From the NCBI RefSeq assembly GCF_010692725.1, contig NZ_JAAFZB010000092.1, forward strand, positions 310,001 through 374,000: 64,000 bases of DNA, read 5' to 3'. This stretch comes from Flavihumibacter soli (GTDB lineage: Bacteria; Bacteroidota; Bacteroidia; Sphingobacteriales; Sphingobacteriaceae). The translations under genes were made by a program, and so were the position numbers. Below are positions 1-64,000 of this stretch, one piece after another (within the stretch, counting starts at the first letter, position 1; every line of letters starts with the position of its first letter). A model generated the notes under the pieces. That model was not told the DNA's origin. It did not search any database and was given only the letters and a program-made list of their open reading frames with translations.

Positions 1-31
1 ATTAATCTGGTTAATTGTTTCTAAGCCTTGG

Positions 32-334
32 ATGAATTACCTGGAAAGTTTTATACTTGGAATTTATGCATTTGCCGCATTTGAAATACTTATTGTTTTC
101 CAGATTCTTATTACGGGGCTTTTATTCAGAACAAACTTTTTGACGGACGGGTTTTTGATTCAAATCCAGGTAGTAAGCCTTGCATGGAGCTTTTTTTGCT
201 TTCTGACTTTTTTTAAATCGAAAAAAATAAAATTTCTCATCCCGCGCATTTTACTTGGCCTCGTCCTTGGAATTATAGTATACCAAAAGATAACCGTACT
301 TATCGCAAATTTGATACTGAAAATATTTTACTGA
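32..334 (+). CDS. small integral membrane protein, unknown
   Basis: A 100-residue hydrophobic protein with about three predicted membrane helices (roughly residues 5-32, 42-62 and 70-97) joined by short basic loops containing KSKKIK. I do not recognise the family. The ATG at 32 is the first possible start. The bases just before it (ATTAATC, then AAGCCTTGGATG) resemble the right arm of the attC-like site at 4110-4140 (ATTAATC, then AAAGCCTTGAATG). The window may therefore open inside a decayed cassette junction, and this gene may be the first visible cassette cargo. No complementary cassette end was found downstream. Confidence 0.5.
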   Translation: MNYLESFILGIYAFAAFEILIVFQILITGLLFRTNFLTDGFLIQIQVVSLAWSFFCFLTFFKSKKIKFLIPRILLGLVLGIIVYQKITVLIANLILKIFY

Positions 335-651
335 TTTCAGATGCAAACTGCAGCCTACCGACTTGTTTCTCCTTAATATGTTTAGAAAAATCTTTTTCTC
401 CACCGCTGCAGCCCAAAAACCAGCCTGATCTATACCGTGTCAGCGTACGAACCTTGAAGACAACCTTCCTTTTATGATTTGGAATTGCAGACCTTTAAAA
501 ATATATTTAAAAAATATACGGCGTAAATATTAATGCGATTTATGCGTATATCCCGCCATTTTAAGGTGGATATATGTATAAAATGGAGATTCATGCGCGT
601 ATATAAACAAGTTAGCGGTAATTGGTCGGGTGGTATATAGACTCAATCTAA
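335..651. other. intergenic, decayed cassette junction
   Basis: No convincing gene. Around 520-605 the stretch is A+T-rich and carries short direct copies of ATGCGTATAT and ATGCGCGTATAT, plus ATATATGTATA. It ends at 611 with GTTAGCGGTAATT, which matches the right-hand core and cassette start of the other attC-like sites. Its reverse complement occurs at 1270-1281 as AACTCCCGCTAAC-like sequence, one mismatch apart. I could not find an intact left arm, so this looks like a degenerate site. Confidence 0.4.
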
Positions 652-1095
652 ATGTGGAATAGACAAATCATATTTCTATCACTCGTTGCCTTGACGATCG
701 GATGGGTTCTTTGGAGACGGGGAAAACATTTGCTTAAGAAATGGAAGAAGTCAGAAGCGATGGTGGTCAGTAACAAGTACACGCCAAACGAATTTGCATT
801 ATTCGAATCAATTGACCCCGTGCGCGATGAGACGGGAACCTATCACGCAGTAGTTGAATTCAAGACTGACAAGGGCCAGACAATAAAAAAGCAACTGGAC
901 ATTGGAGGAAACCCACCAAGGCCAGTTGGACAGAGAATGTTAGTAATCTATGATCCGAATAACCCGCTAAACTTTCTAACCGATCATCGGACAAAGCTTG
1001 AAATTATTCCAAGAATCTTGGTGGCACTTGGACTGATAGGACTGTTAGTGAGTATCGCGGACCTTTTTGGAGTAATTTCAATAATTTCCGACTAA
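652..1095 (+). CDS. DUF3592-like membrane protein
   Basis: A 147-residue protein with an N-terminal membrane helix (about residues 4-21), a basic stretch (RRGKHLLKKWKK), a central soluble beta-rich region (about 35-105) and a C-terminal helix (about 120-143). Two helices flanking a beta domain with a VIYDPNNP-like strand is the usual DUF3592 layout. The function of that family is unknown. It is the cargo of the cassette running from about 611 to the site at 1275. The gene at 3465 has the same architecture with a different sequence. No promoter is evident. Confidence 0.6.
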   Translation: MWNRQIIFLSLVALTIGWVLWRRGKHLLKKWKKSEAMVVSNKYTPNEFALFESIDPVRDETGTYHAVVEFKTDKGQTIKKQLDIGGNPPRPVGQRMLVIYDPNNPLNFLTDHRTKLEIIPRILVALGLIGLLVSIADLFGVISIISD

Positions 1096-1274
1096 CCAAA
1101 CTAGGCTATCACAAGCTATAAGTCATGGCGCACGGTTAGTATTTAATTTGATTGTTTGGGTGTGCCGCCACACTCAAGGATATGGACAAGGATGAAACCT
1201 ATGGATTAATGAGTTTTTAAATAGTACCTTCCTCAAACTATACATTTCCGACCTATTGGGTAAAAAGCAACTCC

Positions 1275-1402
1275 CGCTAACAACGGCTTAAAGCTATAGC
1301 GGTCACTGCTATTTGAAACCACCTGCTTTCTAACTATTTTAGTGCCAAACGCCTGGCGAAGTGCAACTAATTCGCTACAACTTAAAGCCATAAACGTTAT
1401 AT
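1275..1402 (+). repeat. attC-like site A
   Basis: Left box CGCTAAC (1275-1281) and right box GTTATAT (1396-1402). Left arm AACGGCTTAAAGCTATAGCG pairs imperfectly with right arm CGCTACAACTTAAAGCCATA. The loop carries CTGCTTTCTAAC and TAGTGCC motifs shared with other sites. The left box is the complement of the start of the preceding cassette (GTTAGCG at 611). The right box complements the end of the following cassette (ATATAAC at 1825). Unpaired bases between the arms match the extrahelical-base style of integron attC. Confidence 0.75.
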
Positions 1403-1811
1403 GCTAACTTACAAACGACTCATCTATGCATTTACCGCCTTCCTGCTAACATTGGTTTTAAGTAGCTGCTTTCAACTTTTTGATGCGGGGAAAAATACAA
1501 TCATAAAGTCGGCTTCTAATGACTCAAAAAACAAAAAAGCTGTATTGTTTTTAAAGTCAGGCAATGCAACCACAGGTGAGTCGCTACAGGTTTCTATATT
1601 AAACTACAATCAGGACTTAAACGAAACAGAAAATGGGAATGTATTAATTACAGGCTCTGACCATGGTAACTTAACTCTAGATACTGGTGCAGTAGAACTG
1701 ATCTGGTTATCCAAGGACTCATTGCTGATTAAATACAATAGAAGTTTGAGGACTTTTACTAAACTTAGTGGAGCAAACGACATAAAAATCAGATATCTAG
1801 AGGAGGACTAA
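1401..1811 (+). CDS. putative lipoprotein, unknown
   Basis: A 136-residue protein with a lipoprotein signal peptide: basic start (MLTYKR), hydrophobic core to about residue 20 and lipobox LSSC with the acylated Cys near residue 23. The mature part is small, polar and beta-rich, with no recognised domain. It should be exported and lipid-anchored. The ATG at 1401 lies inside the attC-like right box (TTATATG), so cassette joining supplies the start codon. No ribosome-binding site is visible upstream. Confidence 0.62.
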   Translation: MLTYKRLIYAFTAFLLTLVLSSCFQLFDAGKNTIIKSASNDSKNKKAVLFLKSGNATTGESLQVSILNYNQDLNETENGNVLITGSDHGNLTLDTGAVELIWLSKDSLLIKYNRSLRTFTKLSGANDIKIRYLEED

Positions 1812-1824
1812 TAGAAAAGTCAGC

Positions 1825-1956
1825 ATATAACAAAGGCTTTGCAAAAATGGCGAGTGAAGTGGTTTAGGTTATTTTTCTGCTTTTAATTTAAGTTTGTGCT
1901 ATGCGACAATGAAGTGCTTTCTATTCGCCATCTTCGCAAAGCCCTAAACGTTACAG
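1825..1956 (+). repeat. attC-like site B
   Basis: Left box ATATAAC (1825-1831), right box GTTACAG (1950-1956). Arms AAAGGCTTTGCAAAAATGGCG and CGCCATCTTCGCAAAGCCCT pair well apart from a small internal bulge. The right half (1903-1953) matches site F (4928-4978) at 49 of 51 positions by direct reading, although the two cargo genes are unrelated. Confidence 0.8.
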
Positions 1957-2000
1957 GGCATTTTAAAACACGATAAAACAACAACATACGATACAAAAAA

Positions 2001-2510
2001 ATGACGCAATATTCGCTTGACGACATAAAGAAAATAGTTGACGAATTGGCTTTAAAAATCAACGCCCCGACAAATTTGCTACCGAGTTACGGACAGCAAA
2101 CTTGGGACTCTCATCCTTACATCGAGGTCGACAACTTGGGATTTATGTTTTACATCATCTCAGAACGTGGACAAGAATATCAAAGGAAAATGACGGACAA
2201 AATAGACGATTTGCTTTATTGGATTTTTGCTAATGTGACTTTTTCTAAGGCTTCTGAGTATGAACTGAAAAACAGAATTGAAGACAAGGATTGTAGGCGA
2301 ATTATGTTTGACAAGCAAGAAGAATTACTTGGACAGCTTAATTACAACTGGAGACAAAAAGAAAATGCCGAACGCCAAGGTATTTTAAAAAATCATCCGT
2401 TTGACGACTTAGCAGGAGTTCGAGCAACCTACTTCGGACAGCTTAGACAGCAAGGACTCTCAGAAACTGAAATCAGCAAATTGGCTTACGAAAAATATCC
2501 TAACCATTGA
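2001..2510 (+). CDS. Imm63-like immunity protein
   Basis: A 169-residue soluble protein without signal peptide. The order of features fits immunity protein 63: an N-terminal helix (SLDDIKKIVDELA), a LLPSYG segment, HPYIEVDNLGF followed by SERGQE, then a helical region with NVTFSKASEYELKNRIEDKD and RRIMFDKQEELL. Imm63 proteins neutralise polymorphic toxins delivered by neighbouring cells. No toxin gene is visible in the window, so this would be an orphan immunity gene, a common cassette cargo type. The family call is from recalled motifs. Start 2001 follows an A-rich stretch 45 bp after the cassette junction. Confidence 0.68.
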   Translation: MTQYSLDDIKKIVDELALKINAPTNLLPSYGQQTWDSHPYIEVDNLGFMFYIISERGQEYQRKMTDKIDDLLYWIFANVTFSKASEYELKNRIEDKDCRRIMFDKQEELLGQLNYNWRQKENAERQGILKNHPFDDLAGVRATYFGQLRQQGLSETEISKLAYEKYPNH

Positions 2511-2522
2511 AAGAAAAACGCC

Positions 2523-2654
2523 CTATAACAGGCGTTTGGCAAAAAAGCGGGTTCAATGCTTAAATGAGCCTTTGTGCTTCGAATCAAGTTCAGTGCTGGC
2601 AGACAGTTTTGTGCTTCGAAATCCGCTTCTTCGCCAAGCGCCAAAACGTTAGCA
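2523..2654 (+). repeat. attC-like site C
   Basis: Left box CTATAAC (2523-2529), right box GTTAGCA (2648-2654). Arms AGGCGTTTGGCAAAAAAGCGG and CCGCTTCTTCGCCAAGCGCC pair imperfectly. The left flank GCCCTATAAC is the reverse complement, with one mismatch, of the cassette start GTTACAGGGC at 1950. Two open frames that begin inside the loop (2564 and 2574) are artefacts of the repeat. Confidence 0.78.
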
Positions 2655-2662
2655 GAAATTCT

Positions 2663-3310
2663 ATGTCCCCCTCGTATTACATCTATCTTTCAACTTTCCT
2701 GGGCTTTCCAATCTTTGCGCTTGTCGTATCACGGTATCTTGACTTTGGTAGAAGTAAAAAATATTTGACGTTAGTATTTTTAGTATTCCTTACCCATAAT
2801 TTTTTATTGTTCTTCGATTTTTCACTAAAAGGGGAGTATGCAGACTATATCATTCTTTCGTTGGAGTATTTCTATTTCTGTTTGATAATTTTTTTTCTTT
2901 ATAAGTCTACCAATAGGTTAACTACAATAATTCGAAATATTGGAAGTGCAATAGTGGCCATGGGATTTTTACAGGGCCTTATTGGAATATTGCTATTTAT
3001 TGTTGTTTCGCAAGATTTTGAGGCTGACAAGATTTATAATTTTAGGTCCAACGGAAGAGACTACCAGACAAGACGTTATAGCTTTGGCTTCGCCACGTTA
3101 GATGATATTAGATATACTTTTGAAACATATCGGAGCTACAACTATATTCCTTTCGAGAGGCTTATTAATGAAACTGACTTTTTGGGGTTGCAGACCGACC
3201 TTGACTTTCGTGAGGAAGGATTTAAAGTAAATATCAAGGACAGCCTTGATCGGCAAATGATAGAGTTTCTATCGCCAGATGGAAGAAAGGTTACAAGGCA
3301 AATTGACTGA
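2663..3310 (+). CDS. integral membrane protein, unknown
   Basis: A protein of about 215 residues with four hydrophobic segments in its first 125 residues and a polar C-terminal half (about 130-215) containing YNFRSNGRDYQTRRYSFGFA. I do not recognise the family. The frame is open back to 2564, but that extension lies inside the attC-like repeat. The ATG at 2663, 13 bp after the cassette boundary and followed by a hydrophobic helix, is the sensible start. The cassette ends match: GTTAGCAGAAATT at 2648 and its near complement at 3314-3326. Confidence 0.6.
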   Translation: MSPSYYIYLSTFLGFPIFALVVSRYLDFGRSKKYLTLVFLVFLTHNFLLFFDFSLKGEYADYIILSLEYFYFCLIIFFLYKSTNRLTTIIRNIGSAIVAMGFLQGLIGILLFIVVSQDFEADKIYNFRSNGRDYQTRRYSFGFATLDDIRYTFETYRSYNYIPFERLINETDFLGLQTDLDFREEGFKVNIKDSLDRQMIEFLSPDGRKVTRQID

Positions 3311-3319
3311 AATAACTTC

Positions 3320-3449
3320 TGCTAACACAACCTTCACGCAATAGCGGCTGTAGTGCCATATGAAAGTTCCCTGCTTTCTATTTACATTGGTGCTGGCTTT
3401 GAAGGCAGGGCAGGTAAACCGCTACTGCGCAAAGCCTTAAACGTTAAGC
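3320..3449 (+). repeat. attC-like site D
   Basis: Left box TGCTAAC (3320-3326), right box GTTAAGC (3443-3449), the latter an exact fit to the GTTRRRY consensus. Arms around AACCTTCACGCAATAGCGG and CCGCTACTGCGCAAAGCCTT. The loop contains CTGCTTTCTATTTACATTGG, as in site H. Left and right boxes complement the preceding cassette start and the following cassette end respectively. Confidence 0.75.
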
Positions 3450-3464
3450 GTAATTACACCTCTC

Positions 3465-4025
3465 ATGTCCGTTAATAGAAGAGAAAGAAGACAATCCCAC
3501 CGCCGTATGGTAAAGAATAGGCGTATTGTGGATTGGACGAAAATAAAGAAAGAAGCAAAGTTTTTACCTATCCTCTGGGCTTCAATGTTTCTTTTGATAT
3601 TTTCATTTAGTTATTTTTCTGTAAGAAATAATAATGATTTGCGTAATACTGTCGCATCTAATTCGACAAGTACTACTGCTAAAGTTTTAGACATCGCCGG
3701 CGGGAAAGGGGCTCATTATGCTACCTACGAATTCGCTGTAAATGGTGTGAAGGTGACGGGCACTACCCTTCATACATATCACGGAAATGTTGGAGACGAA
3801 ATCTGTATCAATTATTACAAACCAGACGCATCCATAAACATCTATTGCAGCGACGCATCCCTTGAAACCTTTGAAAAAGATGTGTTAGAATATACCTTTT
3901 CAATTACGGGTGTGACAATAATTGGAAGTTTTATCTTAATACCACTCTCCCTGTTAATTTCAGCTGTGACAGGTAACAAAAAGGTTTTAGCGGAAGTAAC
4001 ATCAAGAAAAAGTAACTACGCCTAA
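3465..4025 (+). CDS. DUF3592-like membrane protein
   Basis: A 186-residue protein with a very basic N-terminus (RRERRQSHRRMVKNRR), one membrane helix (about 38-56), a beta-rich central domain (about 70-140) and a C-terminal helix (about 148-172). The central strands ATYEFAVNGVKVTGTT and the later INYYKPDASINIY follow the DUF3592 pattern. The function of the family is unknown. The CDS stop overlaps the left box of site E. A second gene of this architecture lies in the cassette at 652. Confidence 0.6.
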   Translation: MSVNRRERRQSHRRMVKNRRIVDWTKIKKEAKFLPILWASMFLLIFSFSYFSVRNNNDLRNTVASNSTSTTAKVLDIAGGKGAHYATYEFAVNGVKVTGTTLHTYHGNVGDEICINYYKPDASINIYCSDASLETFEKDVLEYTFSITGVTIIGSFILIPLSLLISAVTGNKKVLAEVTSRKSNYA

Positions 4026-4147
4026 CACCGGCTTCAAACTATAGCGACTGAGGTGCTTTTTGAAAGGAACTACTTTCTGTCTAATTTAGTGCTCAGGCCA
4101 GGCTCGGTGTAATTAATCGCTACAGCTTAAAGCCTTGAATGTTGTGT
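4020..4147 (+). repeat. attC-like site E
   Basis: Left box GCCTAAC (4020-4026), an exact RYYYAAC, and right box GTTGTGT (4141-4147). Arms ACCGGCTTCAAACTATAGCG and CGCTACAGCTTAAAGCCTTG pair imperfectly. The left flank ACTACGCCTAAC matches the complement of the start GTTAAGCGTAATT at 3443 with two differences. The loop is most like site A. Confidence 0.75.
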
Positions 4148-4159
4148 GCAAGTGTAAAT

Positions 4160-4838
4160 ATGACAACCATCGATACAATTTTACTAGACTGGATTAGACG
4201 TCAAGCTTCACTTGGACCGAATGTAGAAATTGCAGGCGACCCGCAAGAAAACGATGCTTTTTGGTATCTATTGACGATGTGCTGTCCTTTGATGTTTGAA
4301 AGCTATGCTATAATTCTTCACCCTTTTTGGATTAAATCAAATGGAAGTAGCGAGTCAAACCTGTCTCTTGGCCTGAATTTTTTAAATTAAATAACAAACA
4401 GTTCACGTTAGAGACAGCTAATCAAGTTCAAGAAGAAATACGAAAGGAGATTTTGAAGGAAGGTTGGCCTTCGGATATTCGTTATCCTGCTGAAGGGGAC
4501 TGCGAAAATAATCAGTAATTTTCGTAAGAGATACAATCATACAGAATTTAGGTGACCAAGTAATTCACTATTATTATTGTATTTTGAAAACTCAGAGATG
4601 GGAGCACGAAGTGTTTTACAAAGGTCAATTATCTGAGTTAGAAAGGTTATGGGATAAAAGTGAGGTGAGAGACAATCCTACTGCTATTTACCCCGACACC
4701 CAAGAATGGTGCTTAGTTACCGATTATGACTTGCAATTTTCCTACGTCGCAGGACCTAAGCTATTTGTCGACTCCTTAGCTGTTAATAAAAACCTCGACA
4801 TTTATCCACTGACTCCAAAATTTCATGAGAGCAAATAA
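4160..4838 (+). pseudogene. frameshifted cytoplasmic protein of unknown family
   Basis: The 5' part (4160-4390) encodes MTTIDTILLDWIRRQ and continues to HPFWIK, then loses frame. From about 4366 another frame reads SWPEFFKLNNKQFTLETANQ and on to DCENNQ, stopping at 4518. A third frame from about 4519 reads IFVRDTIIQNLGDQ, then YYYCILKTQRWEHEVFYKG and on to 4838. The three frames follow each other without gap or overlap, as expected for one ancestral gene of about 230-250 residues with two frameshifts. The first break probably also lost some coding sequence. An ATG at 4139 inside the attC site is in frame but unlikely. I cannot name the family. Confidence 0.7.
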
Positions 4839-4848
4839 GAACACCAGC

Positions 4849-4981
4849 ACACAACACAGGCTCTTGCAAAAGTGGCGGGGCGACGTTTTTCTCGAATATT
4901 TCTACATTTAACCAAGTTTTGAGCCGGGCGACAATGAAGTGCTTTCTATCCGCCATCTTCGCAAAGCCCTAACCGTTATAG
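4849..4981 (+). repeat. attC-like site F
   Basis: Left box ACACAAC (4849-4855), right box GTTATAG (4975-4981). Arms AGGCTCTTGCAAAAGTGGCGG and CCGCCATCTTCGCAAAGCCC. The left flank CAGCACACAAC complements the start GTTGTGTGC of the cassette at 4141. Its right half is nearly identical to site B. Confidence 0.8.
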
Positions 4982-5006
4982 CCAATTTTAAAGAGAACAG
5001 TAAAAA

Positions 5007-5540
5007 ATGGAAGAGCCTAGAAAGATGAAATCAACAATTGTGGATTCAACAACAGGAATAACTATCACAACTCCAAAGCGAAAAAGTTGGGCTTTAATAT
5101 TTATTTTATCGGTAATAACGCTTCAATTCACGAATGGAATTGTTCAATCTTTATTTTTCGCAAGTGAGCTACAGATAATAGAAAGAATTATAATTATTAT
5201 TTCAGCGGTAATTATAGTTTACTTTACTTTAAAAGGACTGTTTTGGCAACTAAAAGGTGTAAAAGAAATTAGCATAAATAAAGACAAATTAAAATTAAGC
5301 AAACTGTCTCCGCTTTGGACAAAGACAAAAACATACAGACTTTCGGAGATTAAAAACATTGACATTAAGGACGAAACTGTTTCAGAAGGACCAACTGCTA
5401 TGCTCCAAATTTTGAGAATAACAGACAAAATAAAAATTACCTTTTCATACGGCTATGATACTATAACAGCTACAAGCGGAATTGACCAAACAGAAGCGTT
5501 GGAATTGAAAGACTTAATGAAAAACAAAATAGGACTTTAG
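5007..5540 (+). CDS. membrane protein with PH-like C-terminal domain
   Basis: A 177-residue protein: short polar N-terminus, two membrane helices (about 27-45 and 55-80) and a C-terminal soluble region (about 85-175) with alternating strands (GVKEISINKDKLKL, KTKTYRLSEIKNIDI). This resembles the small bacterial PH-type domains found after two helices in YdbS/YdbT-like proteins. The assignment rests on architecture only. ATG 5007 follows an A-rich leader; a second in-frame ATG is at 5025. The cassette boundaries are sites F and G, whose flanks (GTTATAGCCAATTTT and AAAAACTGGCTATAAC) are complementary apart from one mismatch. Confidence 0.5.
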   Translation: MEEPRKMKSTIVDSTTGITITTPKRKSWALIFILSVITLQFTNGIVQSLFFASELQIIERIIIIISAVIIVYFTLKGLFWQLKGVKEISINKDKLKLSKLSPLWTKTKTYRLSEIKNIDIKDETVSEGPTAMLQILRITDKIKITFSYGYDTITATSGIDQTEALELKDLMKNKIGL

Positions 5541-5559
5541 TGATGAAAAGAAAAACTGG

Positions 5560-5691
5560 CTATAACAGCAGCTACCCAAAAGTGGCGGTTCAGTGGTTAA
5601 ATCAAGAACAGTGCTTCTATCAAAGTTTCTGCTTGGCTGACAGTGAAGTGCTACGAAATCGACACCTTCGGGTAGCTGCAAACCGTTATGT
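5560..5691 (+). repeat. attC-like site G
   Basis: Left box CTATAAC (5560-5566), right box GTTATGT (5685-5691). Arms AGCAGCTACCCAAAAGTGGCG and CGACACCTTCGGGTAGCTGC pair strongly. The GGGTAGCTGC segment is fully complementary to GCAGCTACCC. The loop shares CTGACAGTGAAGTGCTACGA-type sequence with site C. Confidence 0.8.
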
Positions 5692-6251
5692 GCAAATTTA
5701 AAGACACCCCAATCGCCCCTATACGAGTAGCGTTAGTTTCGGTAATGCTGCTACTTGTCTCATTTACTTCTCTTGCCCAATTGAAGCCAAGTGAGTTAAT
5801 TGGCAAAATTTATAGGGATATAAAGGAAATTAAAGAGTTTAAGAATTACTATGGCGACCATTCACGACTAATTCCAACTGCAGACTTTGGCACCTCAGAC
5901 AAATATGCGGTTGTTCAAATTACTGACACAGTTGAAAAAAACCATATTATAATCTTAGAAGAACTGCTTAATGACGAAACATCCCCAGGTCGATCAAAAT
6001 ATAAGATTTTAGACCTGTTGTATGTAAAGTATAAGTCCGCCGAAAACTGGATTTCACTCTGTGAATGTTATCAAGGTTCGACTTATACACCAGAATTAAT
6101 TGCGTTGGTAGCGACTCAACCAAATGAAGACTTTACAACAAAAATCAAGAAAGTTTGGAGACTTGATTTTAAAATGGGGAGAATTCTGCCTTTAACTAAC
6201 AAAGTAGGAATTAAATGCTCAAACCCCGACGAGGGCTGCACTGATGAGTAA
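5688..6251 (+). CDS. secreted protein, unknown
   Basis: A 187-residue protein with an N-terminal signal sequence (hydrophobic core about residues 12-30, ending SLAQ), consistent with export. The mature region includes AVVQITDTVEKNHIIILEE and a Cys-containing tail. I do not recognise a family. The ATG at 5688 lies inside the attC right box (GTTATGTGC), as for the lipoprotein gene at 1401. No matching end GCACATAAC is found after the gene. Instead it runs directly into a cupin gene 28 bp later, so the cassette looks fused or has lost its own attC site. Confidence 0.6.
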   Translation: MCKFKDTPIAPIRVALVSVMLLLVSFTSLAQLKPSELIGKIYRDIKEIKEFKNYYGDHSRLIPTADFGTSDKYAVVQITDTVEKNHIIILEELLNDETSPGRSKYKILDLLYVKYKSAENWISLCECYQGSTYTPELIALVATQPNEDFTTKIKKVWRLDFKMGRILPLTNKVGIKCSNPDEGCTDE

Positions 6252-6279
6252 TGAGAAAAAAATCTTAAGATGAAATATC

Positions 6280-6822
6280 ATGTCTAAGCGAAAGCAATTT
6301 ATCGGTCAAGTGGGCTTAGCCACTTTGGGATCATTCTTTCCTGTCGACTTGTGCAAAGGCTTTGATAGCCCTGAAGGTTTGGTGGTTTATCCCGATGACG
6401 GCGAAACCATTATGCTGAGGGAAGGAACTTCTCTTGTAAAAATTAAAGTGGCCAGGACCAACGGTTATGAATCAATGTCATTCTTAGCTTCGACTCTTCC
6501 TCCGGGAGACATTATCCCAATCCATAAGCATCTCAACGAAGATGAAATTATTTTCTTTCACGAGGGAACCGGAATTTTAACTGTGGGGGAGAAAGAATAT
6601 TCAATCATACCAGATTTGGTTGCCATGGTGCCTAAGGGTGTTTGGCATGGAATACAAAATGCTGGCAAAGAGCCGATACAAATGCGTTTTGTGTATTCGC
6701 CCGCCGGCTTTGAAGGTTATTTTAGAGAAGTCGGAACACCCGAGGGAAAACCTTTTATAAAAAGAAGTTTAGAGGAAAGAAAGCCAATAGCGAAAAAATG
6801 GGGAATGATTTTCAAAACTTAG
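6280..6822 (+). CDS. cupin-domain protein
   Basis: A 180-residue single-domain cupin. Motif 1 is PIHKHLNEDEIIFFHEGTG with metal-ligand candidates H82, H84 and E88. Motif 2 is MVPKGVWHGIQNAG with H123. The N-terminus (SKRKQFIGQVGLATLGSFF) looks like a weak export or membrane sequence. Small cupins of this type bind a metal and serve varied roles, so no substrate can be inferred. It is separated from the upstream gene by 28 bp with no attC-like site between, but is followed by site H. Its native cassette start, expected to begin GTTAGCGGC, is missing. Confidence 0.75.
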   Translation: MSKRKQFIGQVGLATLGSFFPVDLCKGFDSPEGLVVYPDDGETIMLREGTSLVKIKVARTNGYESMSFLASTLPPGDIIPIHKHLNEDEIIFFHEGTGILTVGEKEYSIIPDLVAMVPKGVWHGIQNAGKEPIQMRFVYSPAGFEGYFREVGTPEGKPFIKRSLEERKPIAKKWGMIFKT

Positions 6823-6833
6823 TTGAAAGCAGC

Positions 6834-6943
6834 CGCTAACCGCCGCTAACTTTTGAATCCAACTGCTTTCTATTACATTCGTGCTGGCTTGATTTTGACC
6901 TGCTATTTAACCGGCAACAGCAACAAGCCTTAACCCTTGTGCG
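6834..6943 (+). repeat. attC-like site H (degenerate)
   Basis: The left box CGCTAAC occurs twice in tandem (CCGCTAACCGCCGCTAAC, 6833-6850) and most of the left arm is missing. The loop CTGCTTTCTATTACATTCG is conserved with site D. The right end reads AAGCCTTAACCCTTGTGCG, with the core GTT changed to CTT at 6936-6938. The following cassette start TTGTGCGTCA still complements the cassette end near 7509-7524. Confidence 0.6.
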
Positions 6944-6972
6944 TCATCTTAGAATCCCAAACGAATTAATCA

Positions 6973-7512
6973 ATGAGGAAAACCTTAATTTTAATTTTAA
7001 TTGCAATCATTACAATTAGTTCACTTTGTGCCCTGGTTTATTATATTGGAATGGATGGCTTTTCGTTCGCGTGGGCTTTAAATTTCCTGTTGATGCTATG
7101 CGTGTTTGCTTTTACTGAGGCACTAAAAAGCCAACTTACTTCTTCTTACTATAATGAAAAAGGATGGGAACGGAGAGGAAAAATATACGAACATCTTGGA
7201 ATAAATTTTTTCAGAAAAATACTGGTTTGGACTGGTTGGGAAAGACTAAATAAAAAATCTAACCCAATAGAAAAAAATACCAAAGCTTTAACGAACTTAC
7301 ATTATCAAACAAAGAAATCTGAATTAGGTCACGTAATTATCTTGCTTATAGTCCTGGGGTTTAATGTTTTCGTGGCATTCAAATTCGGGGTGGTCAATTC
7401 TTTGTGGTTACTGATATTAAATGTCTTACTAAACCTTTATCCAATTTTCCTTCAACGGTATAATCGGCCTCGAATAGAAAGAGTTATACATATAAGTAAA
7501 CGGAGATACTGA
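6973..7512 (+). CDS. polytopic membrane protein, CrtO-acyltransferase-like
   Basis: A 179-residue protein with about four membrane helices (5-25, 30-50, 115-135, 138-158). Conserved-looking loops are RRGKIYEHLGINFFRKIL and, after the last helix, NLYPIFLQRYNRPR. This pattern resembles the glycosyl-4,4'-diaponeurosporenoate acyltransferase (CrtO) family, in which an E/R-G-R-x-Y-x-x-L-G loop and an N-x-P-x-x-x-Q-R-Y-N-R end recur. No carotenoid gene is nearby, so the substrate is unknown. It is the last recognisable array cargo. Confidence 0.5.
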   Translation: MRKTLILILIAIITISSLCALVYYIGMDGFSFAWALNFLLMLCVFAFTEALKSQLTSSYYNEKGWERRGKIYEHLGINFFRKILVWTGWERLNKKSNPIEKNTKALTNLHYQTKKSELGHVIILLIVLGFNVFVAFKFGVVNSLWLLILNVLLNLYPIFLQRYNRPRIERVIHISKRRY

Positions 7513-7905
7513 CGCTCGCACAACAGCTGCTGCTAACGCTCTAACCACCCTCCGCTTAACCCGCACCAGCGAGCTCGTTCCAGAGGTGCATTTTGCATGG
7601 CAGCCGATGATTTCGATTTTATTGAAAGGCTTCGTGATAATAATTTGTCGTAGCTCTTCAAATAAAACTGCCGGGTGAGCCAGTGGCACATCTTCAAAAC
7701 ATCATCAGGAAGAGTTTAAGAATTGCAATGATGAATGAGTCTGCGTATCTTACAGGTAACCTTATTGGCACTTAATTAATAGTGCCCGCTATTATTGCCC
7801 GCGACAAGAGATTCCTTAACACCAAAAAATAATTGCTAGATAGATCCAGAATAATGTCTTAAAGGGGAGGGCTACAAATTGTGAAAGCTTATAAAGACCT
7901 GGTTT
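7513..7905. other. end of cassette array and gene-free stretch
   Basis: GCACAAC at 7518-7524 is a left box complementing the cassette start TTGTGCG, followed by AGCTGCTGCTAACGCTC. No matching right arm or GTT core follows, so the array ends in a half-site. The rest carries no supported gene. Short frames at 7570-7680 look like non-functional remnants. A purine-rich AAAGGGGAGGG at 7860-7870 is about 35 bp upstream of the next start and too far away to be its ribosome site. Confidence 0.45.
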
Positions 7906-8994
7906 ATGTTACAAAAAATTGCAACACTCGTTTTCCTGGTGTTCCTGGTATCCGGTTCTGTGAACGGTCAGCAGTCAAGTCCGGTAACAAAAGAAAAAGA
8001 AAAGGCCAGTATTGCAGCCATGCCGCTGATCAATTATAGCCGCACACAGGGAATTCTTCTGGGGGCACTCGTATCGAAGTACTTCGATTTAAATAAAACG
8101 GATACCATTTCCCCCTCCTCCAACGCCGGTATTTTCGGTGTATACACCGAACAGAAGAGCTATGCGGCCTTTGCTTATTCGCAACTGTATTTTTCGAAAG
8201 ACATCTGGCGTATAACGGCAGCTTTAGGTGCCCTGGATATCAACTTCCAGTTCTTCCTCCAGGAGCCAGTTGCTTCAACAGGCAATTTTTATGATTATAC
8301 TTCAGAAGCAACTCTAGCTTTACTGCAGGTTCAACGCAATGTTTTCAAACGTGTTTATTTTGGCCCCACGGCCTCCTATATTAAATCAACGACCACGTTT
8401 GAAATTCCCAACGCATCAGGGGCGGATTCGGTAAGCAAAAGTCACCTGAACAATATTGGTTATATTATAACCAACGATACGCGGGATCATGTTCAATATC
8501 CTAGCGTTGGCATGTTTGCGAATTTTAAAAACCAGTTCTATAGAGATTGGGTTGCAAGCGATTTTAACTTTGAACGATACCTGCTCACCTACAATCAGTT
8601 TTTTAAGCTCAAAAAGTCTGATAGGCACGTGCTGGCCATCCGGGCGACTGTTAACGTGGCGGCGGGAGATGTGCCTTTTGAAGGACAAACCGTCGTAGGT
8701 GGTGATGATATCCGCGGATATTCACAGGGACAGTACCGCGATGACCAGGTCTATACATTGCAGTCGGAGTATCGCTGGAATTTTTACAAACGCTGGGGTA
8801 TGGTTGCATTCGCGGGTGTCGCCAGCGCCGTGTCAAAATTTTCGGATATTTCCGATACCGTCCTGCCCGGCGCGGGAGCAGGCATTCGTTTCAAGATGCT
8901 GCCCGCCGAAAAAATTAATATCGGCATTGATGGCGCGGTGGGAAAAGGGGACTACAGTATTACCTTTCGCATAGGTGAGTCGTTTGGAAGATAG
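7906..8994 (+). CDS. BamA/surface-antigen-type outer membrane protein
   Basis: A 362-residue protein with a signal peptide (cleavage near VNGQ, residue 22) and then a beta-barrel. The motif GGDDIRGY near residue 265 corresponds to the RGY/F motif of the L6 loop of the BamA/TamA/FhaC (Omp85) superfamily. The last strand ends in an aromatic-Arg pattern (FRIGESFGR). There are no POTRA repeats, and at about 36 kDa it is a barrel-only Omp85 member. Such proteins sit in the outer membrane and their function is mostly unknown. It is not part of an obvious operon. Confidence 0.78.
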   Translation: MLQKIATLVFLVFLVSGSVNGQQSSPVTKEKEKASIAAMPLINYSRTQGILLGALVSKYFDLNKTDTISPSSNAGIFGVYTEQKSYAAFAYSQLYFSKDIWRITAALGALDINFQFFLQEPVASTGNFYDYTSEATLALLQVQRNVFKRVYFGPTASYIKSTTTFEIPNASGADSVSKSHLNNIGYIITNDTRDHVQYPSVGMFANFKNQFYRDWVASDFNFERYLLTYNQFFKLKKSDRHVLAIRATVNVAAGDVPFEGQTVVGGDDIRGYSQGQYRDDQVYTLQSEYRWNFYKRWGMVAFAGVASAVSKFSDISDTVLPGAGAGIRFKMLPAEKINIGIDGAVGKGDYSITFRIGESFGR

Positions 8995-9050
8995 ATGCGG
9001 GGCTGGTTTTCTGTAAGAAACGAATGAGGGAAAACACAATTGGAAACAAT

Positions 9051-9617
9051 ATGAGAAAGCTAATTGCGGCAATCAACATGACCCTTGACGGGTTTTGCGA
9101 CCACACGGCGGGGATTGCAGATGATGAACTACACCGGCATTATAGTGAACTGTTAAGTAACGCGGGCGCCGTTCTGTATGGCAGGATAACCTACCAGCTT
9201 ATGGAAAGTTTCTGGCCATCTGTCGCAAAAAAACCCACGGGTAACAAGGTAATTGATGAATTTGCGGTAAACATGGACAATGCTTCAAAGATTGTATTTT
9301 CTCGCTCGCTGGAAAAGGTTGACTGGAAAAATTCAACTTTGAAGAAGAAGATCGTTAAAGAGGAGATCCTGGAACTCAAACAAGCAGACGGTAAAAGTCT
9401 TTTCGTTGGCAGCCCCAGTTTAATAGTAGCCTTAGGGATTCTTGACTTAATTGATGAATACCAGCTTTGCGTTCACCCGGTTGTTTTAGGAAGCGGCTTA
9501 CCATTATTTAAGAACGTCAGGGACAGAATTGATCTTAAACTCCTGAAGACTAAAACATTCGGTTCTGGTGTAGTACTTGGCTACTATGAACCGGCCGAAA
9601 AAAGGGTAACTGTTTAA
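9051..9617 (+). CDS. dihydrofolate reductase-like (RibD C-terminal) protein
   Basis: A 188-residue protein with the RibD_C/DHFR-like fold: MRKLIAAINMTLDGF start, GAVLYGRITYQLM loop, SLFVGSPSLIVALGILDLIDEYQLCVHPVVLGSGLPLF-type core split over residues 115-160. These stand-alone homologues are predicted NADPH-dependent reductases; the physiological substrate is unknown and they are not true folate enzymes. The frame opens at 9024, but family members start with MRKL at 9051, preceded by GGAAACAAT. Cytoplasmic, monocistronic. Confidence 0.85.
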   Translation: MRKLIAAINMTLDGFCDHTAGIADDELHRHYSELLSNAGAVLYGRITYQLMESFWPSVAKKPTGNKVIDEFAVNMDNASKIVFSRSLEKVDWKNSTLKKKIVKEEILELKQADGKSLFVGSPSLIVALGILDLIDEYQLCVHPVVLGSGLPLFKNVRDRIDLKLLKTKTFGSGVVLGYYEPAEKRVTV

Positions 9618-9716
9618 AACGACATATTTTCGTGTCGACAATAGCACGAACGCAAAAAATGCTTGCTGCAAGGGGAGCTGAAGTATTTCTATTGAGTGTT
9701 AGTGTATATTTGAACT

Positions 9717-9914
9717 GTCATCCTGGAAGACAATCATATTCAGGCATTTCTTGAAAATGAACTCATGGGAACTATTGCTCCCTGGAGAGTGGTTGCTGGC
9801 GGGTTTAATCCTGTTAAGGTTATCGTTTCAAGTTCAGACTATGAGCAGGCAATTAAACTCATCGAGAGTTTAATAACAGTATTCCTCTGGATGAAGAAGA
9901 GTGAGGTCATCTAA
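9717..9914 (+). pseudogene. truncated DUF2007-like signal-transducing protein fragment
   Basis: From 9717 one frame reads VILEDNHIQAFLENELMG, then VAGGFNPVKVIVSSSDYEQA and KLIESLI to a stop at 9914. This resembles the small DUF2007 domain (helix with an L-E-x-x-x-I-x-A-x-L pattern, a Gly-rich turn, then a VxVxxxDxxxA strand and helix). An in-frame TGA precedes 9717, and the only in-frame ATG is mid-domain. The gene therefore lacks its start and is probably a remnant. The assignment is from pattern only. Confidence 0.4.
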
Positions 9915-9992
9915 AAAACAAGCAAATATAAACTGTAGTGCAATTAATAAACAGCGTGTGTTTACACCGGACAAATCAACCGATCATAAAAT

Positions 9993-10361
9993 ATGACTAG
10001 AAAAATCTTAAGCGTTTTCGCAGGTTATTCAATTTTTGTGGCCACATCACTTGCACTTTTCAAACTCTCAGGTCATAACCCTCATTCCGACCCAATCATT
10101 TCATTTGTAACATTGACGTTAGCATATGGAGTAATATTCTCATTTGTTGCCGGACTTGTAGCTCAGCTTATAGCCAAGTCCAAAGACTTGAAAATAAATT
10201 ATATTCTTGCCGTGATTATTGCAAGTTTTGCAACGTTTTCATTTTTCAAATCAGGCGGTAATCACTGGACACAAATGCTTGCAATTTTTATTTTTGCTCC
10301 CGTTTCAGTTTTAGGCGGACTTGTTTATAATAAACGAAAAGACAAGAATGCATTACGTTAG
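9993..10361 (+). CDS. small integral membrane protein, unknown
   Basis: A 122-residue, mostly hydrophobic protein with four likely membrane helices (about 5-22, 38-62, 70-88, 92-112) and a basic cytoplasmic tail (NKRKDKNALR). No family recognised. It is preceded by a gene-poor remnant region and followed by a G+C-rich inverted repeat that leads into the nitrilase-family cassette. It could be the cargo of a decayed cassette, but I did not find complementary ends. Confidence 0.5.
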   Translation: MTRKILSVFAGYSIFVATSLALFKLSGHNPHSDPIISFVTLTLAYGVIFSFVAGLVAQLIAKSKDLKINYILAVIIASFATFSFFKSGGNHWTQMLAIFIFAPVSVLGGLVYNKRKDKNALR

Positions 10362-10379
10362 TATCGGTTATCAAGTAAG

Positions 10380-11512
10380 AGCCACAGCGGCGTAGCGTCA
10401 GCCTGCCTTTTTTTATATTTGATCCGCAAGCGCCGGCACTCAAACCGTCCCACGCTCGCTGCGCCGACAGCTTAAGGCAGGCCGCGGAACACCAGGCCGC
10501 AAAACGTTGGTGGCAATTTTACAAAAGCTCAAATGAACAAAATAAAAATATCGACAGCGCAGTTTGAAAACAGAAGTGGTGACAAGCCTTATAACCTCTC
10601 TATTATTGAAAGACTTTCCAAAAAAGCTTCAAGCGAGGGCTCAAACATAATTGCTTTTCATGAATGTTCTATCACTGGTTACACATTTGCGAGGAATCTT
10701 TCAAAAGAACAAATGCTTGATCTGGCAGAATTTATTCCTGATGGAGAAAGTATCAAAAAATTAATAGAGATAGCCAGAGAACATGATATTGCAATATTCG
10801 CAGGGCTTTTTGAAAAAGACGAAAATGATAATTTATTCAAAGCTTACGTTTGCGTAGATAAAAATGGCTTAGTTGCAAAATATAGAAAATTACATCCTTT
10901 CATAAATCCATACCTGACACCAGGAGATAACTATTGTGTTTTTGAGCTTTGTGGGTGGAAATGTGGAATTTTGATTTGCTATGACAACAACATAATTGAA
11001 AATGTAAGAGCAACGACCCTATTGGGAGCGGATATTATTTTTATGCCTCACGTAACTATGTGTACACCTTCAAGCCGACCAGGTGCGGGGTTTGTAGATA
11101 CTGAACTTTGGGCAAATCGTGAAGCTGATCCTACTTCACTACGATTGGAATTTGATGGTATGAAAGGACGAGATTGGTTAATGAAGTGGCTGCCATCCAG
11201 AGCTTACGACAATGCTATTTACGCTATTTTTTCAAATCCAATAGGAATGGACGATGACCAGTTAAAAAATGGCTGCTCTATGATAATTGATCCTTTTGGA
11301 GACATTCTTGCTGAAAGCCGGTCATTTGATGACAGTTTTGTAACAGCTACTATCACTCCAGAAAAACTTATTCAGGCAGGAGGGCATCGATACAAAAAAG
11401 CGAGACGGCCAGAACTATACAGAGACATTATTGGACAAGATCATAAATCCGAGCAAAATGTAATCTGGCTTAACTCTGGCGAAAAATAATAAAAACTGCC
11501 ACTACAATGCAT
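10380..11512 (+). other. possible isolated gene cassette carrying a nitrilase-family gene
   Basis: At 10506 the sequence AACGTTGGTGGCAATTTT resembles the right cores in the 1-7 kb array. After the gene, AAAAACTGCCACTACAA (about 11494-11510) is its imperfect reverse complement, so the same cassette-end rule holds. Upstream (10380-10500) lies a G+C-rich stem region with GCCTGCC paired to GGCAGGC. Neither flanking site forms as convincing an attC as those in the main array. At 11511-11737 there is nothing supported. Confidence 0.45.
10533..11489 (+). CDS. nitrilase/C-N hydrolase family protein
   Basis: A 318-residue cytoplasmic enzyme of the carbon-nitrogen hydrolase superfamily with the full Glu-Lys-Cys triad visible: E44 in FHECSITGY, K119 in KYRKLHPF and C149 in GILICYDN. 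Family members hydrolyse amides, nitriles or carbamoyl groups. The substrate cannot be read from the sequence, although the overall form (AQFENRSGD start, LIECSITGY-like loop) resembles amidase-type members. Length is normal. No signal peptide. It is bounded by cassette-like complementary ends, suggesting acquisition as a mobile cassette. Confidence 0.85.
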   Translation: MNKIKISTAQFENRSGDKPYNLSIIERLSKKASSEGSNIIAFHECSITGYTFARNLSKEQMLDLAEFIPDGESIKKLIEIAREHDIAIFAGLFEKDENDNLFKAYVCVDKNGLVAKYRKLHPFINPYLTPGDNYCVFELCGWKCGILICYDNNIIENVRATTLLGADIIFMPHVTMCTPSSRPGAGFVDTELWANREADPTSLRLEFDGMKGRDWLMKWLPSRAYDNAIYAIFSNPIGMDDDQLKNGCSMIIDPFGDILAESRSFDDSFVTATITPEKLIQAGGHRYKKARRPELYRDIIGQDHKSEQNVIWLNSGEK

Positions 11513-11737
11513 TGCCGTAAGTGAGGGTTGATGTTGTAACTTCGGCTACGAAACGAGATCAGCTTTTGCATAGGGCTTGAGTCGGTCTGGATTCTAAAAA
11601 TACTAACATTACGCCTTTATATCTACAATTAATTTTATCACCATACCGCTTCATGTCAACTTGTGGTCCAAAACTTGGGCGCAATTCATGGAAATTCTGT
11701 GTTCAATAAGATAAAATTTTAACCTATATTAGATCTT

Positions 11738-12508
11738 ATGGCAAAATCAAAGACGATCATTCTCGTTCACGGCAACTTTGTAAACAACCTTAGTTGGTCT
11801 GACTGGAAAAGTTACTACGAGCAAAAGGGGTATACCGTTTATACTCCAGCGAATCCTGGCCACGAAGGCATTCCTGCTGAGCTAAGAGCCAGAGTGCACC
11901 CTGACTTAATCCGTACAGGATTTATAGATGTGGTTAACAATATTGTAAAGCTAATTGATACTTTACCTGAAAAGCCATTAATTATTGGTCACTCGATGGC
12001 AGGAATGGCAACGCTTAAATTGGTACAGATGGGAAAAGCAGCTGCCGGAGTAAGCATTGATGGAGCACCGCCGAAAAATGTTTTTCCACCATTTCAAACA
12101 CTTAAAACGGTGTTACCAGCCTTTGGATTTTTTTCCTTTGATAAATATTTTATGGGTAGCCGTAAATGGTACGATTATTCATTTTTCAATACGATACCAG
12201 ATGCGGAGAAAGAAAAAGCATTTGAAAAATTTGCGGTACCTGAAAGCTATAAGGTCAGTCGTCAATTAGTTTTAAACTCCTTTTCTAATATAGATTTCAA
12301 GAAACCTCACGCACCCATTTTGTTTGTTGGCGGCGGCAGTGATCATATTTTTCCACCCAATCTTACACAAACAATAGCCGGCAGGTACATTGATACAGGT
12401 AGTCGCGTTGATGTAAAAATATTTGAAGGCAAAAGTCATTTCATTTGCGGGGAACCGGGTTGGGAAAAGGTAGCTGATTATATTTTAGACTGGTATGAAA
12501 ATCAATGA
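11738..12508 (+). CDS. alpha/beta hydrolase
   Basis: A 256-residue cytoplasmic alpha/beta-hydrolase. It has the oxyanion motif HGNF (11-14), the nucleophile elbow GHSMAG with S86, an acidic residue in GGGSDHIFPP and the catalytic His in EGKSHF. It looks like an esterase/lipase-type member of the EstA/non-haem peroxidase-like group. The substrate is unknown. Start at 11738 is the only ATG near the N-terminal strand. A serine hydrolase gene follows 64 bp downstream on the same strand, so co-expression is possible. Confidence 0.82.
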   Translation: MAKSKTIILVHGNFVNNLSWSDWKSYYEQKGYTVYTPANPGHEGIPAELRARVHPDLIRTGFIDVVNNIVKLIDTLPEKPLIIGHSMAGMATLKLVQMGKAAAGVSIDGAPPKNVFPPFQTLKTVLPAFGFFSFDKYFMGSRKWYDYSFFNTIPDAEKEKAFEKFAVPESYKVSRQLVLNSFSNIDFKKPHAPILFVGGGSDHIFPPNLTQTIAGRYIDTGSRVDVKIFEGKSHFICGEPGWEKVADYILDWYENQ

Positions 12509-12572
12509 TACTGCAACTTAATTAGGTTCTGCAATTTAACGAAAGACAAACCTAAAATAAGTTGATTAAAAG

Positions 12573-13652
12573 ATGAAACGCACAAAACGACTACTTAAAA
12601 TAATCATACCAATCGTTGCAATAATCTGTACTCTGGCATGCACACCCTGGGTTATGATAAGGGCGCAGTTAGCACCATTACCCGATACAATCCAGGAGCA
12701 ACTATTTGATGCCTTAGAATATAAGCTGGATGGATTTATTGTGTACATAGATCAAGCAGGTAAACCGCCAGTATTGTACACAGCTGGCTGGAAAGATAGA
12801 AAAAATAAAGTGCCAGCCGATCCACAAGCATTATTCAAGATTGGTAGTATCAGTAAGTTGTATATCGCTGCTGCTACCGCTAAAATAGTCAATAGCAAAT
12901 GTTTGTCACTTGACGACACACTCGCTAAGCTCTTGCCGGAACTTGCTGGAAGACTCGAAAATGCAGATAAGATTACCTTGAGAATGTTGCTTCAACACCG
13001 TAGCGGCGTTCCTGACTGGATTGAAGACCCCGAGTTCCCATGGGACAAATCGCTATCGGAGGTGAGCGAGGTACTTGAACTCGTTTTAGATGACCCATCT
13101 GAATTTGAACCTGACAGTCGCTATGACTATTCCAATACGAATTATCTGTTGATCGGTAATATTTTGGATAAAACATTGGGTTATAGCCACCAGCAATATA
13201 TCAGAAGCGAAATTTTGGCTCCCCTTGGCTTAACTCATACTTTTGGATTACTCAGTGATGTAGACTCCAGAGAAGTTACCAGCGGCTACGACTCCCATTA
13301 TGACAAGGATGTAAAGATGCTTGATTTCGTTTCTCCGGGCGGATCGATGGTTGCAACGGCAGAGGATGTAGGTATATTCTTGAGGGCATTGAATGATGGC
13401 TCCTTGTTAAATAAAGAAGAACAGGCTGTTTATTCATCTATTTATGAGTATGAACATACCGGTCTATTACCGGGATACCAAAGTATTGCACGTTACCACA
13501 AAGACATTGATGCGGTTGTTATTCAGTTTGTGAATACGAGTGGCGGCAATGCCTGGACGGTATCGGAAATTGTATATAATCGAATTATTAAGATTCTGAA
13601 AGGAAAAAAAGCTGATAAAACTGCATTGGCAATAGGCCAGAAGTACCGTTAG
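12573..13652 (+). CDS. beta-lactamase-family serine hydrolase
   Basis: A 359-residue class C beta-lactamase/esterase-fold protein. An N-terminal hydrophobic segment (residues 8-24, ending TLAC) gives a signal peptide or possible lipobox LACT. The catalytic motifs are S92-x-x-K95 (GSISK) and Y186-S-N188 (YDYSN). HTG (in EYEHTGLLPG) stands in the place of the KTG box. Such proteins are mostly periplasmic peptidases or esterases rather than antibiotic lactamases. It lies between two other hydrolase genes; the next begins 13 bp after its stop. Confidence 0.85.
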   Translation: MKRTKRLLKIIIPIVAIICTLACTPWVMIRAQLAPLPDTIQEQLFDALEYKLDGFIVYIDQAGKPPVLYTAGWKDRKNKVPADPQALFKIGSISKLYIAAATAKIVNSKCLSLDDTLAKLLPELAGRLENADKITLRMLLQHRSGVPDWIEDPEFPWDKSLSEVSEVLELVLDDPSEFEPDSRYDYSNTNYLLIGNILDKTLGYSHQQYIRSEILAPLGLTHTFGLLSDVDSREVTSGYDSHYDKDVKMLDFVSPGGSMVATAEDVGIFLRALNDGSLLNKEEQAVYSSIYEYEHTGLLPGYQSIARYHKDIDAVVIQFVNTSGGNAWTVSEIVYNRIIKILKGKKADKTALAIGQKYR

Positions 13653-13665
13653 CTGCAATACTCCT

Positions 13666-14637
13666 ATGAAAATGAGGCTTACTATTCTAATAGTGACACT
13701 CTTAATTAGTGTCTCAATAGCAGCAGCTCAGCAACAGGAGAAGAGCATGGTTTTATATACCAACTACTTATTGTATGTTCCTGAAAGCTTACCAGCTAAT
13801 GGATCATATCCTTTGTTGCTCTTTCTTCATGGAAGCGATGAACGGGGTAGCGATCTGGGTATTTTAAAAAGAAAAGGCCCGCCCTCATTCCTAGACCGCA
13901 AAAGTGATTTCCCATTCATTGTTGTATCCCCGCAGTGCCCGGAAAACAGGGAGTGGGACACACAAAATTTGCTTACTCTCCTTGACCATATAGAAGCGAC
14001 ATTTCCCGTTGATAAAAACAAAATCTATGTCACCGGGCTAAGCATGGGTGGCTTTGCAACCTGGAACCTGGCACAGGCAGCACCGGAAAGGTTTGCGGCA
14101 ATCGCGCCAATCTGTGGAGGCGGTAATTTAGACCGTTTATGTATCATGCGCGATGTACCGGTCTGGGCTTTTCATGGTGCAAAAGATACAGCAGTACCGT
14201 TTGAGGAATCGGCGCATTTGGTTAAACGACTCCAAGAATTTGGTTCCGATGTGAAGTTCACCTTATACCCGGATGCCGGGCATGACTCCTGGACTGCTAC
14301 CTATCAAAATCAGCAGCTTTATGACTGGCTTCTGTCCAAATCCAGAGGTAAGGTAAGCCCGGCTATTGATGACAAGATATTGAAAAGCTATACAGGCAGG
14401 TATAAATATTCGAATGACGAGATCATGGAGGTAACCTATGAGGATAAGAATTTATATGTAAGATCATCGGTTGCCAAAAGGAAAATACGAATAGTACCTT
14501 TTACCAGTACTAAATTCAGAATACCGGGACTGCTAAGCGGTGATGGCGATATGTATTTTAAGGTGACTGAGCAAGGTAAAGTTGAAGGATTTACCGTCGG
14601 TCCCTGTGATCATACCTGGTGTCCCCGAATTGAATAA
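13666..14637 (+). CDS. secreted dienelactone-hydrolase/esterase-type protein
   Basis: A 323-residue exported alpha/beta hydrolase: signal peptide to about residue 21 (AAAQQ), oxyanion strand LLFLHGSDERG, nucleophile elbow GLSMGG, acid in HGAKDTAVP and catalytic His in DAGHDSW. This is the layout of periplasmic prolyl-oligopeptidase-like or phospholipase/carboxylesterase members often annotated as LpqC-like. After about residue 235 comes an extra beta-rich C-terminal segment (SYTGRYKYSNDEIMEV) resembling the DUF3471-type domains appended to Bacteroidota hydrolases. It follows the serine hydrolase by 13 bp and is likely co-transcribed. Confidence 0.82.
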   Translation: MKMRLTILIVTLLISVSIAAAQQQEKSMVLYTNYLLYVPESLPANGSYPLLLFLHGSDERGSDLGILKRKGPPSFLDRKSDFPFIVVSPQCPENREWDTQNLLTLLDHIEATFPVDKNKIYVTGLSMGGFATWNLAQAAPERFAAIAPICGGGNLDRLCIMRDVPVWAFHGAKDTAVPFEESAHLVKRLQEFGSDVKFTLYPDAGHDSWTATYQNQQLYDWLLSKSRGKVSPAIDDKILKSYTGRYKYSNDEIMEVTYEDKNLYVRSSVAKRKIRIVPFTSTKFRIPGLLSGDGDMYFKVTEQGKVEGFTVGPCDHTWCPRIE

Positions 14638-14765
14638 TAAAAACTTGCGCAGGAACAACGTGGAAGCAGGCTAAATTCGGTCGCGGAACAGTGTTAAGTT
14701 TATTAACGATGATAACAAGGGGGATAAAATTCATTTAAGCCAGGAACAGGAATTCAGACATCTTT

Positions 14766-16700
14766 TCAAACAGGAATAGTAAAACAAAAGGTGCTGCCTT
14801 TCCCCAATTCACTTTCCGCCCAGATCTTGCCATTGTGTCTTTTTACAATCTCGGCACTTAAATACAGTCCTATACCAAATCCGGAAACATTGGAATTGTT
14901 CTCCACACGATAGAACCGGTAAAACAGGTTATCGATTTCCTCCTGTGGAATGCCGATACCTTCATCTTTTACGCATACCTGTACACATTCCTTTAATGCT
15001 ACACAGCTCACTCGGATTGTTTTACTGTTTGCTGAATATTTAACGGCGTTACTGATTAAATTGGTGATCACATTTCCGATCTTATCCCGGTCTGCATGGA
15101 CGGTTGCTGAAATGACAGGGTTAAAAATTATCGTATGTGATGCTATCGTCGTGTTAGTTTCCTCTTCAATTTCCTTCAGCAGTTCACACATATCGAAAGT
15201 CTGTCTTTTTAGATCCACCTTTCCGCTTTCCAGGCGGGAGACATTTAGAAAACCATTGATCATGGTTTCCATTTTACGGATCTGCTTATTCGCTTTTTTC
15301 AAAGCACCGGTCATAAAGGCGTCCTGATCTTTTGATCTGCCTAACAACACCTGTATATATGCGCTTAAGGAAGTAAGGGGTGTCTTGAGTTCGTGACTCA
15401 CCATCCCGATAAAGTCATTCTTCCGCAGTTCATCCAGCTTTCTCTCGGTAATATCCATGATTGTGCCGGTGATGGTTGATGGCTTGCCAAACTCATTGAA
15501 TGAAATTTTACCGGTTGAACGAAGCCACCTCTTTTCAGAATGATTTTTGGGAACAATCTGGTATTCCTTTTCAAAACTGGTTTGATTAACGATTGCTTCA
15601 TTTACCGCCTCCTCGATTATCTTTCTGTCTTCAGGAACCACCATTTCCAGGCTCTCGGAAAAACTAAGCTGCTGGTCGGCTTCTAACCCGTGAATGATGC
15701 GTGCTCTATCCGAAAGATCAAGCAAGCCTGTCTCTAAATTAGCGTCCCAGGTCCCGAGCTTGGCTGTCGCGACAGCAAGCCGGAATTGTTGATCTGCCTT
15801 CTCGATTTCTTTGCGGGCAACTACCTTATCCGTTACATCAATGGCTACAATCATGACGGCGTAGGACTTGCCGTTTTCGTCCTTCATCGGTTCATAAACA
15901 AAGTCAAGATGCACAATTTCCTTCTTACCGTTACGAATCAGCATGATCTCATGTTCATCGGCATGGAAGGTTTGCCCGGTAGAGAAAACCTGGTCGGTAA
16001 TGGGCCGATAGAATTCGGCTGCTTCAGAAAAAACTTCCCAGTAGGGTTTTGATTTTATTTCTACCCGATTTTTCCCCGTTAATTCAATAAAGTTGTCATT
16101 AACTTCAACCACGAACAATGGGTCGCCCTGTACAATACACATCCCTACAGGAGCCTGCCTGACCATATTCCGGATGTTCTCCTCGCTGGCCTTAAGCCGT
16201 TTAATAGCAATAACTTTATCCGTTACTTCCGAACAAATAACCAGGATTCCCTTAATTTCGCCGTTCTCATCCTTGATGGGGCTGTACGAAAAATCAAAAT
16301 AGCAATCCTCAAGATAGCCGTTCCTGTCAAGTGGTACCATGAAATTAGGAAATCCAATAGTATTTCCGTCCATTACACCGGTAAACATCGGACCTATAGT
16401 ATCCCATATTTCAGCAAACGTTTCCCGAGCACTCAGTCCCATTGCCTGGGGATGCTTATTTTTTCCAAGAATCGGCCTGAAGCTATCGTTATAGAGTTGT
16501 GTATACTCCTTACCCCAACAGATTAATACCGGAAAGGCGGTGGTGAACATCATGCTGACTGTTTGCTTAAGCGCAGCAGGCCAATTTACAGGAGCGCCTA
16601 ATGTGGTCTTCGTCCAGTCTATTGAGCGGATTAACGAGCCTATTTCACCGCCTCCTTCTAAGAACTTACAATCACTGGGGTGAACACTCATTTCATTCAT
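14766..16700 (-). CDS. cytoplasmic multi-PAS sensor histidine kinase
   Basis: A 644-residue kinase without membrane helices: PAS domains at about 45-170, 180-300 and 305-420, HisKA around 425-490 with the phospho-His in MVSHELKTPL, and HATPase to the C-terminus with DEGIGIP and GFGIGLYL. The first PAS stretch contains WGKEYTQLYNDSFRPILG, as in Bacteroidota light/redox-type PAS kinases, but no cofactor can be deduced. No response regulator is adjacent, so the partner is unknown. An alternative start is the ATG nine bases downstream. The gene converges with the upstream hydrolase set. Confidence 0.9.
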   Translation of the reverse strand: MNEMSVHPSDCKFLEGGGEIGSLIRSIDWTKTTLGAPVNWPAALKQTVSMMFTTAFPVLICWGKEYTQLYNDSFRPILGKNKHPQAMGLSARETFAEIWDTIGPMFTGVMDGNTIGFPNFMVPLDRNGYLEDCYFDFSYSPIKDENGEIKGILVICSEVTDKVIAIKRLKASEENIRNMVRQAPVGMCIVQGDPLFVVEVNDNFIELTGKNRVEIKSKPYWEVFSEAAEFYRPITDQVFSTGQTFHADEHEIMLIRNGKKEIVHLDFVYEPMKDENGKSYAVMIVAIDVTDKVVARKEIEKADQQFRLAVATAKLGTWDANLETGLLDLSDRARIIHGLEADQQLSFSESLEMVVPEDRKIIEEAVNEAIVNQTSFEKEYQIVPKNHSEKRWLRSTGKISFNEFGKPSTITGTIMDITERKLDELRKNDFIGMVSHELKTPLTSLSAYIQVLLGRSKDQDAFMTGALKKANKQIRKMETMINGFLNVSRLESGKVDLKRQTFDMCELLKEIEEETNTTIASHTIIFNPVISATVHADRDKIGNVITNLISNAVKYSANSKTIRVSCVALKECVQVCVKDEGIGIPQEEIDNLFYRFYRVENNSNVSGFGIGLYLSAEIVKRHNGKIWAESELGKGSTFCFTIPV

Positions 16701-16964
16701 ATGCGAATTTGCGTTATTTGCTGCCGGACTAAAATAAAAATTATCCGTGTAAAACCTTTTTATCGGGATGTTTTACTCCTTTCTCATCTTTTAGGCTCTT
16801 TAAATCAAAAGCTCCAAAAGAGATGTTGCAATTTTTACCGGTAATTCAATGGTGTTTTGGTAAATTGTATATGGATTATGATGGCAAATTAAAGATCTTG
16901 ATGAGACATTCAATTTTTCGAATCAGCTCATTTGAATTTGCCTGATTTTGTAAATCTTTTGCAT

Positions 16965-17513
16965 ATGAAACGAAAGATGTTTTTAAGCTTTCTTGCAGCC
17001 CTGCCTGTAATAAAGGTATTTGGAAGTATTAAGATTCCGTTTCTTTCGGGCGCCTGCAGGACGCAAAAGGATCAGGAAGGTCCTTTCTACAAGGATGGGG
17101 CTCCGAAAAAATCGGTGATAGAGACAGACGGGAAACGGTTAACTATCGAGGGAAGAATTCTTTCGGCCAAAGACTGTTCCTCACCTGTGGCTAATGCTGT
17201 CGTTGATGTATGGCATTGCGATAAGAATGGGGATTATGACAACGAAGGTTACAAATGCAGGGGCACCGTCCTGGCTGACAGTAAGGGGAACTATTCCTTT
17301 ACAACGATTTATCCGCCTGGCTATGGTTCAAGGCCCCGGCATATTCACTTTAAAGTCAGGGCAAAGGGTTTTCCGGAACTCACCTCGCAAATATATTTCA
17401 AGGGAGATCCCCGGATCAATAACGATTTTGCAAGGAATGCGGAATCCGGCAGGGTTCTGGATCTTACTGATAAAAAAGAATTCCTGGCAGCCCGGTTTGA
17501 TATTTACATTTAG
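16965..17513 (+). CDS. secreted intradiol ring-cleavage dioxygenase-like protein
   Basis: About 182 residues with an N-terminal signal-like segment (MKRKMFLSFLAALPVIKVFG) followed by a compact intradiol dioxygenase domain. Motifs are DVWHCDKNGDY (Tyr ligand candidate Y91), YPPGYGSRPRHIHFKV (Y120, H126, H128), matching the Tyr2-His2 iron site of protocatechuate/catechol dioxygenases. Stand-alone exported members are common in Bacteroidota, and their substrates are uncertain. The frame is open from a TTG at 16932, but the ATG at 16965 gives the better signal peptide. Divergent from the PAS kinase. Confidence 0.82.
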   Translation: MKRKMFLSFLAALPVIKVFGSIKIPFLSGACRTQKDQEGPFYKDGAPKKSVIETDGKRLTIEGRILSAKDCSSPVANAVVDVWHCDKNGDYDNEGYKCRGTVLADSKGNYSFTTIYPPGYGSRPRHIHFKVRAKGFPELTSQIYFKGDPRINNDFARNAESGRVLDLTDKKEFLAARFDIYI

Positions 17514-17994
17514 TCAGTTCCCTTTAATTTCGCTGGCAGGCGGAGGTTGGAAGGTTGTGTAAGGAAGCCGGCTCTGCAGCTTGAGGGGGGAGTAGATGAA
17601 GTGCTAAAAGTAAAGGCTTAAAATCGGAATGAAGACTCGGGGCAAATTAATTTCTTCGGAGCAGTTTTTGTCTATGTTGTCACAGATTAAGCCTTCAAAA
17701 AGGCTAGAAGCCGTCTTCAAGTTGTTTGGAGACGGCTTCGTCCATTACAGGCGTTGAGCAACCGGGATTTTTAGCTTTAAATGACTGGGAAAAAGAAGAC
17801 TCCAAGTGTGGATTATTCTTCCGAAATGAATGCTCCCCATTGAGGGTAGAATTCCAGATCTGACCTAATCTTGGTATTCTTTTTTATGATTTGCATTGGA
17901 TACAATAAGCCACTAGCTACCAGGCCAATGTTTTGATTTACCGTTGTTAATCAATAAATTGGGAAGAGCTAACGCTTCGGCTGGAATACATTAT
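17514..17994. other. gene-free stretch with a perfect inverted repeat
   Basis: No supported gene. GAAGCCGTCT (17707-17716) and AGACGGCTTC (17730-17739) form a perfect 10-bp stem with a 13-nt loop. No T-tract follows on the plus strand, so it is a weak terminator candidate for the dioxygenase gene, 190 bp after its stop. Confidence 0.5.
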
Positions 17995-20328
17995 ATGAAA
18001 AGATCATTTACTTTAATCGCCTTATTAATTGGATTTGCATCATACGGCCAGCAGTGGACGCAGAAAACGCATGATGGCTTTTCGACTATTAATAATTCTA
18101 AAGGCCAGTCGCTGGGATATTCCAGCGCTTCGGGAATTAAAATATTGACTGTTGATGGTTTGGCCTTCAAGGATCTGAACAAAAACGGCCAGTTGGATAA
18201 ATACGAGGACTGGCGTTTATCGTCAGATGTGCGTGCAAAGGATCTGGCTTCCAGAATGACGGTGGACCAGATGGCGGGACTGATGCTTTATAGTGGGCAC
18301 CAATCGATACCGGCCAGATCTGTAGGTTTTGGAAGCGGGACATATAACGGAAAGCCACTTTCGGAAAGCGGTGCCAAGCCTTCTGATGTCTCTGATCAGC
18401 AAAAGAAATTTCTGATCGATGATAACCTGCGCCATGTTCTGATCACTTCTGTTGAAAGTCCGGCGATAGTGGCCAAATGGAATAATAATATGCAATCGCT
18501 CGTCGAGGGAACGGGCCTGGGCATCCCGGCGAACACCAGTTCAGATCCCCGGCACGGTGCCGTAGCGAATGCGGAATACAATTTAGGCAGCGGTGGTAAA
18601 ATTTCCATGTGGCCGGAAGCTCTTGGCCTTGCGGCTACATTTGATGCTCAACTTGTACAAAAGTTTGGGTCTATTGCCGGAAGAGAATACCGGGCTATGG
18701 GAATCACCACAGCATTGTCACCACAGATTGACCTGGGTACCGAACCCAGATGGAACCGGATCAATGGCACCTTTGGTGAGGACCCTGATCTGTCTGCCGA
18801 TATGGGCAGAGCTTATATCGATGGTTTTCAGACCTCTTCTGGAAAAGACGAAATAAAAGACGGTTGGGGCTATCACAGTGTCAATGCTATGGTAAAACAC
18901 TGGCCAGGCGGCGGCCCGGAGGAGGGAGGAAGAGACGGCCATTTTGCCTACGGCAAGTTCGCTGTATATCCCGGCAGTAATTTTCAGGCACATCTCATTC
19001 CATTCTTAAAAGGTGCATTCAATTTATCGGGCAAAACCAGGATGGCTTCAGCAGTAATGCCCTACTATACTATTTCCTTTGATCAGGATAAAAAGAATGG
19101 AATAAACGTTGGTAATGGTTTTTCAAAATACATCGTTAACGATTTACTGAGAAAAAAATATTCTTATGACGGCGTTGTTTGTACAGACTGGCTTATAACC
19201 GGGGATGAAGGAAAGTCGCCTGATATTTTCGCCGGGAAACCCTGGGGTCTTGAAGCCCAGACTGTGGCGCAACGGCATTACCAGGCAATTATGGCAGGTG
19301 TGGATCAATTTGGTGGCAACAATGCTGCGGGGCCCGTATTGGAGGCTTACCAGATGGGTGTGAAAGAGCATGGGGAAGCCTTTATGAGAAAGCGCTTCGA
19401 GGAATCTGCCGTAAGGTTATTAAAGAACATTTTCAGGGTGGGGCTTTTTGAAAACCCTTACCTGGACCCGCAGGCCTCAAAAGATATAGTTGGTAATCCT
19501 GAATATATGAAGGCGGGCTATGAAGCCCAGTTGAAATCCCTGATCCTGTTGAAGAATAAAGGCGGGGTATTGCCGGTTAAGAAAAGCAAATTGGTGTATG
19601 TCCCGAAAAGAACTTTTCCTGCTGCAAGGGATTGGTTTGGTAATATTACTCCGGAGAAAATAGATTACCCGGTAAATATGGACATCGTAAAAAGATATTT
19701 TACAACGACGGAAGATCCTTCACAGGCGGATTTTGCGATTGTGGTTGTTAATAGTCCTGATGGTGGAGTAGGATATAGCCGGGAGGATCGGGAGAAAGGC
19801 GGTAACGGCTATGTGCCGATCTCGCTGCAATATGGTCCCTACACGGCTTCGCTGGCAAGAGAAAAGAGTATCGCAGCCGGGGATCCGGTGATCGAATCAT
19901 CGGTCACAAATCGTTCCTACAAAGGAAAAGTGGTAACCGCTTCCAACGTAACGGATCTTAATTTGATACTGGAAACCAAAACAGCGATGAAGGGAAAACC
20001 CGTGATTGTAGTTGTAAATGCAAATAAACCAATGGTTTTTGCTGAATTTGAAAAGGAGGTTGACGGTATTATTTATGGATTCGGTGTAATGGACCAGGCG
20101 GTAATGGAGACCATATCAGGATTAAGTGAGCCTTCGGCGCTTCTCCCGGTGCAGATGCCTTTAAACATGGAAACGGTCGAACAACAACTGGAGGATGTTC
20201 CCCGTGACATGAAAAGTTATATTGACAGCGAGGGAAATGTTTATGATTTTGGTTTCGGGATGAACTGGAAAGGGATTATCAATGATAAACGCACTGAACA
20301 GTACCGGAAGAAGATCACAAGCCGCTAA
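17995..20328 (+). CDS. glycoside hydrolase family 3 protein
   Basis: About 777 residues with a signal peptide (MKRSFTLIALLIGFASYGQQ). The GH3 N-terminal barrel includes the MVKHWPGGGPEEGGRDGHF loop and the nucleophile region GVVCTDWLITGD (Asp in CTDW). The C-terminal alpha/beta sandwich contains SLILLKNKGGVLPV, and the protein ends in the beta-glucosidase-like tail YDFGFGMNW. Family members release glucose or xylose residues from oligosaccharides. It is secreted to periplasm or surface. No SusC/SusD pair is nearby, so it is not in a classical polysaccharide utilisation locus. The upstream TTG at 17944 is not needed. Confidence 0.9.
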   Translation: MKRSFTLIALLIGFASYGQQWTQKTHDGFSTINNSKGQSLGYSSASGIKILTVDGLAFKDLNKNGQLDKYEDWRLSSDVRAKDLASRMTVDQMAGLMLYSGHQSIPARSVGFGSGTYNGKPLSESGAKPSDVSDQQKKFLIDDNLRHVLITSVESPAIVAKWNNNMQSLVEGTGLGIPANTSSDPRHGAVANAEYNLGSGGKISMWPEALGLAATFDAQLVQKFGSIAGREYRAMGITTALSPQIDLGTEPRWNRINGTFGEDPDLSADMGRAYIDGFQTSSGKDEIKDGWGYHSVNAMVKHWPGGGPEEGGRDGHFAYGKFAVYPGSNFQAHLIPFLKGAFNLSGKTRMASAVMPYYTISFDQDKKNGINVGNGFSKYIVNDLLRKKYSYDGVVCTDWLITGDEGKSPDIFAGKPWGLEAQTVAQRHYQAIMAGVDQFGGNNAAGPVLEAYQMGVKEHGEAFMRKRFEESAVRLLKNIFRVGLFENPYLDPQASKDIVGNPEYMKAGYEAQLKSLILLKNKGGVLPVKKSKLVYVPKRTFPAARDWFGNITPEKIDYPVNMDIVKRYFTTTEDPSQADFAIVVVNSPDGGVGYSREDREKGGNGYVPISLQYGPYTASLAREKSIAAGDPVIESSVTNRSYKGKVVTASNVTDLNLILETKTAMKGKPVIVVVNANKPMVFAEFEKEVDGIIYGFGVMDQAVMETISGLSEPSALLPVQMPLNMETVEQQLEDVPRDMKSYIDSEGNVYDFGFGMNWKGIINDKRTEQYRKKITSR

Positions 20329-21276
20329 ACAATACACAATCAAGTTTAAGGTGTTAAAAGTATACTGTTCAGGCCTTTAAGGATCTATATAATATATTTA
20401 TTCAGTATATTTAGGTTTGTTACTGGATTTATCATAGCCGGTTTCTGCAGAAATTACATTCATGATATGGACTTGGACCAAAACCGGTCGATAAGGTTCG
20501 AGGAATGTTGACCGTTTGAAGGATTGCTAGTTAATTCTTCAAAATAAAACATCTCCAGACGGGGAGAATGGAGATGTTTCAAACTAACCAATTGAGATCA
20601 TACTAACCAATAATATAACTCAGGTCAAATATACGGCATGAGATTAAAAATGTATAATTAAATTTCATGTTTTTTGTATTAATTCTGTATTAGCTTATAA
20701 ATAATAGTATAATGCTATTATTTTATACAATAGTTTCTAATTGTATTAAGGATTTTAAGTATTGTATAGTATTTATTGACTATTTATCGGGAAATCGATA
20801 AATACAAAAAGTTTATTTGGGGTAATTGTTAGTTTATTTTCGCCATGAAGGGATTTCGGCAGAAATACTTATCGATTTGTATTTCAAATTATATTTTATT
20901 TAAAGAATTATAGATACACTGGATAGGAATGGGACCATGCAGCCTATGAATTCCTTTCCCATTCAAATCATTTCGAAAAACGTAGTGTGGTTGCGAACAT
21001 GCCCCTGGAAGGTACTGAATGTTCGAGCCCGGAATGATTCAGGTACTGGCTATAAAAAATCTTTGCAATTGGTTCCCTCCGATAAATTCATTCTATTCTC
21101 ATCTGGCAACGCGTAAATTTTGAAGTGCTATGCAACATATGGATGGCAGGACATGTCCTTTCTATGGAAGAATTCCGGGCTCTGTAACAATCAGGTTAAT
21201 TTTAAGACTGCAGGGTAGCGATGCTTTGGAATTTGTAAATTTAAATCAGCACTAACCCTTTAGCTGGATCACATTA
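20329..21276. other. long A+T-rich intergenic region with three inverted repeats
   Basis: No gene is supported over almost 950 bp. It contains a perfect 10-bp stem AAACATCTCC/GGAGATGTTT (20547-20579), an 8-bp stem AATAATAG/CTATTATT (20700-20722) and a 9-bp stem TATTTATCG/CGATAAATA (20781-20804), within very A+T-rich sequence. The first may be a terminator for the GH3 gene. The other two could be operators or an untranslated RNA for the downstream gene. No known riboswitch was recognised. Confidence 0.5.
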
Positions 21277-23940
21277 ATGAGCAAGATAATTATCCTTATG
21301 GTGTTTTTTGCCCTGATAATGTCCGATGCACGCGGTCAACTGGCTGATTCGGTGGTTGCTAAGAAGAAGTACTTTACCTCAGCTTTCACGGGAGAAATTA
21401 CGCTGGACGGTATCCCGGATGAGGAAGCCTGGAAATCTGTTGAATGGGGCGGCAACTTTATTCAGTCGCAGCCGCACGAGGGCAGGGCGCCGACACATCC
21501 CAGCAGCTTTAAGATTATTTATGATACGAAGTACTTATATCTGGCTTTCGACTGTGCAGATCCGTCAATTGATTCGATCAGTAAATATATGGGACGTCGG
21601 GATGAATTCCCGGGAGACTGGATCGAAGTCAACATTGATAGCTATCACGACCTTCGCACAGCCTTCTCGTTTACCCTTTCAGTTTCCGGGGTTCGCGGGG
21701 ATGAGTTCGTATCGAACAACGGCAATAACTGGGATGCCAACTGGAATCCGATCTGGTTCGGTAAAAGTCATATCAATGATAAAGGCTGGACGGCTGAAGC
21801 AAAGATCCCTTTGAGCCAGCTGAGGTATGGTAATGAGCCGGAAAAGGTATGGGGTATTCAATTTACCAGGCGCCTGTTCAGGAAGGATGAACGCTCGGTA
21901 TGGCAGCTTATACCGCGGGGCGCCGGTGTGTGGGTGAGCGGCTTTGGCGAATTGCACGGGATAAAGAATATTCCCGTTCATCGCCAGGTGGAATTGGCGC
22001 CGTATATTACTACACAGGCAGATAAATATGAAGCCGAAGCCGGTAATCCATTTGCAACCGGCACGGATACAAAATTCAGCGCCGGATTGGATGGCAAGTA
22101 TGCCGTCACGAACGACCTGATCCTGGATTTCACGGTCAACCCTGACTTCGGCCAGGTGGAAGCAGATCCCTCTCAGGTACGTATCGATGGTTTCCAGAAC
22201 TTTTTCGAAGAGCGGCGACCATTCTTTATTGAAAGCAGGAACATTTTTGAATACCAGCTGACAGGTTCGGAGGCGGGGGGGGACTACGATAGTGACCTCT
22301 TATTTTATTCCCGGCGGATAGGCAGTTCTCCGCATAAATTTCCGGATTTAAACCCCGGTGAATTTGTTTCCATTCCGCAGAACGCATCTATCTTAGGTGC
22401 GGCAAAGTTCAGCGGCAAAACAAAGAAAGGCTGGAGTATAGGCATTCTGGAGAGTATCACTCAACGGGAAATGGCTGTAATAGATCAGGCAGGCGAACGG
22501 CGAAAGGAACTGGTCGAGCCCCTCACGAATTATTTTGTTGGGCGGGTGCAAAAGGATTTTAACAGTGGTAATACGATCATCGGGGGTATCATCACCGGCG
22601 TAAACCGGGAGGCAGGTCTGGAGGATCTCCTTCACCGGAATGCCTGGAGCGGAGGCGTGGATATGTTGCATTACTGGAAGAACAGGACCTGGTATATCCG
22701 CGGAAACTTTGTGGGTAGCCTCGTTAAGGGCACTAAGGAGTCGGTTCTGCTGACTCAAACCGGTTTTGAGCATCTTTTCCAGCGGCCCGGTGCAAGTGAG
22801 GTTTCTGTAGACAGCAGCCGGACGTCGCTGAGCGGAACAGGCAGTACGATCAGGTTCGGGAAGATTGGGGGGAAATCCGGTAAAATGGGGCAAGTATTTA
22901 AGTTTGAAACCGGTCTGACCACCCGCTCACCAGGCCTGGAGCTTAACGACATCGGCTTCTTGCTCACTACCAATGAAATAAATCATTTTACCTGGGCGGG
23001 ATTGCAATTTCTGAAGCCCTTTTCCATATTCCGGGAGGCACGTATGAACTATAATCATTGGTTGCGCTGGGATTACAGCGGTAAGTTCCTCTACCAGGCG
23101 TTCAATTTTAACGCACATGCGACTTTCAGGAACAACTGGCAGACAGGAACGGGCGCGACCTGGAATACTTTTGATATCTCAAATAATGCCTTGAGAGGCG
23201 CATCAGCACTCAGAAGGCCTGAGGGAATTAGCCAATGGGCGTATTTAAACACAGATTATACTAAAAAGCTAAGTTTCAGTGCGGAGATCTCAAATTCCTG
23301 GGGATTTGATAATACGGTAAAGTCTCACGATTATTTCCTTGGCCTTACCCTTCAACCATTAAATGCCCTCAGGATCAGCCTGAATGCCAGTTATTCAAAA
23401 TACTGGCGCAGGCAGGACCAATTCATCAGCAATATTTCAGTCCCGGATATGGACAGAACAATTGTCGGCGAGGTATCTCAGGAAACCCTGCGTTATACCG
23501 CGAGGCTAAGTTATAATATCACTCCTGATCTGACCATTCAGTATTACGGGCAGCCCTATATTACACGGCCCTTATATAATAATTTTGCATACGTTTCTGA
23601 TCCTCTGGCGAATAAGTACAATGACAGATTCCGGCCCTTTAACTCAAATGAGATAAGTTTCAGCGACGGAGTTTACAGTGTGGACGAAAACGCGGACGGT
23701 ATACCTGACTATAGCTTTGGCAAACCGGACTTTAATTTTGTGCAGTTCAGATCGAACCTGATCTTGCGATGGGAGTACAAGGCAGGTTCCGAGTTTTACC
23801 TGGTCTGGGCACAGGGAAGCACGCCCAATGCTCTGTCTGATCTGAATTCGCCTTTGACCGAAAGCCTCTGGAATAATGCATTTTCTGATCAGTTCAGAAA
23901 TTCGCTGCTGTTGAAGGTGACCTACCGCTTTCTAAAATAG
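21277..23940 (+). CDS. DUF5916 outer-membrane protein with CBM9-like domain
   Basis: An 887-residue exported protein (signal peptide to about residue 20, ARGQ). Residues about 30-220 form a CBM9-like carbohydrate-binding fold (ITLDGIPDEEAWKSVEW start; FDCADPSID; GDWIEVNIDSYHD). The remainder is a long beta-strand region typical of DUF5916, with FFEERRPFFIES and a final strand ending VTYRFLK, suggesting an outer-membrane barrel. Proteins of this family are common in Bacteroidota and have been linked with carbohydrate or envelope functions; the exact role is unknown. It is isolated by a long upstream region. Confidence 0.85.
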   Translation: MSKIIILMVFFALIMSDARGQLADSVVAKKKYFTSAFTGEITLDGIPDEEAWKSVEWGGNFIQSQPHEGRAPTHPSSFKIIYDTKYLYLAFDCADPSIDSISKYMGRRDEFPGDWIEVNIDSYHDLRTAFSFTLSVSGVRGDEFVSNNGNNWDANWNPIWFGKSHINDKGWTAEAKIPLSQLRYGNEPEKVWGIQFTRRLFRKDERSVWQLIPRGAGVWVSGFGELHGIKNIPVHRQVELAPYITTQADKYEAEAGNPFATGTDTKFSAGLDGKYAVTNDLILDFTVNPDFGQVEADPSQVRIDGFQNFFEERRPFFIESRNIFEYQLTGSEAGGDYDSDLLFYSRRIGSSPHKFPDLNPGEFVSIPQNASILGAAKFSGKTKKGWSIGILESITQREMAVIDQAGERRKELVEPLTNYFVGRVQKDFNSGNTIIGGIITGVNREAGLEDLLHRNAWSGGVDMLHYWKNRTWYIRGNFVGSLVKGTKESVLLTQTGFEHLFQRPGASEVSVDSSRTSLSGTGSTIRFGKIGGKSGKMGQVFKFETGLTTRSPGLELNDIGFLLTTNEINHFTWAGLQFLKPFSIFREARMNYNHWLRWDYSGKFLYQAFNFNAHATFRNNWQTGTGATWNTFDISNNALRGASALRRPEGISQWAYLNTDYTKKLSFSAEISNSWGFDNTVKSHDYFLGLTLQPLNALRISLNASYSKYWRRQDQFISNISVPDMDRTIVGEVSQETLRYTARLSYNITPDLTIQYYGQPYITRPLYNNFAYVSDPLANKYNDRFRPFNSNEISFSDGVYSVDENADGIPDYSFGKPDFNFVQFRSNLILRWEYKAGSEFYLVWAQGSTPNALSDLNSPLTESLWNNAFSDQFRNSLLLKVTYRFLK

Positions 23941-23980
23941 AATGAAGACAGTTATATAAACTGAAGGCACCAGGAGATTA

Positions 23981-24601
23981 ATGGTCACAGACACTCATAT
24001 GGAAGTAAATTATTCGGGACGTTTGCGCTTCGAGCCACTGGCAAAGTCTAACTGGAATAAATTCGCTGAACTATTCGGTGAAAAGGGAGCCTGCGGAAAC
24101 TGCTGGTGTATGTATTACAGATTGAATAAGGACGAGTTCAACGAAGGTAAAGTAAACGAGGGAAACAGGCAGGCTATGAAACAACTTGTCTGGTCGGGGC
24201 AACCCACCGGAATAATCGCTTTCTACGGAGACGTGCCGGTTGCCTGGTGTGCCTTTGCGCCCCGGAAAGATTTTGAAAAATTATCACGATCCCGTGTGCA
24301 CAAACCGATAGATGATCAACCGGTATGGTCTATACCCTGCACTTTCATAGCTAAAAATTTCCGGAGAAGGGGCGTGTCGGTTGAACTGCTGAAGGGCATA
24401 GTCAGCTACGCCCGTGAAAAAGGGATCAGTATTATTGAAGCCTATCCGACTATTCCCACGCAGGAGAGTCTTCCGGACTCATTTGCATGGATTGGTCTTT
24501 ATAAATCCTTTGAACGGGCAGGTTTTCGAATCGTCGACACTACTTCAAAAAACAGGCCTATGGTAAGATATTACGTGGAGGGAATCGAACAAAACTTATA
24601 A
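23981..24601 (+). CDS. GNAT-family N-acetyltransferase
   Basis: A 206-residue protein whose middle and C-terminal parts carry the GNAT acetyl-CoA site: IPCTFIAKNFRRRGVSVELL, with the R-R-x-G-V pattern in motif A, followed by a helix, SIIEAYP and the C-terminal FERAGFRIVD. The N-terminal region is Cys-rich (ACGNCWCMYYR), typical of a Bacteroidota/Actinobacteria subgroup whose substrate is unknown. ATG 23981 has a strong AGGAG ribosome site five bases upstream. The 3' end overlaps the convergent kinase gene by 6 bp. Confidence 0.85.
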   Translation: MVTDTHMEVNYSGRLRFEPLAKSNWNKFAELFGEKGACGNCWCMYYRLNKDEFNEGKVNEGNRQAMKQLVWSGQPTGIIAFYGDVPVAWCAFAPRKDFEKLSRSRVHKPIDDQPVWSIPCTFIAKNFRRRGVSVELLKGIVSYAREKGISIIEAYPTIPTQESLPDSFAWIGLYKSFERAGFRIVDTTSKNRPMVRYYVEGIEQNL

Positions 24602-25807
24602 TTGCCGGACCGGCTCAAGGTAGGGAGGAAGGGTAAAAAAGAATGTTGAACCGCTCCCTTCGGTGCTTTCCACCCAGATTTTACCTCCGTGGTCAGTGAT
24701 GATCTTGGAGGTGATATATAAACCCATACCTAAGCCTGAGTGGGTTTTAATAACGTCTTTATCCCGGTAGAATTTATTAAATATTGATTTGATACTGGAT
24801 GTAGTCATTCCAATGCCTTCATCTATGATGGCTACCTGGGCGAAACCCTCTTCGTTAAGCTTACATTGGATGTGGATTGTGCTTTTCTTCTGCGAATATT
24901 TGGCCGCATTTCCGATCAGGTTGGAAAAAACTTGTTCCATCCTCAGGGAGTCAATCATAACGGACACCGGTTCACAGTAGGATGCAGTAACCTGATGATC
25001 GGGCAGGATATTTCTAAGCAGTCCTGTCATCTCTTCAATAAAATTGTTCAGATCCAGTGCCTTTTTATCGTATTGCAGGCTTCCGTTCTCTATACGCGAA
25101 ACGTCAAGAAGTTGCTGAACCAGAGAAAGTAATTTATTGGTTTGTACGTCGATCTTTGTCAGCATTCCCCGCATATGATCATTGCAATGCTCCTTCATTC
25201 CGAGGGCTATCTGGGTATAAGCTTTAAGAACGGTGATCGGTGTTTTTATTTCATGGCTTGCAACTGAGATAAATTCTGTTTTCTTTTCGTCAATTAGTTT
25301 CGAACGCTGCAACTCTTCTTCCTGCTCCGCTGCCTTCTGGTTCAGCCTGATGTTCCGCAGTTTAATCTCCTCATACGCATTTAATGGGGCCGCTTCTTCG
25401 AAAGCCCTTTTTATATCGCTGATCCTGTATATATTCAGGTTTAAAGACCTCGGTAAACCCATCTTCATTACGATAAGATTACCTTCTGCGGTCGTTGTCA
25501 GGGTAAACTCCGGAATTAGTTTTTGGGCATAATAGAATCCTTCGTCTTCATTGGTGAACTGGACATTGCTATCGAACGAAACCGTAGCGACCAGGTTATA
25601 ACGGATCTTATTTTGCTCCAGTCCCATGGTCAGTTTCCCATTATCCGTGTGCTCAATCACTGTTCTGGCAATTTCTGATACCGCCGTCGTAAAAGTGGTT
25701 TGAGTGGAAAGCGTTAAGCCGAGCATTTCTGCCACTTTCATGGACCTTTTATTGGTAAGCACCAGGTCCATCTCATTTTCCAGCGATATGGTAATTAGCT
25801 TGATCAT
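24596..25807 (-). CDS. histidine kinase with degenerate RsbT-like N-terminus
   Basis: 403 residues. Residues about 1-125 resemble an RsbT/RsbW-type anti-sigma ATPase domain: TTFTTAVSEIARTVIEHTDNG aligns with the RsbT stretch RLITAASELVRNMLRYGNGG. The N-box Asn is replaced by Thr and the G-boxes are lost, so it is probably non-catalytic. A coiled coil (145-175) leads into HisKA with H185 (SHEIKTP), then an intact HATPase (DEGIGM, GLGMGLYI). It is the last gene of the stressosome operon; its ATG overlaps the upstream stop by four bases. It probably reads the stressosome state and passes it to an unidentified response regulator. Confidence 0.85.
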   Translation of the reverse strand: MIKLITISLENEMDLVLTNKRSMKVAEMLGLTLSTQTTFTTAVSEIARTVIEHTDNGKLTMGLEQNKIRYNLVATVSFDSNVQFTNEDEGFYYAQKLIPEFTLTTTAEGNLIVMKMGLPRSLNLNIYRISDIKRAFEEAAPLNAYEEIKLRNIRLNQKAAEQEEELQRSKLIDEKKTEFISVASHEIKTPITVLKAYTQIALGMKEHCNDHMRGMLTKIDVQTNKLLSLVQQLLDVSRIENGSLQYDKKALDLNNFIEEMTGLLRNILPDHQVTASYCEPVSVMIDSLRMEQVFSNLIGNAAKYSQKKSTIHIQCKLNEEGFAQVAIIDEGIGMTTSSIKSIFNKFYRDKDVIKTHSGLGMGLYITSKIITDHGGKIWVESTEGSGSTFFFTLPPYLEPVRQL

Positions 25808-26817
25808 ATATTTACTTTCGCTACAACAACAGACATATCATCAGTTTTTCGGGCCTGGTCCTTGTAGATCGCCGCGGCGAGTAAGGTCAGATCATATTTA
25901 TACATCTGAGGATATTTTTGCATGTCAAATCTCGTTTTCATGCCGTCGGAACAGAGCATAACCTGGTTGTAAAGGTCTGCCGGGTATTGCTGATCATTCA
26001 TTGTATTGGGCATATTATGGCCGACGATACCGTTGTAGGACATATGATTCCGAAAGCTTATCGGGCCGCTCAGTCGCATTGAAATATTACCAACTCCAGC
26101 TGCAGTCCAAATTCTTGTCGCAGGATCATAGGCCACAACGGTGATCACAGCCCCGCGGGTTTTTTTTATTGAATGATGTATAAAGCGCAGTGTCTCGGTA
26201 GGACTAAAGTCAGGAAATACCCTGAAAGCCGCTGCCGCTTCGTTGACAGCTTTATTTGCTTCCGGTCCATGTCCGAGGCCATCGGCCAGCATCAATTTAA
26301 GAACTTTATCGGTTTGTTTGGAGACAAAACCATCGCCGCTTGTTGTTTCTCCGGGTTTGAACACAACAATTGGATTGATGTTTACATTTAGTTTCTTGTT
26401 ATCTCTCTTGGTGTCATTGTAGACACGGCTCAGAACGATCGTACCCCAGCCGACCTGGGAGTAAAGCTCGAAGGTGTCAGAGAGGCGTTTCATACTTCCC
26501 AGGCCATGGCCTAAGGTTTGCGAGGTCGACATGCCATCCTGGATCATTCTCGCCGGGTTCATAATACCGGGGCCATTATCAATACAAATCAGCTCGACAT
26601 AGGGGAAGCCGCCATTGGCAAAAACACCTACCAAGATCTCGCCGTCAATACTGTATTTGTAAAGATTGGAGGTCATCTCGGCGACGATAAGATCAATTGA
26701 ATTCAGTCTTGCCTGGTCCATGCCTGCAGCAAGGGCCATCCGGTGAATTTCTTTTTTGATCAGAGAGAAATAGCTCCGGTCATTTGCCGTAAAACTGATA
26801 TGTGTTGCATCAACCAT
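25804..26817 (-). CDS. fused RsbT-like ATPase and SpoIIE/PP2C phosphatase
   Basis: 337 residues in two parts. Residues 1-135 are a serine-kinase-type HATPase with N-box IVAEMTSNLYKY (E47, N51), IDNGPGI and GHGLGSMKR. Residues 150-337 form a PP2C/SpoIIE phosphatase with metal residues in SGDGF (D162), LADGLGHG (D179) and a C-terminal KTDDMSVVV. In stressosomes RsbX dephosphorylates RsbR/RsbS, and this fusion could serve as an RsbX with its own switch-kinase domain. It overlaps the rsbT-like gene by 8 bp, indicating translational coupling. Confidence 0.88.
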   Translation of the reverse strand: MVDATHISFTANDRSYFSLIKKEIHRMALAAGMDQARLNSIDLIVAEMTSNLYKYSIDGEILVGVFANGGFPYVELICIDNGPGIMNPARMIQDGMSTSQTLGHGLGSMKRLSDTFELYSQVGWGTIVLSRVYNDTKRDNKKLNVNINPIVVFKPGETTSGDGFVSKQTDKVLKLMLADGLGHGPEANKAVNEAAAAFRVFPDFSPTETLRFIHHSIKKTRGAVITVVAYDPATRIWTAAGVGNISMRLSGPISFRNHMSYNGIVGHNMPNTMNDQQYPADLYNQVMLCSDGMKTRFDMQKYPQMYKYDLTLLAAAIYKDQARKTDDMSVVVAKVNI

Positions 26818-27247
26818 TGGCCCATTTTAATATGGTGATGGTTGTACCTTCGCCTACTTTGCTTTTAATGTCGAATTCGTTAACAAGGCGTTTAGCGCCC
26901 GGCAAACCAAGTCCCAGACTTTTGCCCGTAGAAAAGCCATCGCGCATAGCCTGTGAGATATCCGCTATGCCGGGTCCCTTATCCGAAAACGTTAGCCGTA
27001 CACCGTTGATCCGACCGCTTGACACGACCTCGATAAGGCATATACCGCCATTTCCATAGCGCAGCATGTTTCGGACCAGTTCGCTGGCAGCAGTTATCAG
27101 GCGGGTCTGATTTACGAGTCCCATCTTGATCTTAACAGCCACCTCCCTTACGCGGTTCTTCAAAAATACAGCATCCTGCTCCTTTGAAACCGGTATTGAA
27201 TCCTTATTCAGCGAAATTATCATCTTCGGGAGCTTCTTGATCTTCAT
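26810..27247 (-). CDS. rsbT: RsbT-like serine/threonine switch kinase
   Basis: 145 residues (or 137 from the ATG at 27223). A GHKL ATPase with all kinase boxes intact: ELVRN (N60), SDKGPGI (D89) and SLGLGLPGAKRLV. In Bacillus RsbT phosphorylates RsbR and RsbS, leaves the stressosome and activates a phosphatase. Here there is no RsbU or SigB gene, so its target probably lies among the fused phosphatase and kinase encoded downstream. The gene overlaps the 3' end of rsbS by 44 bp from the first start, or 20 bp from the second. Confidence 0.9.
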   Translation of the reverse strand: MKIKKLPKMIISLNKDSIPVSKEQDAVFLKNRVREVAVKIKMGLVNQTRLITAASELVRNMLRYGNGGICLIEVVSSGRINGVRLTFSDKGPGIADISQAMRDGFSTGKSLGLGLPGAKRLVNEFDIKSKVGEGTTITILKWANG

Positions 27248-27614
27248 CCGGGTCGGAAAGATCGATCATGGATTTGAGCAGGCTCATGCCTTTCTCCACA
27301 TCAAGCGCTGTATGCACACCTTTCAGCGGCAATCCAAGTTCAATGAGTGTGATGGCTACGGCAGGCTGCATGCCCACGACTACTGTTTCCGCATCGAGGA
27401 TCTTAGACATGCCGGCAATATTTCCGATAATACGACCCATAAAGGAATCGACAATAGAAACTGCTGAAATATCGATAAGTACTCCTTTTGCATTGGTTTT
27501 GTTCACGGTTTGAACGAGATCGGCTTCTAGGTTCAATGCCAGCCTGTCGTAAAGATCAACCTGTATGGTAACAAGAAGGAAGGCTCCCATCCTGAGAATA
27601 GGAATTTTATCCAT
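27204..27614 (-). CDS. rsbS: RsbS-like STAS-domain stressosome scaffold
   Basis: 136 residues forming a single STAS domain (about 4-110) and an acidic tail (PDEDQEAPEDDNF). The segment LIDISAVSIVDSFMGRII places S57 at the position phosphorylated by RsbT in Bacillus RsbS (VDSF). RsbS and RsbR co-assemble into the stressosome, a cytoplasmic signalling complex. The gene starts 9 bp after the rsbR-like stop, in the canonical R-S-T order. Confidence 0.9.
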   Translation of the reverse strand: MDKIPILRMGAFLLVTIQVDLYDRLALNLEADLVQTVNKTNAKGVLIDISAVSIVDSFMGRIIGNIAGMSKILDAETVVVGMQPAVAITLIELGLPLKGVHTALDVEKGMSLLKSMIDLSDPDEDQEAPEDDNFAE

Positions 27615-27623
27615 TGTATTCGT

Positions 27624-28487
27624 TTAAAACTTCTGAACTGTATTGATTTTTCTCACCTCTAATCTCATCGACTTAAATGCATAAGCTAATGCACTTGCTA
27701 ACGTGGCTTTGGTGATAATGTTTGATAGGTCAATGCCAAGATGTACAACGGTCTGGGCGATCTCCGGGCGAATACCGCTGATGATACATTCTGCACCCAT
27801 CAGACGAGTTGCGCTGACAGTCTTGATCAGGTGCTGAGCAACCAGTGAGTCGACAGCCGGTACCCCTGAGATATCCAGGATCGCGATACTTGAACCGGTT
27901 GCTACGATCTCCTGAAGCAGGTTTTCCATAACGACCTGTGTGCGGGCACTGTCAAGCGTACCAATGATCGGCAGCGCAAGAATACCATCCCATAAGCGGA
28001 TAACAGGGGTTGAGATCTCTGTGATCTCGTCAGTCTGGCGCAGGATCACCTCTTCACGGCCTTTAATAAAGGTTTCAAAGGTGACAACGCTCAGGTTATC
28101 CATGATACGATTGATCTTAATGCTCTCATTAAATAAGGCCTGCGGATCATTTGTTATCTCTTCCTGTAGTACTTCGAGTAAGGCTTCTTTCAATGAAAAA
28201 AGGAAATTGCCTGTCTCACGCGGGGAAAACCCTTGACGAGCTCGTGTGATCGCTATACCGCCTAAGATCTCAACAACCGGACTCCATTCGTCGGAGTTAA
28301 GATCCACTGAGTTCTCAGCAGTTAAATTACTGACTAAAGCAGTGATCAGTTCTTCTGACTGGCTCCGTAACTCTTCATTACTGATAAGATCTTCTCTCAA
28401 ACCTTCATCAGCCAGTTGGTTTCTCATCCAGAGTTCCAGGATGTTTTTTTTCTTTTTCTGTAGCAATTGTTGCGTGTTAATAGACAT
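27624..28487 (-). CDS. rsbR: RsbR-like stressosome sensor (RsbRD_N-STAS)
   Basis: 287 residues: an all-helical N-terminal domain (about 8-150) of the RsbRD_N type and a C-terminal STAS domain (about 160-275). LDISGVPAVDSLVAQHLI and SGIRPEIAQTVVHLG carry S214 and T246 at the positions of the two phosphorylation sites known in Bacillus RsbR. The first site is Ser instead of Thr. The frame is open to 28562, but the ATG at 28487 fits the family start. First gene of the operon; its upstream region has a palindrome at 28659. Confidence 0.9.
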   Translation of the reverse strand: MSINTQQLLQKKKKNILELWMRNQLADEGLREDLISNEELRSQSEELITALVSNLTAENSVDLNSDEWSPVVEILGGIAITRARQGFSPRETGNFLFSLKEALLEVLQEEITNDPQALFNESIKINRIMDNLSVVTFETFIKGREEVILRQTDEITEISTPVIRLWDGILALPIIGTLDSARTQVVMENLLQEIVATGSSIAILDISGVPAVDSLVAQHLIKTVSATRLMGAECIISGIRPEIAQTVVHLGIDLSNIITKATLASALAYAFKSMRLEVRKINTVQKF

Positions 28488-28658
28488 GAGTGAAGGATAC
28501 AGGTTAAACGTTAAGCTATATGATCCAGGCTTGTGCAGTTGAATGAGGCCGAAGGTACTCATACAGATCGATTAAAAGAAATGTGATCCCGTATAAATAG
28601 TTTAACTGAAATTTTATAAAATGATCAGTTGAGTCTGGTATGATATCTGCCTGCTTTA

Positions 28659-28679
28659 TTACTTAGGAAGTAACTAAGT
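28659..28679. promoter_or_regulatory. palindromic operator candidate
   Basis: TTACTTAGGAAGTAA is a 6+3+6 palindrome (28659-28673). It overlaps a second inverted pair, ACTTAG (28661-28666) and CTAAGT (28674-28679). It sits between the divergent stressosome operon and the DUF551-like gene, in an A+T-rich 280-bp region. It may bind a dimeric regulator; no known motif was recognised. Confidence 0.3.
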
Positions 28680-28768
28680 TGTTATTTATCAGACATAATT
28701 GGGGTAATATTAATAACAAATTTTCCATGTTGTTTTTTAGTGAATTTTAATTGGTATAAAAAATAGTT

Positions 28769-28959
28769 ATGAGCTGGATATCCGCTATACAATATAAGCC
28801 ATCGGACCTTGAGGAGGTGTTGATCTTTGATGAAATTCAGGGGTTCCGCGTTGGGTATTATTCTTTAAGTACAGATACTTTCTTCGGAATTGCTGACGGG
28901 TCAAAATTGAGCCACGCAAATACTGGATGCCACTTCCGGAGATTCCCATGAGTAATTAA
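28769..28959 (+). pseudogene. frameshifted DUF551-like small protein
   Basis: The first 50 codons (MSWISAIQYKPSDLEEVLIF onward) match the paralogue at 29673 (MEWISITQTLPEELKEILIF). At about 28917-28922 the frame slips. The original frame gives TGCHFRRFP and stops at 28951. The alternative frame reads YWMPLPEIPMSN and stops at 28959, restoring the DUF551 ending WMPLPE. One missing base explains this. It is either a real inactivating mutation or a sequence error. DUF551 proteins are small and of unknown role, often phage- or island-associated. Confidence 0.75.
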
Positions 28960-28979
28960 AATCGCCTATTGTTAGGTAT

Positions 28980-29402
28980 ATGAGTTTGGAGAATTTGGAA
29001 CGATTTGTTACCGTACAGGAAAATCACTATGAGCAGGCGCTTAGCGAGATTCGCGGGGGTAAAAAAACAAGTCACTGGATGTGGTTTATTTTTCCTCAGA
29101 TCAGGGGATTGGGACGTAGTGCAATGAGCATAAGGTATTCCATTGCAAACTTGCAGGAAGCGGAACTGTACCTTGCTCACCCGGTCCTTGGACCCAGACT
29201 GGTTGAAATCTCGCAGCAACTATGGGAGGTCGAAGGCAAATCCGCTCATGCTATTTTTGGATCTCCGGACGACATGAAGCTGTTATCTTCTATGACCCTG
29301 TTCAGCCTTGTCACAGGCGCTCCTTCTGTTTTTCAAAAGGTTCTCGATAAATATTTCCAGGGCCGGCGTGATGAAAGGACTTTACAAGCTGCAAAGGACT
29401 AA
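28980..29402 (+). CDS. DUF1810 family protein
   Basis: A 140-residue soluble protein. The stretch ALSEIRGGKKTSHWMWFIFPQ followed by IRGLGRSAMS, YSIANLQEAELYL and HPVLGPRL is the characteristic DUF1810 signature. The remainder (IFGSPDDMKLLSSMTLFS) also fits. DUF1810 proteins are widespread single-domain proteins without established biochemical function. Normal length and start. It lies between two DUF551-like genes. Confidence 0.88.
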   Translation: MSLENLERFVTVQENHYEQALSEIRGGKKTSHWMWFIFPQIRGLGRSAMSIRYSIANLQEAELYLAHPVLGPRLVEISQQLWEVEGKSAHAIFGSPDDMKLLSSMTLFSLVTGAPSVFQKVLDKYFQGRRDERTLQAAKD

Positions 29403-29672
29403 ATAGTTCTCATTTACGACGATCACGGGGGAAATTACCTATAGGGGAGCCTATTTTGTCCGACAACTACCTGATTTTAAAATAAATATACGATAAGACT
29501 TCCGAAGATTTAAATTTGCTTAGCCCGATTAATTGACGTGAAAACGCTACAGGTACCAAATAATGGTACCGATGCTCCTGATACACCATTTGCTATCTAT
29601 CACCAGTCTTGCGTTATCAGCTTTTTCCCGAGGAGAAACCGGCTTATCACACTTAGTTTGACAACCTTCAGT

Positions 29673-29867
29673 ATGGAGTGGATATCAATTACTCAGACCT
29701 TACCGGAAGAACTAAAGGAGATTTTGATCTTTGATCGGCTTGAGGGAATCAATATTGCATATTATTTTAAAGAGACGAACAGTTATATCGTAGCAATTGA
29801 CGGTTCACGCTTAACCAATGTTGGCTACTGGATGCCATTGCCCGAATCGCCCGGTGGTGAATTATAA
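29673..29867 (+). CDS. DUF551-like small protein
   Basis: A 64-residue soluble protein: MEWISITQTLPEELKEILIF, a central YYFKET segment, and the ending GYWMPLPESPGGEL. The W-x-x-x-x-x-x-L-P start and W-M-P-L-P end are DUF551 landmarks. The frame is open from a GTG at 29538, but that extension has no similarity to the paralogue at 28769, so the ATG at 29673 is preferred. Function unknown. Confidence 0.65.
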   Translation: MEWISITQTLPEELKEILIFDRLEGINIAYYFKETNSYIVAIDGSRLTNVGYWMPLPESPGGEL

Positions 29868-29905
29868 AAGTTTTTTCCGCAGGATAAGTTCTGTTAATTG
29901 AGTGT

Positions 29906-30142
29906 TTACAAATAGTGACTGGTTATTTCATAACCTATTTTCAGGACATCCTCACCCTTCCACCGCAGACCTGCAAAGCCTTCCCAGGCGTAGTTATCAT
30001 TTATCCGAACAGAACCGACCCATACTTTTTCACTGATCAGTTCAAACGCAGTATTACGGGAATCCGAAGGATATTCGTAAGGAACTACTGATAGGGTAAA
30101 TCTTTCACCTGAGAGGCACACATCAATTTCAAAAGATTGCAT
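29906..30142 (-). CDS. small hypothetical protein
   Basis: A 78-residue, weakly acidic, beta-rich protein (SFEIDVCLSGERFTLSV, VGSVRINDNYAWEGFAG). No domain recognised. Coding character is plausible: amphipathic strands, a conserved-looking aromatic loop WEGFAGLRW, ATG start. There is no supporting operon partner. Confidence 0.45.
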   Translation of the reverse strand: MQSFEIDVCLSGERFTLSVVPYEYPSDSRNTAFELISEKVWVGSVRINDNYAWEGFAGLRWKGEDVLKIGYEITSHYL

Positions 30143-30508
30143 AGTGGTGTAACAACGCTGAACGACATAAGTGTGAATATCTTTTGTTTATCCTTTTAAC
30201 GGCTAGAGGACGAACAGCTTAAAGCGGCTAGCGCTATCGTGGCGTGTATATGGTAAGGTTTATAATTGCCTTGCTTATGAATGGTGTTAACAATAAGGGT
30301 CCTTCAGCCTTTCAGGCGGGATCGATGATATCGCTCAAATTTCTATCATCCCTGATCTGTGGGTATAATTTGCTGGACAACAGGAATGCGATCTTATGAA
30401 TAGCGAATTCTTTATAAGGGGAAGAATAGCATTGACAGGTGTCCTTTTGGAATGCATTCTTAAACATTTTGATTCAAACAGTGTTGAGATTTATATTCGA
30501 AAATCTAT
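30143..30508. other. gene-free stretch
   Basis: No convincing gene or RNA. A 53-codon frame starting at an ATG near 30396 overlaps the start of the next gene and lacks any recognisable feature. The region should contain the divergent promoters of the small gene at 30142 and the PPOX-family gene, but no clear TAnnTTTG box was found. Confidence 0.35.
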
Positions 30509-31045
30509 ATGGACAGCATCAACAAGCAACAACAGGAAGAGAATTATAAGGACCTGACAGGGGAAGAGGCAGGGAAGAAGATAAAAGAACTTGCCGGTAA
30601 AACGGATACCTGCTTTTTCTGCACCGGAATTGCAAGTGGTAAACCAATTACTGTTCGCCCGATGGCAGTTCAAAAAAAAGATGAGGAAGGTAATTTCTGG
30701 TTTCTCAGTTCAAATGACAGCCACAAGAATCAGGATATTCAGGCCGATCCATATGTACAGCTACTTTTCCAGGGCTCCGCTCATTCAGACTTCCTAAGCG
30801 TTTACGGAGTCGCTACTATTTCAACAGACAAACAGCTGATTAAAGAATTATGGCAACCCATAATTAAGACTTGGTTTACCGAAGGCGTTGATGACCCCCG
30901 AATCACAGCTATTAAAGTTGAAACTAAGCAGGCGTATTACTGGGATAACAAGCATGGGGATGCAGTAGCGTTAGTAAAAATGGCTGCCGGTGCGATTCTT
31001 GGAAAAACGCTTGATGATTCCATTGAAGGTCAGCTGAAAGTATAA
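30509..31045 (+). CDS. pyridoxamine 5'-phosphate oxidase-family (general stress protein 26-like)
   Basis: A 178-residue split-barrel flavin-binding protein. The segments TCFFCTGIASGKPITVRPMA, EGNFWFLSSNDSHK and YVQLLFQG follow the Pfam pyridox-oxidase group often called general stress protein 26. FMN binding is likely; a true PNPOx role is not, because the substrate-binding C-terminus of PdxH is absent. The C-terminal part AYYWDNKHGDAVALVKMAAG is typical of this subgroup. Start 30509 is the first ATG. Confidence 0.88.
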   Translation: MDSINKQQQEENYKDLTGEEAGKKIKELAGKTDTCFFCTGIASGKPITVRPMAVQKKDEEGNFWFLSSNDSHKNQDIQADPYVQLLFQGSAHSDFLSVYGVATISTDKQLIKELWQPIIKTWFTEGVDDPRITAIKVETKQAYYWDNKHGDAVALVKMAAGAILGKTLDDSIEGQLKV

Positions 31046-31314
31046 GTGACTCAAATTTACAGAGTTTAAAAGGGATAGGTGAAGTATCCCTAAAATCAAA
31101 CTTGCACTCAATAATGTTCAGGTTAAAATTTCCGACAAATCTTGTCCGCTAAACGCTTTTCACATCTCCGGTAGGTTTCTTCACTGATTCCTGATACATC
31201 GTTTTATGAGCCTGTTGTATTACTATTGATAAGGCGGTAAATTTCCGTGCCGCTGGCAGGGGAAATGATCTAATGAAGACTTTTAATTAGCCTCATTTAT
31301 TATGAAGTATTTGT

Positions 31315-31322
31315 TAGTTTTG
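31315..31322 (+). promoter_or_regulatory. -7 promoter box candidate for the EVE gene
   Basis: TAGTTTTG fits the Bacteroidota -7 consensus TAnnTTTG and lies 17 bp before the ATG at 31340. A -33 TTG at the correct spacing was not seen. The 290 bp upstream (31046-31314) contain no supported gene. Confidence 0.3.
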
Positions 31323-31339
31323 GCGATCACAGAAAAAAA

Positions 31340-31744
31340 ATGAATTACTGGTTAGTCAAGAGTGAACCGCATAAATACAGCTGGCAAAAGTTTAATGAAG
31401 ATGGCCGCACCTTCTGGGATGGTGTTCGGAACTTCCAGGCAAGAAATAACTTGCGGGAAATGAAGCCAGGTGACCTCGTTTTGTTTTATCACAGCAATGA
31501 GGGCAAAGAAGTAGTGGGAATTGCTAAAGTCGTAAAGGAAGCCTATCAGGATCCGACGACAGAAGATAAGAATTGGGTTGTTGTAGATCTAGCGCCTGTT
31601 GAAACTTTAAACCATCCCGTCACGTTAGAACAAATTAAATCGGATGAGCGCTTACAGGATATTGGTTTGGTAAGGCAGGGGAGGTTATCAGTGATGGCAC
31701 TCAAACCTGAAGAGTTTGACCGGATCATTGAAATGGGGAGTTAG
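31340..31744 (+). CDS. EVE domain-containing protein
   Basis: A 134-residue single-domain protein: MNYWLVKSEPHKYSW, FWDGVRNFQARNNLREMKPGD, FYHSNEGKEVVGIAKVVKEAYQDPT. This is the EVE fold (PUA-like, as in human THYN1), which recognises modified bases in DNA or RNA. Bacterial members are short and cytoplasmic, with an unclear physiological role. Often linked with defence or modified-base biology, but no modification genes are nearby. Confidence 0.9.
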   Translation: MNYWLVKSEPHKYSWQKFNEDGRTFWDGVRNFQARNNLREMKPGDLVLFYHSNEGKEVVGIAKVVKEAYQDPTTEDKNWVVVDLAPVETLNHPVTLEQIKSDERLQDIGLVRQGRLSVMALKPEEFDRIIEMGS

Positions 31745-31767
31745 CATTGAATCTACTTATTAAATCC

Positions 31768-32301
31768 ATGTTTTCTAAAATACAATTTTCAAGGGTTGTC
31801 ATTCTATTGTGTATTGCCCTGTTTCTTACACCGGCTTATAATTCTTTCGCAGGTCAGAAGCCGAGAAATTACGATGCAATAGTTTCCACAACTAATCACA
31901 GGTATAAGGGATTTCTAATTGATGTAAATGAAAAAGGCCTGACCATCGATTATTTTGGGATGTCGAAATTTATAAGTGCCGATAGCATTAACACGATTAA
32001 GATCAAACGAAGCAGTGCCCTTAAAAGGCATGCACTAGTTGGATCTGCAATCGGCCTGGCAGCGGGCATTCCTGTTTATGCTGATGGTAACAATAAGGGC
32101 AAACTCAGTTCACTCGCTCTGCCTGTGGTCCTTATCGGAACTACTTTAACAGGTGCCTTGGTGGGGTCGCTGGTCAATACGATTACCGCCACACAACGGT
32201 TTGATAAGATTAATAGCGGGAATTCATTCAAAAGCATACAGCCGGTCTTGCTTCGCTATTCAAAAGCAAGTCCCACAAGAGTTCCTGTCGAAGCCAGGTA
32301 G
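31768..32301 (+). CDS. exported protein with glycine-zipper-like segment, unknown
   Basis: About 177 residues with a signal peptide (MFSKIQFSRVVILLCIALFL, cleavage near SFAG). A small N-terminal region (AIVSTTNHRYKGFLIDVN) resembles a short SH3-like or LSM-like strand pair. It is followed by a Gly/Ala-rich hydrophobic segment (GSAIGLAAGIPVYADG, GTTLTGALVGSLVNT). Function unknown. The TTG at 31747 gives an alternative, less likely start. The gene is followed at once by a hairpin terminator. Confidence 0.6.
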   Translation: MFSKIQFSRVVILLCIALFLTPAYNSFAGQKPRNYDAIVSTTNHRYKGFLIDVNEKGLTIDYFGMSKFISADSINTIKIKRSSALKRHALVGSAIGLAAGIPVYADGNNKGKLSSLALPVVLIGTTLTGALVGSLVNTITATQRFDKINSGNSFKSIQPVLLRYSKASPTRVPVEAR

Positions 32302-32306
32302 TCATA

Positions 32307-32343
32307 AAAAACCTTCACCCGGTTTCACTGAGAGAAGGTTTTT
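32307..32343. terminator. bidirectional intrinsic terminator
   Basis: AAAAACCTTC (32307-32316) and GAAGGTTTTT (32334-32343) form a perfect 10-bp stem whose T/A ends supply U-tracts in both directions. It serves the exported-protein gene (plus) and the alcohol dehydrogenase gene (minus), which end on either side. Confidence 0.85.
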
Positions 32344-32352
32344 CTGAACGCA

Positions 32353-33405
32353 TCACAGCGATGCCATATCGATAACGAACCGATATTTGACATCGCCCTT
32401 CATCATTCTTTCGTAAGCTTCATTAATATCTGCTATGGGAATCACCTCAATGTCTGACATGATCTGGTGTTCGGCGCAGTAATCAAGCATTTCCTGTGTT
32501 TCTTTAATTCCTCCGATCAGCGAGCCGGCTACCCGTCTGCGTTTACCAATCAGGTTAAACACGGATAATTGAGGAGCCTCAGGCGGCACGCCCAGCAGGA
32601 TCAGGGTTCCATCCCTTTTCAACATTTGGAGATAGAAATTCAGATCGTGCTGTGCAGAGACTGTATCGATTATAAAATCCAACGTGTTCATGATGGGATC
32701 AACTGCCTCTTTGTTTTTTGTAACTACAAAGTTCTGAGCTCCAAGACTTTTTGCATCTGCCTCTTTGGAAGGTGAGGTGCTGAGTACTGTTACTTCTGCA
32801 CCCATCGATACCGCCAGCTTCACAGCCATATGACCTAGTCCTCCCAGCCCAAGAACGCCTACCTTATGACCTTTACTTACCTGCCATTGTCTGAGAGGCG
32901 AGTAAGTGGTGATACCTGCGCATAATAGCGGTGCTACACGTGCAAGGTCAAGTTCCGGAGAAATTTTTAATGTGTATTTCTCATCCACGACGATCCGCTT
33001 GGAATAACCCCCGTAGGTGGGAGTTTTTCTGTCCATCTCCGTACTATTATAGGTAGCAGCATTATGAACCTCGCAATATTGTTCAAGGCCATCGAGGCAA
33101 CTTGCGCAAGTTCTGCAGGAATCGACGAAACACCCAATACCCGCAAGGTCGCCTTCCTTAAAGTTTGTTACTTTACTTCCTACCTGACTAACCCGGCCAA
33201 CAATCTCGTGTCCAGGCACCATAGGATACATTGAACCGCCCCATTCGTTCCGAACCTGGTGGATATCTGAATGGCAAACGCCGCAAAAAAGAATTTCAAT
33301 CTGGACATCAAAGTCGCCGGGTTGCCGGCGGGAGATACTAAAAGGACCTAATGGATCTTTTGCATTTTGAGCTGCATAGCTTTTTACTTCAGGCATAAAT
33401 TTCAT
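32353..33405 (-). CDS. zinc-dependent NAD(P) alcohol dehydrogenase (CAD-type)
   Basis: A 350-residue medium-chain dehydrogenase. Catalytic-zinc residues lie in FCGVCHSD and GHEIVGRV. The structural zinc cluster is CRTCASCLDGLEQYC. The Rossmann motif GLGGLGHMAVKLA follows. Overall similarity is to the cinnamyl-alcohol dehydrogenase/YahK subgroup that reduces varied aldehydes with NADPH. Cytoplasmic, normal length. A 35-bp gap separates it from the AHSA1 gene upstream on the same strand. Confidence 0.93.
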   Translation of the reverse strand: MKFMPEVKSYAAQNAKDPLGPFSISRRQPGDFDVQIEILFCGVCHSDIHQVRNEWGGSMYPMVPGHEIVGRVSQVGSKVTNFKEGDLAGIGCFVDSCRTCASCLDGLEQYCEVHNAATYNSTEMDRKTPTYGGYSKRIVVDEKYTLKISPELDLARVAPLLCAGITTYSPLRQWQVSKGHKVGVLGLGGLGHMAVKLAVSMGAEVTVLSTSPSKEADAKSLGAQNFVVTKNKEAVDPIMNTLDFIIDTVSAQHDLNFYLQMLKRDGTLILLGVPPEAPQLSVFNLIGKRRRVAGSLIGGIKETQEMLDYCAEHQIMSDIEVIPIADINEAYERMMKGDVKYRFVIDMASL

Positions 33406-33440
33406 TTTAAGAATTTAGCGAACCAGCGAATGGGTTCCTA

Positions 33441-33947
33441 TTAAGAATTCAAAACTCCCTGTATTGTTTCATCCCTGTTGCGGAGATCGATGCCTCCTTC
33501 TAATAATGACTTAAGATTCGTAAGGTAAAAGGCCCAGCCCTCTGAACAGCCCAGGTAGTAATTAATTTTTGATTTCTCATCTGTAGGAATGTTTTCCTGG
33601 GTGATCTCCACCACTGTCACTTCCTTATGGGGATATGCATGAATAGTCACCTGGCATTCGCCGGCAAAAGTAAATTTTATCTTATCCGCGCCATTCGCTT
33701 CAAGAACTTTCCCGGTTTCGGTTGTCTCATCGCTGTAGCCATACCACCTCCAACGGTAAGAGTCGTCTTTTTGTATCCCGGAATGACCGGTTCGTACACC
33801 ATTCCCAGGCAAGGTAAATTCGGCCAGTCTCAGAAACCAGCTTTCAAGGCCATCGGGTGTACTTATTAATTTGTAAATTTCAGATATGCCGGCGTTGATA
33901 CCTATACGCTTGGTAAATTTTGTCCAGTCGTGTTTTTCTGTTTCCAT
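33441..33947 (-). CDS. SRPBCC/AHSA1 domain protein
   Basis: A 168-residue START-like (AHSA1) protein: ISEIYKLISTPDGLESWFL at the N-terminus, YRWRWYGYSDETTETGKVLE and a C-terminal helix GCSEGWAFYLTNLKSLLEGG. These form a helix-grip hydrophobic pocket. Many are annotated as Hsp90-ATPase activator homologues, but most bacterial members have no proven role. Preceded by a thioesterase gene 43 bp upstream on the same strand. Confidence 0.88.
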   Translation of the reverse strand: METEKHDWTKFTKRIGINAGISEIYKLISTPDGLESWFLRLAEFTLPGNGVRTGHSGIQKDDSYRWRWYGYSDETTETGKVLEANGADKIKFTFAGECQVTIHAYPHKEVTVVEITQENIPTDEKSKINYYLGCSEGWAFYLTNLKSLLEGGIDLRNRDETIQGVLNS

Positions 33948-33989
33948 GACATTTTTATTGCAAATTACACAGAAAGTAGAAACGAATAA

Positions 33990-34520
33990 CTATTGATCTT
34001 TCTCAGGAAAGAAAAGCGCCTTTAATTCTGTTGCATCATGTGGTTTCATTTTGCCCCCCAGGATCAGCCTGAGCTGGCGACGGCGCAAAGCACCATCATA
34101 CAACTTTTGCTCTTCCTCTGTTTCTGGCTGCATTTCAGGGACCGGAATGGTCCGTCCGCTTTGATCAACAGCAACAAAGGTATAATAGGCCTCATTTGAT
34201 TTTATGCGTGAGCCGGAAGGAATATTTTCAGCCCAAACATTCAGCCGGACTTCGATCGATGTATTAAATGCACGCGAAACCTTTGCTTCAATGGTTACGA
34301 CGTCGCCCAGCTTAATTGCATGTTGAAATGAAACATTATCAACAGATGCTGTAACGACAATACGGTTGCAATGTTTTTGAGCTGATATGGCGGCTGCTAT
34401 ATCCATCCAATGCAGCAAACGTCCTCCCATCAGATTATTAAGTGTGTTGGTATCGTTTGGTAGAACTAATTCGTTCATTACGATAAACGAGTCTTTCGCT
34501 TTTTTGGTGATTAGGGCCAT
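33990..34520 (-). CDS. acyl-CoA thioesterase (hotdog fold)
   Basis: A 176-residue YciA/BACH-like thioesterase. NTLNNLMGGRLLHWMDIAAA carries the N-x-x-x-x-x-x-G-G core with the catalytic Asp in MDIA. VTASVDNVSFQHAIKLGDVV is the second conserved block. It probably hydrolyses acyl-CoAs in the cytoplasm and forms hexamers. Normal length. Its start lies 7 bp after a TAnnTTTG box, implying a very short or absent leader. Confidence 0.9.
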   Translation of the reverse strand: MALITKKAKDSFIVMNELVLPNDTNTLNNLMGGRLLHWMDIAAAISAQKHCNRIVVTASVDNVSFQHAIKLGDVVTIEAKVSRAFNTSIEVRLNVWAENIPSGSRIKSNEAYYTFVAVDQSGRTIPVPEMQPETEEEQKLYDGALRRRQLRLILGGKMKPHDATELKALFFPEKDQ

Positions 34521-34527
34521 ATGGCTT

Positions 34528-34535
34528 CAAAGGTA
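34528..34535 (-). promoter_or_regulatory. -7 promoter box candidate, near-leaderless
   Basis: On the minus strand TACCTTTG (TAnnTTTG) is followed by seven bases and then the thioesterase ATG at 34520. Transcription would begin at or next to the start codon. No TTG is present 19 bp upstream. Confidence 0.35.
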
Positions 34536-34591
34536 AAAATTAGGAATTAAGAATGTTAATTAAAATGGAATGCGGTTCACCAGCTTCACCA

Positions 34592-35893
34592 TTATCCTTT
34601 TTTAGAATTAACCTGACTGTATCCGATCAACTCCTGCCACCGTGACCCGGGTCTGCGGTAATAGAAAAATATCTGGTAGTTGTTTTCAGTTTCAAAAAAT
34701 GATCCGTCAAAAATAACATCATCAATTTTATTGTCGTCTACCCATATATAGTGATAGTCATAAACACCTTGCTTAAGATAAGCGGAGCCAATGAAACGTC
34801 GCTGACTTTCACTATAGGTAAGCTTGTACTGATCACTGATTTTGAATGCGTTAAACTTGCCTACCAGGTATGCGTTCCCGGTCTCGGAAGGTCGCTTAGC
34901 TATCAATGAAAACTGCATAAAAGCATAGTCAGCATCTGTCCGGTTATCCCGGCCATCCCGGTTACGAACGAAAAAGCCCCCGTTCTCATCATAATTGAAA
35001 GTGTAGGCCGGCCGGTTTAAAACCGGGTCACCCAGTAGAACAACGGTATTTACAGAATCCCTGGCAATCCGGGAAATATTTTCTGACTGGAAACGGAGGC
35101 TGCGGGTATCAAAACGTCGAAATTCGTTGCCTCCAAAGAAATCAAAACTGCGGACATCATTGTAAACGAGTTGATTGTTTCGAATAAATGTTGGTCGTGC
35201 CGTGGTTTGTGCATTGTCATAACGACCGTTTTGCAAAACTGCGACCTGCACGTCCAGGTATGGATTACTTATGTTTACCCTTGGATGTTCGACCCTGAAA
35301 TTAATCTTTTGTTTTTGATTACGAGAGGAGACATTATTCGAGTAAGTTACTTCTGCGAGGATGTTGACAGCGGGAGAAACAACGTAAAAGCGTCGGGTGA
35401 TCAACAGTTTGCTCTGGTTATTGTCTTCATATACTTTCAGCAGATAGTTGCCGCTGATCTTCGGACGGATGGCTAGATTAGGTATTGAAACTTCGTAATG
35501 AGTATATGTTTGAAGCGTATTAAAGGACAGTCTGTAGTCATTTATACGGTCCTCAGTGAAACTTTCCAGGTAGTCAATAGGCGAGAGGCGGCTGCTGTTC
35601 CATTCTGAATCACAATGTTCTATGGAATAGTAAATATTGCGGTTGCCCGCCCTGAGGTCGTCAAAGGCCAGCAATAAGTTATCGCTGCCTCCTAAAATAA
35701 AAACCGGGATGGATTGCTCCTTTGCCCGGTTATAAAATTCCACTGTCGCAATTTCAGGAAGGTAGGTGTAATCTTCATACCTGATCTGCTGCTCCGGCGC
35801 GCCGCTATCTGCCTTTTTTGAACTGTTTTTTTTTGTTTGTGAGTAACTTGAACTTATGAGAAAGATCGATAGGATGCAGAGCAGTATTTTCAT
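34592..35893 (-). CDS. DUF5103 / type IX secretion system plug-domain protein
   Basis: A 433-residue exported protein (signal peptide to about residue 18, SSYSQT). The body matches DUF5103: [66 protein letters not shown] and the C-terminal [17 protein letters not shown]. In Flavobacterium a protein of this family acts as the periplasmic plug of the SprA channel of the type IX secretion system. No other T9SS genes are in the window. Unlinked T9SS genes are usual in Bacteroidota. Confidence 0.82.
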
Positions 35894-35931
35894 ATACGAT
35901 TACAGTTCAGTTTCTGAAATTTACACCATTT

Positions 35932-37854
35932 TTACCTAAGCTCCGCCTCAAGCTCCATGATCTCACCCGCTAGCCTTTCCCATTCCGCCTGAGCCTTTAA
36001 CAGACGCGGGCTTAACTGCTGGTAACGGCGGTTTGCTTCAGACAGTTTTTCAGGATCGCTATAAATTTCTTCTTTTGCTAAATCTGCTTCGGCTGCCTTG
36101 ACCTCTTTTTCCTGCCCGGCAATATCTTCCTCAAGTTTCTGAAGGGCCTGATTTAGTTTTTTCAGATCTCTGGTCTTATCCTCTGTATGGACTTTCGGTT
36201 TTACCTCAGCCTTTACTTCTTTTTTAGGAGCTTCTTCTATTTTCTTAGGAACATACACCCGTTTTGAATTCCAGACTTCATACTCAGCATAAGTTCCGGG
36301 ATATTCTTTGATCTCCTGATCTTCAATGAACCAGATCTTGTTCGCGACATTATCAAGCATATACCTGTCGTGCGAAACGATGATACACGTTCCTTCATAT
36401 TGCTGTAATGCCTGGATTAAAATATTTACAGAAGCGATATCGAGGTGATTGGTTGGCTCATCGAGAATCAGGAAATTTGCATCAGCTGTCAAGGCTTTCG
36501 CCAAGGCGACCCTCGATTTTTCTCCTCCCGATAAAACTTTGATCTTCTTGAAGGCATCATCTCCGGTGAACAGGAAGCAACCCAGTATAGATCGCAATTC
36601 AGTTTCTGTATGTTTCGGCGCAAATGCCTGAAGCTCACGAATGATCTCGTTTTCAAGATGAAGCGCCTCTAACTGATGCTGTGCAAAGAAAGTCTGGGTA
36701 ACATTATGCCCCGTCTCGCACATTCCTGTGAAGTCTTTGTCAGCGCCTGCGATTATTTTCAAAAGTGTAGATTTACCCCGGCCGTTAGCACCGATCAAAG
36801 CAATTTTATCACCCTTTTCTATGGTTCCGGTGGCATCCTTCACAATCGGAACTCCCGGATAGGCTTTTGTCAGATCTTCAATCCGAATTACATGGCGTCC
36901 TGATTGCTTACTGAACTTAAAGCTGAAATTAACCGATGGATTGTCGTCATCGACATCGTCAACCCGCTCCATCTTCTCAAGGGCTTTAATGCGCGACTGG
37001 GCCATTTTTGCCTTGCTGGCCTTTGCCCTGAAACGCTCAATAAGTCGTTCCTCCTGTTTGATCTTAGCCTGCTGGTTTTTGTACTGTCCGCTCTGGATCT
37101 CTTCACGCATACTCTTCTCTTCCACATAGAAAGAATAGTTTCCTGCATAAGGAATCAGTTTACCTTTGCGCGATTCAACAATCTTCTTAACCACGCGATC
37201 AAGGAAATAACGGTCATGGGAAACGATCACGATAGCACCTTCGAAAGCCTGTAAATAGGTTTCAAGCCATTTAATAGAGGGAAGATCCAGGTGGTTGGTA
37301 GGCTCATCCAGCAGCAAAATATCAGGTGCCTGGAGAAGGATCCGGGCCAGCATAACCCGCATCCGCCAGCCTCCTGAGAATTCGGACAATGTGCGATGCG
37401 TATCTGCTTCGCTGAAACCAAGACCAGCCATGATCTCATGGGCGCGGTACTCAATGTTATAACCATCCAATGCTTCAAACTCAATCTGCTTATCGCTGAG
37501 TTTGTTTATCAGGTCATCTGAATATTCAGTTTCTAACTTTTTAAGTATGCTTTCTATTTCTGTATGCAGCTGGTTCTGGCGCTCAAAAGCTTCCATGGCT
37601 ACATGCAAAATACTTTTATCACTCTGATAAGACAGGAGATCCTGGTTGAGGTAACCCATTTTCAGATCTTTAGCCATTGATATACTGCCGCTTGTGGGAG
37701 CATAATCGCCGACGATGATCTTTAAAAGTGTTGTTTTTCCGGTTCCGTTAGCACCAATTAATCCTATTTTTTCACCTGGTTTAATATGCCAGTTGGCTTC
37801 GTCGTATAATGCCCGTGCACCGATCTCGAACGTGAGGTTGTTTATTGCAATCAT
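35932..37854 (-). CDS. ABC-F family ATPase
   Basis: A 640-residue soluble protein with two ABC domains and no membrane helices. First Walker A GANGTGKTTLL, signature EFSGGWRMR, Walker B ILLLDEPTNHLD; an arginine/lysine-rich linker around residues 230-310 (AKIKQEERLIERFRAKASKA); second Walker A GANGRGKSTLL, signature LSGGEKSRVALAKAL. A C-terminal coiled coil (from about 545) has the Uup/YdiF-like charge pattern. ABC-F proteins act on ribosomes to regulate translation or rescue stalls. Which subfamily cannot be settled here. Confidence 0.93.
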   Translation of the reverse strand: MIAINNLTFEIGARALYDEANWHIKPGEKIGLIGANGTGKTTLLKIIVGDYAPTSGSISMAKDLKMGYLNQDLLSYQSDKSILHVAMEAFERQNQLHTEIESILKKLETEYSDDLINKLSDKQIEFEALDGYNIEYRAHEIMAGLGFSEADTHRTLSEFSGGWRMRVMLARILLQAPDILLLDEPTNHLDLPSIKWLETYLQAFEGAIVIVSHDRYFLDRVVKKIVESRKGKLIPYAGNYSFYVEEKSMREEIQSGQYKNQQAKIKQEERLIERFRAKASKAKMAQSRIKALEKMERVDDVDDDNPSVNFSFKFSKQSGRHVIRIEDLTKAYPGVPIVKDATGTIEKGDKIALIGANGRGKSTLLKIIAGADKDFTGMCETGHNVTQTFFAQHQLEALHLENEIIRELQAFAPKHTETELRSILGCFLFTGDDAFKKIKVLSGGEKSRVALAKALTADANFLILDEPTNHLDIASVNILIQALQQYEGTCIIVSHDRYMLDNVANKIWFIEDQEIKEYPGTYAEYEVWNSKRVYVPKKIEEAPKKEVKAEVKPKVHTEDKTRDLKKLNQALQKLEEDIAGQEKEVKAAEADLAKEEIYSDPEKLSEANRRYQQLSPRLLKAQAEWERLAGEIMELEAELR

Positions 37855-37861
37855 TTGGGCG

Positions 37862-37899
37862 CAAAAGTACGTTTTTTTGAATTACGTTTTTTTGGAATT
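37862..37899 (-). promoter_or_regulatory. promoter region of the ABC-F gene with direct repeat
   Basis: Minus-strand TACTTTTG (37869-37862) fits TAnnTTTG and lies seven bases before the ATG. Immediately upstream are two direct copies, read on the plus strand as ACGTTTTTTTGAATT (37869-37883) and ACGTTTTTTTGGAATT (37884-37899). The A-tracts on the transcribed side could act as an UP-like element. No -33 TTG at 19 bp. Confidence 0.4.
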
Positions 37900-37986
37900 A
37901 CGGTTAGCGTAAAGACATATTTTTGAAACAGGGTTATAATCCCAGACAGCATATCTATTGGCGTGACAAGCGAAGGTGACTGTAGA

Positions 37987-38673
37987 CTAGGTTCCGCCGT
38001 TCACGATCCGTCCATCATCCATTTCTATTATACGGTCGGTACGTTCGGCGAATTCATGGTCATGCGTTACAATCAAGAGAGCTTGCCCGGTGTCTGCCGC
38101 AAGCTGATGAAAGATATCGAAAACAATATCGCTGTTCTTCCTGTCAAGATTGCCGGTAGGCTCATCTCCCATGACAATCAGGGGCTGATTTATCAGTGCC
38201 CGGGCAATGGCCACACGCTGCTTTTCGCCGCCTGAGATCTGGCTTGCTTTTTTGCCGGCCAGATGACCTATACCCAAACTTTTCAGGTGTTCAATTGCGT
38301 TTTGTTCGACCTCATCCGATTCAAGCCGTGCAAGCTTTAGTCCGGGCAGCATTACATTTTGGAGAACACTAAATTCGGGAAGCAGGTAATGGAACTGGAA
38401 GACAAAACCGATCTTTTCATTTCTAACCTGTGAGAGTTCCCTGTCGGACTTGCCGGTCATTAGTGTTCCGTCCAGTACGAGTTGACCCTGGTAGTCGGTG
38501 TCCATCGTTGAAAGGATATACAAAAGTGTTGATTTTCCGCAGCCTGATTTTCCGACCACTGAAACAAATTCGCCCACTTTCATCTTAAACGAAATCTCCT
38601 TCAGAACCTGGTTAGTTACAGGGTCGTGGAAATACTTATTAATTTTCTTTGTTTCCAGGATCAGCTTATCCAT
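37987..38673 (-). CDS. ABC transporter ATPase, MacB/LolD-type
   Basis: About 228 residues. Walker A GKSGCGKSTLL, Q-loop FQFHYLLPEF, signature ISGGEKQRVAIARAL, Walker B IVMGDEPTGNLD. This is the small ATPase of the MacB/LolD/FtsE class, which drives mechanotransmission-type permeases. The frame is open to 38706, but the ATG at 38673 has a GGGGGA ribosome site and comes one base after the permease stop codon (TAATATG). Third gene of the adaptor-permease-ATPase operon. Confidence 0.93.
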   Translation of the reverse strand: MDKLILETKKINKYFHDPVTNQVLKEISFKMKVGEFVSVVGKSGCGKSTLLYILSTMDTDYQGQLVLDGTLMTGKSDRELSQVRNEKIGFVFQFHYLLPEFSVLQNVMLPGLKLARLESDEVEQNAIEHLKSLGIGHLAGKKASQISGGEKQRVAIARALINQPLIVMGDEPTGNLDRKNSDIVFDIFHQLAADTGQALLIVTHDHEFAERTDRIIEMDDGRIVNGGT

Positions 38674-38674
38674 A

Positions 38675-39934
38675 TTATTTCCCCCGTATGATCTCGACCG
38701 GATCAACCATACTTGCCTTGCGGGCGGGAAAGAAGCCAGCTATATAGGTCGTGATGATTGCAAATACGATCCCGATCAGATAATACTGAGGATTAAAATT
38801 GATCGGATACGTTTCTATAGCCGGCAATGCGGCCGTCTTAAATGGAATTTGGCTGATCAGTGAAGACAGGATAAAGCCGAAAAGCAATCCCAGGACTCCT
38901 CCTGTGACACCGATTATGAGAGAAATGCTGATAAAAATTCCCTTCACGTCCCGGCCTGAAAATCCGGTTGCTTTAAGTATGGCTATCGAGTCCATCTTTT
39001 CATAGATCATCATATTCAGGATATTATAAATTCCAAAGCCCGCGACAATCAGCAGGGTGATACTCACAGCGTAGGTGATGATATTTCTGATCTTTGTTCC
39101 GGTCTCAAACTGAGCATTGGCTGTCTGCAGGTCTATTGCATCAACGTTAAATAAGTTTTTGTATTCACCTGCCATTCCGGGAGCAAGGGTCAGATCTTTC
39201 AGTTTAACATGTATGTCTGTCAGGTAGCTATTAGATTCCCCCAGCAGCTTTTGGGCTGTCTGCACTGAAGTGTAACTCTGTACATTATCAATATCTGCAA
39301 TCCCTAATTGAAAAACCCCAACCACTTTCAGCGGTAATCTTTCACCACGCGCGGTGGTTACCTGAATCACATCTCCCAGATCCACCAGCATTTTCTCTGC
39401 AGCTCCCTTGCCTAGTATTATACTGTTGTTCACAGTTTCAAGATCCTGGAATTTCCCCATCACAAGATAATCAGCAAAAGAAAATAACTGGCTTTCCGCA
39501 ACAACGTCAATTCCATTTATAACGCCGTTTAAATCAATTGCACCAACATTAAAAAAGACTTGGGCCACCACTTTCGGGGCCGTTCCTAAAACCCGCGGAT
39601 CATCCTTAAGTCTTCGTAATATTGCCTGACTATTATAGATCTCCAGCGGACGTTCTTTTGGTTTTATTGACCGGATAATGTTCATATAATTTCGGAACTC
39701 CGACGACAGATTCACCGGTTGATTTGCCGATGGCTTTATTTCATTGTATAGCCTGATATGGGGTGTTCGGTTTAAGATCAATCCATCCAGCAACTTGTTT
39801 AAACCCGTCATGAAGCTAACCAGTGTAATAAACATTGTAATTCCGAAAGTAACACCGACTGCAGCGATCACAGTCTGCCGTAAACGTGCCATGAGCATCG
39901 TTCTCGATATACCCAGGATAAGTGCTATCTGCAT
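38675..39934 (-). CDS. FtsX-like ABC permease (MacB/LolC type)
   Basis: A 419-residue permease with one N-terminal membrane helix (about 20-45), a large periplasmic MacB_PCD region (50-285) and three C-terminal helices (about 290-315, 335-365, 380-405), ending in the FtsX motif FPARKASMVDPVEIIRGK. It has four helices in total, typical for this class. With the adaptor and ATPase it forms a putative tripartite exporter or lipoprotein-handling system; the substrate is unknown. It starts two bases after the adaptor stop. Confidence 0.92.
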   Translation of the reverse strand: MQIALILGISRTMLMARLRQTVIAAVGVTFGITMFITLVSFMTGLNKLLDGLILNRTPHIRLYNEIKPSANQPVNLSSEFRNYMNIIRSIKPKERPLEIYNSQAILRRLKDDPRVLGTAPKVVAQVFFNVGAIDLNGVINGIDVVAESQLFSFADYLVMGKFQDLETVNNSIILGKGAAEKMLVDLGDVIQVTTARGERLPLKVVGVFQLGIADIDNVQSYTSVQTAQKLLGESNSYLTDIHVKLKDLTLAPGMAGEYKNLFNVDAIDLQTANAQFETGTKIRNIITYAVSITLLIVAGFGIYNILNMMIYEKMDSIAILKATGFSGRDVKGIFISISLIIGVTGGVLGLLFGFILSSLISQIPFKTAALPAIETYPINFNPQYYLIGIVFAIITTYIAGFFPARKASMVDPVEIIRGK

Positions 39935-39936
39935 TA

Positions 39937-41025
39937 TTATGGTTTATAAACATATTGCCCGGTGTCCAGGCCACTTAGAATTTCGGCGTACTGATAATCC
40001 ATCAGTCCTACCTTTACCTGGGATCGGTTCTTTTTTTCCGGATCGGTATAAACGTAAGTGTCGTCAACGAGATATTCTCTCGGAATGATTTTTACGTTCT
40101 TCTTTACCTGTATGACGATGTTCGCTTCCAGAGTTAAGTTGGGATAAAGGTGTTGGGGTGGTTTTATGAAAACAGCGTCGACTGTAAAGGTTCTCGAGCG
40201 CTCATTCATAATAGGGTAGATCCTTTCTATTCTTGCGTCGAACACCTGGCCTTTGTAGCTGTCCATTGTTATCAGAACCTTTTGACCGGGCTTAGTCTTA
40301 ACAATATCATATTCGTCCACCTGCAATTCTATGATGAAGTCAGCTTCTCTTCCTATGACTGCGATAGGAGCCTGCGGTGTCACCAGTTCACCCTGCTCCC
40401 TTAATATATCATACACCAGTCCATCCGTTTCACTTTTAATGGTATAGTTGCTTTGGAGTTCTTCGTTAATTTTTAAGTTGTTCTGAGCCTGCCTGTATTC
40501 CGTGGTGAGCTGTGTCTTAGCCTGGCGATATCTGCTTAAGGAGGACAGATAGGCAGATCGGGATGATTCATAAGCAAGTTTCCGCTGTTCCAGTTCAACC
40601 TTCGACCCGACATTATTTTCCCAAAGCTTGATTTGCCGCGAATAGAGCATCGAATCGTTTTGCATTCGGTCTTTGGTGAGATGTACCGGTAATTCGAGTT
40701 CCCTAAGGCGGTTTGAGTTTTCTTTGATATTCTGAGCGGAGAGTTGAAGAGCCAGTCTTGCGTTTTCAGTGTTTAAACGTGAAGTTTGGTCTTCAATCAG
40801 GAATAAGGACTTACCTTTTTTAATTTTTTCGCCCTCAGAAACATATACTTTCTTTAAAATTCCGTTCACCGTAGCGAAAACGTTGTACTGTGCTCCCGCC
40901 TTAATGATGCCGGAAGCATAGACTGATTCGGTCAGAGAACTGACACGGACTTGAGTGCCCGGCACGTCTTTATTGCATGAGATTAAAAGCAAAATAATGA
41001 TCAGGCCGACAATCCAATTTTTCAT
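39937..41025 (-). CDS. periplasmic adaptor lipoprotein (HlyD/MacA-type)
   Basis: A 362-residue protein with lipobox LLISC (Cys near residue 17), a biotinyl-lipoyl half-motif (NVFATVNGILKKVYVSEGEKIKKGKSLF), a long alpha-helical hairpin (about 70-180), the second half-motif (IKSETDGLVYDILREQGELV) and a beta-barrel domain. The architecture is that of membrane-fusion proteins of MacAB-like exporters. First gene of the operon; no outer-membrane TolC-type gene is present in the window. Confidence 0.9.
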   Translation of the reverse strand: MKNWIVGLIIILLLISCNKDVPGTQVRVSSLTESVYASGIIKAGAQYNVFATVNGILKKVYVSEGEKIKKGKSLFLIEDQTSRLNTENARLALQLSAQNIKENSNRLRELELPVHLTKDRMQNDSMLYSRQIKLWENNVGSKVELEQRKLAYESSRSAYLSSLSRYRQAKTQLTTEYRQAQNNLKINEELQSNYTIKSETDGLVYDILREQGELVTPQAPIAVIGREADFIIELQVDEYDIVKTKPGQKVLITMDSYKGQVFDARIERIYPIMNERSRTFTVDAVFIKPPQHLYPNLTLEANIVIQVKKNVKIIPREYLVDDTYVYTDPEKKNRSQVKVGLMDYQYAEILSGLDTGQYVYKP

Positions 41026-41154
41026 ACGAGAAAAAAGATCAGAACACGCTTGTCTTTATGCTATCAACGTGTTAGCTCAATTTAGTAAAATTAAATTATG
41101 ACTGCCAGATTCTGTTAGAATTGCTTGTTGTTAATTCTTCGGTTTAAATCCCCT

Positions 41155-41162
41155 TATATTTG
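41155..41162 (+). promoter_or_regulatory. -7 promoter box candidate, leaderless pyrD
   Basis: TATATTTG fits TAnnTTTG and ends four bases before the pyrD ATG at 41167, so transcription would begin at about the start codon. No -33 TTG at the ideal spacing; TTG triplets occur 24 and 27 bp upstream. Confidence 0.4.
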
Positions 41163-41166
41163 CCGT

Positions 41167-42192
41167 ATGTATAAAATTATCAAACCGCTGTTATTTAATT
41201 ACGATCCTGAAAATATTCATCATTTCGTTACAGGCGGCCTGCGAAGAGTAAATCGCTTGTGGGGAGCAAAGAAACTTCTGAAGAGTACTTTTCAATTGGA
41301 TGATGTCCGTTTGGAAAGAGAGGTGATGGGATTGAAGTTTAAGAATCCGGTGGGATTGGCGGCCGGCTTTGATAAAAATGCAGACCTGGTGGAGGAGTTA
41401 GCTGAATTTGGTTTTGGATTCATTGAAGTAGGAACTGTCACACCTCTGCCTCAGCCCGGAAATGAAAAACCGCGGATGTTTAGGCTGCCGGAAGACGAAG
41501 CGCTGATTAATCGAATGGGCTTCAATAACCAGGGCGTAGACGTAGTTGCAGACAGGCTCAAACGTGTGAAGCGTGAGAGGCTGATTATAGGCGGCAACAT
41601 CGGTAAGAATAAGCTGACACCTAACGAGGAGGCTGTCAGCGATTACATCAAATGTTTTGATCGCCTATTTGATGTCGTTGATTATTTTGTCGTGAATGTA
41701 AGCTCTCCAAATACTCCCGGGTTAAGGGAATTACAGGAAAAAGAACCACTCAAACATATTCTTAATACGCTGCAACAGCGAAATCGCAAAAATGATATTT
41801 CACGGCCTATTTTGTTAAAGATCGCACCTGATCTTAGCAACTCCCAATTGGATGATATTGTTGAAATTGTAAAAGAGACTGGAATTGCGGGAGTGATCGC
41901 CACGAATACCACCTTAAGCCGTGACAACCTGGTATCTCCCCTTAAGACAGAAGCGGGGGGACTCAGCGGTAAACCAGTCAGGGACCGGTCTACCGAGGTT
42001 ATACGATACTTGTCTGAAAGAGCAGATAAGTCTTTCGTTATAATCGGAGTGGGGGGGATTCATTCGGCGGACGATGCCATTCAGAAATTAGAGGCGGGTG
42101 CATCGCTGGTCCAGCTTTATACAGGATTTATTTATGAGGGCCCTGGCCTGGTGAAGAAAATAAATAAAAAATTATTGATGCATAACAATTAA
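41167..42192 (+). CDS. pyrD: dihydroorotate dehydrogenase (quinone), class 2
   Basis: About 341 residues. N-terminal membrane-associating helices ([20 protein letters not shown]) mark the class 2, quinone-dependent, inner-membrane enzyme of pyrimidine synthesis. Barrel motifs are [47 protein letters not shown] and [14 protein letters not shown] with the catalytic Ser, then ATNTTLSRD and [11 protein letters not shown] (FMN phosphate). The frame opens at 41125, but family members start at MYK. Stands alone. Confidence 0.96.
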
Positions 42193-42329
42193 GCTTGACT
42201 TGAGGTAAATCTGAAATGTGTGTACACTAATTTAGAAAAATCAGTAACTTAAGGTTTCTATACAAAGAGTTAACAAATTCTACGATAGCCTAAGTTAACA
42301 GGCTGACAGATCATTCTAAAGCAATTCTG

Positions 42330-43424
42330 ATGAAGGTACTTCTGATTGTTCTTTTCGCTGTATTTATCTCAGCCGATACGCAAGCTCAAAGTTTAGTAGT
42401 CAATTATTTTGACAATGACATTTACCCGCAAAGCATCGTATACTATCCGGCAAAGAAACAATTTTTGGTCGGGTCCATGAAAAGGGGGCAGATAGGAGCG
42501 GTGAATGAGAAAGGTGAGTATACTATTTTATTGAAAGACAGTCTACTGATTGCTACTTCGGGGTTGAAGATAAGCGGGAATAAGCTCTATGCACTTACCG
42601 GGGATTTAGGTTATTCCGCCAACTCCTCCGAGAAAAGCAAGTATAATGTGGCTCGCCTCGTTACCATCGACCTGCTAACCAATAAGATCACATCTGTACT
42701 TAACCTCGATACCTTGTTTAAAGGAAGGCATTTCGTTAATGACCTTGCAATAGATAATGGTGGCAACATTTACATTACCGACACCTATTCACCAGTAATT
42801 TATAAAGTCCAGCCCAACGGTAAAGCATCAGTCTGGGTCAACAGCGAACAATTCAGCAGTGAGGGGCGAAATCTCAATGGGATAGTGTATCATAAGAACG
42901 GTTTTTTACTTGTGGCGGCCAAAAGCGGTCAACTGTATAAGATAGATACAAAGGATAGCAGCAATATCACAGAAGTGGAAATAGAAGGCGATTTTAAAGG
43001 TGTTAACGGGCTTCAGTTTACCCCTAATCATTTGCTCGTTATGTCCCAGGCAGAAGGATATAACCAGGTTCATATATTGAACAGCAATAATAGCTGGGAA
43101 ACGGCACGGCTGTTAAGGACCGACAATTACAAGTATATCTATCCAAACAGGGCTGAAACTGTGGGTAATAAGATCTATATCGTCGACTCTAACCTCGATG
43201 AACTGAACAAAACTGGAGGTCACTCAAATAGTTTCTCGGTAAGGGTTATTGATTTACAGAAACGAATGATGAAAAAGAACCGCAAAACTGAAGAAGATGT
43301 TGTAGTCGGTCCGATTCAGCGAAAACGGGATAGAAATAAGGGAGCTAAAAATCAGAATTTATTCTCATGCCCCCCCGGAGAAGGAAAGATATTTGAGACA
43401 ATAAAAAAATCCCAGTCATATTAA
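42330..43424 (+). CDS. secreted SMP-30/gluconolactonase-like beta-propeller
   Basis: A 364-residue exported protein (signal peptide to about residue 20, DTQAQ). Six-bladed propeller-type repeats are visible as NGNIYITDTYSPVIYKV-like segments, with FVNDLAIDNGGNIYITDTYS and LNGIVYHKNGFLLVA. These resemble SMP-30/NHL-type propellers. The catalytic metal residues cannot be assigned confidently. The C-terminus (about 310-364) is basic and low-complexity. The last codons and stop overlap the terminator stem at 43409-43434. Confidence 0.72.
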   Translation: MKVLLIVLFAVFISADTQAQSLVVNYFDNDIYPQSIVYYPAKKQFLVGSMKRGQIGAVNEKGEYTILLKDSLLIATSGLKISGNKLYALTGDLGYSANSSEKSKYNVARLVTIDLLTNKITSVLNLDTLFKGRHFVNDLAIDNGGNIYITDTYSPVIYKVQPNGKASVWVNSEQFSSEGRNLNGIVYHKNGFLLVAAKSGQLYKIDTKDSSNITEVEIEGDFKGVNGLQFTPNHLLVMSQAEGYNQVHILNSNNSWETARLLRTDNYKYIYPNRAETVGNKIYIVDSNLDELNKTGGHSNSFSVRVIDLQKRMMKKNRKTEEDVVVGPIQRKRDRNKGAKNQNLFSCPPGEGKIFETIKKSQSY

Positions 43425-43434
43425 TGACTGGGAT
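43409..43434. terminator. bidirectional terminator overlapping a stop codon
   Basis: ATCCCAGTCAT (43409-43419) and ATGACTGGGAT (43424-43434) form a perfect 11-bp stem with a four-base loop, flanked by an A-tract on the left and TCTATTTT on the right. The TAA of the propeller gene (43422-43424) lies in the loop. It also terminates the tRNA-Cys/small-protein unit on the minus strand. Confidence 0.9.
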
Positions 43435-43454
43435 TCTATTTTGCTTAACAGTTA

Positions 43455-43637
43455 TTAGTTTTTGGCTGCTGCCTCTAACTGAGCTAAAACTGCATTGTTT
43501 TTGCTGATCTGGCTTTTGGGAGATTCCGTTGAACGGCTTCCGGTTTCAACATTGCGTGCCAACTTTAACCACTGAACTTCCAAACGGGAAGTGGTCTTAT
43601 TTTTTCTGTCTTTTCTTTTTAATCGTGTAACACCCAT
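43455..43637 (-). CDS. small basic conserved protein, unknown
   Basis: 60 residues, very basic at the N-terminus (GVTRLKRKDRKNKTTSR) and with an Ala-rich C-terminus (NNAVLAQLEAAAKN). It lies 26 bp downstream of tRNA-Cys on the same strand, before a strong terminator, and no promoter box was seen between, so it is probably co-transcribed with the tRNA. The basic nature suggests RNA or ribosome association, but I cannot assign a family. Confidence 0.65.
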   Translation of the reverse strand: MGVTRLKRKDRKNKTTSRLEVQWLKLARNVETGSRSTESPKSQISKNNAVLAQLEAAAKN

Positions 43638-43663
43638 GATCTTATTTTCTAATATTTTATGAG

Positions 43664-43734
43664 AGGTCAGGAGCGGATTCGAACCGCTGTAAAAGGTTTT
43701 GCAGACCTCTGCCTAGCCACTCGGCCACCCGACC
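43664..43734 (-). tRNA. tRNA-Cys (GCA)
   Basis: A 71-nt minus-strand cloverleaf: acceptor stem GGTCGGG/CCTGACC (one G-T pair), D-arm GGCCGAGTGGCTAGGC, anticodon stem-loop with CTGCAAA (anticodon GCA), T-arm GCGGTTCGAATCCGC and discriminator T. CCA is not encoded. A consensus promoter lies 17 bp upstream. Confidence 0.96.
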
Positions 43735-43750
43735 ATATTTTTTAACGCTG

Positions 43751-43780
43751 CAAAAATAGTAAATTATTGTTGCCACCCAA
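43751..43780 (-). promoter_or_regulatory. consensus Bacteroidota promoter for tRNA-Cys
   Basis: On the minus strand TTG (43780-43778), a 19-bp spacer and TATTTTTG (43758-43751) match TTG-N19-TAnnTTTG exactly. Predicted transcription start is near 43745, about 11 bases before the mature tRNA 5' end. It sits immediately after the methyltransferase stop codon. Confidence 0.75.
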
Positions 43781-43782
43781 TT

Positions 43783-44532
43783 TTATTTCAAGATATTTCT
43801 TCTCAGTTCATAACAAAACAATGAAGCACAGACAGCTACATTCAGCGATTCAGCTTTTCCAAGGCCGGGAATAGTTACCCGATTTGTGATTTGACCTATT
43901 ACAGCTTCACTGATTCCCTTGCCTTCATTGCCTAAGACGATAATTCCTTCACCTCCAAAAGCTGTTTCCGTGATCGGTGTGCCATCTAACAAAGCTCCAA
44001 AAACGGGAACCCTACTACTTTCTAGTACGGACGGAAGATCGCAATAGATCACTTGAATCCTGGACAAAGAGCCCATCGTGGCCTGGACAACCTTCGGATT
44101 GTAAGCCTCAACAGTATCGTGGGAACAGATAATATTGGGAATTCCGAACCAATCGGCAGTACGAATTATGGTTCCTAAATTACCAGGATCCTGTATCCCA
44201 TCGAGTGCCAGACTAAAAGTCTCGTTTAGATCAAGTGTTTCTATATCTTTATTGGCGGGCAACCGAACTAATGCCAGGATATTTTGAGCGGTAGTAAGTG
44301 TAGTTATCCGCTCAAGATCTGAAACGCTGATTTGGTGCAACTTTATTTTTTGTGATAAATTAGCCAACTTTGGCATCACATTTTCAGTGCAGTATATATC
44401 GGTAACTAAATAATCAGAATGAATAAACTCGGTAACAGATTTTATGCCTTCAACAATAAAAAGCCCGTGTTCCTTCCTGTATTTTTTTTGGTGTAATGAT
44501 TTAATAAAACTTATCTGAGACTTTGAAAGCAT
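43783..44532 (-). CDS. SpoU/TrmH-family RNA 2'-O-methyltransferase
   Basis: A 249-residue protein with a substrate-binding N-terminal domain (about 1-95; KKYRKEHGLFIVEGIKSV) and a SPOUT knot with three motifs: LDGIQDPGNLGTIIRTADWFG, IIVLGNEGKGIS and IPGLGKAESLNVAVCASLF. It methylates ribose in rRNA or tRNA using SAM. Similarity is to the RlmB/TsnR-like subgroup; the exact target is unknown. Its start codon overlaps the divergent tamL-like start by 10 bp. Confidence 0.92.
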   Translation of the reverse strand: MLSKSQISFIKSLHQKKYRKEHGLFIVEGIKSVTEFIHSDYLVTDIYCTENVMPKLANLSQKIKLHQISVSDLERITTLTTAQNILALVRLPANKDIETLDLNETFSLALDGIQDPGNLGTIIRTADWFGIPNIICSHDTVEAYNPKVVQATMGSLSRIQVIYCDLPSVLESSRVPVFGALLDGTPITETAFGGEGIIVLGNEGKGISEAVIGQITNRVTIPGLGKAESLNVAVCASLFCYELRRNILK

Positions 44533-46904
44533 ATCTTAAGACCCGTAATTTACCGATTGCAAGTATACTGCTTTTGATGTTGATATTTTGCAGCTGTAAC
44601 GCCTCCCGGTATTTACAGGAAGATCAGGCATTGGTCACGAAGGCCCAGGTCAAGGGCATAGATAAAGATTTTTCAGAACAGGCTTTACTATATGTTCAAA
44701 AAGATGTCAGGCCCAATTCTCGTTTGAACCTGGCGCTTTATAATACATTCAATACAAAGAACGGTCAGTACCGAACTGACAGAATCAAAAAGATCGGCGA
44801 AGCTCCCAATGTTCTCGACAGTTCGCTCGTTGAAATATCCCGGGTTCAGATTGAAAAGTTTTTGCAGAGTAAAGGCTTTTTTAAAGCACAGGTAAAAAGT
44901 GAGATCCAGGTAAAAAATAAACGAGCCAGCATTCTATTCACTGCTACTCAGGGTCCTGAGTTTAAAGTCCGAAATATTGAATACCTGGTTAGTGATTCTA
45001 CTGTTGCTGAACTTTACAAAAGGTATAGGAATGACTTTACGCATATTCGAAGCGGGAAACGTTTCGATGCAGACTCTTTGAGCTATGAACGGGAACAGAT
45101 TTTCGCCCTGATGAAACGCAGCGGCTATTATGATTATGTAAGGCAGTATGTCAGGTTCGAAGTTGATACCAATCTATATTCCAGCCAGGCTGACCTAAAA
45201 ATGTTGTTAGCTAACCCTGCTGATAAGGACGCTCATCAGGTCTACATTATTGACAATAGTTTCATTACCATTAAAAATAGCAACGGGATAGCCAGCGGTA
45301 TAAATCCAGATTCTGCGGTCATTGATTCTCAATATCATATTAAAGACTATTCGAAAAAGTTTAATCCTGAGTTGTCCCCTAAGTTCATTTTTATTAAAAA
45401 GGGGAATATTTATGACATCAGCAAGGAAGAGTTAACTTATGATCGCCTGTATGATCTGAATGTCTTTAAAAATGTTAAGATTGATTATATAAAACGCTCT
45501 GACAGTAGTAACCGGATTTCTCCACGATATGATATCGTTCCGCTAAAAAAAATGAGTAACCGGGTAGAAGGAGAGTTCACCTTTAATTCCGGGCGTAATG
45601 GCTTGAACTTTGGAGATACTTACTCAAACCGCAATTTGTTTGGCGGCGCAGAACTCCTTGAGATCAAAGCCCGTTATGGCATTCAATTCGATTCAAGAGC
45701 AAGTGGAGGTGGTGGCAATATTTCCAGCCGCGTATTTAGCCGCGATTTTCAGCTCGGGGCCAACATTATTTTTCCAAAGCTGCTCGCACCATTCCGGCTT
45801 CCTCTTTTTGCCCGGAACGGAATCTCACACACCACAATTGCTAGTAGCTTTCAGCTTTTTGATCAAAAAGATGCATTTTCCAACAGAGTGTTTATAAATT
45901 CTCTAACCTATGACTGGAACGAAACAAGATATAAGTTTCATTCAGTGACTCCAATAAACGTAGAATTCCGTCGGGGTAGGTTAGATCCGAGATTCAGGGA
46001 TACGCTAATAAACAACGGTTTTCTGTTATACGTGCGGACAAATGACCGTCAGATCTTTAACCTTGGAAGCAAGTATTCTTATACATTTAATACAGCAAGG
46101 CTTAATACCTACAATAACTTTTTCTATTTCCGGGGAAGTTTGGACGCCGCGGGTAATACTCTCGGCCTGTTGAGCAAAGTTTTCAATTCAAAAGTAGACC
46201 AGGCAGGTCACAGAACAGTTTTTGGGCTTCCTTTTGAGCAGTATGTTAAACTGGAAACTGATATCCGTCTTTACCGATATTTTGGAGGGGAAAGACAGTT
46301 TGTTGCGCGTGTATATCCGGGTGTTGGAATTCCATATGGGAACAGTGATATTTTAACTTTCGAAAAGAATTTTTATGCGGGCGGCTCCAGTGGAGTAAGG
46401 GCATGGCAGGCCAGAACCTTAGGACCCGGAAACTATAACAGAGCTGATTTAGGGCAGGGGCCGAAGGCTGATTCAATCAGGGCAAATCTGCGTAACCTGG
46501 ATCAGTTAGGTGAAATTAAACTGGAGGGAAACCTTGAATATCGGTTTAAGATTATGGACAATTTCTTCAGTGCAAAAGTAAAGGGTGCTACATTTACAGA
46601 TTTTGGTAATATTTGGAAACTTCGTCAGTCCATTGAGAACCCCGGGGGAGAACTTACTTTCGATAAGTTTTTCAACCAGATAGCAATAGGAACGGGTGCG
46701 GGCTTACGCTTTGACCTTAATTATTTTGTATTTAGGCTGGATGCGGGTATAAAGGTGAAGGATCCTCAATTTAGCGGTTCCGATCAATGGGTGATCAAAC
46801 ATCTGTTCAATAAGAAAGAATTTAAAGAACTCTACGAAAATACACACAGGCCCGATGTTTACCGGTTTGTGCAATACAACTTTGGAATCGGAATGCCTTT
46901 CTAA
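44523..46904 (+). CDS. tamL: TamL-type BamA-superfamily outer-membrane lipoprotein
   Basis: A 793-residue protein with a lipoprotein signal (hydrophobic core, lipobox LIFCSC at about residue 24), POTRA-like repeats (about 75-330; QIEKFLQSKGFFKAQVKSEI, GYYDYVRQYVRF) and a 16-strand-type Omp85 barrel with the L6 motif GGSSGVRAWQ. The barrel ends in YNFGIGMPF. A lipidated BamA homologue is the Bacteroidota TamL, which works with TamB; no tamB is adjacent here. The start is a TTG at 44523, because the first in-frame ATG (44577) would leave no room for the signal peptide. Confidence 0.85.
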   Translation: MKAYLKTRNLPIASILLLMLIFCSCNASRYLQEDQALVTKAQVKGIDKDFSEQALLYVQKDVRPNSRLNLALYNTFNTKNGQYRTDRIKKIGEAPNVLDSSLVEISRVQIEKFLQSKGFFKAQVKSEIQVKNKRASILFTATQGPEFKVRNIEYLVSDSTVAELYKRYRNDFTHIRSGKRFDADSLSYEREQIFALMKRSGYYDYVRQYVRFEVDTNLYSSQADLKMLLANPADKDAHQVYIIDNSFITIKNSNGIASGINPDSAVIDSQYHIKDYSKKFNPELSPKFIFIKKGNIYDISKEELTYDRLYDLNVFKNVKIDYIKRSDSSNRISPRYDIVPLKKMSNRVEGEFTFNSGRNGLNFGDTYSNRNLFGGAELLEIKARYGIQFDSRASGGGGNISSRVFSRDFQLGANIIFPKLLAPFRLPLFARNGISHTTIASSFQLFDQKDAFSNRVFINSLTYDWNETRYKFHSVTPINVEFRRGRLDPRFRDTLINNGFLLYVRTNDRQIFNLGSKYSYTFNTARLNTYNNFFYFRGSLDAAGNTLGLLSKVFNSKVDQAGHRTVFGLPFEQYVKLETDIRLYRYFGGERQFVARVYPGVGIPYGNSDILTFEKNFYAGGSSGVRAWQARTLGPGNYNRADLGQGPKADSIRANLRNLDQLGEIKLEGNLEYRFKIMDNFFSAKVKGATFTDFGNIWKLRQSIENPGGELTFDKFFNQIAIGTGAGLRFDLNYFVFRLDAGIKVKDPQFSGSDQWVIKHLFNKKEFKELYENTHRPDVYRFVQYNFGIGMPF

Positions 46905-46929
46905 TCTGTTACCACGATATAACGTCGCT

Positions 46930-48999
46930 TTAAAACCGGGCGTTTACTCCTATTATATAGTTTCTCCCTGGCGCTGCGTTATAATAACGACCGCCAAACG
47001 CGTTCAAATCATTTCCCAGGCTATATTTCTCATTAAGGAGGTTGTCTACGCCAGCAGAAAGCTCAACATTGGATTTAAATCGGTTCATGCTATTCCACGA
47101 TATTTTTAACTGTACCAGGTTGTAATTATCAGACAATTCACTATTGCTGTCGTTTAAAGGGATTTTAGATGTGTAATTGTGTTGCAGAAAAAGTGCGATG
47201 GAGGCGGGCAATAAAATGTTGGTGCTGCTTACGATGACCTGTTCCGGAACGCCCGTAAGTTTTTTGCCGGAATAGTTATCGGTGCCGTTTATATAATTTC
47301 TGAACTCAAAATTATTAAGAGTGATACTGTTCCTTAGCTGTAGTCCTTTTATAAAGTTGTGATTGGAGGGAGGGATCAGCCAGGCTGAAATCTGTGATTC
47401 AAAACCAAGCTGCCGGGTTCCACCTGCGTTTAGGAAATATTCGGTATCATCGCTGTTCACTCTTCTCGTAATCGCGTCAGATAACTTATAATAAAAGACT
47501 GATGCATCAAGCCAGAAACGGTCGCTGGCATTCCGTAAACGGATTCCGGTTTCATAGTTCCATCCGCTTTCAGGTTGCAGGGCGAGATTAATCTGCTGAT
47601 CTGAGGCTCTGATTTCCGATATCGTGGGGGGTGAATAGCCGCGGCTCACAGAACTTCTCCAGGCAATATTCTCCGAAACCTTCCAGGATAAAGCCAGTCG
47701 GGGCATCAGCTGGGGTTCAAACTTTCTTTCTGCCTTAGCTGCAATTAAATTTAACGGAAACTGGTATTGGTAGTAATTGATACTTGCGGCTATTTCCAAA
47801 TCAATCCTGTCAAAGAAAGTCCCGGTAAACCTGGAAAAGAAAAAATGTTGATCCGCTTTTAATTCGTCGGCTGATTGTATTGTACCTGGTTGGCCGGCCA
47901 GATTGTCATAGTTCTGTATATCTGAGCTGGTTCGCTGCCATTCTAAACCCACATTGCCTTTCCATTTGAAGCCTGTTGCTGAAACTGGGATAAACTCCAG
48001 GTAGGATCGGATTCCCGCAGTATTCTCATCGCGCACCTCATAATTCGTGATAAAAGGATTTTTGAAATCAGTATGCGATCCAAATACCGCTACCACATGT
48101 TTTAAAGGCTTAACGATTTGCCACTCGTTCAAAACTCCGCCATAAAGTGTTTTATTAAATATCCCGGCATGCTGCTCCTCGGCGCCCGGCGACATAGGGG
48201 TTGCAGGTCGGGCCGACTGCGGATCAAGGTTGTACTGAGCCACGGTTAATCCTCCAGGAGTTTGATAGCTCAAATCTGAGTATAAAGCCAGGAGCCTTAA
48301 GCTGTTCCCTTTCGAGTATTCCCAGTTATAATTAACCTGTCCGTAGTGACGCTTTAACGCGCTATTGTTCCTGTAACCTTCGGAACGCTGAAACGCCTGG
48401 TTTAACGAAAATGAATGTTGCCGGAAGTTTCTCCGTATATTGACGTTTTCATGAACTAAGTTATAAGAACCCCCTTTTAAACCCGCTTTAATGGACGAAC
48501 TGTCCTGCGGCCTGAATGTATTGATTAGCACTACACCCCCCGAGTTGGCACCAAACAGACTTCCGTCCGGCCCTTTAAGGATCTCAATACCGCTGACACT
48601 TTCTGCATCGATCGCATTGAAATAAGTGTTGCCTCCGGCGTCAGTCAGAGGGAAATCATCTATGTACATTTTTACGTTCCTGATTCCGAAAGGGGAGCGC
48701 AATAAGCTTCCTCTGATAGATAAACGGTAGCTTCCCGGTGAGCGCTCTTCCATACGAATTCCTGGCACCGTGTTAATCGCCGGAACGAAAGAAGTGCCAA
48801 CCTGGTTTCTTAATTGGCGGTAGTCAATTACGGCCACGGAGGCCGGGAGTCTGAGAATCTGCTGGTTGGAAAAATAGGCCCTTACGACAACTTCCTTTAA
48901 CTTTTGTACGGAGTCAACTTGTGATTGACCGAAACAGATACCTGGAATAAATGAAAATAACGAGATTAAAACAGTCCGAGAGAAAGACCTCCTTATCAT
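46930..48999 (-). CDS. TonB-dependent outer-membrane receptor
   Basis: A 689-residue receptor: signal peptide (ending CFGQS), a TonB-box-like region, a plug domain (about 30-140; LKEVVVRAYFSNQQILRLPAS, GNTYFNAIDAESVSGIEILKG) and a 22-strand barrel ending in YIIGVNARF. At about 75 kDa and lacking an N-terminal CarboxypepD_reg-like domain, it resembles siderophore/metal-type receptors rather than SusC. No SusD, ferric regulator site or riboswitch was recognised nearby. It converges with tamL. Confidence 0.92.
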   Translation of the reverse strand: MIRRSFSRTVLISLFSFIPGICFGQSQVDSVQKLKEVVVRAYFSNQQILRLPASVAVIDYRQLRNQVGTSFVPAINTVPGIRMEERSPGSYRLSIRGSLLRSPFGIRNVKMYIDDFPLTDAGGNTYFNAIDAESVSGIEILKGPDGSLFGANSGGVVLINTFRPQDSSSIKAGLKGGSYNLVHENVNIRRNFRQHSFSLNQAFQRSEGYRNNSALKRHYGQVNYNWEYSKGNSLRLLALYSDLSYQTPGGLTVAQYNLDPQSARPATPMSPGAEEQHAGIFNKTLYGGVLNEWQIVKPLKHVVAVFGSHTDFKNPFITNYEVRDENTAGIRSYLEFIPVSATGFKWKGNVGLEWQRTSSDIQNYDNLAGQPGTIQSADELKADQHFFFSRFTGTFFDRIDLEIAASINYYQYQFPLNLIAAKAERKFEPQLMPRLALSWKVSENIAWRSSVSRGYSPPTISEIRASDQQINLALQPESGWNYETGIRLRNASDRFWLDASVFYYKLSDAITRRVNSDDTEYFLNAGGTRQLGFESQISAWLIPPSNHNFIKGLQLRNSITLNNFEFRNYINGTDNYSGKKLTGVPEQVIVSSTNILLPASIALFLQHNYTSKIPLNDSNSELSDNYNLVQLKISWNSMNRFKSNVELSAGVDNLLNEKYSLGNDLNAFGGRYYNAAPGRNYIIGVNARF

Positions 49000-49033
49000 A
49001 TTTGAGTTTAGTTTGTCAGATAAAGTATCGTTT

Positions 49034-49065
49034 CATGAGTTTGTTTCATAACGAACAAACTCATG
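49034..49065. terminator. strong stem-loop between two minus-strand genes
   Basis: CATGAGTTTGTT (49034-49045) and AACAAACTCATG (49054-49065) form a perfect 12-bp stem with an 8-base loop, starting three bases after the stop of the gene at 49068. It lacks a clear T-tract on the minus strand, so it may be a terminator, a processing hairpin or an operator for the TonB receptor 35 bp downstream. Confidence 0.5.
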
Positions 49066-49067
49066 TC

Positions 49068-49625
49068 TTAAAAAACTGACTTCAATCCGTCAAAAACAGT
49101 CTCGAAAAAAGTTCCCAGTTTTAACCCGTTGCTTGAATTAAATATGAAGAGGACTATAAGCACAACAGCGGCTATCAAAATGAACTTACGGAACATGGTC
49201 GCAAGAATAATGATGATTAAAGGCACGAGCACCAAAAATAGCCAGTTGATCTTTATCAGTTTCAAATCCTGGTCTTTTTTTATAACATAGTAAAGCTTAC
49301 CATGAGTGCCAGTTTCGTTTTCATGACGCAGGTAAATGAAAGTTGATTTGTCGATCTGTTGGGGAGAAACAGCAACACCCTCATTAAATCGCAGGGACTG
49401 CTTAAATCCATTAACACTGAACTGGAAGGTACCATTCACTGTTTCCAGTGGTTTCTCGTTAGCATCGCAAGCTATTATCGCAATCTTATCATTTTTAAGC
49501 AGGTTCTCTTTTACAATGAAATTATTTATTGCAACCTGATTCGACGCTAAAGTATCTTGGGCTAAAGCCTGTAGACCAGCCAGGAAGGAAACGCTTAAAA
49601 TTAAAAAGAAAGTTTTCAGTTTCAT
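49068..49625 (-). CDS. exported membrane-anchored protein, unknown
   Basis: About 185 residues: signal peptide (MKLKTFFLILSVSFLAGLQA), a periplasmic beta-rich region (about 22-120; VNGTFQFSVNGFKQSLRFNEG) and two C-terminal membrane helices (about 125-145 and 150-165). An immunoglobulin-like periplasmic fold is possible, but no family was recognised. The ATG at 49625 is preferred to 49637. Upstream of the TonB receptor on the same strand. Confidence 0.6.
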   Translation of the reverse strand: MKLKTFFLILSVSFLAGLQALAQDTLASNQVAINNFIVKENLLKNDKIAIIACDANEKPLETVNGTFQFSVNGFKQSLRFNEGVAVSPQQIDKSTFIYLRHENETGTHGKLYYVIKKDQDLKLIKINWLFLVLVPLIIIILATMFRKFILIAAVVLIVLFIFNSSNGLKLGTFFETVFDGLKSVF

Positions 49626-49726
49626 TATTAATATCATTGATAATATCAGACTGACAAGTGCTTCTGATGGTTATAATGATACTAATATTTTATGAGATTG
49701 CTGAATAATGAATTTGGCCCGGGCTC

Positions 49727-51010
49727 TCATAACATTTTAATGAGTATCGCCAGGCCGAATGCAAATAAAGAGAGTACGAGGCCATACATAAATACGTTAT
49801 ACGAAATCCGCAACAGCCTGTATTTTTTGCCTAATACCAATCCTTGCTGATGAAGATTTTTGATTAAGCTGCTATAAAGGAAATTTCGGTTTTCCATTAA
49901 CCTTGTCATCCCTGTAGCAAAATCTTCCAATTGCATTTTATAGAAATTTCCAAAAAATAATAGATTCACCCGTTGCTCATTTAGATCTTCTTCTGAAAAT
50001 TTACCGGTCGGGATATTTGGCCGTGTAGCCAGAATGGAAAAGACAATTGTAACAACATTTACAATAAGTAGAATTGCCACCGGGATTGCCAGGTGTTCTT
50101 CCTCGTCAATGCTTCGGAAAAGAACCGAAAGTAAAACAGAGATAATGATGGAATTTACAGTGATCATTATATGGGCTTTCGAATCTGCCATCTGACTTAA
50201 GGCCTGGTGATTATTTGAACTGATCCGGAACATTGTTTCAATTCCCCTCGAAGGCCGTTTTTTGTCTTCGACTTTGCTTGTTTCTCCCGAATCAGACAAG
50301 TGCTTTTTTGTTTGAATAGTATCAGCCCCTGAATCTGGCTGTGCAGGATTAGAGGTCGATACCTCTCTTAAGTCGGGTGAATTATCGTCTCGTATTTCGA
50401 CAGCTACATCCTTACCCAGCAATCTCTCCAGGTTTTGTCTTTGCTGATTCTCAAATAACTGCTTTCCATATTCTGTTTTAAACCGGTGATTCTGAAGCAG
50501 CTCCATGTTCCGACGTTTCCATTCGTCCTTAGAGATCTTTTTTCCCGTGAGGAGCGTGTGCTCTTTCCGCATGAGCTTGCTTCTCTCGGAAAAGTCCTCG
50601 CTGCCCAGATAAGACATTACAGCATCACAAACTATTTCCTCCAAAAGGTTTTGCGGTTTTTGAGGTAGTGTTGAAGCTAAGATGCAGTTTCTGATACTTT
50701 TTATAACTTCCTCGTTTACTGAAATTTCGGTTAGCAGCCGCTCGGCAAGCCTCGCACTCTTCTTCTCAGCGTGCGCAGGATCATCTGCATAGCCTGCCTC
50801 ATGGAACCAGGCAGCCGCCTGGATAATAAATAGACTTTTGCTATCAAGTTTATAATCACTTGCTATTTGTAAAGTACGCGCTACAACCGTTTCTGTATCC
50901 TGAAGATTATGGTAAATGCGGTTAGGGTTTAGATGGTCTGAAAAATGCTGCTGAATTAGGTCTTTAATCTGGTTGAGTGCTTTTTGATAGATCATAACTT
51001 TACTTTTCAA
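49727..51010 (-). CDS. HD-domain and PycTM (DUF5706) fusion, Pycsar effector-like
   Basis: 427 residues. Residues about 5-190 form an HD-type phosphohydrolase domain (HNLQDTETVVARTL with H34; AAWFHEAGY with H70-E71; IVCDAVMSYLG with D129), in which the HD dyad reads HE. A low-complexity linker (190-245) joins a PycTM domain (246-427; NNHQALSQMADSKAHIMITVNS onward) with three membrane helices. PycTM proteins are effectors of Pycsar anti-phage systems, which respond to cyclic pyrimidine nucleotides. HD-PycTM fusions are known in Bacteroidota. No pyrimidine cyclase gene is adjacent. The ATG at residue 6 is an alternative start. Confidence 0.8.
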   Translation of the reverse strand: MKSKVMIYQKALNQIKDLIQQHFSDHLNPNRIYHNLQDTETVVARTLQIASDYKLDSKSLFIIQAAAWFHEAGYADDPAHAEKKSARLAERLLTEISVNEEVIKSIRNCILASTLPQKPQNLLEEIVCDAVMSYLGSEDFSERSKLMRKEHTLLTGKKISKDEWKRRNMELLQNHRFKTEYGKQLFENQQRQNLERLLGKDVAVEIRDDNSPDLREVSTSNPAQPDSGADTIQTKKHLSDSGETSKVEDKKRPSRGIETMFRISSNNHQALSQMADSKAHIMITVNSIIISVLLSVLFRSIDEEEHLAIPVAILLIVNVVTIVFSILATRPNIPTGKFSEEDLNEQRVNLLFFGNFYKMQLEDFATGMTRLMENRNFLYSSLIKNLHQQGLVLGKKYRLLRISYNVFMYGLVLSLFAFGLAILIKML

Positions 51011-51106
51011 TTGACCTTATAATCTTGATGCTAACCCTATAAATTTATATATTTAAATAAGAATTATGATATCCAATTTCCGAGTATCACCCTAAAATTT
51101 TTTATT

Positions 51107-51790
51107 ATGAAAATATTTAAGGGGTCAATAAGCTATAGGTCTGATGGCTTTCCCACTAAAGTATTTCTCCTGTTGTGTTCGATAATTTCTTTTACAATTA
51201 TTGGAATTAGTTGTAATGATAAGAATGAGGGAGATTCCCAACCGCTGCAAGCCAGTTTAAGTTCTTCTGCGGAGAAGGGGCAAGTGGAGTCAAAGTCCGT
51301 AAGTTCAGGTCTTGGCAATTTATATATCGAGAATTTCAATGATCCCTCCAGAAACCAGTTAGCTAAATTATTAGCTGACGAAAACTACAAAAAACTGGTC
51401 TTTCAGTTCTATCAACGTAAGGATGGGCGTCTTACCCTTGTTGCTTTTGCCGCCAAACAGAATGGGAAGGAATTTAATCCCTATTTCCATGTATTGAATT
51501 GGGTGGATGATGTTGCTGTGCAGGATATTGAAGGAAAAGAGGTATTTCTTGGTGATCAGAAACTGGACAATGATGCCAGTTTCAAAATGCTGAAGGATGC
51601 GATAAATAAAGGCTCAAAAAAAGACGAGTCTCATAATTATGTAGTCTTCACTCCCGAGCTTAAGCGTTTTACGGCCGACGGTAAATATGTCATCGAATAT
51701 TCCATTCATTTCACCAGTTCATTAGTGGATTTTAGTAATCAGATACTTCCGGTAAGTAGGGGACGATTAAATCCTTCTCCGCCTTATTAA
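51107..51790 (+). CDS. lipoprotein, paralogue of the next gene
   Basis: A 227-residue protein with a long signal sequence and lipobox IGISC (Cys near residue 36). The mature domain (about 70-227) contains LYIENFNDPSRNQLAKLLAD, LTLVAFAAKQNGKEF, VFLGDQKLD and the ending RLNPSPPY. It shares this layout with the next gene (YIENFRNRDQESELEMLV, LVLVAFSGRRNHKKF, IFLGDMEIG, RTNPSPPY). I cannot name the family. The two are tandem duplicates with only this one lipidated. The first gene of a probable signalling operon, possibly a ligand-binding or accessory input. Confidence 0.7.
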   Translation: MKIFKGSISYRSDGFPTKVFLLLCSIISFTIIGISCNDKNEGDSQPLQASLSSSAEKGQVESKSVSSGLGNLYIENFNDPSRNQLAKLLADENYKKLVFQFYQRKDGRLTLVAFAAKQNGKEFNPYFHVLNWVDDVAVQDIEGKEVFLGDQKLDNDASFKMLKDAINKGSKKDESHNYVVFTPELKRFTADGKYVIEYSIHFTSSLVDFSNQILPVSRGRLNPSPPY

Positions 51791-51983
51791 CTGCTTCTCA
51801 CATTATACAGCTCCGATGCACAATCGATTCTGAATAATTTGATTGTAATAAGGGATGTTATAAATTTAGATTGAATCATCCATTGGCATGCTTATGCAGA
51901 TCTCCTGTTTAACTTCCTTTATGTAAGTGAGGTAGATGACCTGCCCGCTGGTAACATCAAGTAGATCATTTCAGTTTAAAACA

Positions 51984-52466
51984 ATGAAAATCCCCTGTTT
52001 TTATATTGAAAACTTCAGGAATAGGGATCAGGAGAGCGAGCTGGAAATGCTGGTAAAAAATCGCACTCAGAAAATTGTGTTCAGACTTTTCAAGGAAAAC
52101 AAGGACACGCTGGTACTAGTTGCTTTCAGTGGTAGAAGGAACCACAAAAAATTCTCCGAAGGAGTTGAATTGAAATTAAAGATGCATCCTTCAGCAAGTG
52201 CGATCGATATTACCAATATGTGCATTTTTCTTGGGGATATGGAGATAGGCAGTAAGGGCAGTGACCCAGTTTCCGAACTAAGAAGAATAAGCAAAAGACC
52301 GAAGCCACACGAAAAATATGTGGTAGTGGAACCATTCGTGGAGGAACATAACAGATATATCCATTATGAAATTTATGCAGTGCCTGATCTGGAGAATGTA
52401 TACAGGTCTGCAATGTTGACGTCGAGGTTCAGGACCAATCCTTCTCCACCATATGATGGATATTGA
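51984..52466 (+). CDS. soluble paralogue with NPSPPY ending
   Basis: About 160 residues, lacking a signal peptide (start MKIPCFYIENF at 51984; the frame opens earlier at 51936). It aligns throughout with the mature part of the preceding lipoprotein and ends RTNPSPPYDGY. The conserved C-terminal NPSPPY is striking. It overlaps the following membrane-protein gene by 14 bp, so the two are probably translated together. Function unknown. Confidence 0.65.
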   Translation: MKIPCFYIENFRNRDQESELEMLVKNRTQKIVFRLFKENKDTLVLVAFSGRRNHKKFSEGVELKLKMHPSASAIDITNMCIFLGDMEIGSKGSDPVSELRRISKRPKPHEKYVVVEPFVEEHNRYIHYEIYAVPDLENVYRSAMLTSRFRTNPSPPYDGY

Positions 52467-53133
52467 AATTCAAAATGTTTTGATGGCAGTATTTAACTGG
52501 TCCGAGGTATGGGCACTGCTCATACCTTTGTTTGTTTTATATCGCCTGAAAAGACATCAGCCGGAGTATCTGAGACCGGTAATAACCTACCTCTGGATCG
52601 CACTGGTGATCAATCTGACAGCAGACTCAATTGCAGATTTAAAGTCATCTATTCCCTGGTTCCCAAGAGGAAACCTGGTATTCTATAATATTCATTCTAT
52701 TATCCGGTTCGTATGCTTCAGTTATTTTTTCACGCTTTTACTGCCCCAGTCTTTTAAAGCATTAAAGAACACCCTGCCGGTTATATTTATTCTCTTTTTA
52801 ACTATTAACTTTAGCATAGTCGAAAACTTTCTGGAAAAAGGCCATATAAGCGGAAATCTGCATGCAGCTGAATCTTATCTCCTGCTGATCTACTGTATGA
52901 GTTATTATCTATCGGAGCTTAAAGAAGACAGGAAGTTTCAGACAAGCGGTAAGGACTTCATGGTAGTAACAGGTCTAAGCATTTATGTCGTAACAAACTT
53001 TTTCGTGTTTCTTTTCTATGTGCCTTTATTAGACGAAAATTTAAAGTTAGCAATAGATATGTGGTATGTTCATAATGTTGCCTACGTAGTACTTTGTATA
53101 TTCATAGCCAGATCATTTTATGTTAATGCTTGA
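52453..53133 (+). CDS. multi-pass membrane protein of signalling cluster
   Basis: A 226-residue protein with seven predicted helices (about 17-33, 42-60, 75-100, 106-124, 140-155, 168-190, 198-222). Such seven-helix proteins occur next to histidine kinases in Bacteroidota and may act as detached sensor modules, but I do not recognise a named family. It overlaps both neighbours by 14 bp (52453-52466 and 53120-53133), which indicates tight translational coupling with the kinase. Confidence 0.6.
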   Translation: MMDIEIQNVLMAVFNWSEVWALLIPLFVLYRLKRHQPEYLRPVITYLWIALVINLTADSIADLKSSIPWFPRGNLVFYNIHSIIRFVCFSYFFTLLLPQSFKALKNTLPVIFILFLTINFSIVENFLEKGHISGNLHAAESYLLLIYCMSYYLSELKEDRKFQTSGKDFMVVTGLSIYVVTNFFVFLFYVPLLDENLKLAIDMWYVHNVAYVVLCIFIARSFYVNA

Positions 53134-54175
53134 AGTTAATATTGAGACACGGGTGATCATCGGCATCTCAGCTATGCTCGTTTTATTCGTTAGTTTTATG
53201 ATCCTTTTTATCAGCAGCCAGCGTAAGAAACTGCAGTATCACAAAGAACTCCAGAGTTTAAACGAACAACAGCAAAAAACTCTCTCCGACCAGAATGCTT
53301 TGCTTGAGCAGCGCGTACGGGAACGAACGGCCGAACTGTCTATGCAGACGGAGGTATTGCAAACCACACTGAATGATTTAAAGGCAACCCAAATGCACCT
53401 CGTCCAGAGAGAAAAAATGGCTTCCCTTGGTGAACTTACTGCCGGTATTGCCCATGAAATTCAAAACCCACTTAATTTTGTTAACAATTTCGCGGAAGTG
53501 AGCTCCGAACTCCTTCAGGAGTTTCATAAAATGGCCTTTGATCACCTCCCGGCAGAATTTAAAGCTGAAGCCGAGGACATCTATGGCCACGTTATTGAAA
53601 ATCTTGATAAGATTAATCATCATGGCAAGCGGGCGGACTCAATCGTGAAGGGTATGCTCCAGCATTCGCGAATCAGCACCGGACAAAAGGAATTTACTGA
53701 TATAAATGAGCTTGCGGACGAATATCTGCGGCTTAGTTATCACGGTCTCAGGGCTAAAGACAAAACTTTTAATGCCGTCATGTATGAAAATCTTGGAAGG
53801 GATATCCCTTTGCTTTCTATCATTCCCCAGGACATCGGGCGGGTTCTGTTAAACCTGTACAACAATGCTTTCTATTCAGTTACCCAAAAGCACCATCTGC
53901 ATCCTGAAATTCATTTTGAGCCTTCCGTAACAGTATCAAGCGAAAAAAATGGTGAATTTGTTCTGATCAGGATTCGTGATAATGGTACTGGTATCCCGAA
54001 AAATGTTCTGGATAAAATCTATCAACCTTTCTTCACAACAAAACCCACCGGGCAGGGTACCGGACTGGGACTTTCCCTGAGCTATGATATTATAAAAGCC
54101 CATGGTGGCGAGTTAAAAGTTGAAAGCAAGGAGGGTGAGGGTGCAGAATTCACGATAAGTCTACCGATTGCATGA
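53120..54175 (+). CDS. membrane-anchored histidine kinase
   Basis: 351 residues: one membrane helix (about 11-31), a coiled coil (35-100) with RVRERTAELS, HisKA with H112 (AGIAHEIQNPLNF) and HATPase (240-350; IRDNGTGIP, GTGLGLSLSYDI). It has no sensor domain of its own, so the overlapping upstream seven-helix protein is a natural sensor partner. An alternative ATG lies at 53126. Its catalytic core is closely similar to the kinases at 54185 and 57648. Confidence 0.9.
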   Translation: MLMLEVNIETRVIIGISAMLVLFVSFMILFISSQRKKLQYHKELQSLNEQQQKTLSDQNALLEQRVRERTAELSMQTEVLQTTLNDLKATQMHLVQREKMASLGELTAGIAHEIQNPLNFVNNFAEVSSELLQEFHKMAFDHLPAEFKAEAEDIYGHVIENLDKINHHGKRADSIVKGMLQHSRISTGQKEFTDINELADEYLRLSYHGLRAKDKTFNAVMYENLGRDIPLLSIIPQDIGRVLLNLYNNAFYSVTQKHHLHPEIHFEPSVTVSSEKNGEFVLIRIRDNGTGIPKNVLDKIYQPFFTTKPTGQGTGLGLSLSYDIIKAHGGELKVESKEGEGAEFTISLPIA

Positions 54176-54184
54176 AGTCTTTGT

Positions 54185-57100
54185 ATGAAATTCAGATTTG
54201 TTAATATTTTTTATACCTTCTTTCTGCTAGTCCTCAATGCTCAGCAGGTTTTCGGTCAGGCGAAAATTTTTAACAGGGTTTATCCAGCCGAAGGAAAGAC
54301 TTTTGAGCATGTTACCGGTATTGTTCAGGACCGGCAGGGATATATGTGGCTTGTTTCAAAAAAAGGCCTTTACAAGTATGACGGATACCGGATGATCTCC
54401 TTCCGGAACAATCCCCTTAATTCCAATTCTGTTGCCAGTAATCTCCTCGAAACGATTGTTGTCGATTCACAGGGTATAGTTTGGATTGGTACTCTTGGAA
54501 ACGGACTCGACCGGCTCGATCCCGCCACGGGTAACTTCACGCATTACCGGCATGATCCTAAGCTGAAAACCAGCCTGAGCAACGATACGGTTGCATCTCT
54601 CCTTTACGATCACGAAGGCACTTTGTGGATAGGTACGCATCAGGGCCTTGATCGTTTCGATCCAGAAACCAGCCAGTTTGTGCATTACCGGCATGATCCC
54701 GGTGACCCCCAAAGTATTACTAATAATCAGGTGCGGTCTCTATACGAGGATCATCGAAATACAATCTGGGTAGGCACCGGAAGCCCATTCCTTAGCGACG
54801 GGACTAAGCCACATGAGGGAGGTTTGAACCGGATGGATAAAAAAACGGGTAAGTTTACCCGTTACCTTCACATTCCCGGTGACCGTCAAACCCTTATAAA
54901 TAATAAGGTTCGGGCTATTTTTGAAGATTCCAAAGGAAATTTCTGGGTGGGTACTGCCGGCGATGGTCTGCATATAATGGACAGATCTAAAGGAACTTTC
55001 CGCCGTTATACTTATAACCCTTCCAACCCTAAAGGTTTAAGTCGCCCGCCTATCAATCCCGCGGACATCAATTTCGCCCACATCACTTTCATTACCGAAG
55101 ATGCAACAGGAGGCATTTGGATCGGGACAGCGGACGCAGGGGTAAGCAACTATGACGTCAAAAGGAAGATCATGACGCACTATACTGCCGAGGAGGGAGG
55201 GCCGGGTGAATTCTCCGGTTCCAGCGCCTGGGCAGCCTATAACTCGCGGGATGGCGTGCTTTGGATAAGTAATATACGGGGTGATCTTTTTTATGTCGAT
55301 CCGTTTCCCCAGCAAATACCTCATTATGGATCAGTCGGTGTACCAGTGGGCAGTTTCTACCAGGAACCTGCCGGCACCCTTTGGATTGCGACAGCCAATG
55401 GTCTAGTTCAGGCAGATAACAATAATAAGGTAGTCCGGCGTTTCCAGCACGATCCGATGAAGCCGGAATCAATAAGCGGGAACGCTTTAATATCAATTAG
55501 TGTCGACCGCGAAGGAAGGATGTGGGTAGGCAGCGTTAACGGGTTGAACCTTTTTGATAAAGAAAAAGGTACCTTCAGGCGATTCGTGCATGATCCTGAA
55601 AATGAGCGGACTATAAGCCACAATTTTGTCACAGGCGTCTATCAGGACAGCAAGCGCAATATATGGCTGGGTACTATGCAAGGCATCAGCCTTTTTAATC
55701 CCAATACCGGAACCTTTAAACGATATATTCAAAATCCACGGGACACGACAAGCTTCGGATCAAACCTGGTAACCAGCATCCTGGAAGATAATGACGGTAT
55801 ATTATGGATAGGCACATGGGGACAGAACGGCGTAAACCAGTTTGACAGACAAACAAGTAAATTTCACAATTATCTGAAGGGATCTAACATCGCCAGTGTT
55901 TACCAGGATGCGGAAGGCGTACTTTGGGCAGGAGGTGATGATGGGCTTTATCGCTACGACAGAGCTTCGAAGATTTTCTCCCGGTTTATCGATCCGAGTT
56001 CTATGACCGGAATAACCGACGTAATATCCATAGTTGAAGATAACCGTCGCAACCTATGGATGGGTAGTACCAGCGGAATATTTCGGCTAAATCCCCAGAG
56101 AAATGCGACTGCCTTATATAATGAAAGATACGGGGTAGCTGAAAACGTATTGATGTACCTTTCATCGTACAAAGCAAGGAACGGTGATCTGTTTTTTGGA
56201 GATACTTCCGGGTACTTCAGATTTTTTCCAAATCAGATCACCCAGAACGCAAGGCCGCCAGAAATTTTGGTAACGGCTTTCCGGATCGCCAACCGATTGG
56301 TCGAGCCAGGGCGGGATGCACCTTTCTTAGGTCCTTTGTGGAGCACCCGGGAGCTCAGACTGTCTCACGATAAAAATGTATTTTCATTCGACGTTATTCC
56401 GATTTCTTATAGTGATCCTGAGCGGAACAGAACCCTTTATATGCTCGAAGATTACGATCAGGAATGGCGCATTGCGGATAAAAGCGGCCGGATATATTAC
56501 TTTAATATTCCGCCCGGAAATTATGTGTTCAAACTAAAAGCCGCCAATAGCCACGGAGTGTGGACACAAAAGGATATCAAAATAACAATAACTCCACCCT
56601 GGTGGCAAACGTGGTGGGCTTACCTGCTGTTCGCCGCTTTGTTTTTCTTCCTGATCTGGGCGGTTATTTATTTGCGGTCCAGAAGCCTGATCAAAGAAAA
56701 ACATGCGCTGGAGGAAAAAGTGAGAACACGCACCACCGAAATAGTCAGGCAAAAGGAAGAGATCTCTAACCAGAGGGACACTCTTATGAATGCTTTAGAC
56801 GAACTCAAGTCCACTCAGGCACAGCTGATCCAGCGGGAGAAAATGGCGTCACTTGGTGAACTAACTTCTGGTATTGCACATGAGATTCAAAACCCGCTTA
56901 ATTTTGTAAATAATTTCTCTGATGTGAACCTGGAACTTATTGAAGAGATGAGATCGGTCTTACGATCAGGCAGCCATAATAATATTATGGAGCTGGCTGA
57001 CGACATAGCACAGAATGAGCAAAAGATACATCAGCATGGCAGGCGGGCCGATGCTATTGTCAAGGGGATGCTCCAGCATTCACGGAACAGCTCAGGTAAA

Positions 57101-57592
57101 AGGGAACCGACTGATATAAATGCCCTTACAGACGAGTACCTGCGACTTGCCTACCATGGCATTCGTGCTAAGGACAAGACATTTGAAGTTGCACTGGAAA
57201 CCCATTTCGCAGAGAGCCTTCCAGCGGTTTCTGTAGTGCCCCAGGATATCGGGCGGGTCCTGATAAATCTGTTTAATAATGCATTTTATTCGGTGACGAA
57301 GAAAGCGAAGGAGCAAACTGAAGGCAGTAATTATAAACCATCTGTAATTTTAGGTACAGCGAAAGTCCATGGGCAGGTTGTCATCAGTGTCCGGGATAAC
57401 GGAACCGGAATTCCGGCCAAAGTGCTTGACAAGATCTATCAGCCTTTTTTCACAACCAAGCCTTCAGGTGAAGGAACGGGACTTGGTCTTTCTTTAAGTT
57501 ATGATCTCATTAAAGCCCATGGAGGGGAATTAATTGTGCAAAGTACCGAGGGACAAGGCGCCGAATTTACAATTACGCTGCCCGTGGGATGA
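54185..57592 (+). CDS. Reg_prop/Y_Y_Y sensor histidine kinase
   Basis: A 1135-residue kinase: signal peptide (about 1-25), periplasmic two-component-regulator propeller with about 14 blades (30-700; repeated GTHQGLDRFDPET-type and YRHDPGDPQSITNN-type segments), Y_Y_Y domain (about 725-790; NIPPGNYVFKLKAANSHGVW), a membrane helix (about 805-825), coiled coil, HisKA (MASLGELTSGIAHEIQNPLN) and HATPase (to 1135). This is the sensor half of a hybrid two-component system, but it lacks the receiver and AraC-type DNA-binding domains found in classical hybrids. Output must go to a separate regulator. Confidence 0.92.
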   Translation: MKFRFVNIFYTFFLLVLNAQQVFGQAKIFNRVYPAEGKTFEHVTGIVQDRQGYMWLVSKKGLYKYDGYRMISFRNNPLNSNSVASNLLETIVVDSQGIVWIGTLGNGLDRLDPATGNFTHYRHDPKLKTSLSNDTVASLLYDHEGTLWIGTHQGLDRFDPETSQFVHYRHDPGDPQSITNNQVRSLYEDHRNTIWVGTGSPFLSDGTKPHEGGLNRMDKKTGKFTRYLHIPGDRQTLINNKVRAIFEDSKGNFWVGTAGDGLHIMDRSKGTFRRYTYNPSNPKGLSRPPINPADINFAHITFITEDATGGIWIGTADAGVSNYDVKRKIMTHYTAEEGGPGEFSGSSAWAAYNSRDGVLWISNIRGDLFYVDPFPQQIPHYGSVGVPVGSFYQEPAGTLWIATANGLVQADNNNKVVRRFQHDPMKPESISGNALISISVDREGRMWVGSVNGLNLFDKEKGTFRRFVHDPENERTISHNFVTGVYQDSKRNIWLGTMQGISLFNPNTGTFKRYIQNPRDTTSFGSNLVTSILEDNDGILWIGTWGQNGVNQFDRQTSKFHNYLKGSNIASVYQDAEGVLWAGGDDGLYRYDRASKIFSRFIDPSSMTGITDVISIVEDNRRNLWMGSTSGIFRLNPQRNATALYNERYGVAENVLMYLSSYKARNGDLFFGDTSGYFRFFPNQITQNARPPEILVTAFRIANRLVEPGRDAPFLGPLWSTRELRLSHDKNVFSFDVIPISYSDPERNRTLYMLEDYDQEWRIADKSGRIYYFNIPPGNYVFKLKAANSHGVWTQKDIKITITPPWWQTWWAYLLFAALFFFLIWAVIYLRSRSLIKEKHALEEKVRTRTTEIVRQKEEISNQRDTLMNALDELKSTQAQLIQREKMASLGELTSGIAHEIQNPLNFVNNFSDVNLELIEEMRSVLRSGSHNNIMELADDIAQNEQKIHQHGRRADAIVKGMLQHSRNSSGKREPTDINALTDEYLRLAYHGIRAKDKTFEVALETHFAESLPAVSVVPQDIGRVLINLFNNAFYSVTKKAKEQTEGSNYKPSVILGTAKVHGQVVISVRDNGTGIPAKVLDKIYQPFFTTKPSGEGTGLGLSLSYDLIKAHGGELIVQSTEGQGAEFTITLPVG

Positions 57593-57647
57593 CCGAACGG
57601 AAGCGGGGTTTAAGTAAAAGATAAGTTAATAAAATGTCTGCCTGCTT

Positions 57648-59561
57648 ATGTTTGATTGGTTCATACTTCAGCCCGCGTCAGTAGCTGCATTATCTGAGTT
57701 TATGCTCAGCCTGGTACTAACGCTTTATATTTTCCGGATCAGAAACAGGTCATTTGATACGCAGCTATTTTTATGCTTTGTCTCGGCAAGTACCTTCTAT
57801 TATCTGGTCGCATTTTTATTTCACTCCTCCGAAGATTTCACTCAGCAGGGTGAAGTACGTTACTGGCTTCACGGTATTATCCTCGCGATATTTCAGTTAT
57901 CTATATTGCCTTTTGTTTACTACTTCAGATTCAATCCCTTCCAACGGGAAAGTATAATAGTGTTTTTATCGGCTCTCATCATTGTCGCCATTTCTATGTA
58001 TTATCATTACCTGGAGGTTCCATTTACCTATCTAATATACCAGCTAATAACTGCATGGGCTACGATTGTCTTCATCCGCAAAGCCATTGTCGCTCAGGCG
58101 CGAACAGCGGGTTCCGCGACTTCCTTGTCTCTACCGCCGGCATCTTTAAAATTCAGCATCAACGCCTTCTTTGGGGTGCTTAGAGAACCTGCAAACCGGG
58201 ATTCGAAAGCGTTTCTTGCTTTTGCATGGTGGCAGGTGCTGGTGTTTATTATCTGGATCAATGTCAACCTGATGGTTCTTGGATTCATTCCCCGGCAGGT
58301 CTGGAATGTTTTGCATAACACTTTGATCCTGGTTTCAATCGTTTGGCTCGTAACTATATATATAAATTATGCCTGGGAACCCACCACCTTTGTTGTGAAA
58401 CTTGTTGGGCTATCGTTATGCTCAATACTACTATTATTAGGTGTAATGGGCTTTTTATTACATCCCGGCGCAAGTGAGAATGCCGGCTATATACTTAGCA
58501 CCCTTTCAATTCTGATCATCGTATCAACCCTGGTGATCGTACTCATATTTCCTCTTTTCTTTAAAAAGAATCTTTTGCAGCCATTAGATCAGGTGCTTAA
58601 TGGTGTCCAGCAGGTAAACGCCGGTAATTTGGATGTTAAAGTGCCAGTTGAAGTGAATGATGAAATCGGACAGCTGGCAGCTCATTTTAACGTCATGACA
58701 ACCTCATTACGACGTTATTCTGAAGAGATGGAAAATCTGGTTTCGGAACGAACAGCTGAACTGCTCCAATCAATTGAAAATTTAAAAAAAACGCAGGCGC
58801 AGCTTATCCAGGCCGAAAAGATGGCATCGCTGGGAGAATTAACTGCAGGAATAGCCCACGAAATACAAAACCCCTTAAATTTTGTCAACAATTTCTCCGA
58901 GGTGAGTACGGAAATGCTGGAAGAGCTGGAGAAGGAACAAATCTCAGGTAATGAACAGGAGGTAAGTTCTCTGGTCGCGGAAATAAAGCAAAATTTGGAA
59001 AAGGTCATTTATCATGGAAAGCGGGCCGATGCAATAGTGAAAGGAATGTTGCTGCATTCCAGAAGCAGTGCCGGGAAGAAAGAACCGACGGATATTAACG
59101 CATTAGCTGATGAATACCTTCGCTTATCCTATCACGGATTCAGAGCGAAGGATAAGTCTTTCAACGTGGTCCTGCAAACCTGCTTTGATCCCGTAATTAA
59201 AACTATTAATATCATTCCCCAGGATATTGCACGGGTGATGCTTAACTTGTTTACCAATGCATTTTTTGCGGTCGCAGAAAGGGCAAGAAACGCATCAGAT
59301 AGCTATGAACCAGCTGTTATTGTGACAACGATAAGGAGAGATGATACAATTGAAATTCATATAAGGGACAATGGTGATGGAATTCCTCAAAAGATACTGG
59401 ATAAGATATTTCAGCCATTCTTTACCACCAAACCAACGGGCGAAGGAACGGGCCTTGGCCTGTCATTGAGTTATGACATCATCAAGGCCCATGGTGGAGA
59501 AATCACTGTAGAAACACGGGAAGGTGATTTCGCGGAATTTATAATGAAACTTCCCGTCTAA
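57648..59561 (+). CDS. histidine kinase with polytopic membrane sensor and HAMP
   Basis: 637 residues: about six or seven N-terminal helices (10-160 and 190-250), a further pair around 255-310, a HAMP-like segment (about 315-365; DQVLNGVQQVNAGNLDVKVP), HisKA (MASLGELTAGIAHEIQNPLNF) and HATPase ending EFIMKLPV. The kinase core closely resembles the two preceding kinases. The N-terminus has the feel of a 7TM-type sensor, but no family was recognised. The ATG at 57648 lies 55 bp after the previous stop. Confidence 0.88.
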   Translation: MFDWFILQPASVAALSEFMLSLVLTLYIFRIRNRSFDTQLFLCFVSASTFYYLVAFLFHSSEDFTQQGEVRYWLHGIILAIFQLSILPFVYYFRFNPFQRESIIVFLSALIIVAISMYYHYLEVPFTYLIYQLITAWATIVFIRKAIVAQARTAGSATSLSLPPASLKFSINAFFGVLREPANRDSKAFLAFAWWQVLVFIIWINVNLMVLGFIPRQVWNVLHNTLILVSIVWLVTIYINYAWEPTTFVVKLVGLSLCSILLLLGVMGFLLHPGASENAGYILSTLSILIIVSTLVIVLIFPLFFKKNLLQPLDQVLNGVQQVNAGNLDVKVPVEVNDEIGQLAAHFNVMTTSLRRYSEEMENLVSERTAELLQSIENLKKTQAQLIQAEKMASLGELTAGIAHEIQNPLNFVNNFSEVSTEMLEELEKEQISGNEQEVSSLVAEIKQNLEKVIYHGKRADAIVKGMLLHSRSSAGKKEPTDINALADEYLRLSYHGFRAKDKSFNVVLQTCFDPVIKTINIIPQDIARVMLNLFTNAFFAVAERARNASDSYEPAVIVTTIRRDDTIEIHIRDNGDGIPQKILDKIFQPFFTTKPTGEGTGLGLSLSYDIIKAHGGEITVETREGDFAEFIMKLPV

Positions 59562-59746
59562 AACATGGGATGAAAAAGTTTATCTGTAGTTAATTTCTTG
59601 ATTGTCTGCTGTATATAACGTAATTTATGCAATAAATGCTGAAATTTAGTTGGCGAAAACCGCTAAAGGAGCAGCAATGTCAGTCCAGCACATGTAAGAC
59701 ATACGGATTTGAACCGAGCTTTCTGAAATATTAAATTTGATTGATC

Positions 59747-60784
59747 ATGTTTAAGATATTAGTAGCTGATGATGAGAAGGACCTTGAAGGTCTGATTAAA
59801 CAGAAATTTCGCCGTCAAATCAGGGAAAATAAATACGAGTTTTATTTCGCCCTCAACGGAATTGAAGCTCTGAACATGTTAAATGAACATCCAGAAATTT
59901 CGATCCTCCTGAGTGATATCAACATGCCCGAACTGGATGGTCTCACCCTTCTTAGTAAACTCAACGAGTCCAGTTCGCTGGTGAAGACCGTAATGGTGTC
60001 GGCATATGGCGACATGGAGAATATCCGCACCGCAATGAACCGGGGGGCCTTTGATTTCGTCGTAAAGCCAATCAATTTTGTAGACCTGGAGCTAACCATT
60101 GAAAAAACTATTCAGCAGGTCTTGCAGGTCAAAAAGACCCTCCAAGCTATTAAGGAAAATAACATCCTCCGGATGTATGTGGACGAAACGGTATTAAACT
60201 TTATGAGTCATCAGAACTCAGAAAGCACCTTGCTTGTAAATGAAACAGTCCAGGCTACAATTGTATTCTTTGATATTTGCAGTTTTACGTCATTTGCTGA
60301 AAAAGAGTCAGCCGATAAGGTCGTAAAACTGTTAAACCGCTACTTTGATGTCATGGTCAAAGAGATAATTTCCCAGGGCGGTCACGTCGATAAGTTTATG
60401 GGTGATGCGATCATGGCCGTTTTCAGAGGCGATTATCATCTGGATCGGGCAATTGAAGCAAGCCTGGCCGTACGAAAGGAACTATTGGATCTGCCGAGCA
60501 TATCGGACAATCATTTTAAGCCGAAAGTTGCTATCGGTTTAAAAAGTGGCGAAGTTATCTCAGGAAATATAGGTTCGGCTAACCTGCGGCGTCTGGATTA
60601 TACAGTCATCGGTGACGTTGTTAATACTGCTCAGCGTCTGCAGTCAAAATCTAAGGCTAGTCAGATCCTGATCGATCACCATGATTATGAGCAGATAAAG
60701 CAATCGTTTAACTGCGAGGTTATAGGGGAAATGACATTTAAAAATAAGAAGAACCCTATCCTTGTTTATGAAGTTGTCAGCTGA
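59747..60784 (+). CDS. response regulator with class III adenylyl cyclase
   Basis: 345 residues (the TTG at 59741 is not needed). Receiver domain 1-120: acidic pocket D8/D9, phospho-acceptor D57 (LLSDINMPELDG), K107. Class III cyclase 165-340: metal Asp D176 (FFDICSFT) and D220 (VDKFMGDAIM), substrate Lys K216, T286 in DYTVIGD, transition-state N293 and R297. Lys plus Thr is the usual class IIIb adenylyl-cyclase pair. Presumably phosphorylated by one or more of the upstream kinases to control cAMP. The pyrimidine-cyclase substitutions are not present. No PilZ-like or CRP gene is in the window. Confidence 0.92.
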   Translation: MFKILVADDEKDLEGLIKQKFRRQIRENKYEFYFALNGIEALNMLNEHPEISILLSDINMPELDGLTLLSKLNESSSLVKTVMVSAYGDMENIRTAMNRGAFDFVVKPINFVDLELTIEKTIQQVLQVKKTLQAIKENNILRMYVDETVLNFMSHQNSESTLLVNETVQATIVFFDICSFTSFAEKESADKVVKLLNRYFDVMVKEIISQGGHVDKFMGDAIMAVFRGDYHLDRAIEASLAVRKELLDLPSISDNHFKPKVAIGLKSGEVISGNIGSANLRRLDYTVIGDVVNTAQRLQSKSKASQILIDHHDYEQIKQSFNCEVIGEMTFKNKKNPILVYEVVS

Positions 60785-60842
60785 TCTTCATTTGGATACG
60801 CATTGAAACCGCTTATAGAAGGGTTATGAGATATTCATCTGC

Positions 60843-63155
60843 TTACTCAAACGACCGTTTGTTGTAAAGCAGAAAGCCAACGTGAAACATCACCCCGAAA
60901 CGGTTCTGCTCATCATCATAGTAATTAAGGCTGAGATTTATCGGCCCGGCAATTGTATGATAAACCCAACCCGCAGAAGCTGCATAATGCCTATCGGAAA
61001 AGTATTTACCAAACACTGTCGACTGTGCGCCAACCAATTGAAATTCCTGCACAGGTAAATAGGTATAGCCTTCAATCCTGAGATCAAGATTTTTTAGGAC
61101 ATTAACAACATTTTTTAAGCCAAACGCCGCATAAGAGTTTGCCCTCAATTCCTCCAGGTACAACGATTTTGAATCCTGAAGAGGATTAAATGCCGGGGTG
61201 CTCAGTACATTTGCCTTGAAGGTGCTCAAAAGCGGCTTGTTGCTCAGGGCACATTCAAGAACATAACCCAGTGAGTAGTTGCGCTTTTTTAAAAAATAGT
61301 TCTCATTATGAAACTTTACCCTTAACCACTCCAGGCTCTGCTCGATAGGTTTTATTGTACTATAAAATGGCTCATTGCGGAATATGTTGCCGGGCATGTA
61401 ATTCTCGTTACCATTATAGTAGCTTACCTCCAACTCCACCCGCGAGCCCGAGCTTGGATACTGCCTGCTGTTCAGGGAATTTTTATCAAAAGCTAATGAA
61501 ACCATGAATGCATTCACCCTTTGATCATCCAGGATATCGCCGGAGGTGAATGTATTAGTTGGACTAAATTGATTGTTGAAATTGATGAATCCAACTTCTG
61601 TTCGGAACTTACCGTTTTTGTATGCCGGCACAGCTGCTTTTAATGTAACTCGTCTGTCCGACTGATTAATGTAATTAGGTTCGGAGTCTTGTACAAATAT
61701 TTGACTTGTATTCAGGTAGTCCCAGTGATTGTATGTGAATTCTGTTTCAAGAAACAAGGGCAGGGAAGTAGGAATATCCATCCTGGCGGTGGTTTGCACC
61801 GATTCATAGAATCTTCCGGTATAGAAACTGGCAGTGAATGTATAGGAGTTAGAATGCAGATAATTATATAGCAAACCAAGGTAGGCCGTGCTGACCGGTC
61901 GTGTTGAAATGACTCCACCGACATCCACATTGAAATTTTTCTGTGGCTGAACCTGCAGTTCAAAATCATAGACGTCCTTCTCGGGTAAGTAAGTTATCCG
62001 GGGATATACTGTCTCAAAATTATCATCTGCCACAAGTTTGTAATAGCCTTCCTTCACACTCTCGAGCGTTACTTCCTTAGAATCGCTGTTAAAAACTCTT
62101 TCTATATATTTTTTCTGCGATTCATTGATACCCGTCGCTGTTATGCGATTAAATTTTAAAGGAGGGTTCTGATTTAAAAACTTAAGTCGCTGCTCCTTCA
62201 ATTCCTGGGATGAAATCCGTCTTTTGATCGAATTTTTTATTTCGGGCATGTCAGCCATAGCAGCCTCATATCCCTCTTTGATCATTTGTTCAACCGGCCT
62301 GAAATTCGTTACGCCGTAGTTCTCCATATCTGGCTGAATATAAGTACCGTTATCGCCTATGGAAGTCGAGTCAGACTTTGATAGAAAAAGATAGACCAGG
62401 AAGCGATTCATTAACTTCTCATCGTTGTCCTTTGGATATTCATTATAGGTCTTGGAGGACACATTGGCACCGATGACATAATCAGGATTAAATTCGTCCT
62501 TCATCACGTCAACCGGAAAATTATTATAAAGCCCGCCGTCGAAGACATATTGGCTATCAACTTTGATGGGACGATAAATTAGCGGAACAGTGAACGTCCC
62601 CCTGATGGCTTCCACCAGGCTTCCCTGTTTAACGGCTATTGACTTTTGGGAGAAAACATCCGCAACCATGCATCGAAAAGGAACGAACAACTTGTCAAAG
62701 TCATTATGGGCATTGGCCGAGGATTGCGCAAGAAGTTCCAGGAGAGCGAAATTAAGGGGGATATCATTAATCAGATTAGAACGAATGCGCGCGTTAAAAC
62801 CGCTATCCACCTGCAGTTTAGCTGTGATCATGGATGGATTATCCGGCTTCTTTTTGAAAAAGTAATCATAGTCACTCTTATAGCGGCCATTTACCCATTC
62901 CTGGAAATCCTCACTCAAAGCAATATATTCAATTTCAGAAGGGGAATAACCGGCGGCATACATTGCGCCAACAATGCCGCCCATCGAAGTTCCCACTATA
63001 TAATCTATGGGGATATGATTTTCTTCCAAAGCTTTAAGGACGCCAATATGAGCCAGGCCCTTTGCGCCCCCTCCGCTCAATACCAGTCCCACCTTCTGCG
63101 CTTTGGCAGCACCTATAGAAAGGAAAAGGAGTAGGCCGATGAATGAGAGTCTCAT
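60843..63155 (-). CDS. patatin-like phospholipase fused to outer-membrane barrel
   Basis: 770 residues: signal peptide (about 1-19, AAKAQ), patatin domain (about 20-260) with GGGAKG oxyanion loop, S57 in GTSMGG and D206 in DGGLYNN forming the Ser-Asp dyad, a POTRA-like linker (about 330-400) and an Omp85-type barrel (to 770, ending FHVGFLLYNKRSFE). The arrangement is that of PlpD-type type Vd autotransporters, which export the lipase. Normal length. It converges with the cyclase gene without an obvious terminator. Confidence 0.92.
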   Translation of the reverse strand: MRLSFIGLLLFLSIGAAKAQKVGLVLSGGGAKGLAHIGVLKALEENHIPIDYIVGTSMGGIVGAMYAAGYSPSEIEYIALSEDFQEWVNGRYKSDYDYFFKKKPDNPSMITAKLQVDSGFNARIRSNLINDIPLNFALLELLAQSSANAHNDFDKLFVPFRCMVADVFSQKSIAVKQGSLVEAIRGTFTVPLIYRPIKVDSQYVFDGGLYNNFPVDVMKDEFNPDYVIGANVSSKTYNEYPKDNDEKLMNRFLVYLFLSKSDSTSIGDNGTYIQPDMENYGVTNFRPVEQMIKEGYEAAMADMPEIKNSIKRRISSQELKEQRLKFLNQNPPLKFNRITATGINESQKKYIERVFNSDSKEVTLESVKEGYYKLVADDNFETVYPRITYLPEKDVYDFELQVQPQKNFNVDVGGVISTRPVSTAYLGLLYNYLHSNSYTFTASFYTGRFYESVQTTARMDIPTSLPLFLETEFTYNHWDYLNTSQIFVQDSEPNYINQSDRRVTLKAAVPAYKNGKFRTEVGFINFNNQFSPTNTFTSGDILDDQRVNAFMVSLAFDKNSLNSRQYPSSGSRVELEVSYYNGNENYMPGNIFRNEPFYSTIKPIEQSLEWLRVKFHNENYFLKKRNYSLGYVLECALSNKPLLSTFKANVLSTPAFNPLQDSKSLYLEELRANSYAAFGLKNVVNVLKNLDLRIEGYTYLPVQEFQLVGAQSTVFGKYFSDRHYAASAGWVYHTIAGPINLSLNYYDDEQNRFGVMFHVGFLLYNKRSFE

Positions 63156-63604
63156 ATAACTTTACCTAAAATACTCGTTTTAAGCTGAAAGTAGCTATTC
63201 AACAGCTCAAAAATCATAACGGGGTTAAATTCCCGAAGTCATGGAAGATTTCATTGATCCCTAACGCCATTTAGCGAACAGAATGGTGGAACGTATATCG
63301 TAATTTAGTTCTTAAATTTCAGTACAGGACAGGCTGTCCGGGTTGGAGCTAACTAGGTGCTAACTATATGCTCACTATATACTCACTATGTCATGATCAT
63401 ATGTGGACATAGTAAAGTACCTGTTATGATATCGTTATTGAATTGAAGTAGGTACAGAAGATCGGACAAGATGCCGCTCATTCCGGGAATAGGCCAGGGA
63501 TCATCAGCCACTGCAGCAGTAAGTGCCTGGCAAAATTGTTGTCTCCAGAATAAGAATTTGGAAATAGGAGGTTGGCTATAAGGGGATATTAATAAATGAC
63601 CGTA
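63156..63604. other. gene-free stretch with 11-bp tandem repeat
   Basis: No supported gene. Four consecutive 11-bp units occupy 63348-63391: GCTAACTAGGT, GCTAACTATAT, GCTCACTATAT, ACTCACTATGT. The last unit contributes ACTATGT (63385-63391), which pairs with ACATAGT at 63407-63413 across CATGATCATATG. The rest is unremarkable. Confidence 0.55.
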
Positions 63605-63790
63605 TTATTCAATACTGTCATCATAAACCATTACGTAGAAGTCAAAACGGCTTTTTGTGTTTTGCATCGGCAAGGATATAATGATATCCCGGTCAAATTT
63701 CTTGCATATACGAAGAAGATCTTCAAGCGAGTTTACATCGATAACCGATTTTTCTATTTTGTCGTTTGCGTGGCTTAATTCAACTTTCAT
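63605..63790 (-). CDS. small hypothetical protein
   Basis: A 61-residue soluble, charged protein (VELSHANDKIEKSVIDVNSL, DLLRICKKFDRDIIISLP, FYVMVYDDSIE). No family recognised. A TAnnTTTG box (63802-63795, minus strand) ends four bases before its ATG, and the htpG terminator lies immediately upstream, which supports an independent short-leader gene rather than a random frame. Confidence 0.5.
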   Translation of the reverse strand: MKVELSHANDKIEKSVIDVNSLEDLLRICKKFDRDIIISLPMQNTKSRFDFYVMVYDDSIE

Positions 63791-63794
63791 AGGA

Positions 63795-63802
63795 CAAAGT
63801 TA
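63795..63802 (-). promoter_or_regulatory. -7 promoter box candidate, leaderless
   Basis: Minus-strand TAACTTTG fits TAnnTTTG and is followed by four bases, then ATG at 63790. TTA rather than TTG is found 19 bp upstream. Confidence 0.4.
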
Positions 63803-63808
63803 TAAAAA

Positions 63809-63835
63809 AGCCCGGTCCGTTTAAACGGCCGGGCT
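63809..63835 (-). terminator. intrinsic terminator after htpG
   Basis: AGCCCGG T CCGTTT and AAACGG C CGGGCT form a 12-pair stem with one internal mismatch, followed on the minus strand by a run of T. It lies 18 bp after the htpG stop. Confidence 0.85.
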
Positions 63836-63853
63836 CTGATCTGTTATTGCAGA

Positions 63854-64000
63854 TTAAATATAGCTGACACTTCGGCTAACAAATTCTGTCAGCTCGGCAC
63901 CGCTAAGCATTCCCTGGGAAAGCAGCGCCAGGTCGAACGCTTGTTTCGCAAGAGCTGTCTGTTCTTCTTCATTCTCGGTCTGAAGTATCTTGCTGATCAG
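63854..64000 (-). CDS. htpG: HtpG (Hsp90) C-terminal fragment, cut by window edge
   Basis: The minus-strand frame entering from 64000 reads LISKILQTENEEEQ, then AKQAFDLALLSQGMLSGAEL, then TEFVSRSVSYI and a TAA at 63856-63854. The pattern D-L-A-L-L-S-Q-x-x-L-x-G-x-x-L-x-x-F-x-x-R-S is the C-terminal signature of bacterial HtpG, the ATP-dependent chaperone. Only 48 residues are visible; the rest of the gene lies beyond position 64000. Confidence 0.78.
   Translation of the reverse strand: MISKILQTENEEEQTALAKQAFDLALLSQGMLSGAELTEFVSRSVSYI

Follow-up and report, generated by a model that had tools for sequence, protein, structure and literature searches.

A stressosome operon of Flavihumibacter soli whose histidine kinase carries an apparently degenerate copy of the switch kinase RsbT

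The DNA analysed here (the window) is a 64,000-nt stretch of Flavihumibacter soli (GCF_010692725.1, NZ_JAAFZB010000092.1, positions 310,001–374,000 of the forward strand). Its minus strand carries a compact operon of five genes, which encode RsbR, RsbS, RsbT, a fusion of an RsbT-like kinase to a PP2C phosphatase, and a HisKA histidine kinase (HK) (Table 1). RsbR and RsbS are separated by a gap of 9 bp, RsbS overlaps RsbT, RsbT overlaps the fusion by 8 bp and the fusion overlaps the HK by 4 bp; the HK gene, which faces a convergent GNAT gene, forms the 3′ limit of the operon. A first-pass annotation had already described these five genes as overlapping or at most 9 bp apart, and its remark that there is no sigma factor or RsbU gene also holds: the operon contains no linked rsbU, rsbV, rsbW or sigB, and is thus not of the SigB-type general stress response kind, and an RsbU_N search of the whole genome gave no match.

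Table 1. Positions in the window of the genes and domains of the operon
Feature	Positions	Strand	Support
RsbR: RsbRD_N sensor domain and STAS domain	27624..28487	-	Pfam RsbRD_N 1.4e-28, STAS 1.3e-14
RsbS: single STAS domain	27204..27614	-	Pfam STAS 3e-6
RsbT: free switch kinase, N, G1 and G2 boxes intact	26810..27223	-	Pfam HATPase_c 1.1e-12
Fusion, ORF	25804..26817	-	
Fusion, N-terminal RsbT-like kinase domain, ATP boxes intact	26404..26817	-	Pfam HATPase_c_2 1.6e-6
Fusion, C-terminal RsbX-type PP2C phosphatase	25804..26403	-	Pfam SpoIIE 6.4e-6
HK, ORF	24596..25807	-	
HK residues 1–120: pseudo-RsbT, a degenerate RsbT domain that lacks the ATP lid	25448..25807	-	profiles, AlphaFold, fold match
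HK residues 144–203: a single unbroken helix in the model, running from the side of pseudo-RsbT to the helix of the phospho-His	25199..25378	-	AlphaFold
HK residues 176–403: HisKA (His185) and HATPase_c core	24596..25282	-	Pfam HisKA 4.1e-14, HATPase_c 3.2e-27

The first three genes encode the components of a stressosome: an RsbR with a sensor domain, a STAS domain and two predicted phosphosites, an RsbS built of a single STAS domain, and an RsbT with intact ATP boxes. RsbR is 287 aa long when read from position 28487, the start chosen in the first-pass annotation; the ORF is open to 28562, and the relatives in the named loci measure 280–292 aa in 64 of 77 cases. Numbered from that start, the predicted phosphosites S214 and T246 are both invariant (78/78, window included), as is the predicted phosphosite S57 of RsbS (79/79, window included), and all three had been correctly placed beforehand. 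The RsbT ORF extends from 26810 to 27247, with 27223 as the likely start judged from relatives, and the ATP-box residues are kept in 78–79 of 79 sequences. RsbR and RsbS may assemble into a megadalton particle.

The fourth protein combines two enzymes. Its N-terminal domain matches RsbT at 99.5% in a profile comparison and has the ATP-box residues in 79/79 sequences, and its phosphatase half, in which the metal-site aspartates are equally constant (79/79), matches 3zt9 (1.4e-16) and RsbX (3w40, 5.2e-6) in the PDB. Both halves are kept in all 79 fusions, and RsbX is thus not the single-domain PP2C of an RsbRSTX module.

The HK is a HisKA histidine kinase with a soluble, canonical core, in which His185 and the ATP-box residues are present in 81/81 sequences; the AlphaFold model of the whole protein has a pLDDT of 86 and a pTM of 0.52. 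Its N-terminus is, on computational evidence, a degenerate RsbT, a relative by fold and homology and, as judged from alignments and models, not an active member of the family. The sequence similarity is strongest to RsbT, its operon partner: a profile of free RsbT only matches that of the HK N-terminus at 92% (P 6e-7), an RsbT profile of 15 rows, one of them an RsbT-type domain on an HK (genome G384), finds the window HK at E 1.2e-9, and the HK N-terminus profile finds the window RsbT at E 9.4e-5. Searched with Foldseek, the AlphaFold model of the domain (pLDDT 94.4) gave 17 matches at E ≤ 0.001, every one of them RsbW, SpoIIAB or sigF anti-sigma factor, and structure comparison (VIA) yielded a Z of 14.3 to RsbW, against 7.9 for the best histidine-kinase ATPase domain. 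The G1 and G2 ATP boxes are lost, the two patterns occurring together in 0/78 rows, and the N-box Asn is present in 5/81 sequences; Asp14, Ala42 and Arg48 (81/81) and Glu45 (80/81) are retained in the alignment. Stray ATP-box patterns occur at non-equivalent places in three N-termini (L090, L111, L113), and a fourth (L102) has one near the G1 place, without G2. Two results were counted against the main reading, namely that Pfam HATPase_c_2 is found in 2/78 members at E ≤ 0.01, and that the HK profile retrieved nothing from the PDB sequences beyond a chance-level match at 0.55. Pfam gave no match, RsbU_N included, in residues 1–150 of the window HK, which is thus not an RsbU_N kinase. Because the PDB sequence and Pfam searches were nearly empty, the assignment rests on the RsbT profile comparison and the fold. 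The first-pass annotation, which had read the operon as a stressosome with a two-component kinase, named the right class but missed this RsbT-like domain. The domain also bears on a mechanism suggested for downstream kinases without RsbU_N and proposed for Vibrio vulnificus D1 (PMC9237108, in excerpt), in which RsbT would touch the HK briefly and control it by phosphorylating Ser or Thr residues; this mechanism would leave unexplained why the HK carries an RsbT-fold domain and not a STAS substrate domain, and we consider it very unlikely.

Trees and AU tests did not reject a grouping of pseudo-RsbT with the RsbT-HK of G384, whose RsbT domain is intact (p 0.43), with that protein plus free RsbT from these loci (p 0.41), or with the RsbT-like domain of the fusion (p 0.16). 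That more than one placement in the RsbT tree is compatible with the data was counted against the main reading. In the phylum sample, 15 genomes gave a strong match to RsbT. Those of them with the RsbT-PP2C fusion all have an RsbT-type domain on an adjacent or nearby HK (8/8); in G384 this domain is intact, a rare type of which G384 is the sole case in the 79 genomes of its family. In the other RsbT genomes, which have no fusion, the place of this domain on the kinase is taken by the RsbT receptor RsbU_N (7/7; L291–L297). Two of these loci (L296, L297) count for RsbU_N only, because RsbT and the RsbU_N kinase were found there but no RsbR, RsbS or PP2C by the models used. In B. subtilis, RsbT pairs with RsbU. 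Released RsbT might activate the HK directly, pairing with pseudo-RsbT or with the helical linker, while the STAS core would only sequester RsbT. The continuous predicted helix of the linker and the RsbU_N kinases of the seven other RsbT loci favor such a route, but RsbU_N is absent from the window HK and was not found in the genome, and the HK bears the fold of RsbT rather than that of its receptor; direct activation seems fairly unlikely.

The five-gene order was found in 39/39 family loci drawn from 37 further genomes, one of these loci having RsbT split between two ORFs, and in 77/80 named loci, two of the remaining three being cut by a contig end; an order kept to this extent is not a product of chance. 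One locus (L146), counted against the main reading, has the HK and a regulator and no RsbR, RsbS or RsbT within 5 kb upstream. It would fit an HK that is merely co-transcribed with the other genes and whose N-terminal domain, built on a GHKL-like scaffold, serves as an ordinary ligand sensor, a view made most improbable by the synteny and by the fact that the closest similarity of the domain is to the partner protein RsbT. The stressosome might also act via unlinked partner-switching proteins, the HK being a side branch. Candidates do exist in the same genome, a SpoIIE-type PP2C, a HATPase_c_2 protein and a STAS protein of 414, 144 and 125 aa, respectively, but they lie on other contigs, RsbU_N was not found, and the HK belongs to the operon in those 77 loci; we give this possibility little credence.

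The first-pass annotation rightly advised a search for a co-occurring response regulator. In 17/80 named loci the gene immediately downstream of the HK encodes a single-domain response regulator; this is an excess over the 0.41 expected, and the associated P of 5e-22 is too small because it treats related loci as independent. The other 63 loci have no single-domain regulator at that place, which was counted against the main reading, and the window operon contains no response regulator, the genome having two unlinked relatives of the downstream one, whose gene neighborhoods gave no useful information. The regulator family is present in 37/38 family genomes with the module vs 110/163 without it (Fisher 6e-5, genomes related), and in the window's genus in 5/5 vs 2/15 (Fisher 0.0014, genomes related). 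This co-occurrence is not strong evidence, given that the genomes are related, that small genomes are frequent among those without the module and that regulators of this family occur widely. One genome with the module (G099) lacks a regulator of the family at E ≤ 1e-18. The wide distribution of the family in genomes without the module was likewise counted against the main reading.

The HK begins with what looks like a spent version of the stressosome's own switch enzyme, and this points to a simple means by which the complex could control the kinase. The RsbT fold occurs three times in this Bacteroidota stressosome: in free RsbT, which would act as the switch kinase, in the intact N-terminal domain of the fusion, which carries the RsbX-type phosphatase, and in the apparently ATP-dead N-terminus that is the only input domain of the soluble HK. 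We propose, with slightly better than even confidence, that pseudo-RsbT anchors the HK to the core of RsbR and RsbS, competing with RsbT. By analogy, RsbT and, via pseudo-RsbT, the HK would occupy one class of STAS site on this core. Stress sensed by RsbR would cause RsbT to phosphorylate S57 of RsbS and S214 and T246 of RsbR, altering the docking of the HK, and this change could be transmitted through helix 144–203 to His185, from which phosphate would pass to a single-domain response regulator, encoded in the operon in some relatives and presumably unlinked in the window's organism. The fusion phosphatase may reach the core via its own RsbT-like domain and reset the system. The domain anatomy, the homology and decay of the HK N-terminus, the conserved active sites, the synteny, the linkage of the regulator and the contrast between loci with RsbU_N and those with RsbT-type domains are computational results, whereas we infer that the HK docks on STAS domains and competes there with RsbT, in which direction the switch works, which regulator serves the window's organism, and that the HK is the output instead of SigB. 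A wider version of the proposal, which we regard as tentative and rather doubtful, makes the core a docking surface common to three RsbT-fold modules (kinase, phosphatase and the dead copy bearing the HK), a multivalent cage that would cluster HKs much as a chemoreceptor array does, with activity set by competition between the live and dead copies; in evolution, the dead-RsbT kinase would have replaced the RsbU_N kinase found elsewhere in the phylum, a receptor of RsbT giving way to its rival.

For the signal route from SigB-less stressosomes to HKs, the module offers a concrete and testable answer, a kinase with a dead switch-kinase copy. This would apply to numerous Bacteroidota of soil and water, one scan having given 335 related stretches, and it suggests that the pathway continues with single-domain response regulators. 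If true, enzyme duplication and decay produced a docking domain. Stressosome–HK coupling has already been published for other bacteria (PMC9237108, in excerpt), in agreement with the first-pass annotation, and the unusual part here is the degenerate RsbT as HK input domain. In the literature searches, no paper among the matches listed (8 of 544 in one of them) was recognised as describing a histidine kinase with an RsbT-type domain, and prior publication is possible.

Among the closest known systems is RsbRSTX-D1-D2 of V. vulnificus and its relatives, where, in the excerpted text of PMC9237108, RsbR, RsbS, RsbT and an RsbX-type phosphatase share one operon without SigB and are followed by two-component proteins. 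RsbX is there a single-domain PP2C, whereas here it is fused to an RsbT-like kinase, and the RsbR proteins surveyed there have globin sensors instead of RsbRD_N. RsbU_N is missing from most of the downstream proteins there, which, within the same text, have no known link, and RsbT of V. vulnificus was not detected in contact with D1; here the HK carries the degenerate RsbT. The RsbU_N-HK stressosome operons (PMC9237108 and PMC12143880, both in excerpt; L291–L297) likewise combine the module with a neighboring HK and an adjoining receiver protein, but their kinases carry RsbU_N in place of the degenerate RsbT, and the core here is HisKA rather than HisKA_3. The RsbRST-RsbUVW-SigB-RsbX operon of B. 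subtilis shares the RsbRST core and an RsbX-type feedback phosphatase (PMC9237108, in excerpt), whereas RsbU, RsbV, RsbW and SigB are not linked here and the HK takes the downstream place. In Moorella thermoacetica the core is also re-used with a non-sigma output, a diguanylate cyclase, the output enzyme being a different one and the coupling domain RsbU_N (PMC4976288, PMC12143880, in excerpt). Finally, the switch kinases RsbW and SpoIIAB (PDB 6m36, 1th8) share the fold of HK residues 1–121, from which the HK domain differs by the loss of the G1/G2 boxes and the ATP lid and by its fusion to a HisKA kinase.

The gene order in the window is RsbR, RsbS, RsbT, an RsbT-like kinase fused to a PP2C phosphatase (the fusion), and a histidine kinase (HK), with one 9-bp gap followed by overlaps. 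The first-pass annotation had described five tightly packed genes, including the fused kinase/PP2C protein and the histidine kinase, and the coordinates, spacing and Pfam domains agree with that description. The PP2C half of the fusion matches PDB entry 3zt9 (1.4e-16) and RsbX 3w40 (5.2e-6). Beyond HK, the operon is bounded by a convergent GNAT gene, and therefore no response regulator follows HK in the window.

Stressosome operon in the window and unlinked partner-switching type genes of the same genome (G000)
Feature	Position	Strand	Pfam domains
RsbR	27624-28487	minus	RsbRD_N + STAS
RsbS	27204-27614	minus	STAS
RsbT	26810-27223, ORF open to 27247	minus	HATPase_c
Fusion, RsbT-like kinase + PP2C phosphatase	25804-26817	minus	HATPase_c_2 + SpoIIE
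HK	24596-25807	minus	HisKA + HATPase_c
RsbW-like, 144 aa, unlinked	G000:C95:476894-477256		
RsbV-like STAS, 125 aa, unlinked	G000:C88:30601-30906		
SpoIIE-type PP2C, 414 aa, unlinked	G000:C96:931066-931629		

The first 167 residues of HK, used as query against 201 genomes of the family Sphingobacteriaceae, found matches in 38, the window's own counted. All 39 loci fetched from the other 37 genomes keep the R-S-T-fusion-HK order, RsbT being two ORFs in one of them (L069). A scan of named genomes returned 335 related stretches, and the best 80 of these, from Mucilaginibacter, Pedobacter, Olivibacter, Chitinophaga, Flavobacterium, Spirosoma, Larkinella and others, were analysed. All five genes are present in 77 of these 80; the exceptions are two loci cut by contig ends (L105 and L111) and one with HK without the rest (L146). 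The fetched and named sets overlap (L089 is G021) and are thus not independent. Over the named loci plus the window, the residues checked are kept in 78–79 of 79 sequences for the RsbT boxes and in 79/79 for both halves of the fusion, as are S57 of RsbS (79/79), S214 and T246 of RsbR (78/78), and, in the core of HK, phospho-His185 with the residues of the ATP boxes (81/81). Several genomes have two module copies (L079/L083, L093/L104 and L094/L101; also G012 and G031). L069 and L137 are the second copy of one MAG, Sphingobacteriaceae bin.73, where RsbT is two overlapping ORFs, through either decay or an assembly error.

The input domain of HK (residues 1-120) is a degenerate, apparently dead RsbT. 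Residues 1-150 of the window protein match no Pfam family, and the first hint came from BLAST with RsbT as query (E 0.028). Profile comparison of 39 HK N-termini with 28 free RsbT sequences gave 92% (P 6e-7), and with the kinase domain of the fusion only 6%. In profile searches, the window HK was recovered at 1.2e-9 by another RsbT profile, and the window RsbT at 9.4e-5 by the HK profile. A confident AlphaFold model of the domain (pLDDT 94.4, pTM 0.88) gave 17 Foldseek matches at E <= 0.001, every one an RsbW, SpoIIAB or sigF anti-sigma factor. In VIA-align, RsbW scored best (Z 14.3, 1.7 Å over 103 residues), SiaB (Z 11.2) and Leptospira LvrC (Z 10.2) were intermediate, and the ATPase domains of histidine kinases reached Z 7.9 at most. 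The N, G1 and G2 boxes bind ATP in switch kinases of the RsbT type. The N-box Asn is found in 5/81 HK N-termini, all of a longer, 542–555 aa type, and the G1 and G2 patterns occur together in none of 78. Asp14, Ala42 and Arg48 (81/81) and Glu45 (80/81), which align with RsbT Asp25, Ala53, Arg59 and Glu56, are retained. Nine named HKs out of 80 have at least 542 aa, and the four scanned contain a PAS domain between input domain and kinase core. In the full-length model, whose pTM of 0.52 makes the domain orientation unreliable, a single helix (144–203) leads from the input domain into the phospho-His helix.

A sample of 395 phylum genomes contained 15 with a strong match to RsbT (E <= 4.6e-39; the one after these is at 3e-18). 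The RsbT-PP2C fusion is present in eight, all of which also carry an RsbT-type domain on a kinase, as none of the other seven does (8/8 vs 0/7, P 1.6e-4, a value that assumes independent genomes, which these are not). In seven of them this domain is degenerate and RsbT, fusion and HK are contiguous. The eighth, G384, has an intact domain with all three boxes, in the order R-S-T-fusion, REC-REC hybrid kinase, RsbT-HisKA kinase and single-domain response regulator; in this extended stretch (L290, 6187-12822), that regulator is followed by a REC-REC protein and then a second hybrid kinase. Trees of the RsbT-type domains neither favour nor reject descent of the degenerate form from the G384 type. 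In the seven genomes without the fusion, a PAS + HisKA_3 kinase adjoins RsbT or its phosphatase, matches RsbU_N, the receptor domain for RsbT, at its N terminus (7/7, six above the Pfam cut-off) and is followed by a REC protein of 212–222 aa (7/7); a separate PP2C adjoins RsbT in five. Because the kinase has an RsbT-type domain in the eight fusion genomes and RsbU_N in the others, the phylum has two couplings, in which the kinase carries either RsbT's receptor or RsbT itself.

A search for a co-occurring response regulator, proposed in the first-pass annotation, found a same-strand single-domain REC ORF starting −160 to +300 bp from the HK end in 17 of the 80 named loci, four overlapping by 4 bp, against 0.41 expected from REC density elsewhere in the same loci. 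These regulators are of at least two types, judged by eye, which points to repeated recruitment. Unlinked to the operon, the window's genome encodes two proteins that share 57 and 59% identity with the regulator in the L080 operon (no other match there exceeds 35%); they are only candidates for the window HK, because the family, present in 37/38 module genomes, also occurs in 110/163 other genomes of the family Sphingobacteriaceae. In L146 (4974-7079), from a Chitinophagaceae MAG, a pseudo-RsbT-PAS histidine kinase has a response regulator 9 bp downstream and no RsbR, RsbS or RsbT in the 5 kb upstream. The window also contains another signalling cluster, on the plus strand (53120-60784). It starts with three kinases of the histidine type, of 351, 1135 and 637 aa, of which the 1135-aa protein has two-component propeller repeats; after them comes a REC protein (59741-60784) that includes an adenylate/guanylate cyclase domain.

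The RsbT fold occurs in three of the operon's proteins and STAS domains in its core. RsbT-type folds bind STAS domains, as in RsbT-RsbS, RsbW-RsbV and SpoIIAB-SpoIIAA, two of which are PDB complexes by title. The economical model, and by this analogy the probable one, would have HK docked on the RsbR/RsbS core through its apparently dead RsbT. In the main competing model, RsbT would bind HK after its release, for which RsbT binding to RsbU is a precedent (PMC12143880). With HK docked on the core, phosphorylation of RsbS and RsbR by RsbT would change the docking, and the phosphatase fusion would reset the core. A second output besides HK may exist, since the window's genome holds unlinked PP2C, RsbW-like and RsbV-like proteins.

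No description of an RsbT-type domain on a stressosome kinase was found in the literature searched, which did not cover a 2005 review of output modules. The linkage of stressosomes to two-component output in other bacteria, mentioned in the first-pass annotation, is already published (PMC9237108, PMC12143880). RsbU_N kinases occur in stressosome operons (PMC12143880), and rsbRSTX modules are found in many phyla, Bacteroidetes among them, followed by downstream signalling proteins, some of which carry RsbU_N and most of which lack a known link; phosphorylation of kinases by RsbT has been suggested (PMC9237108). In the modules of PMC9237108, RsbX is a single-domain protein, whereas in the window the PP2C is fused to an RsbT-like kinase.
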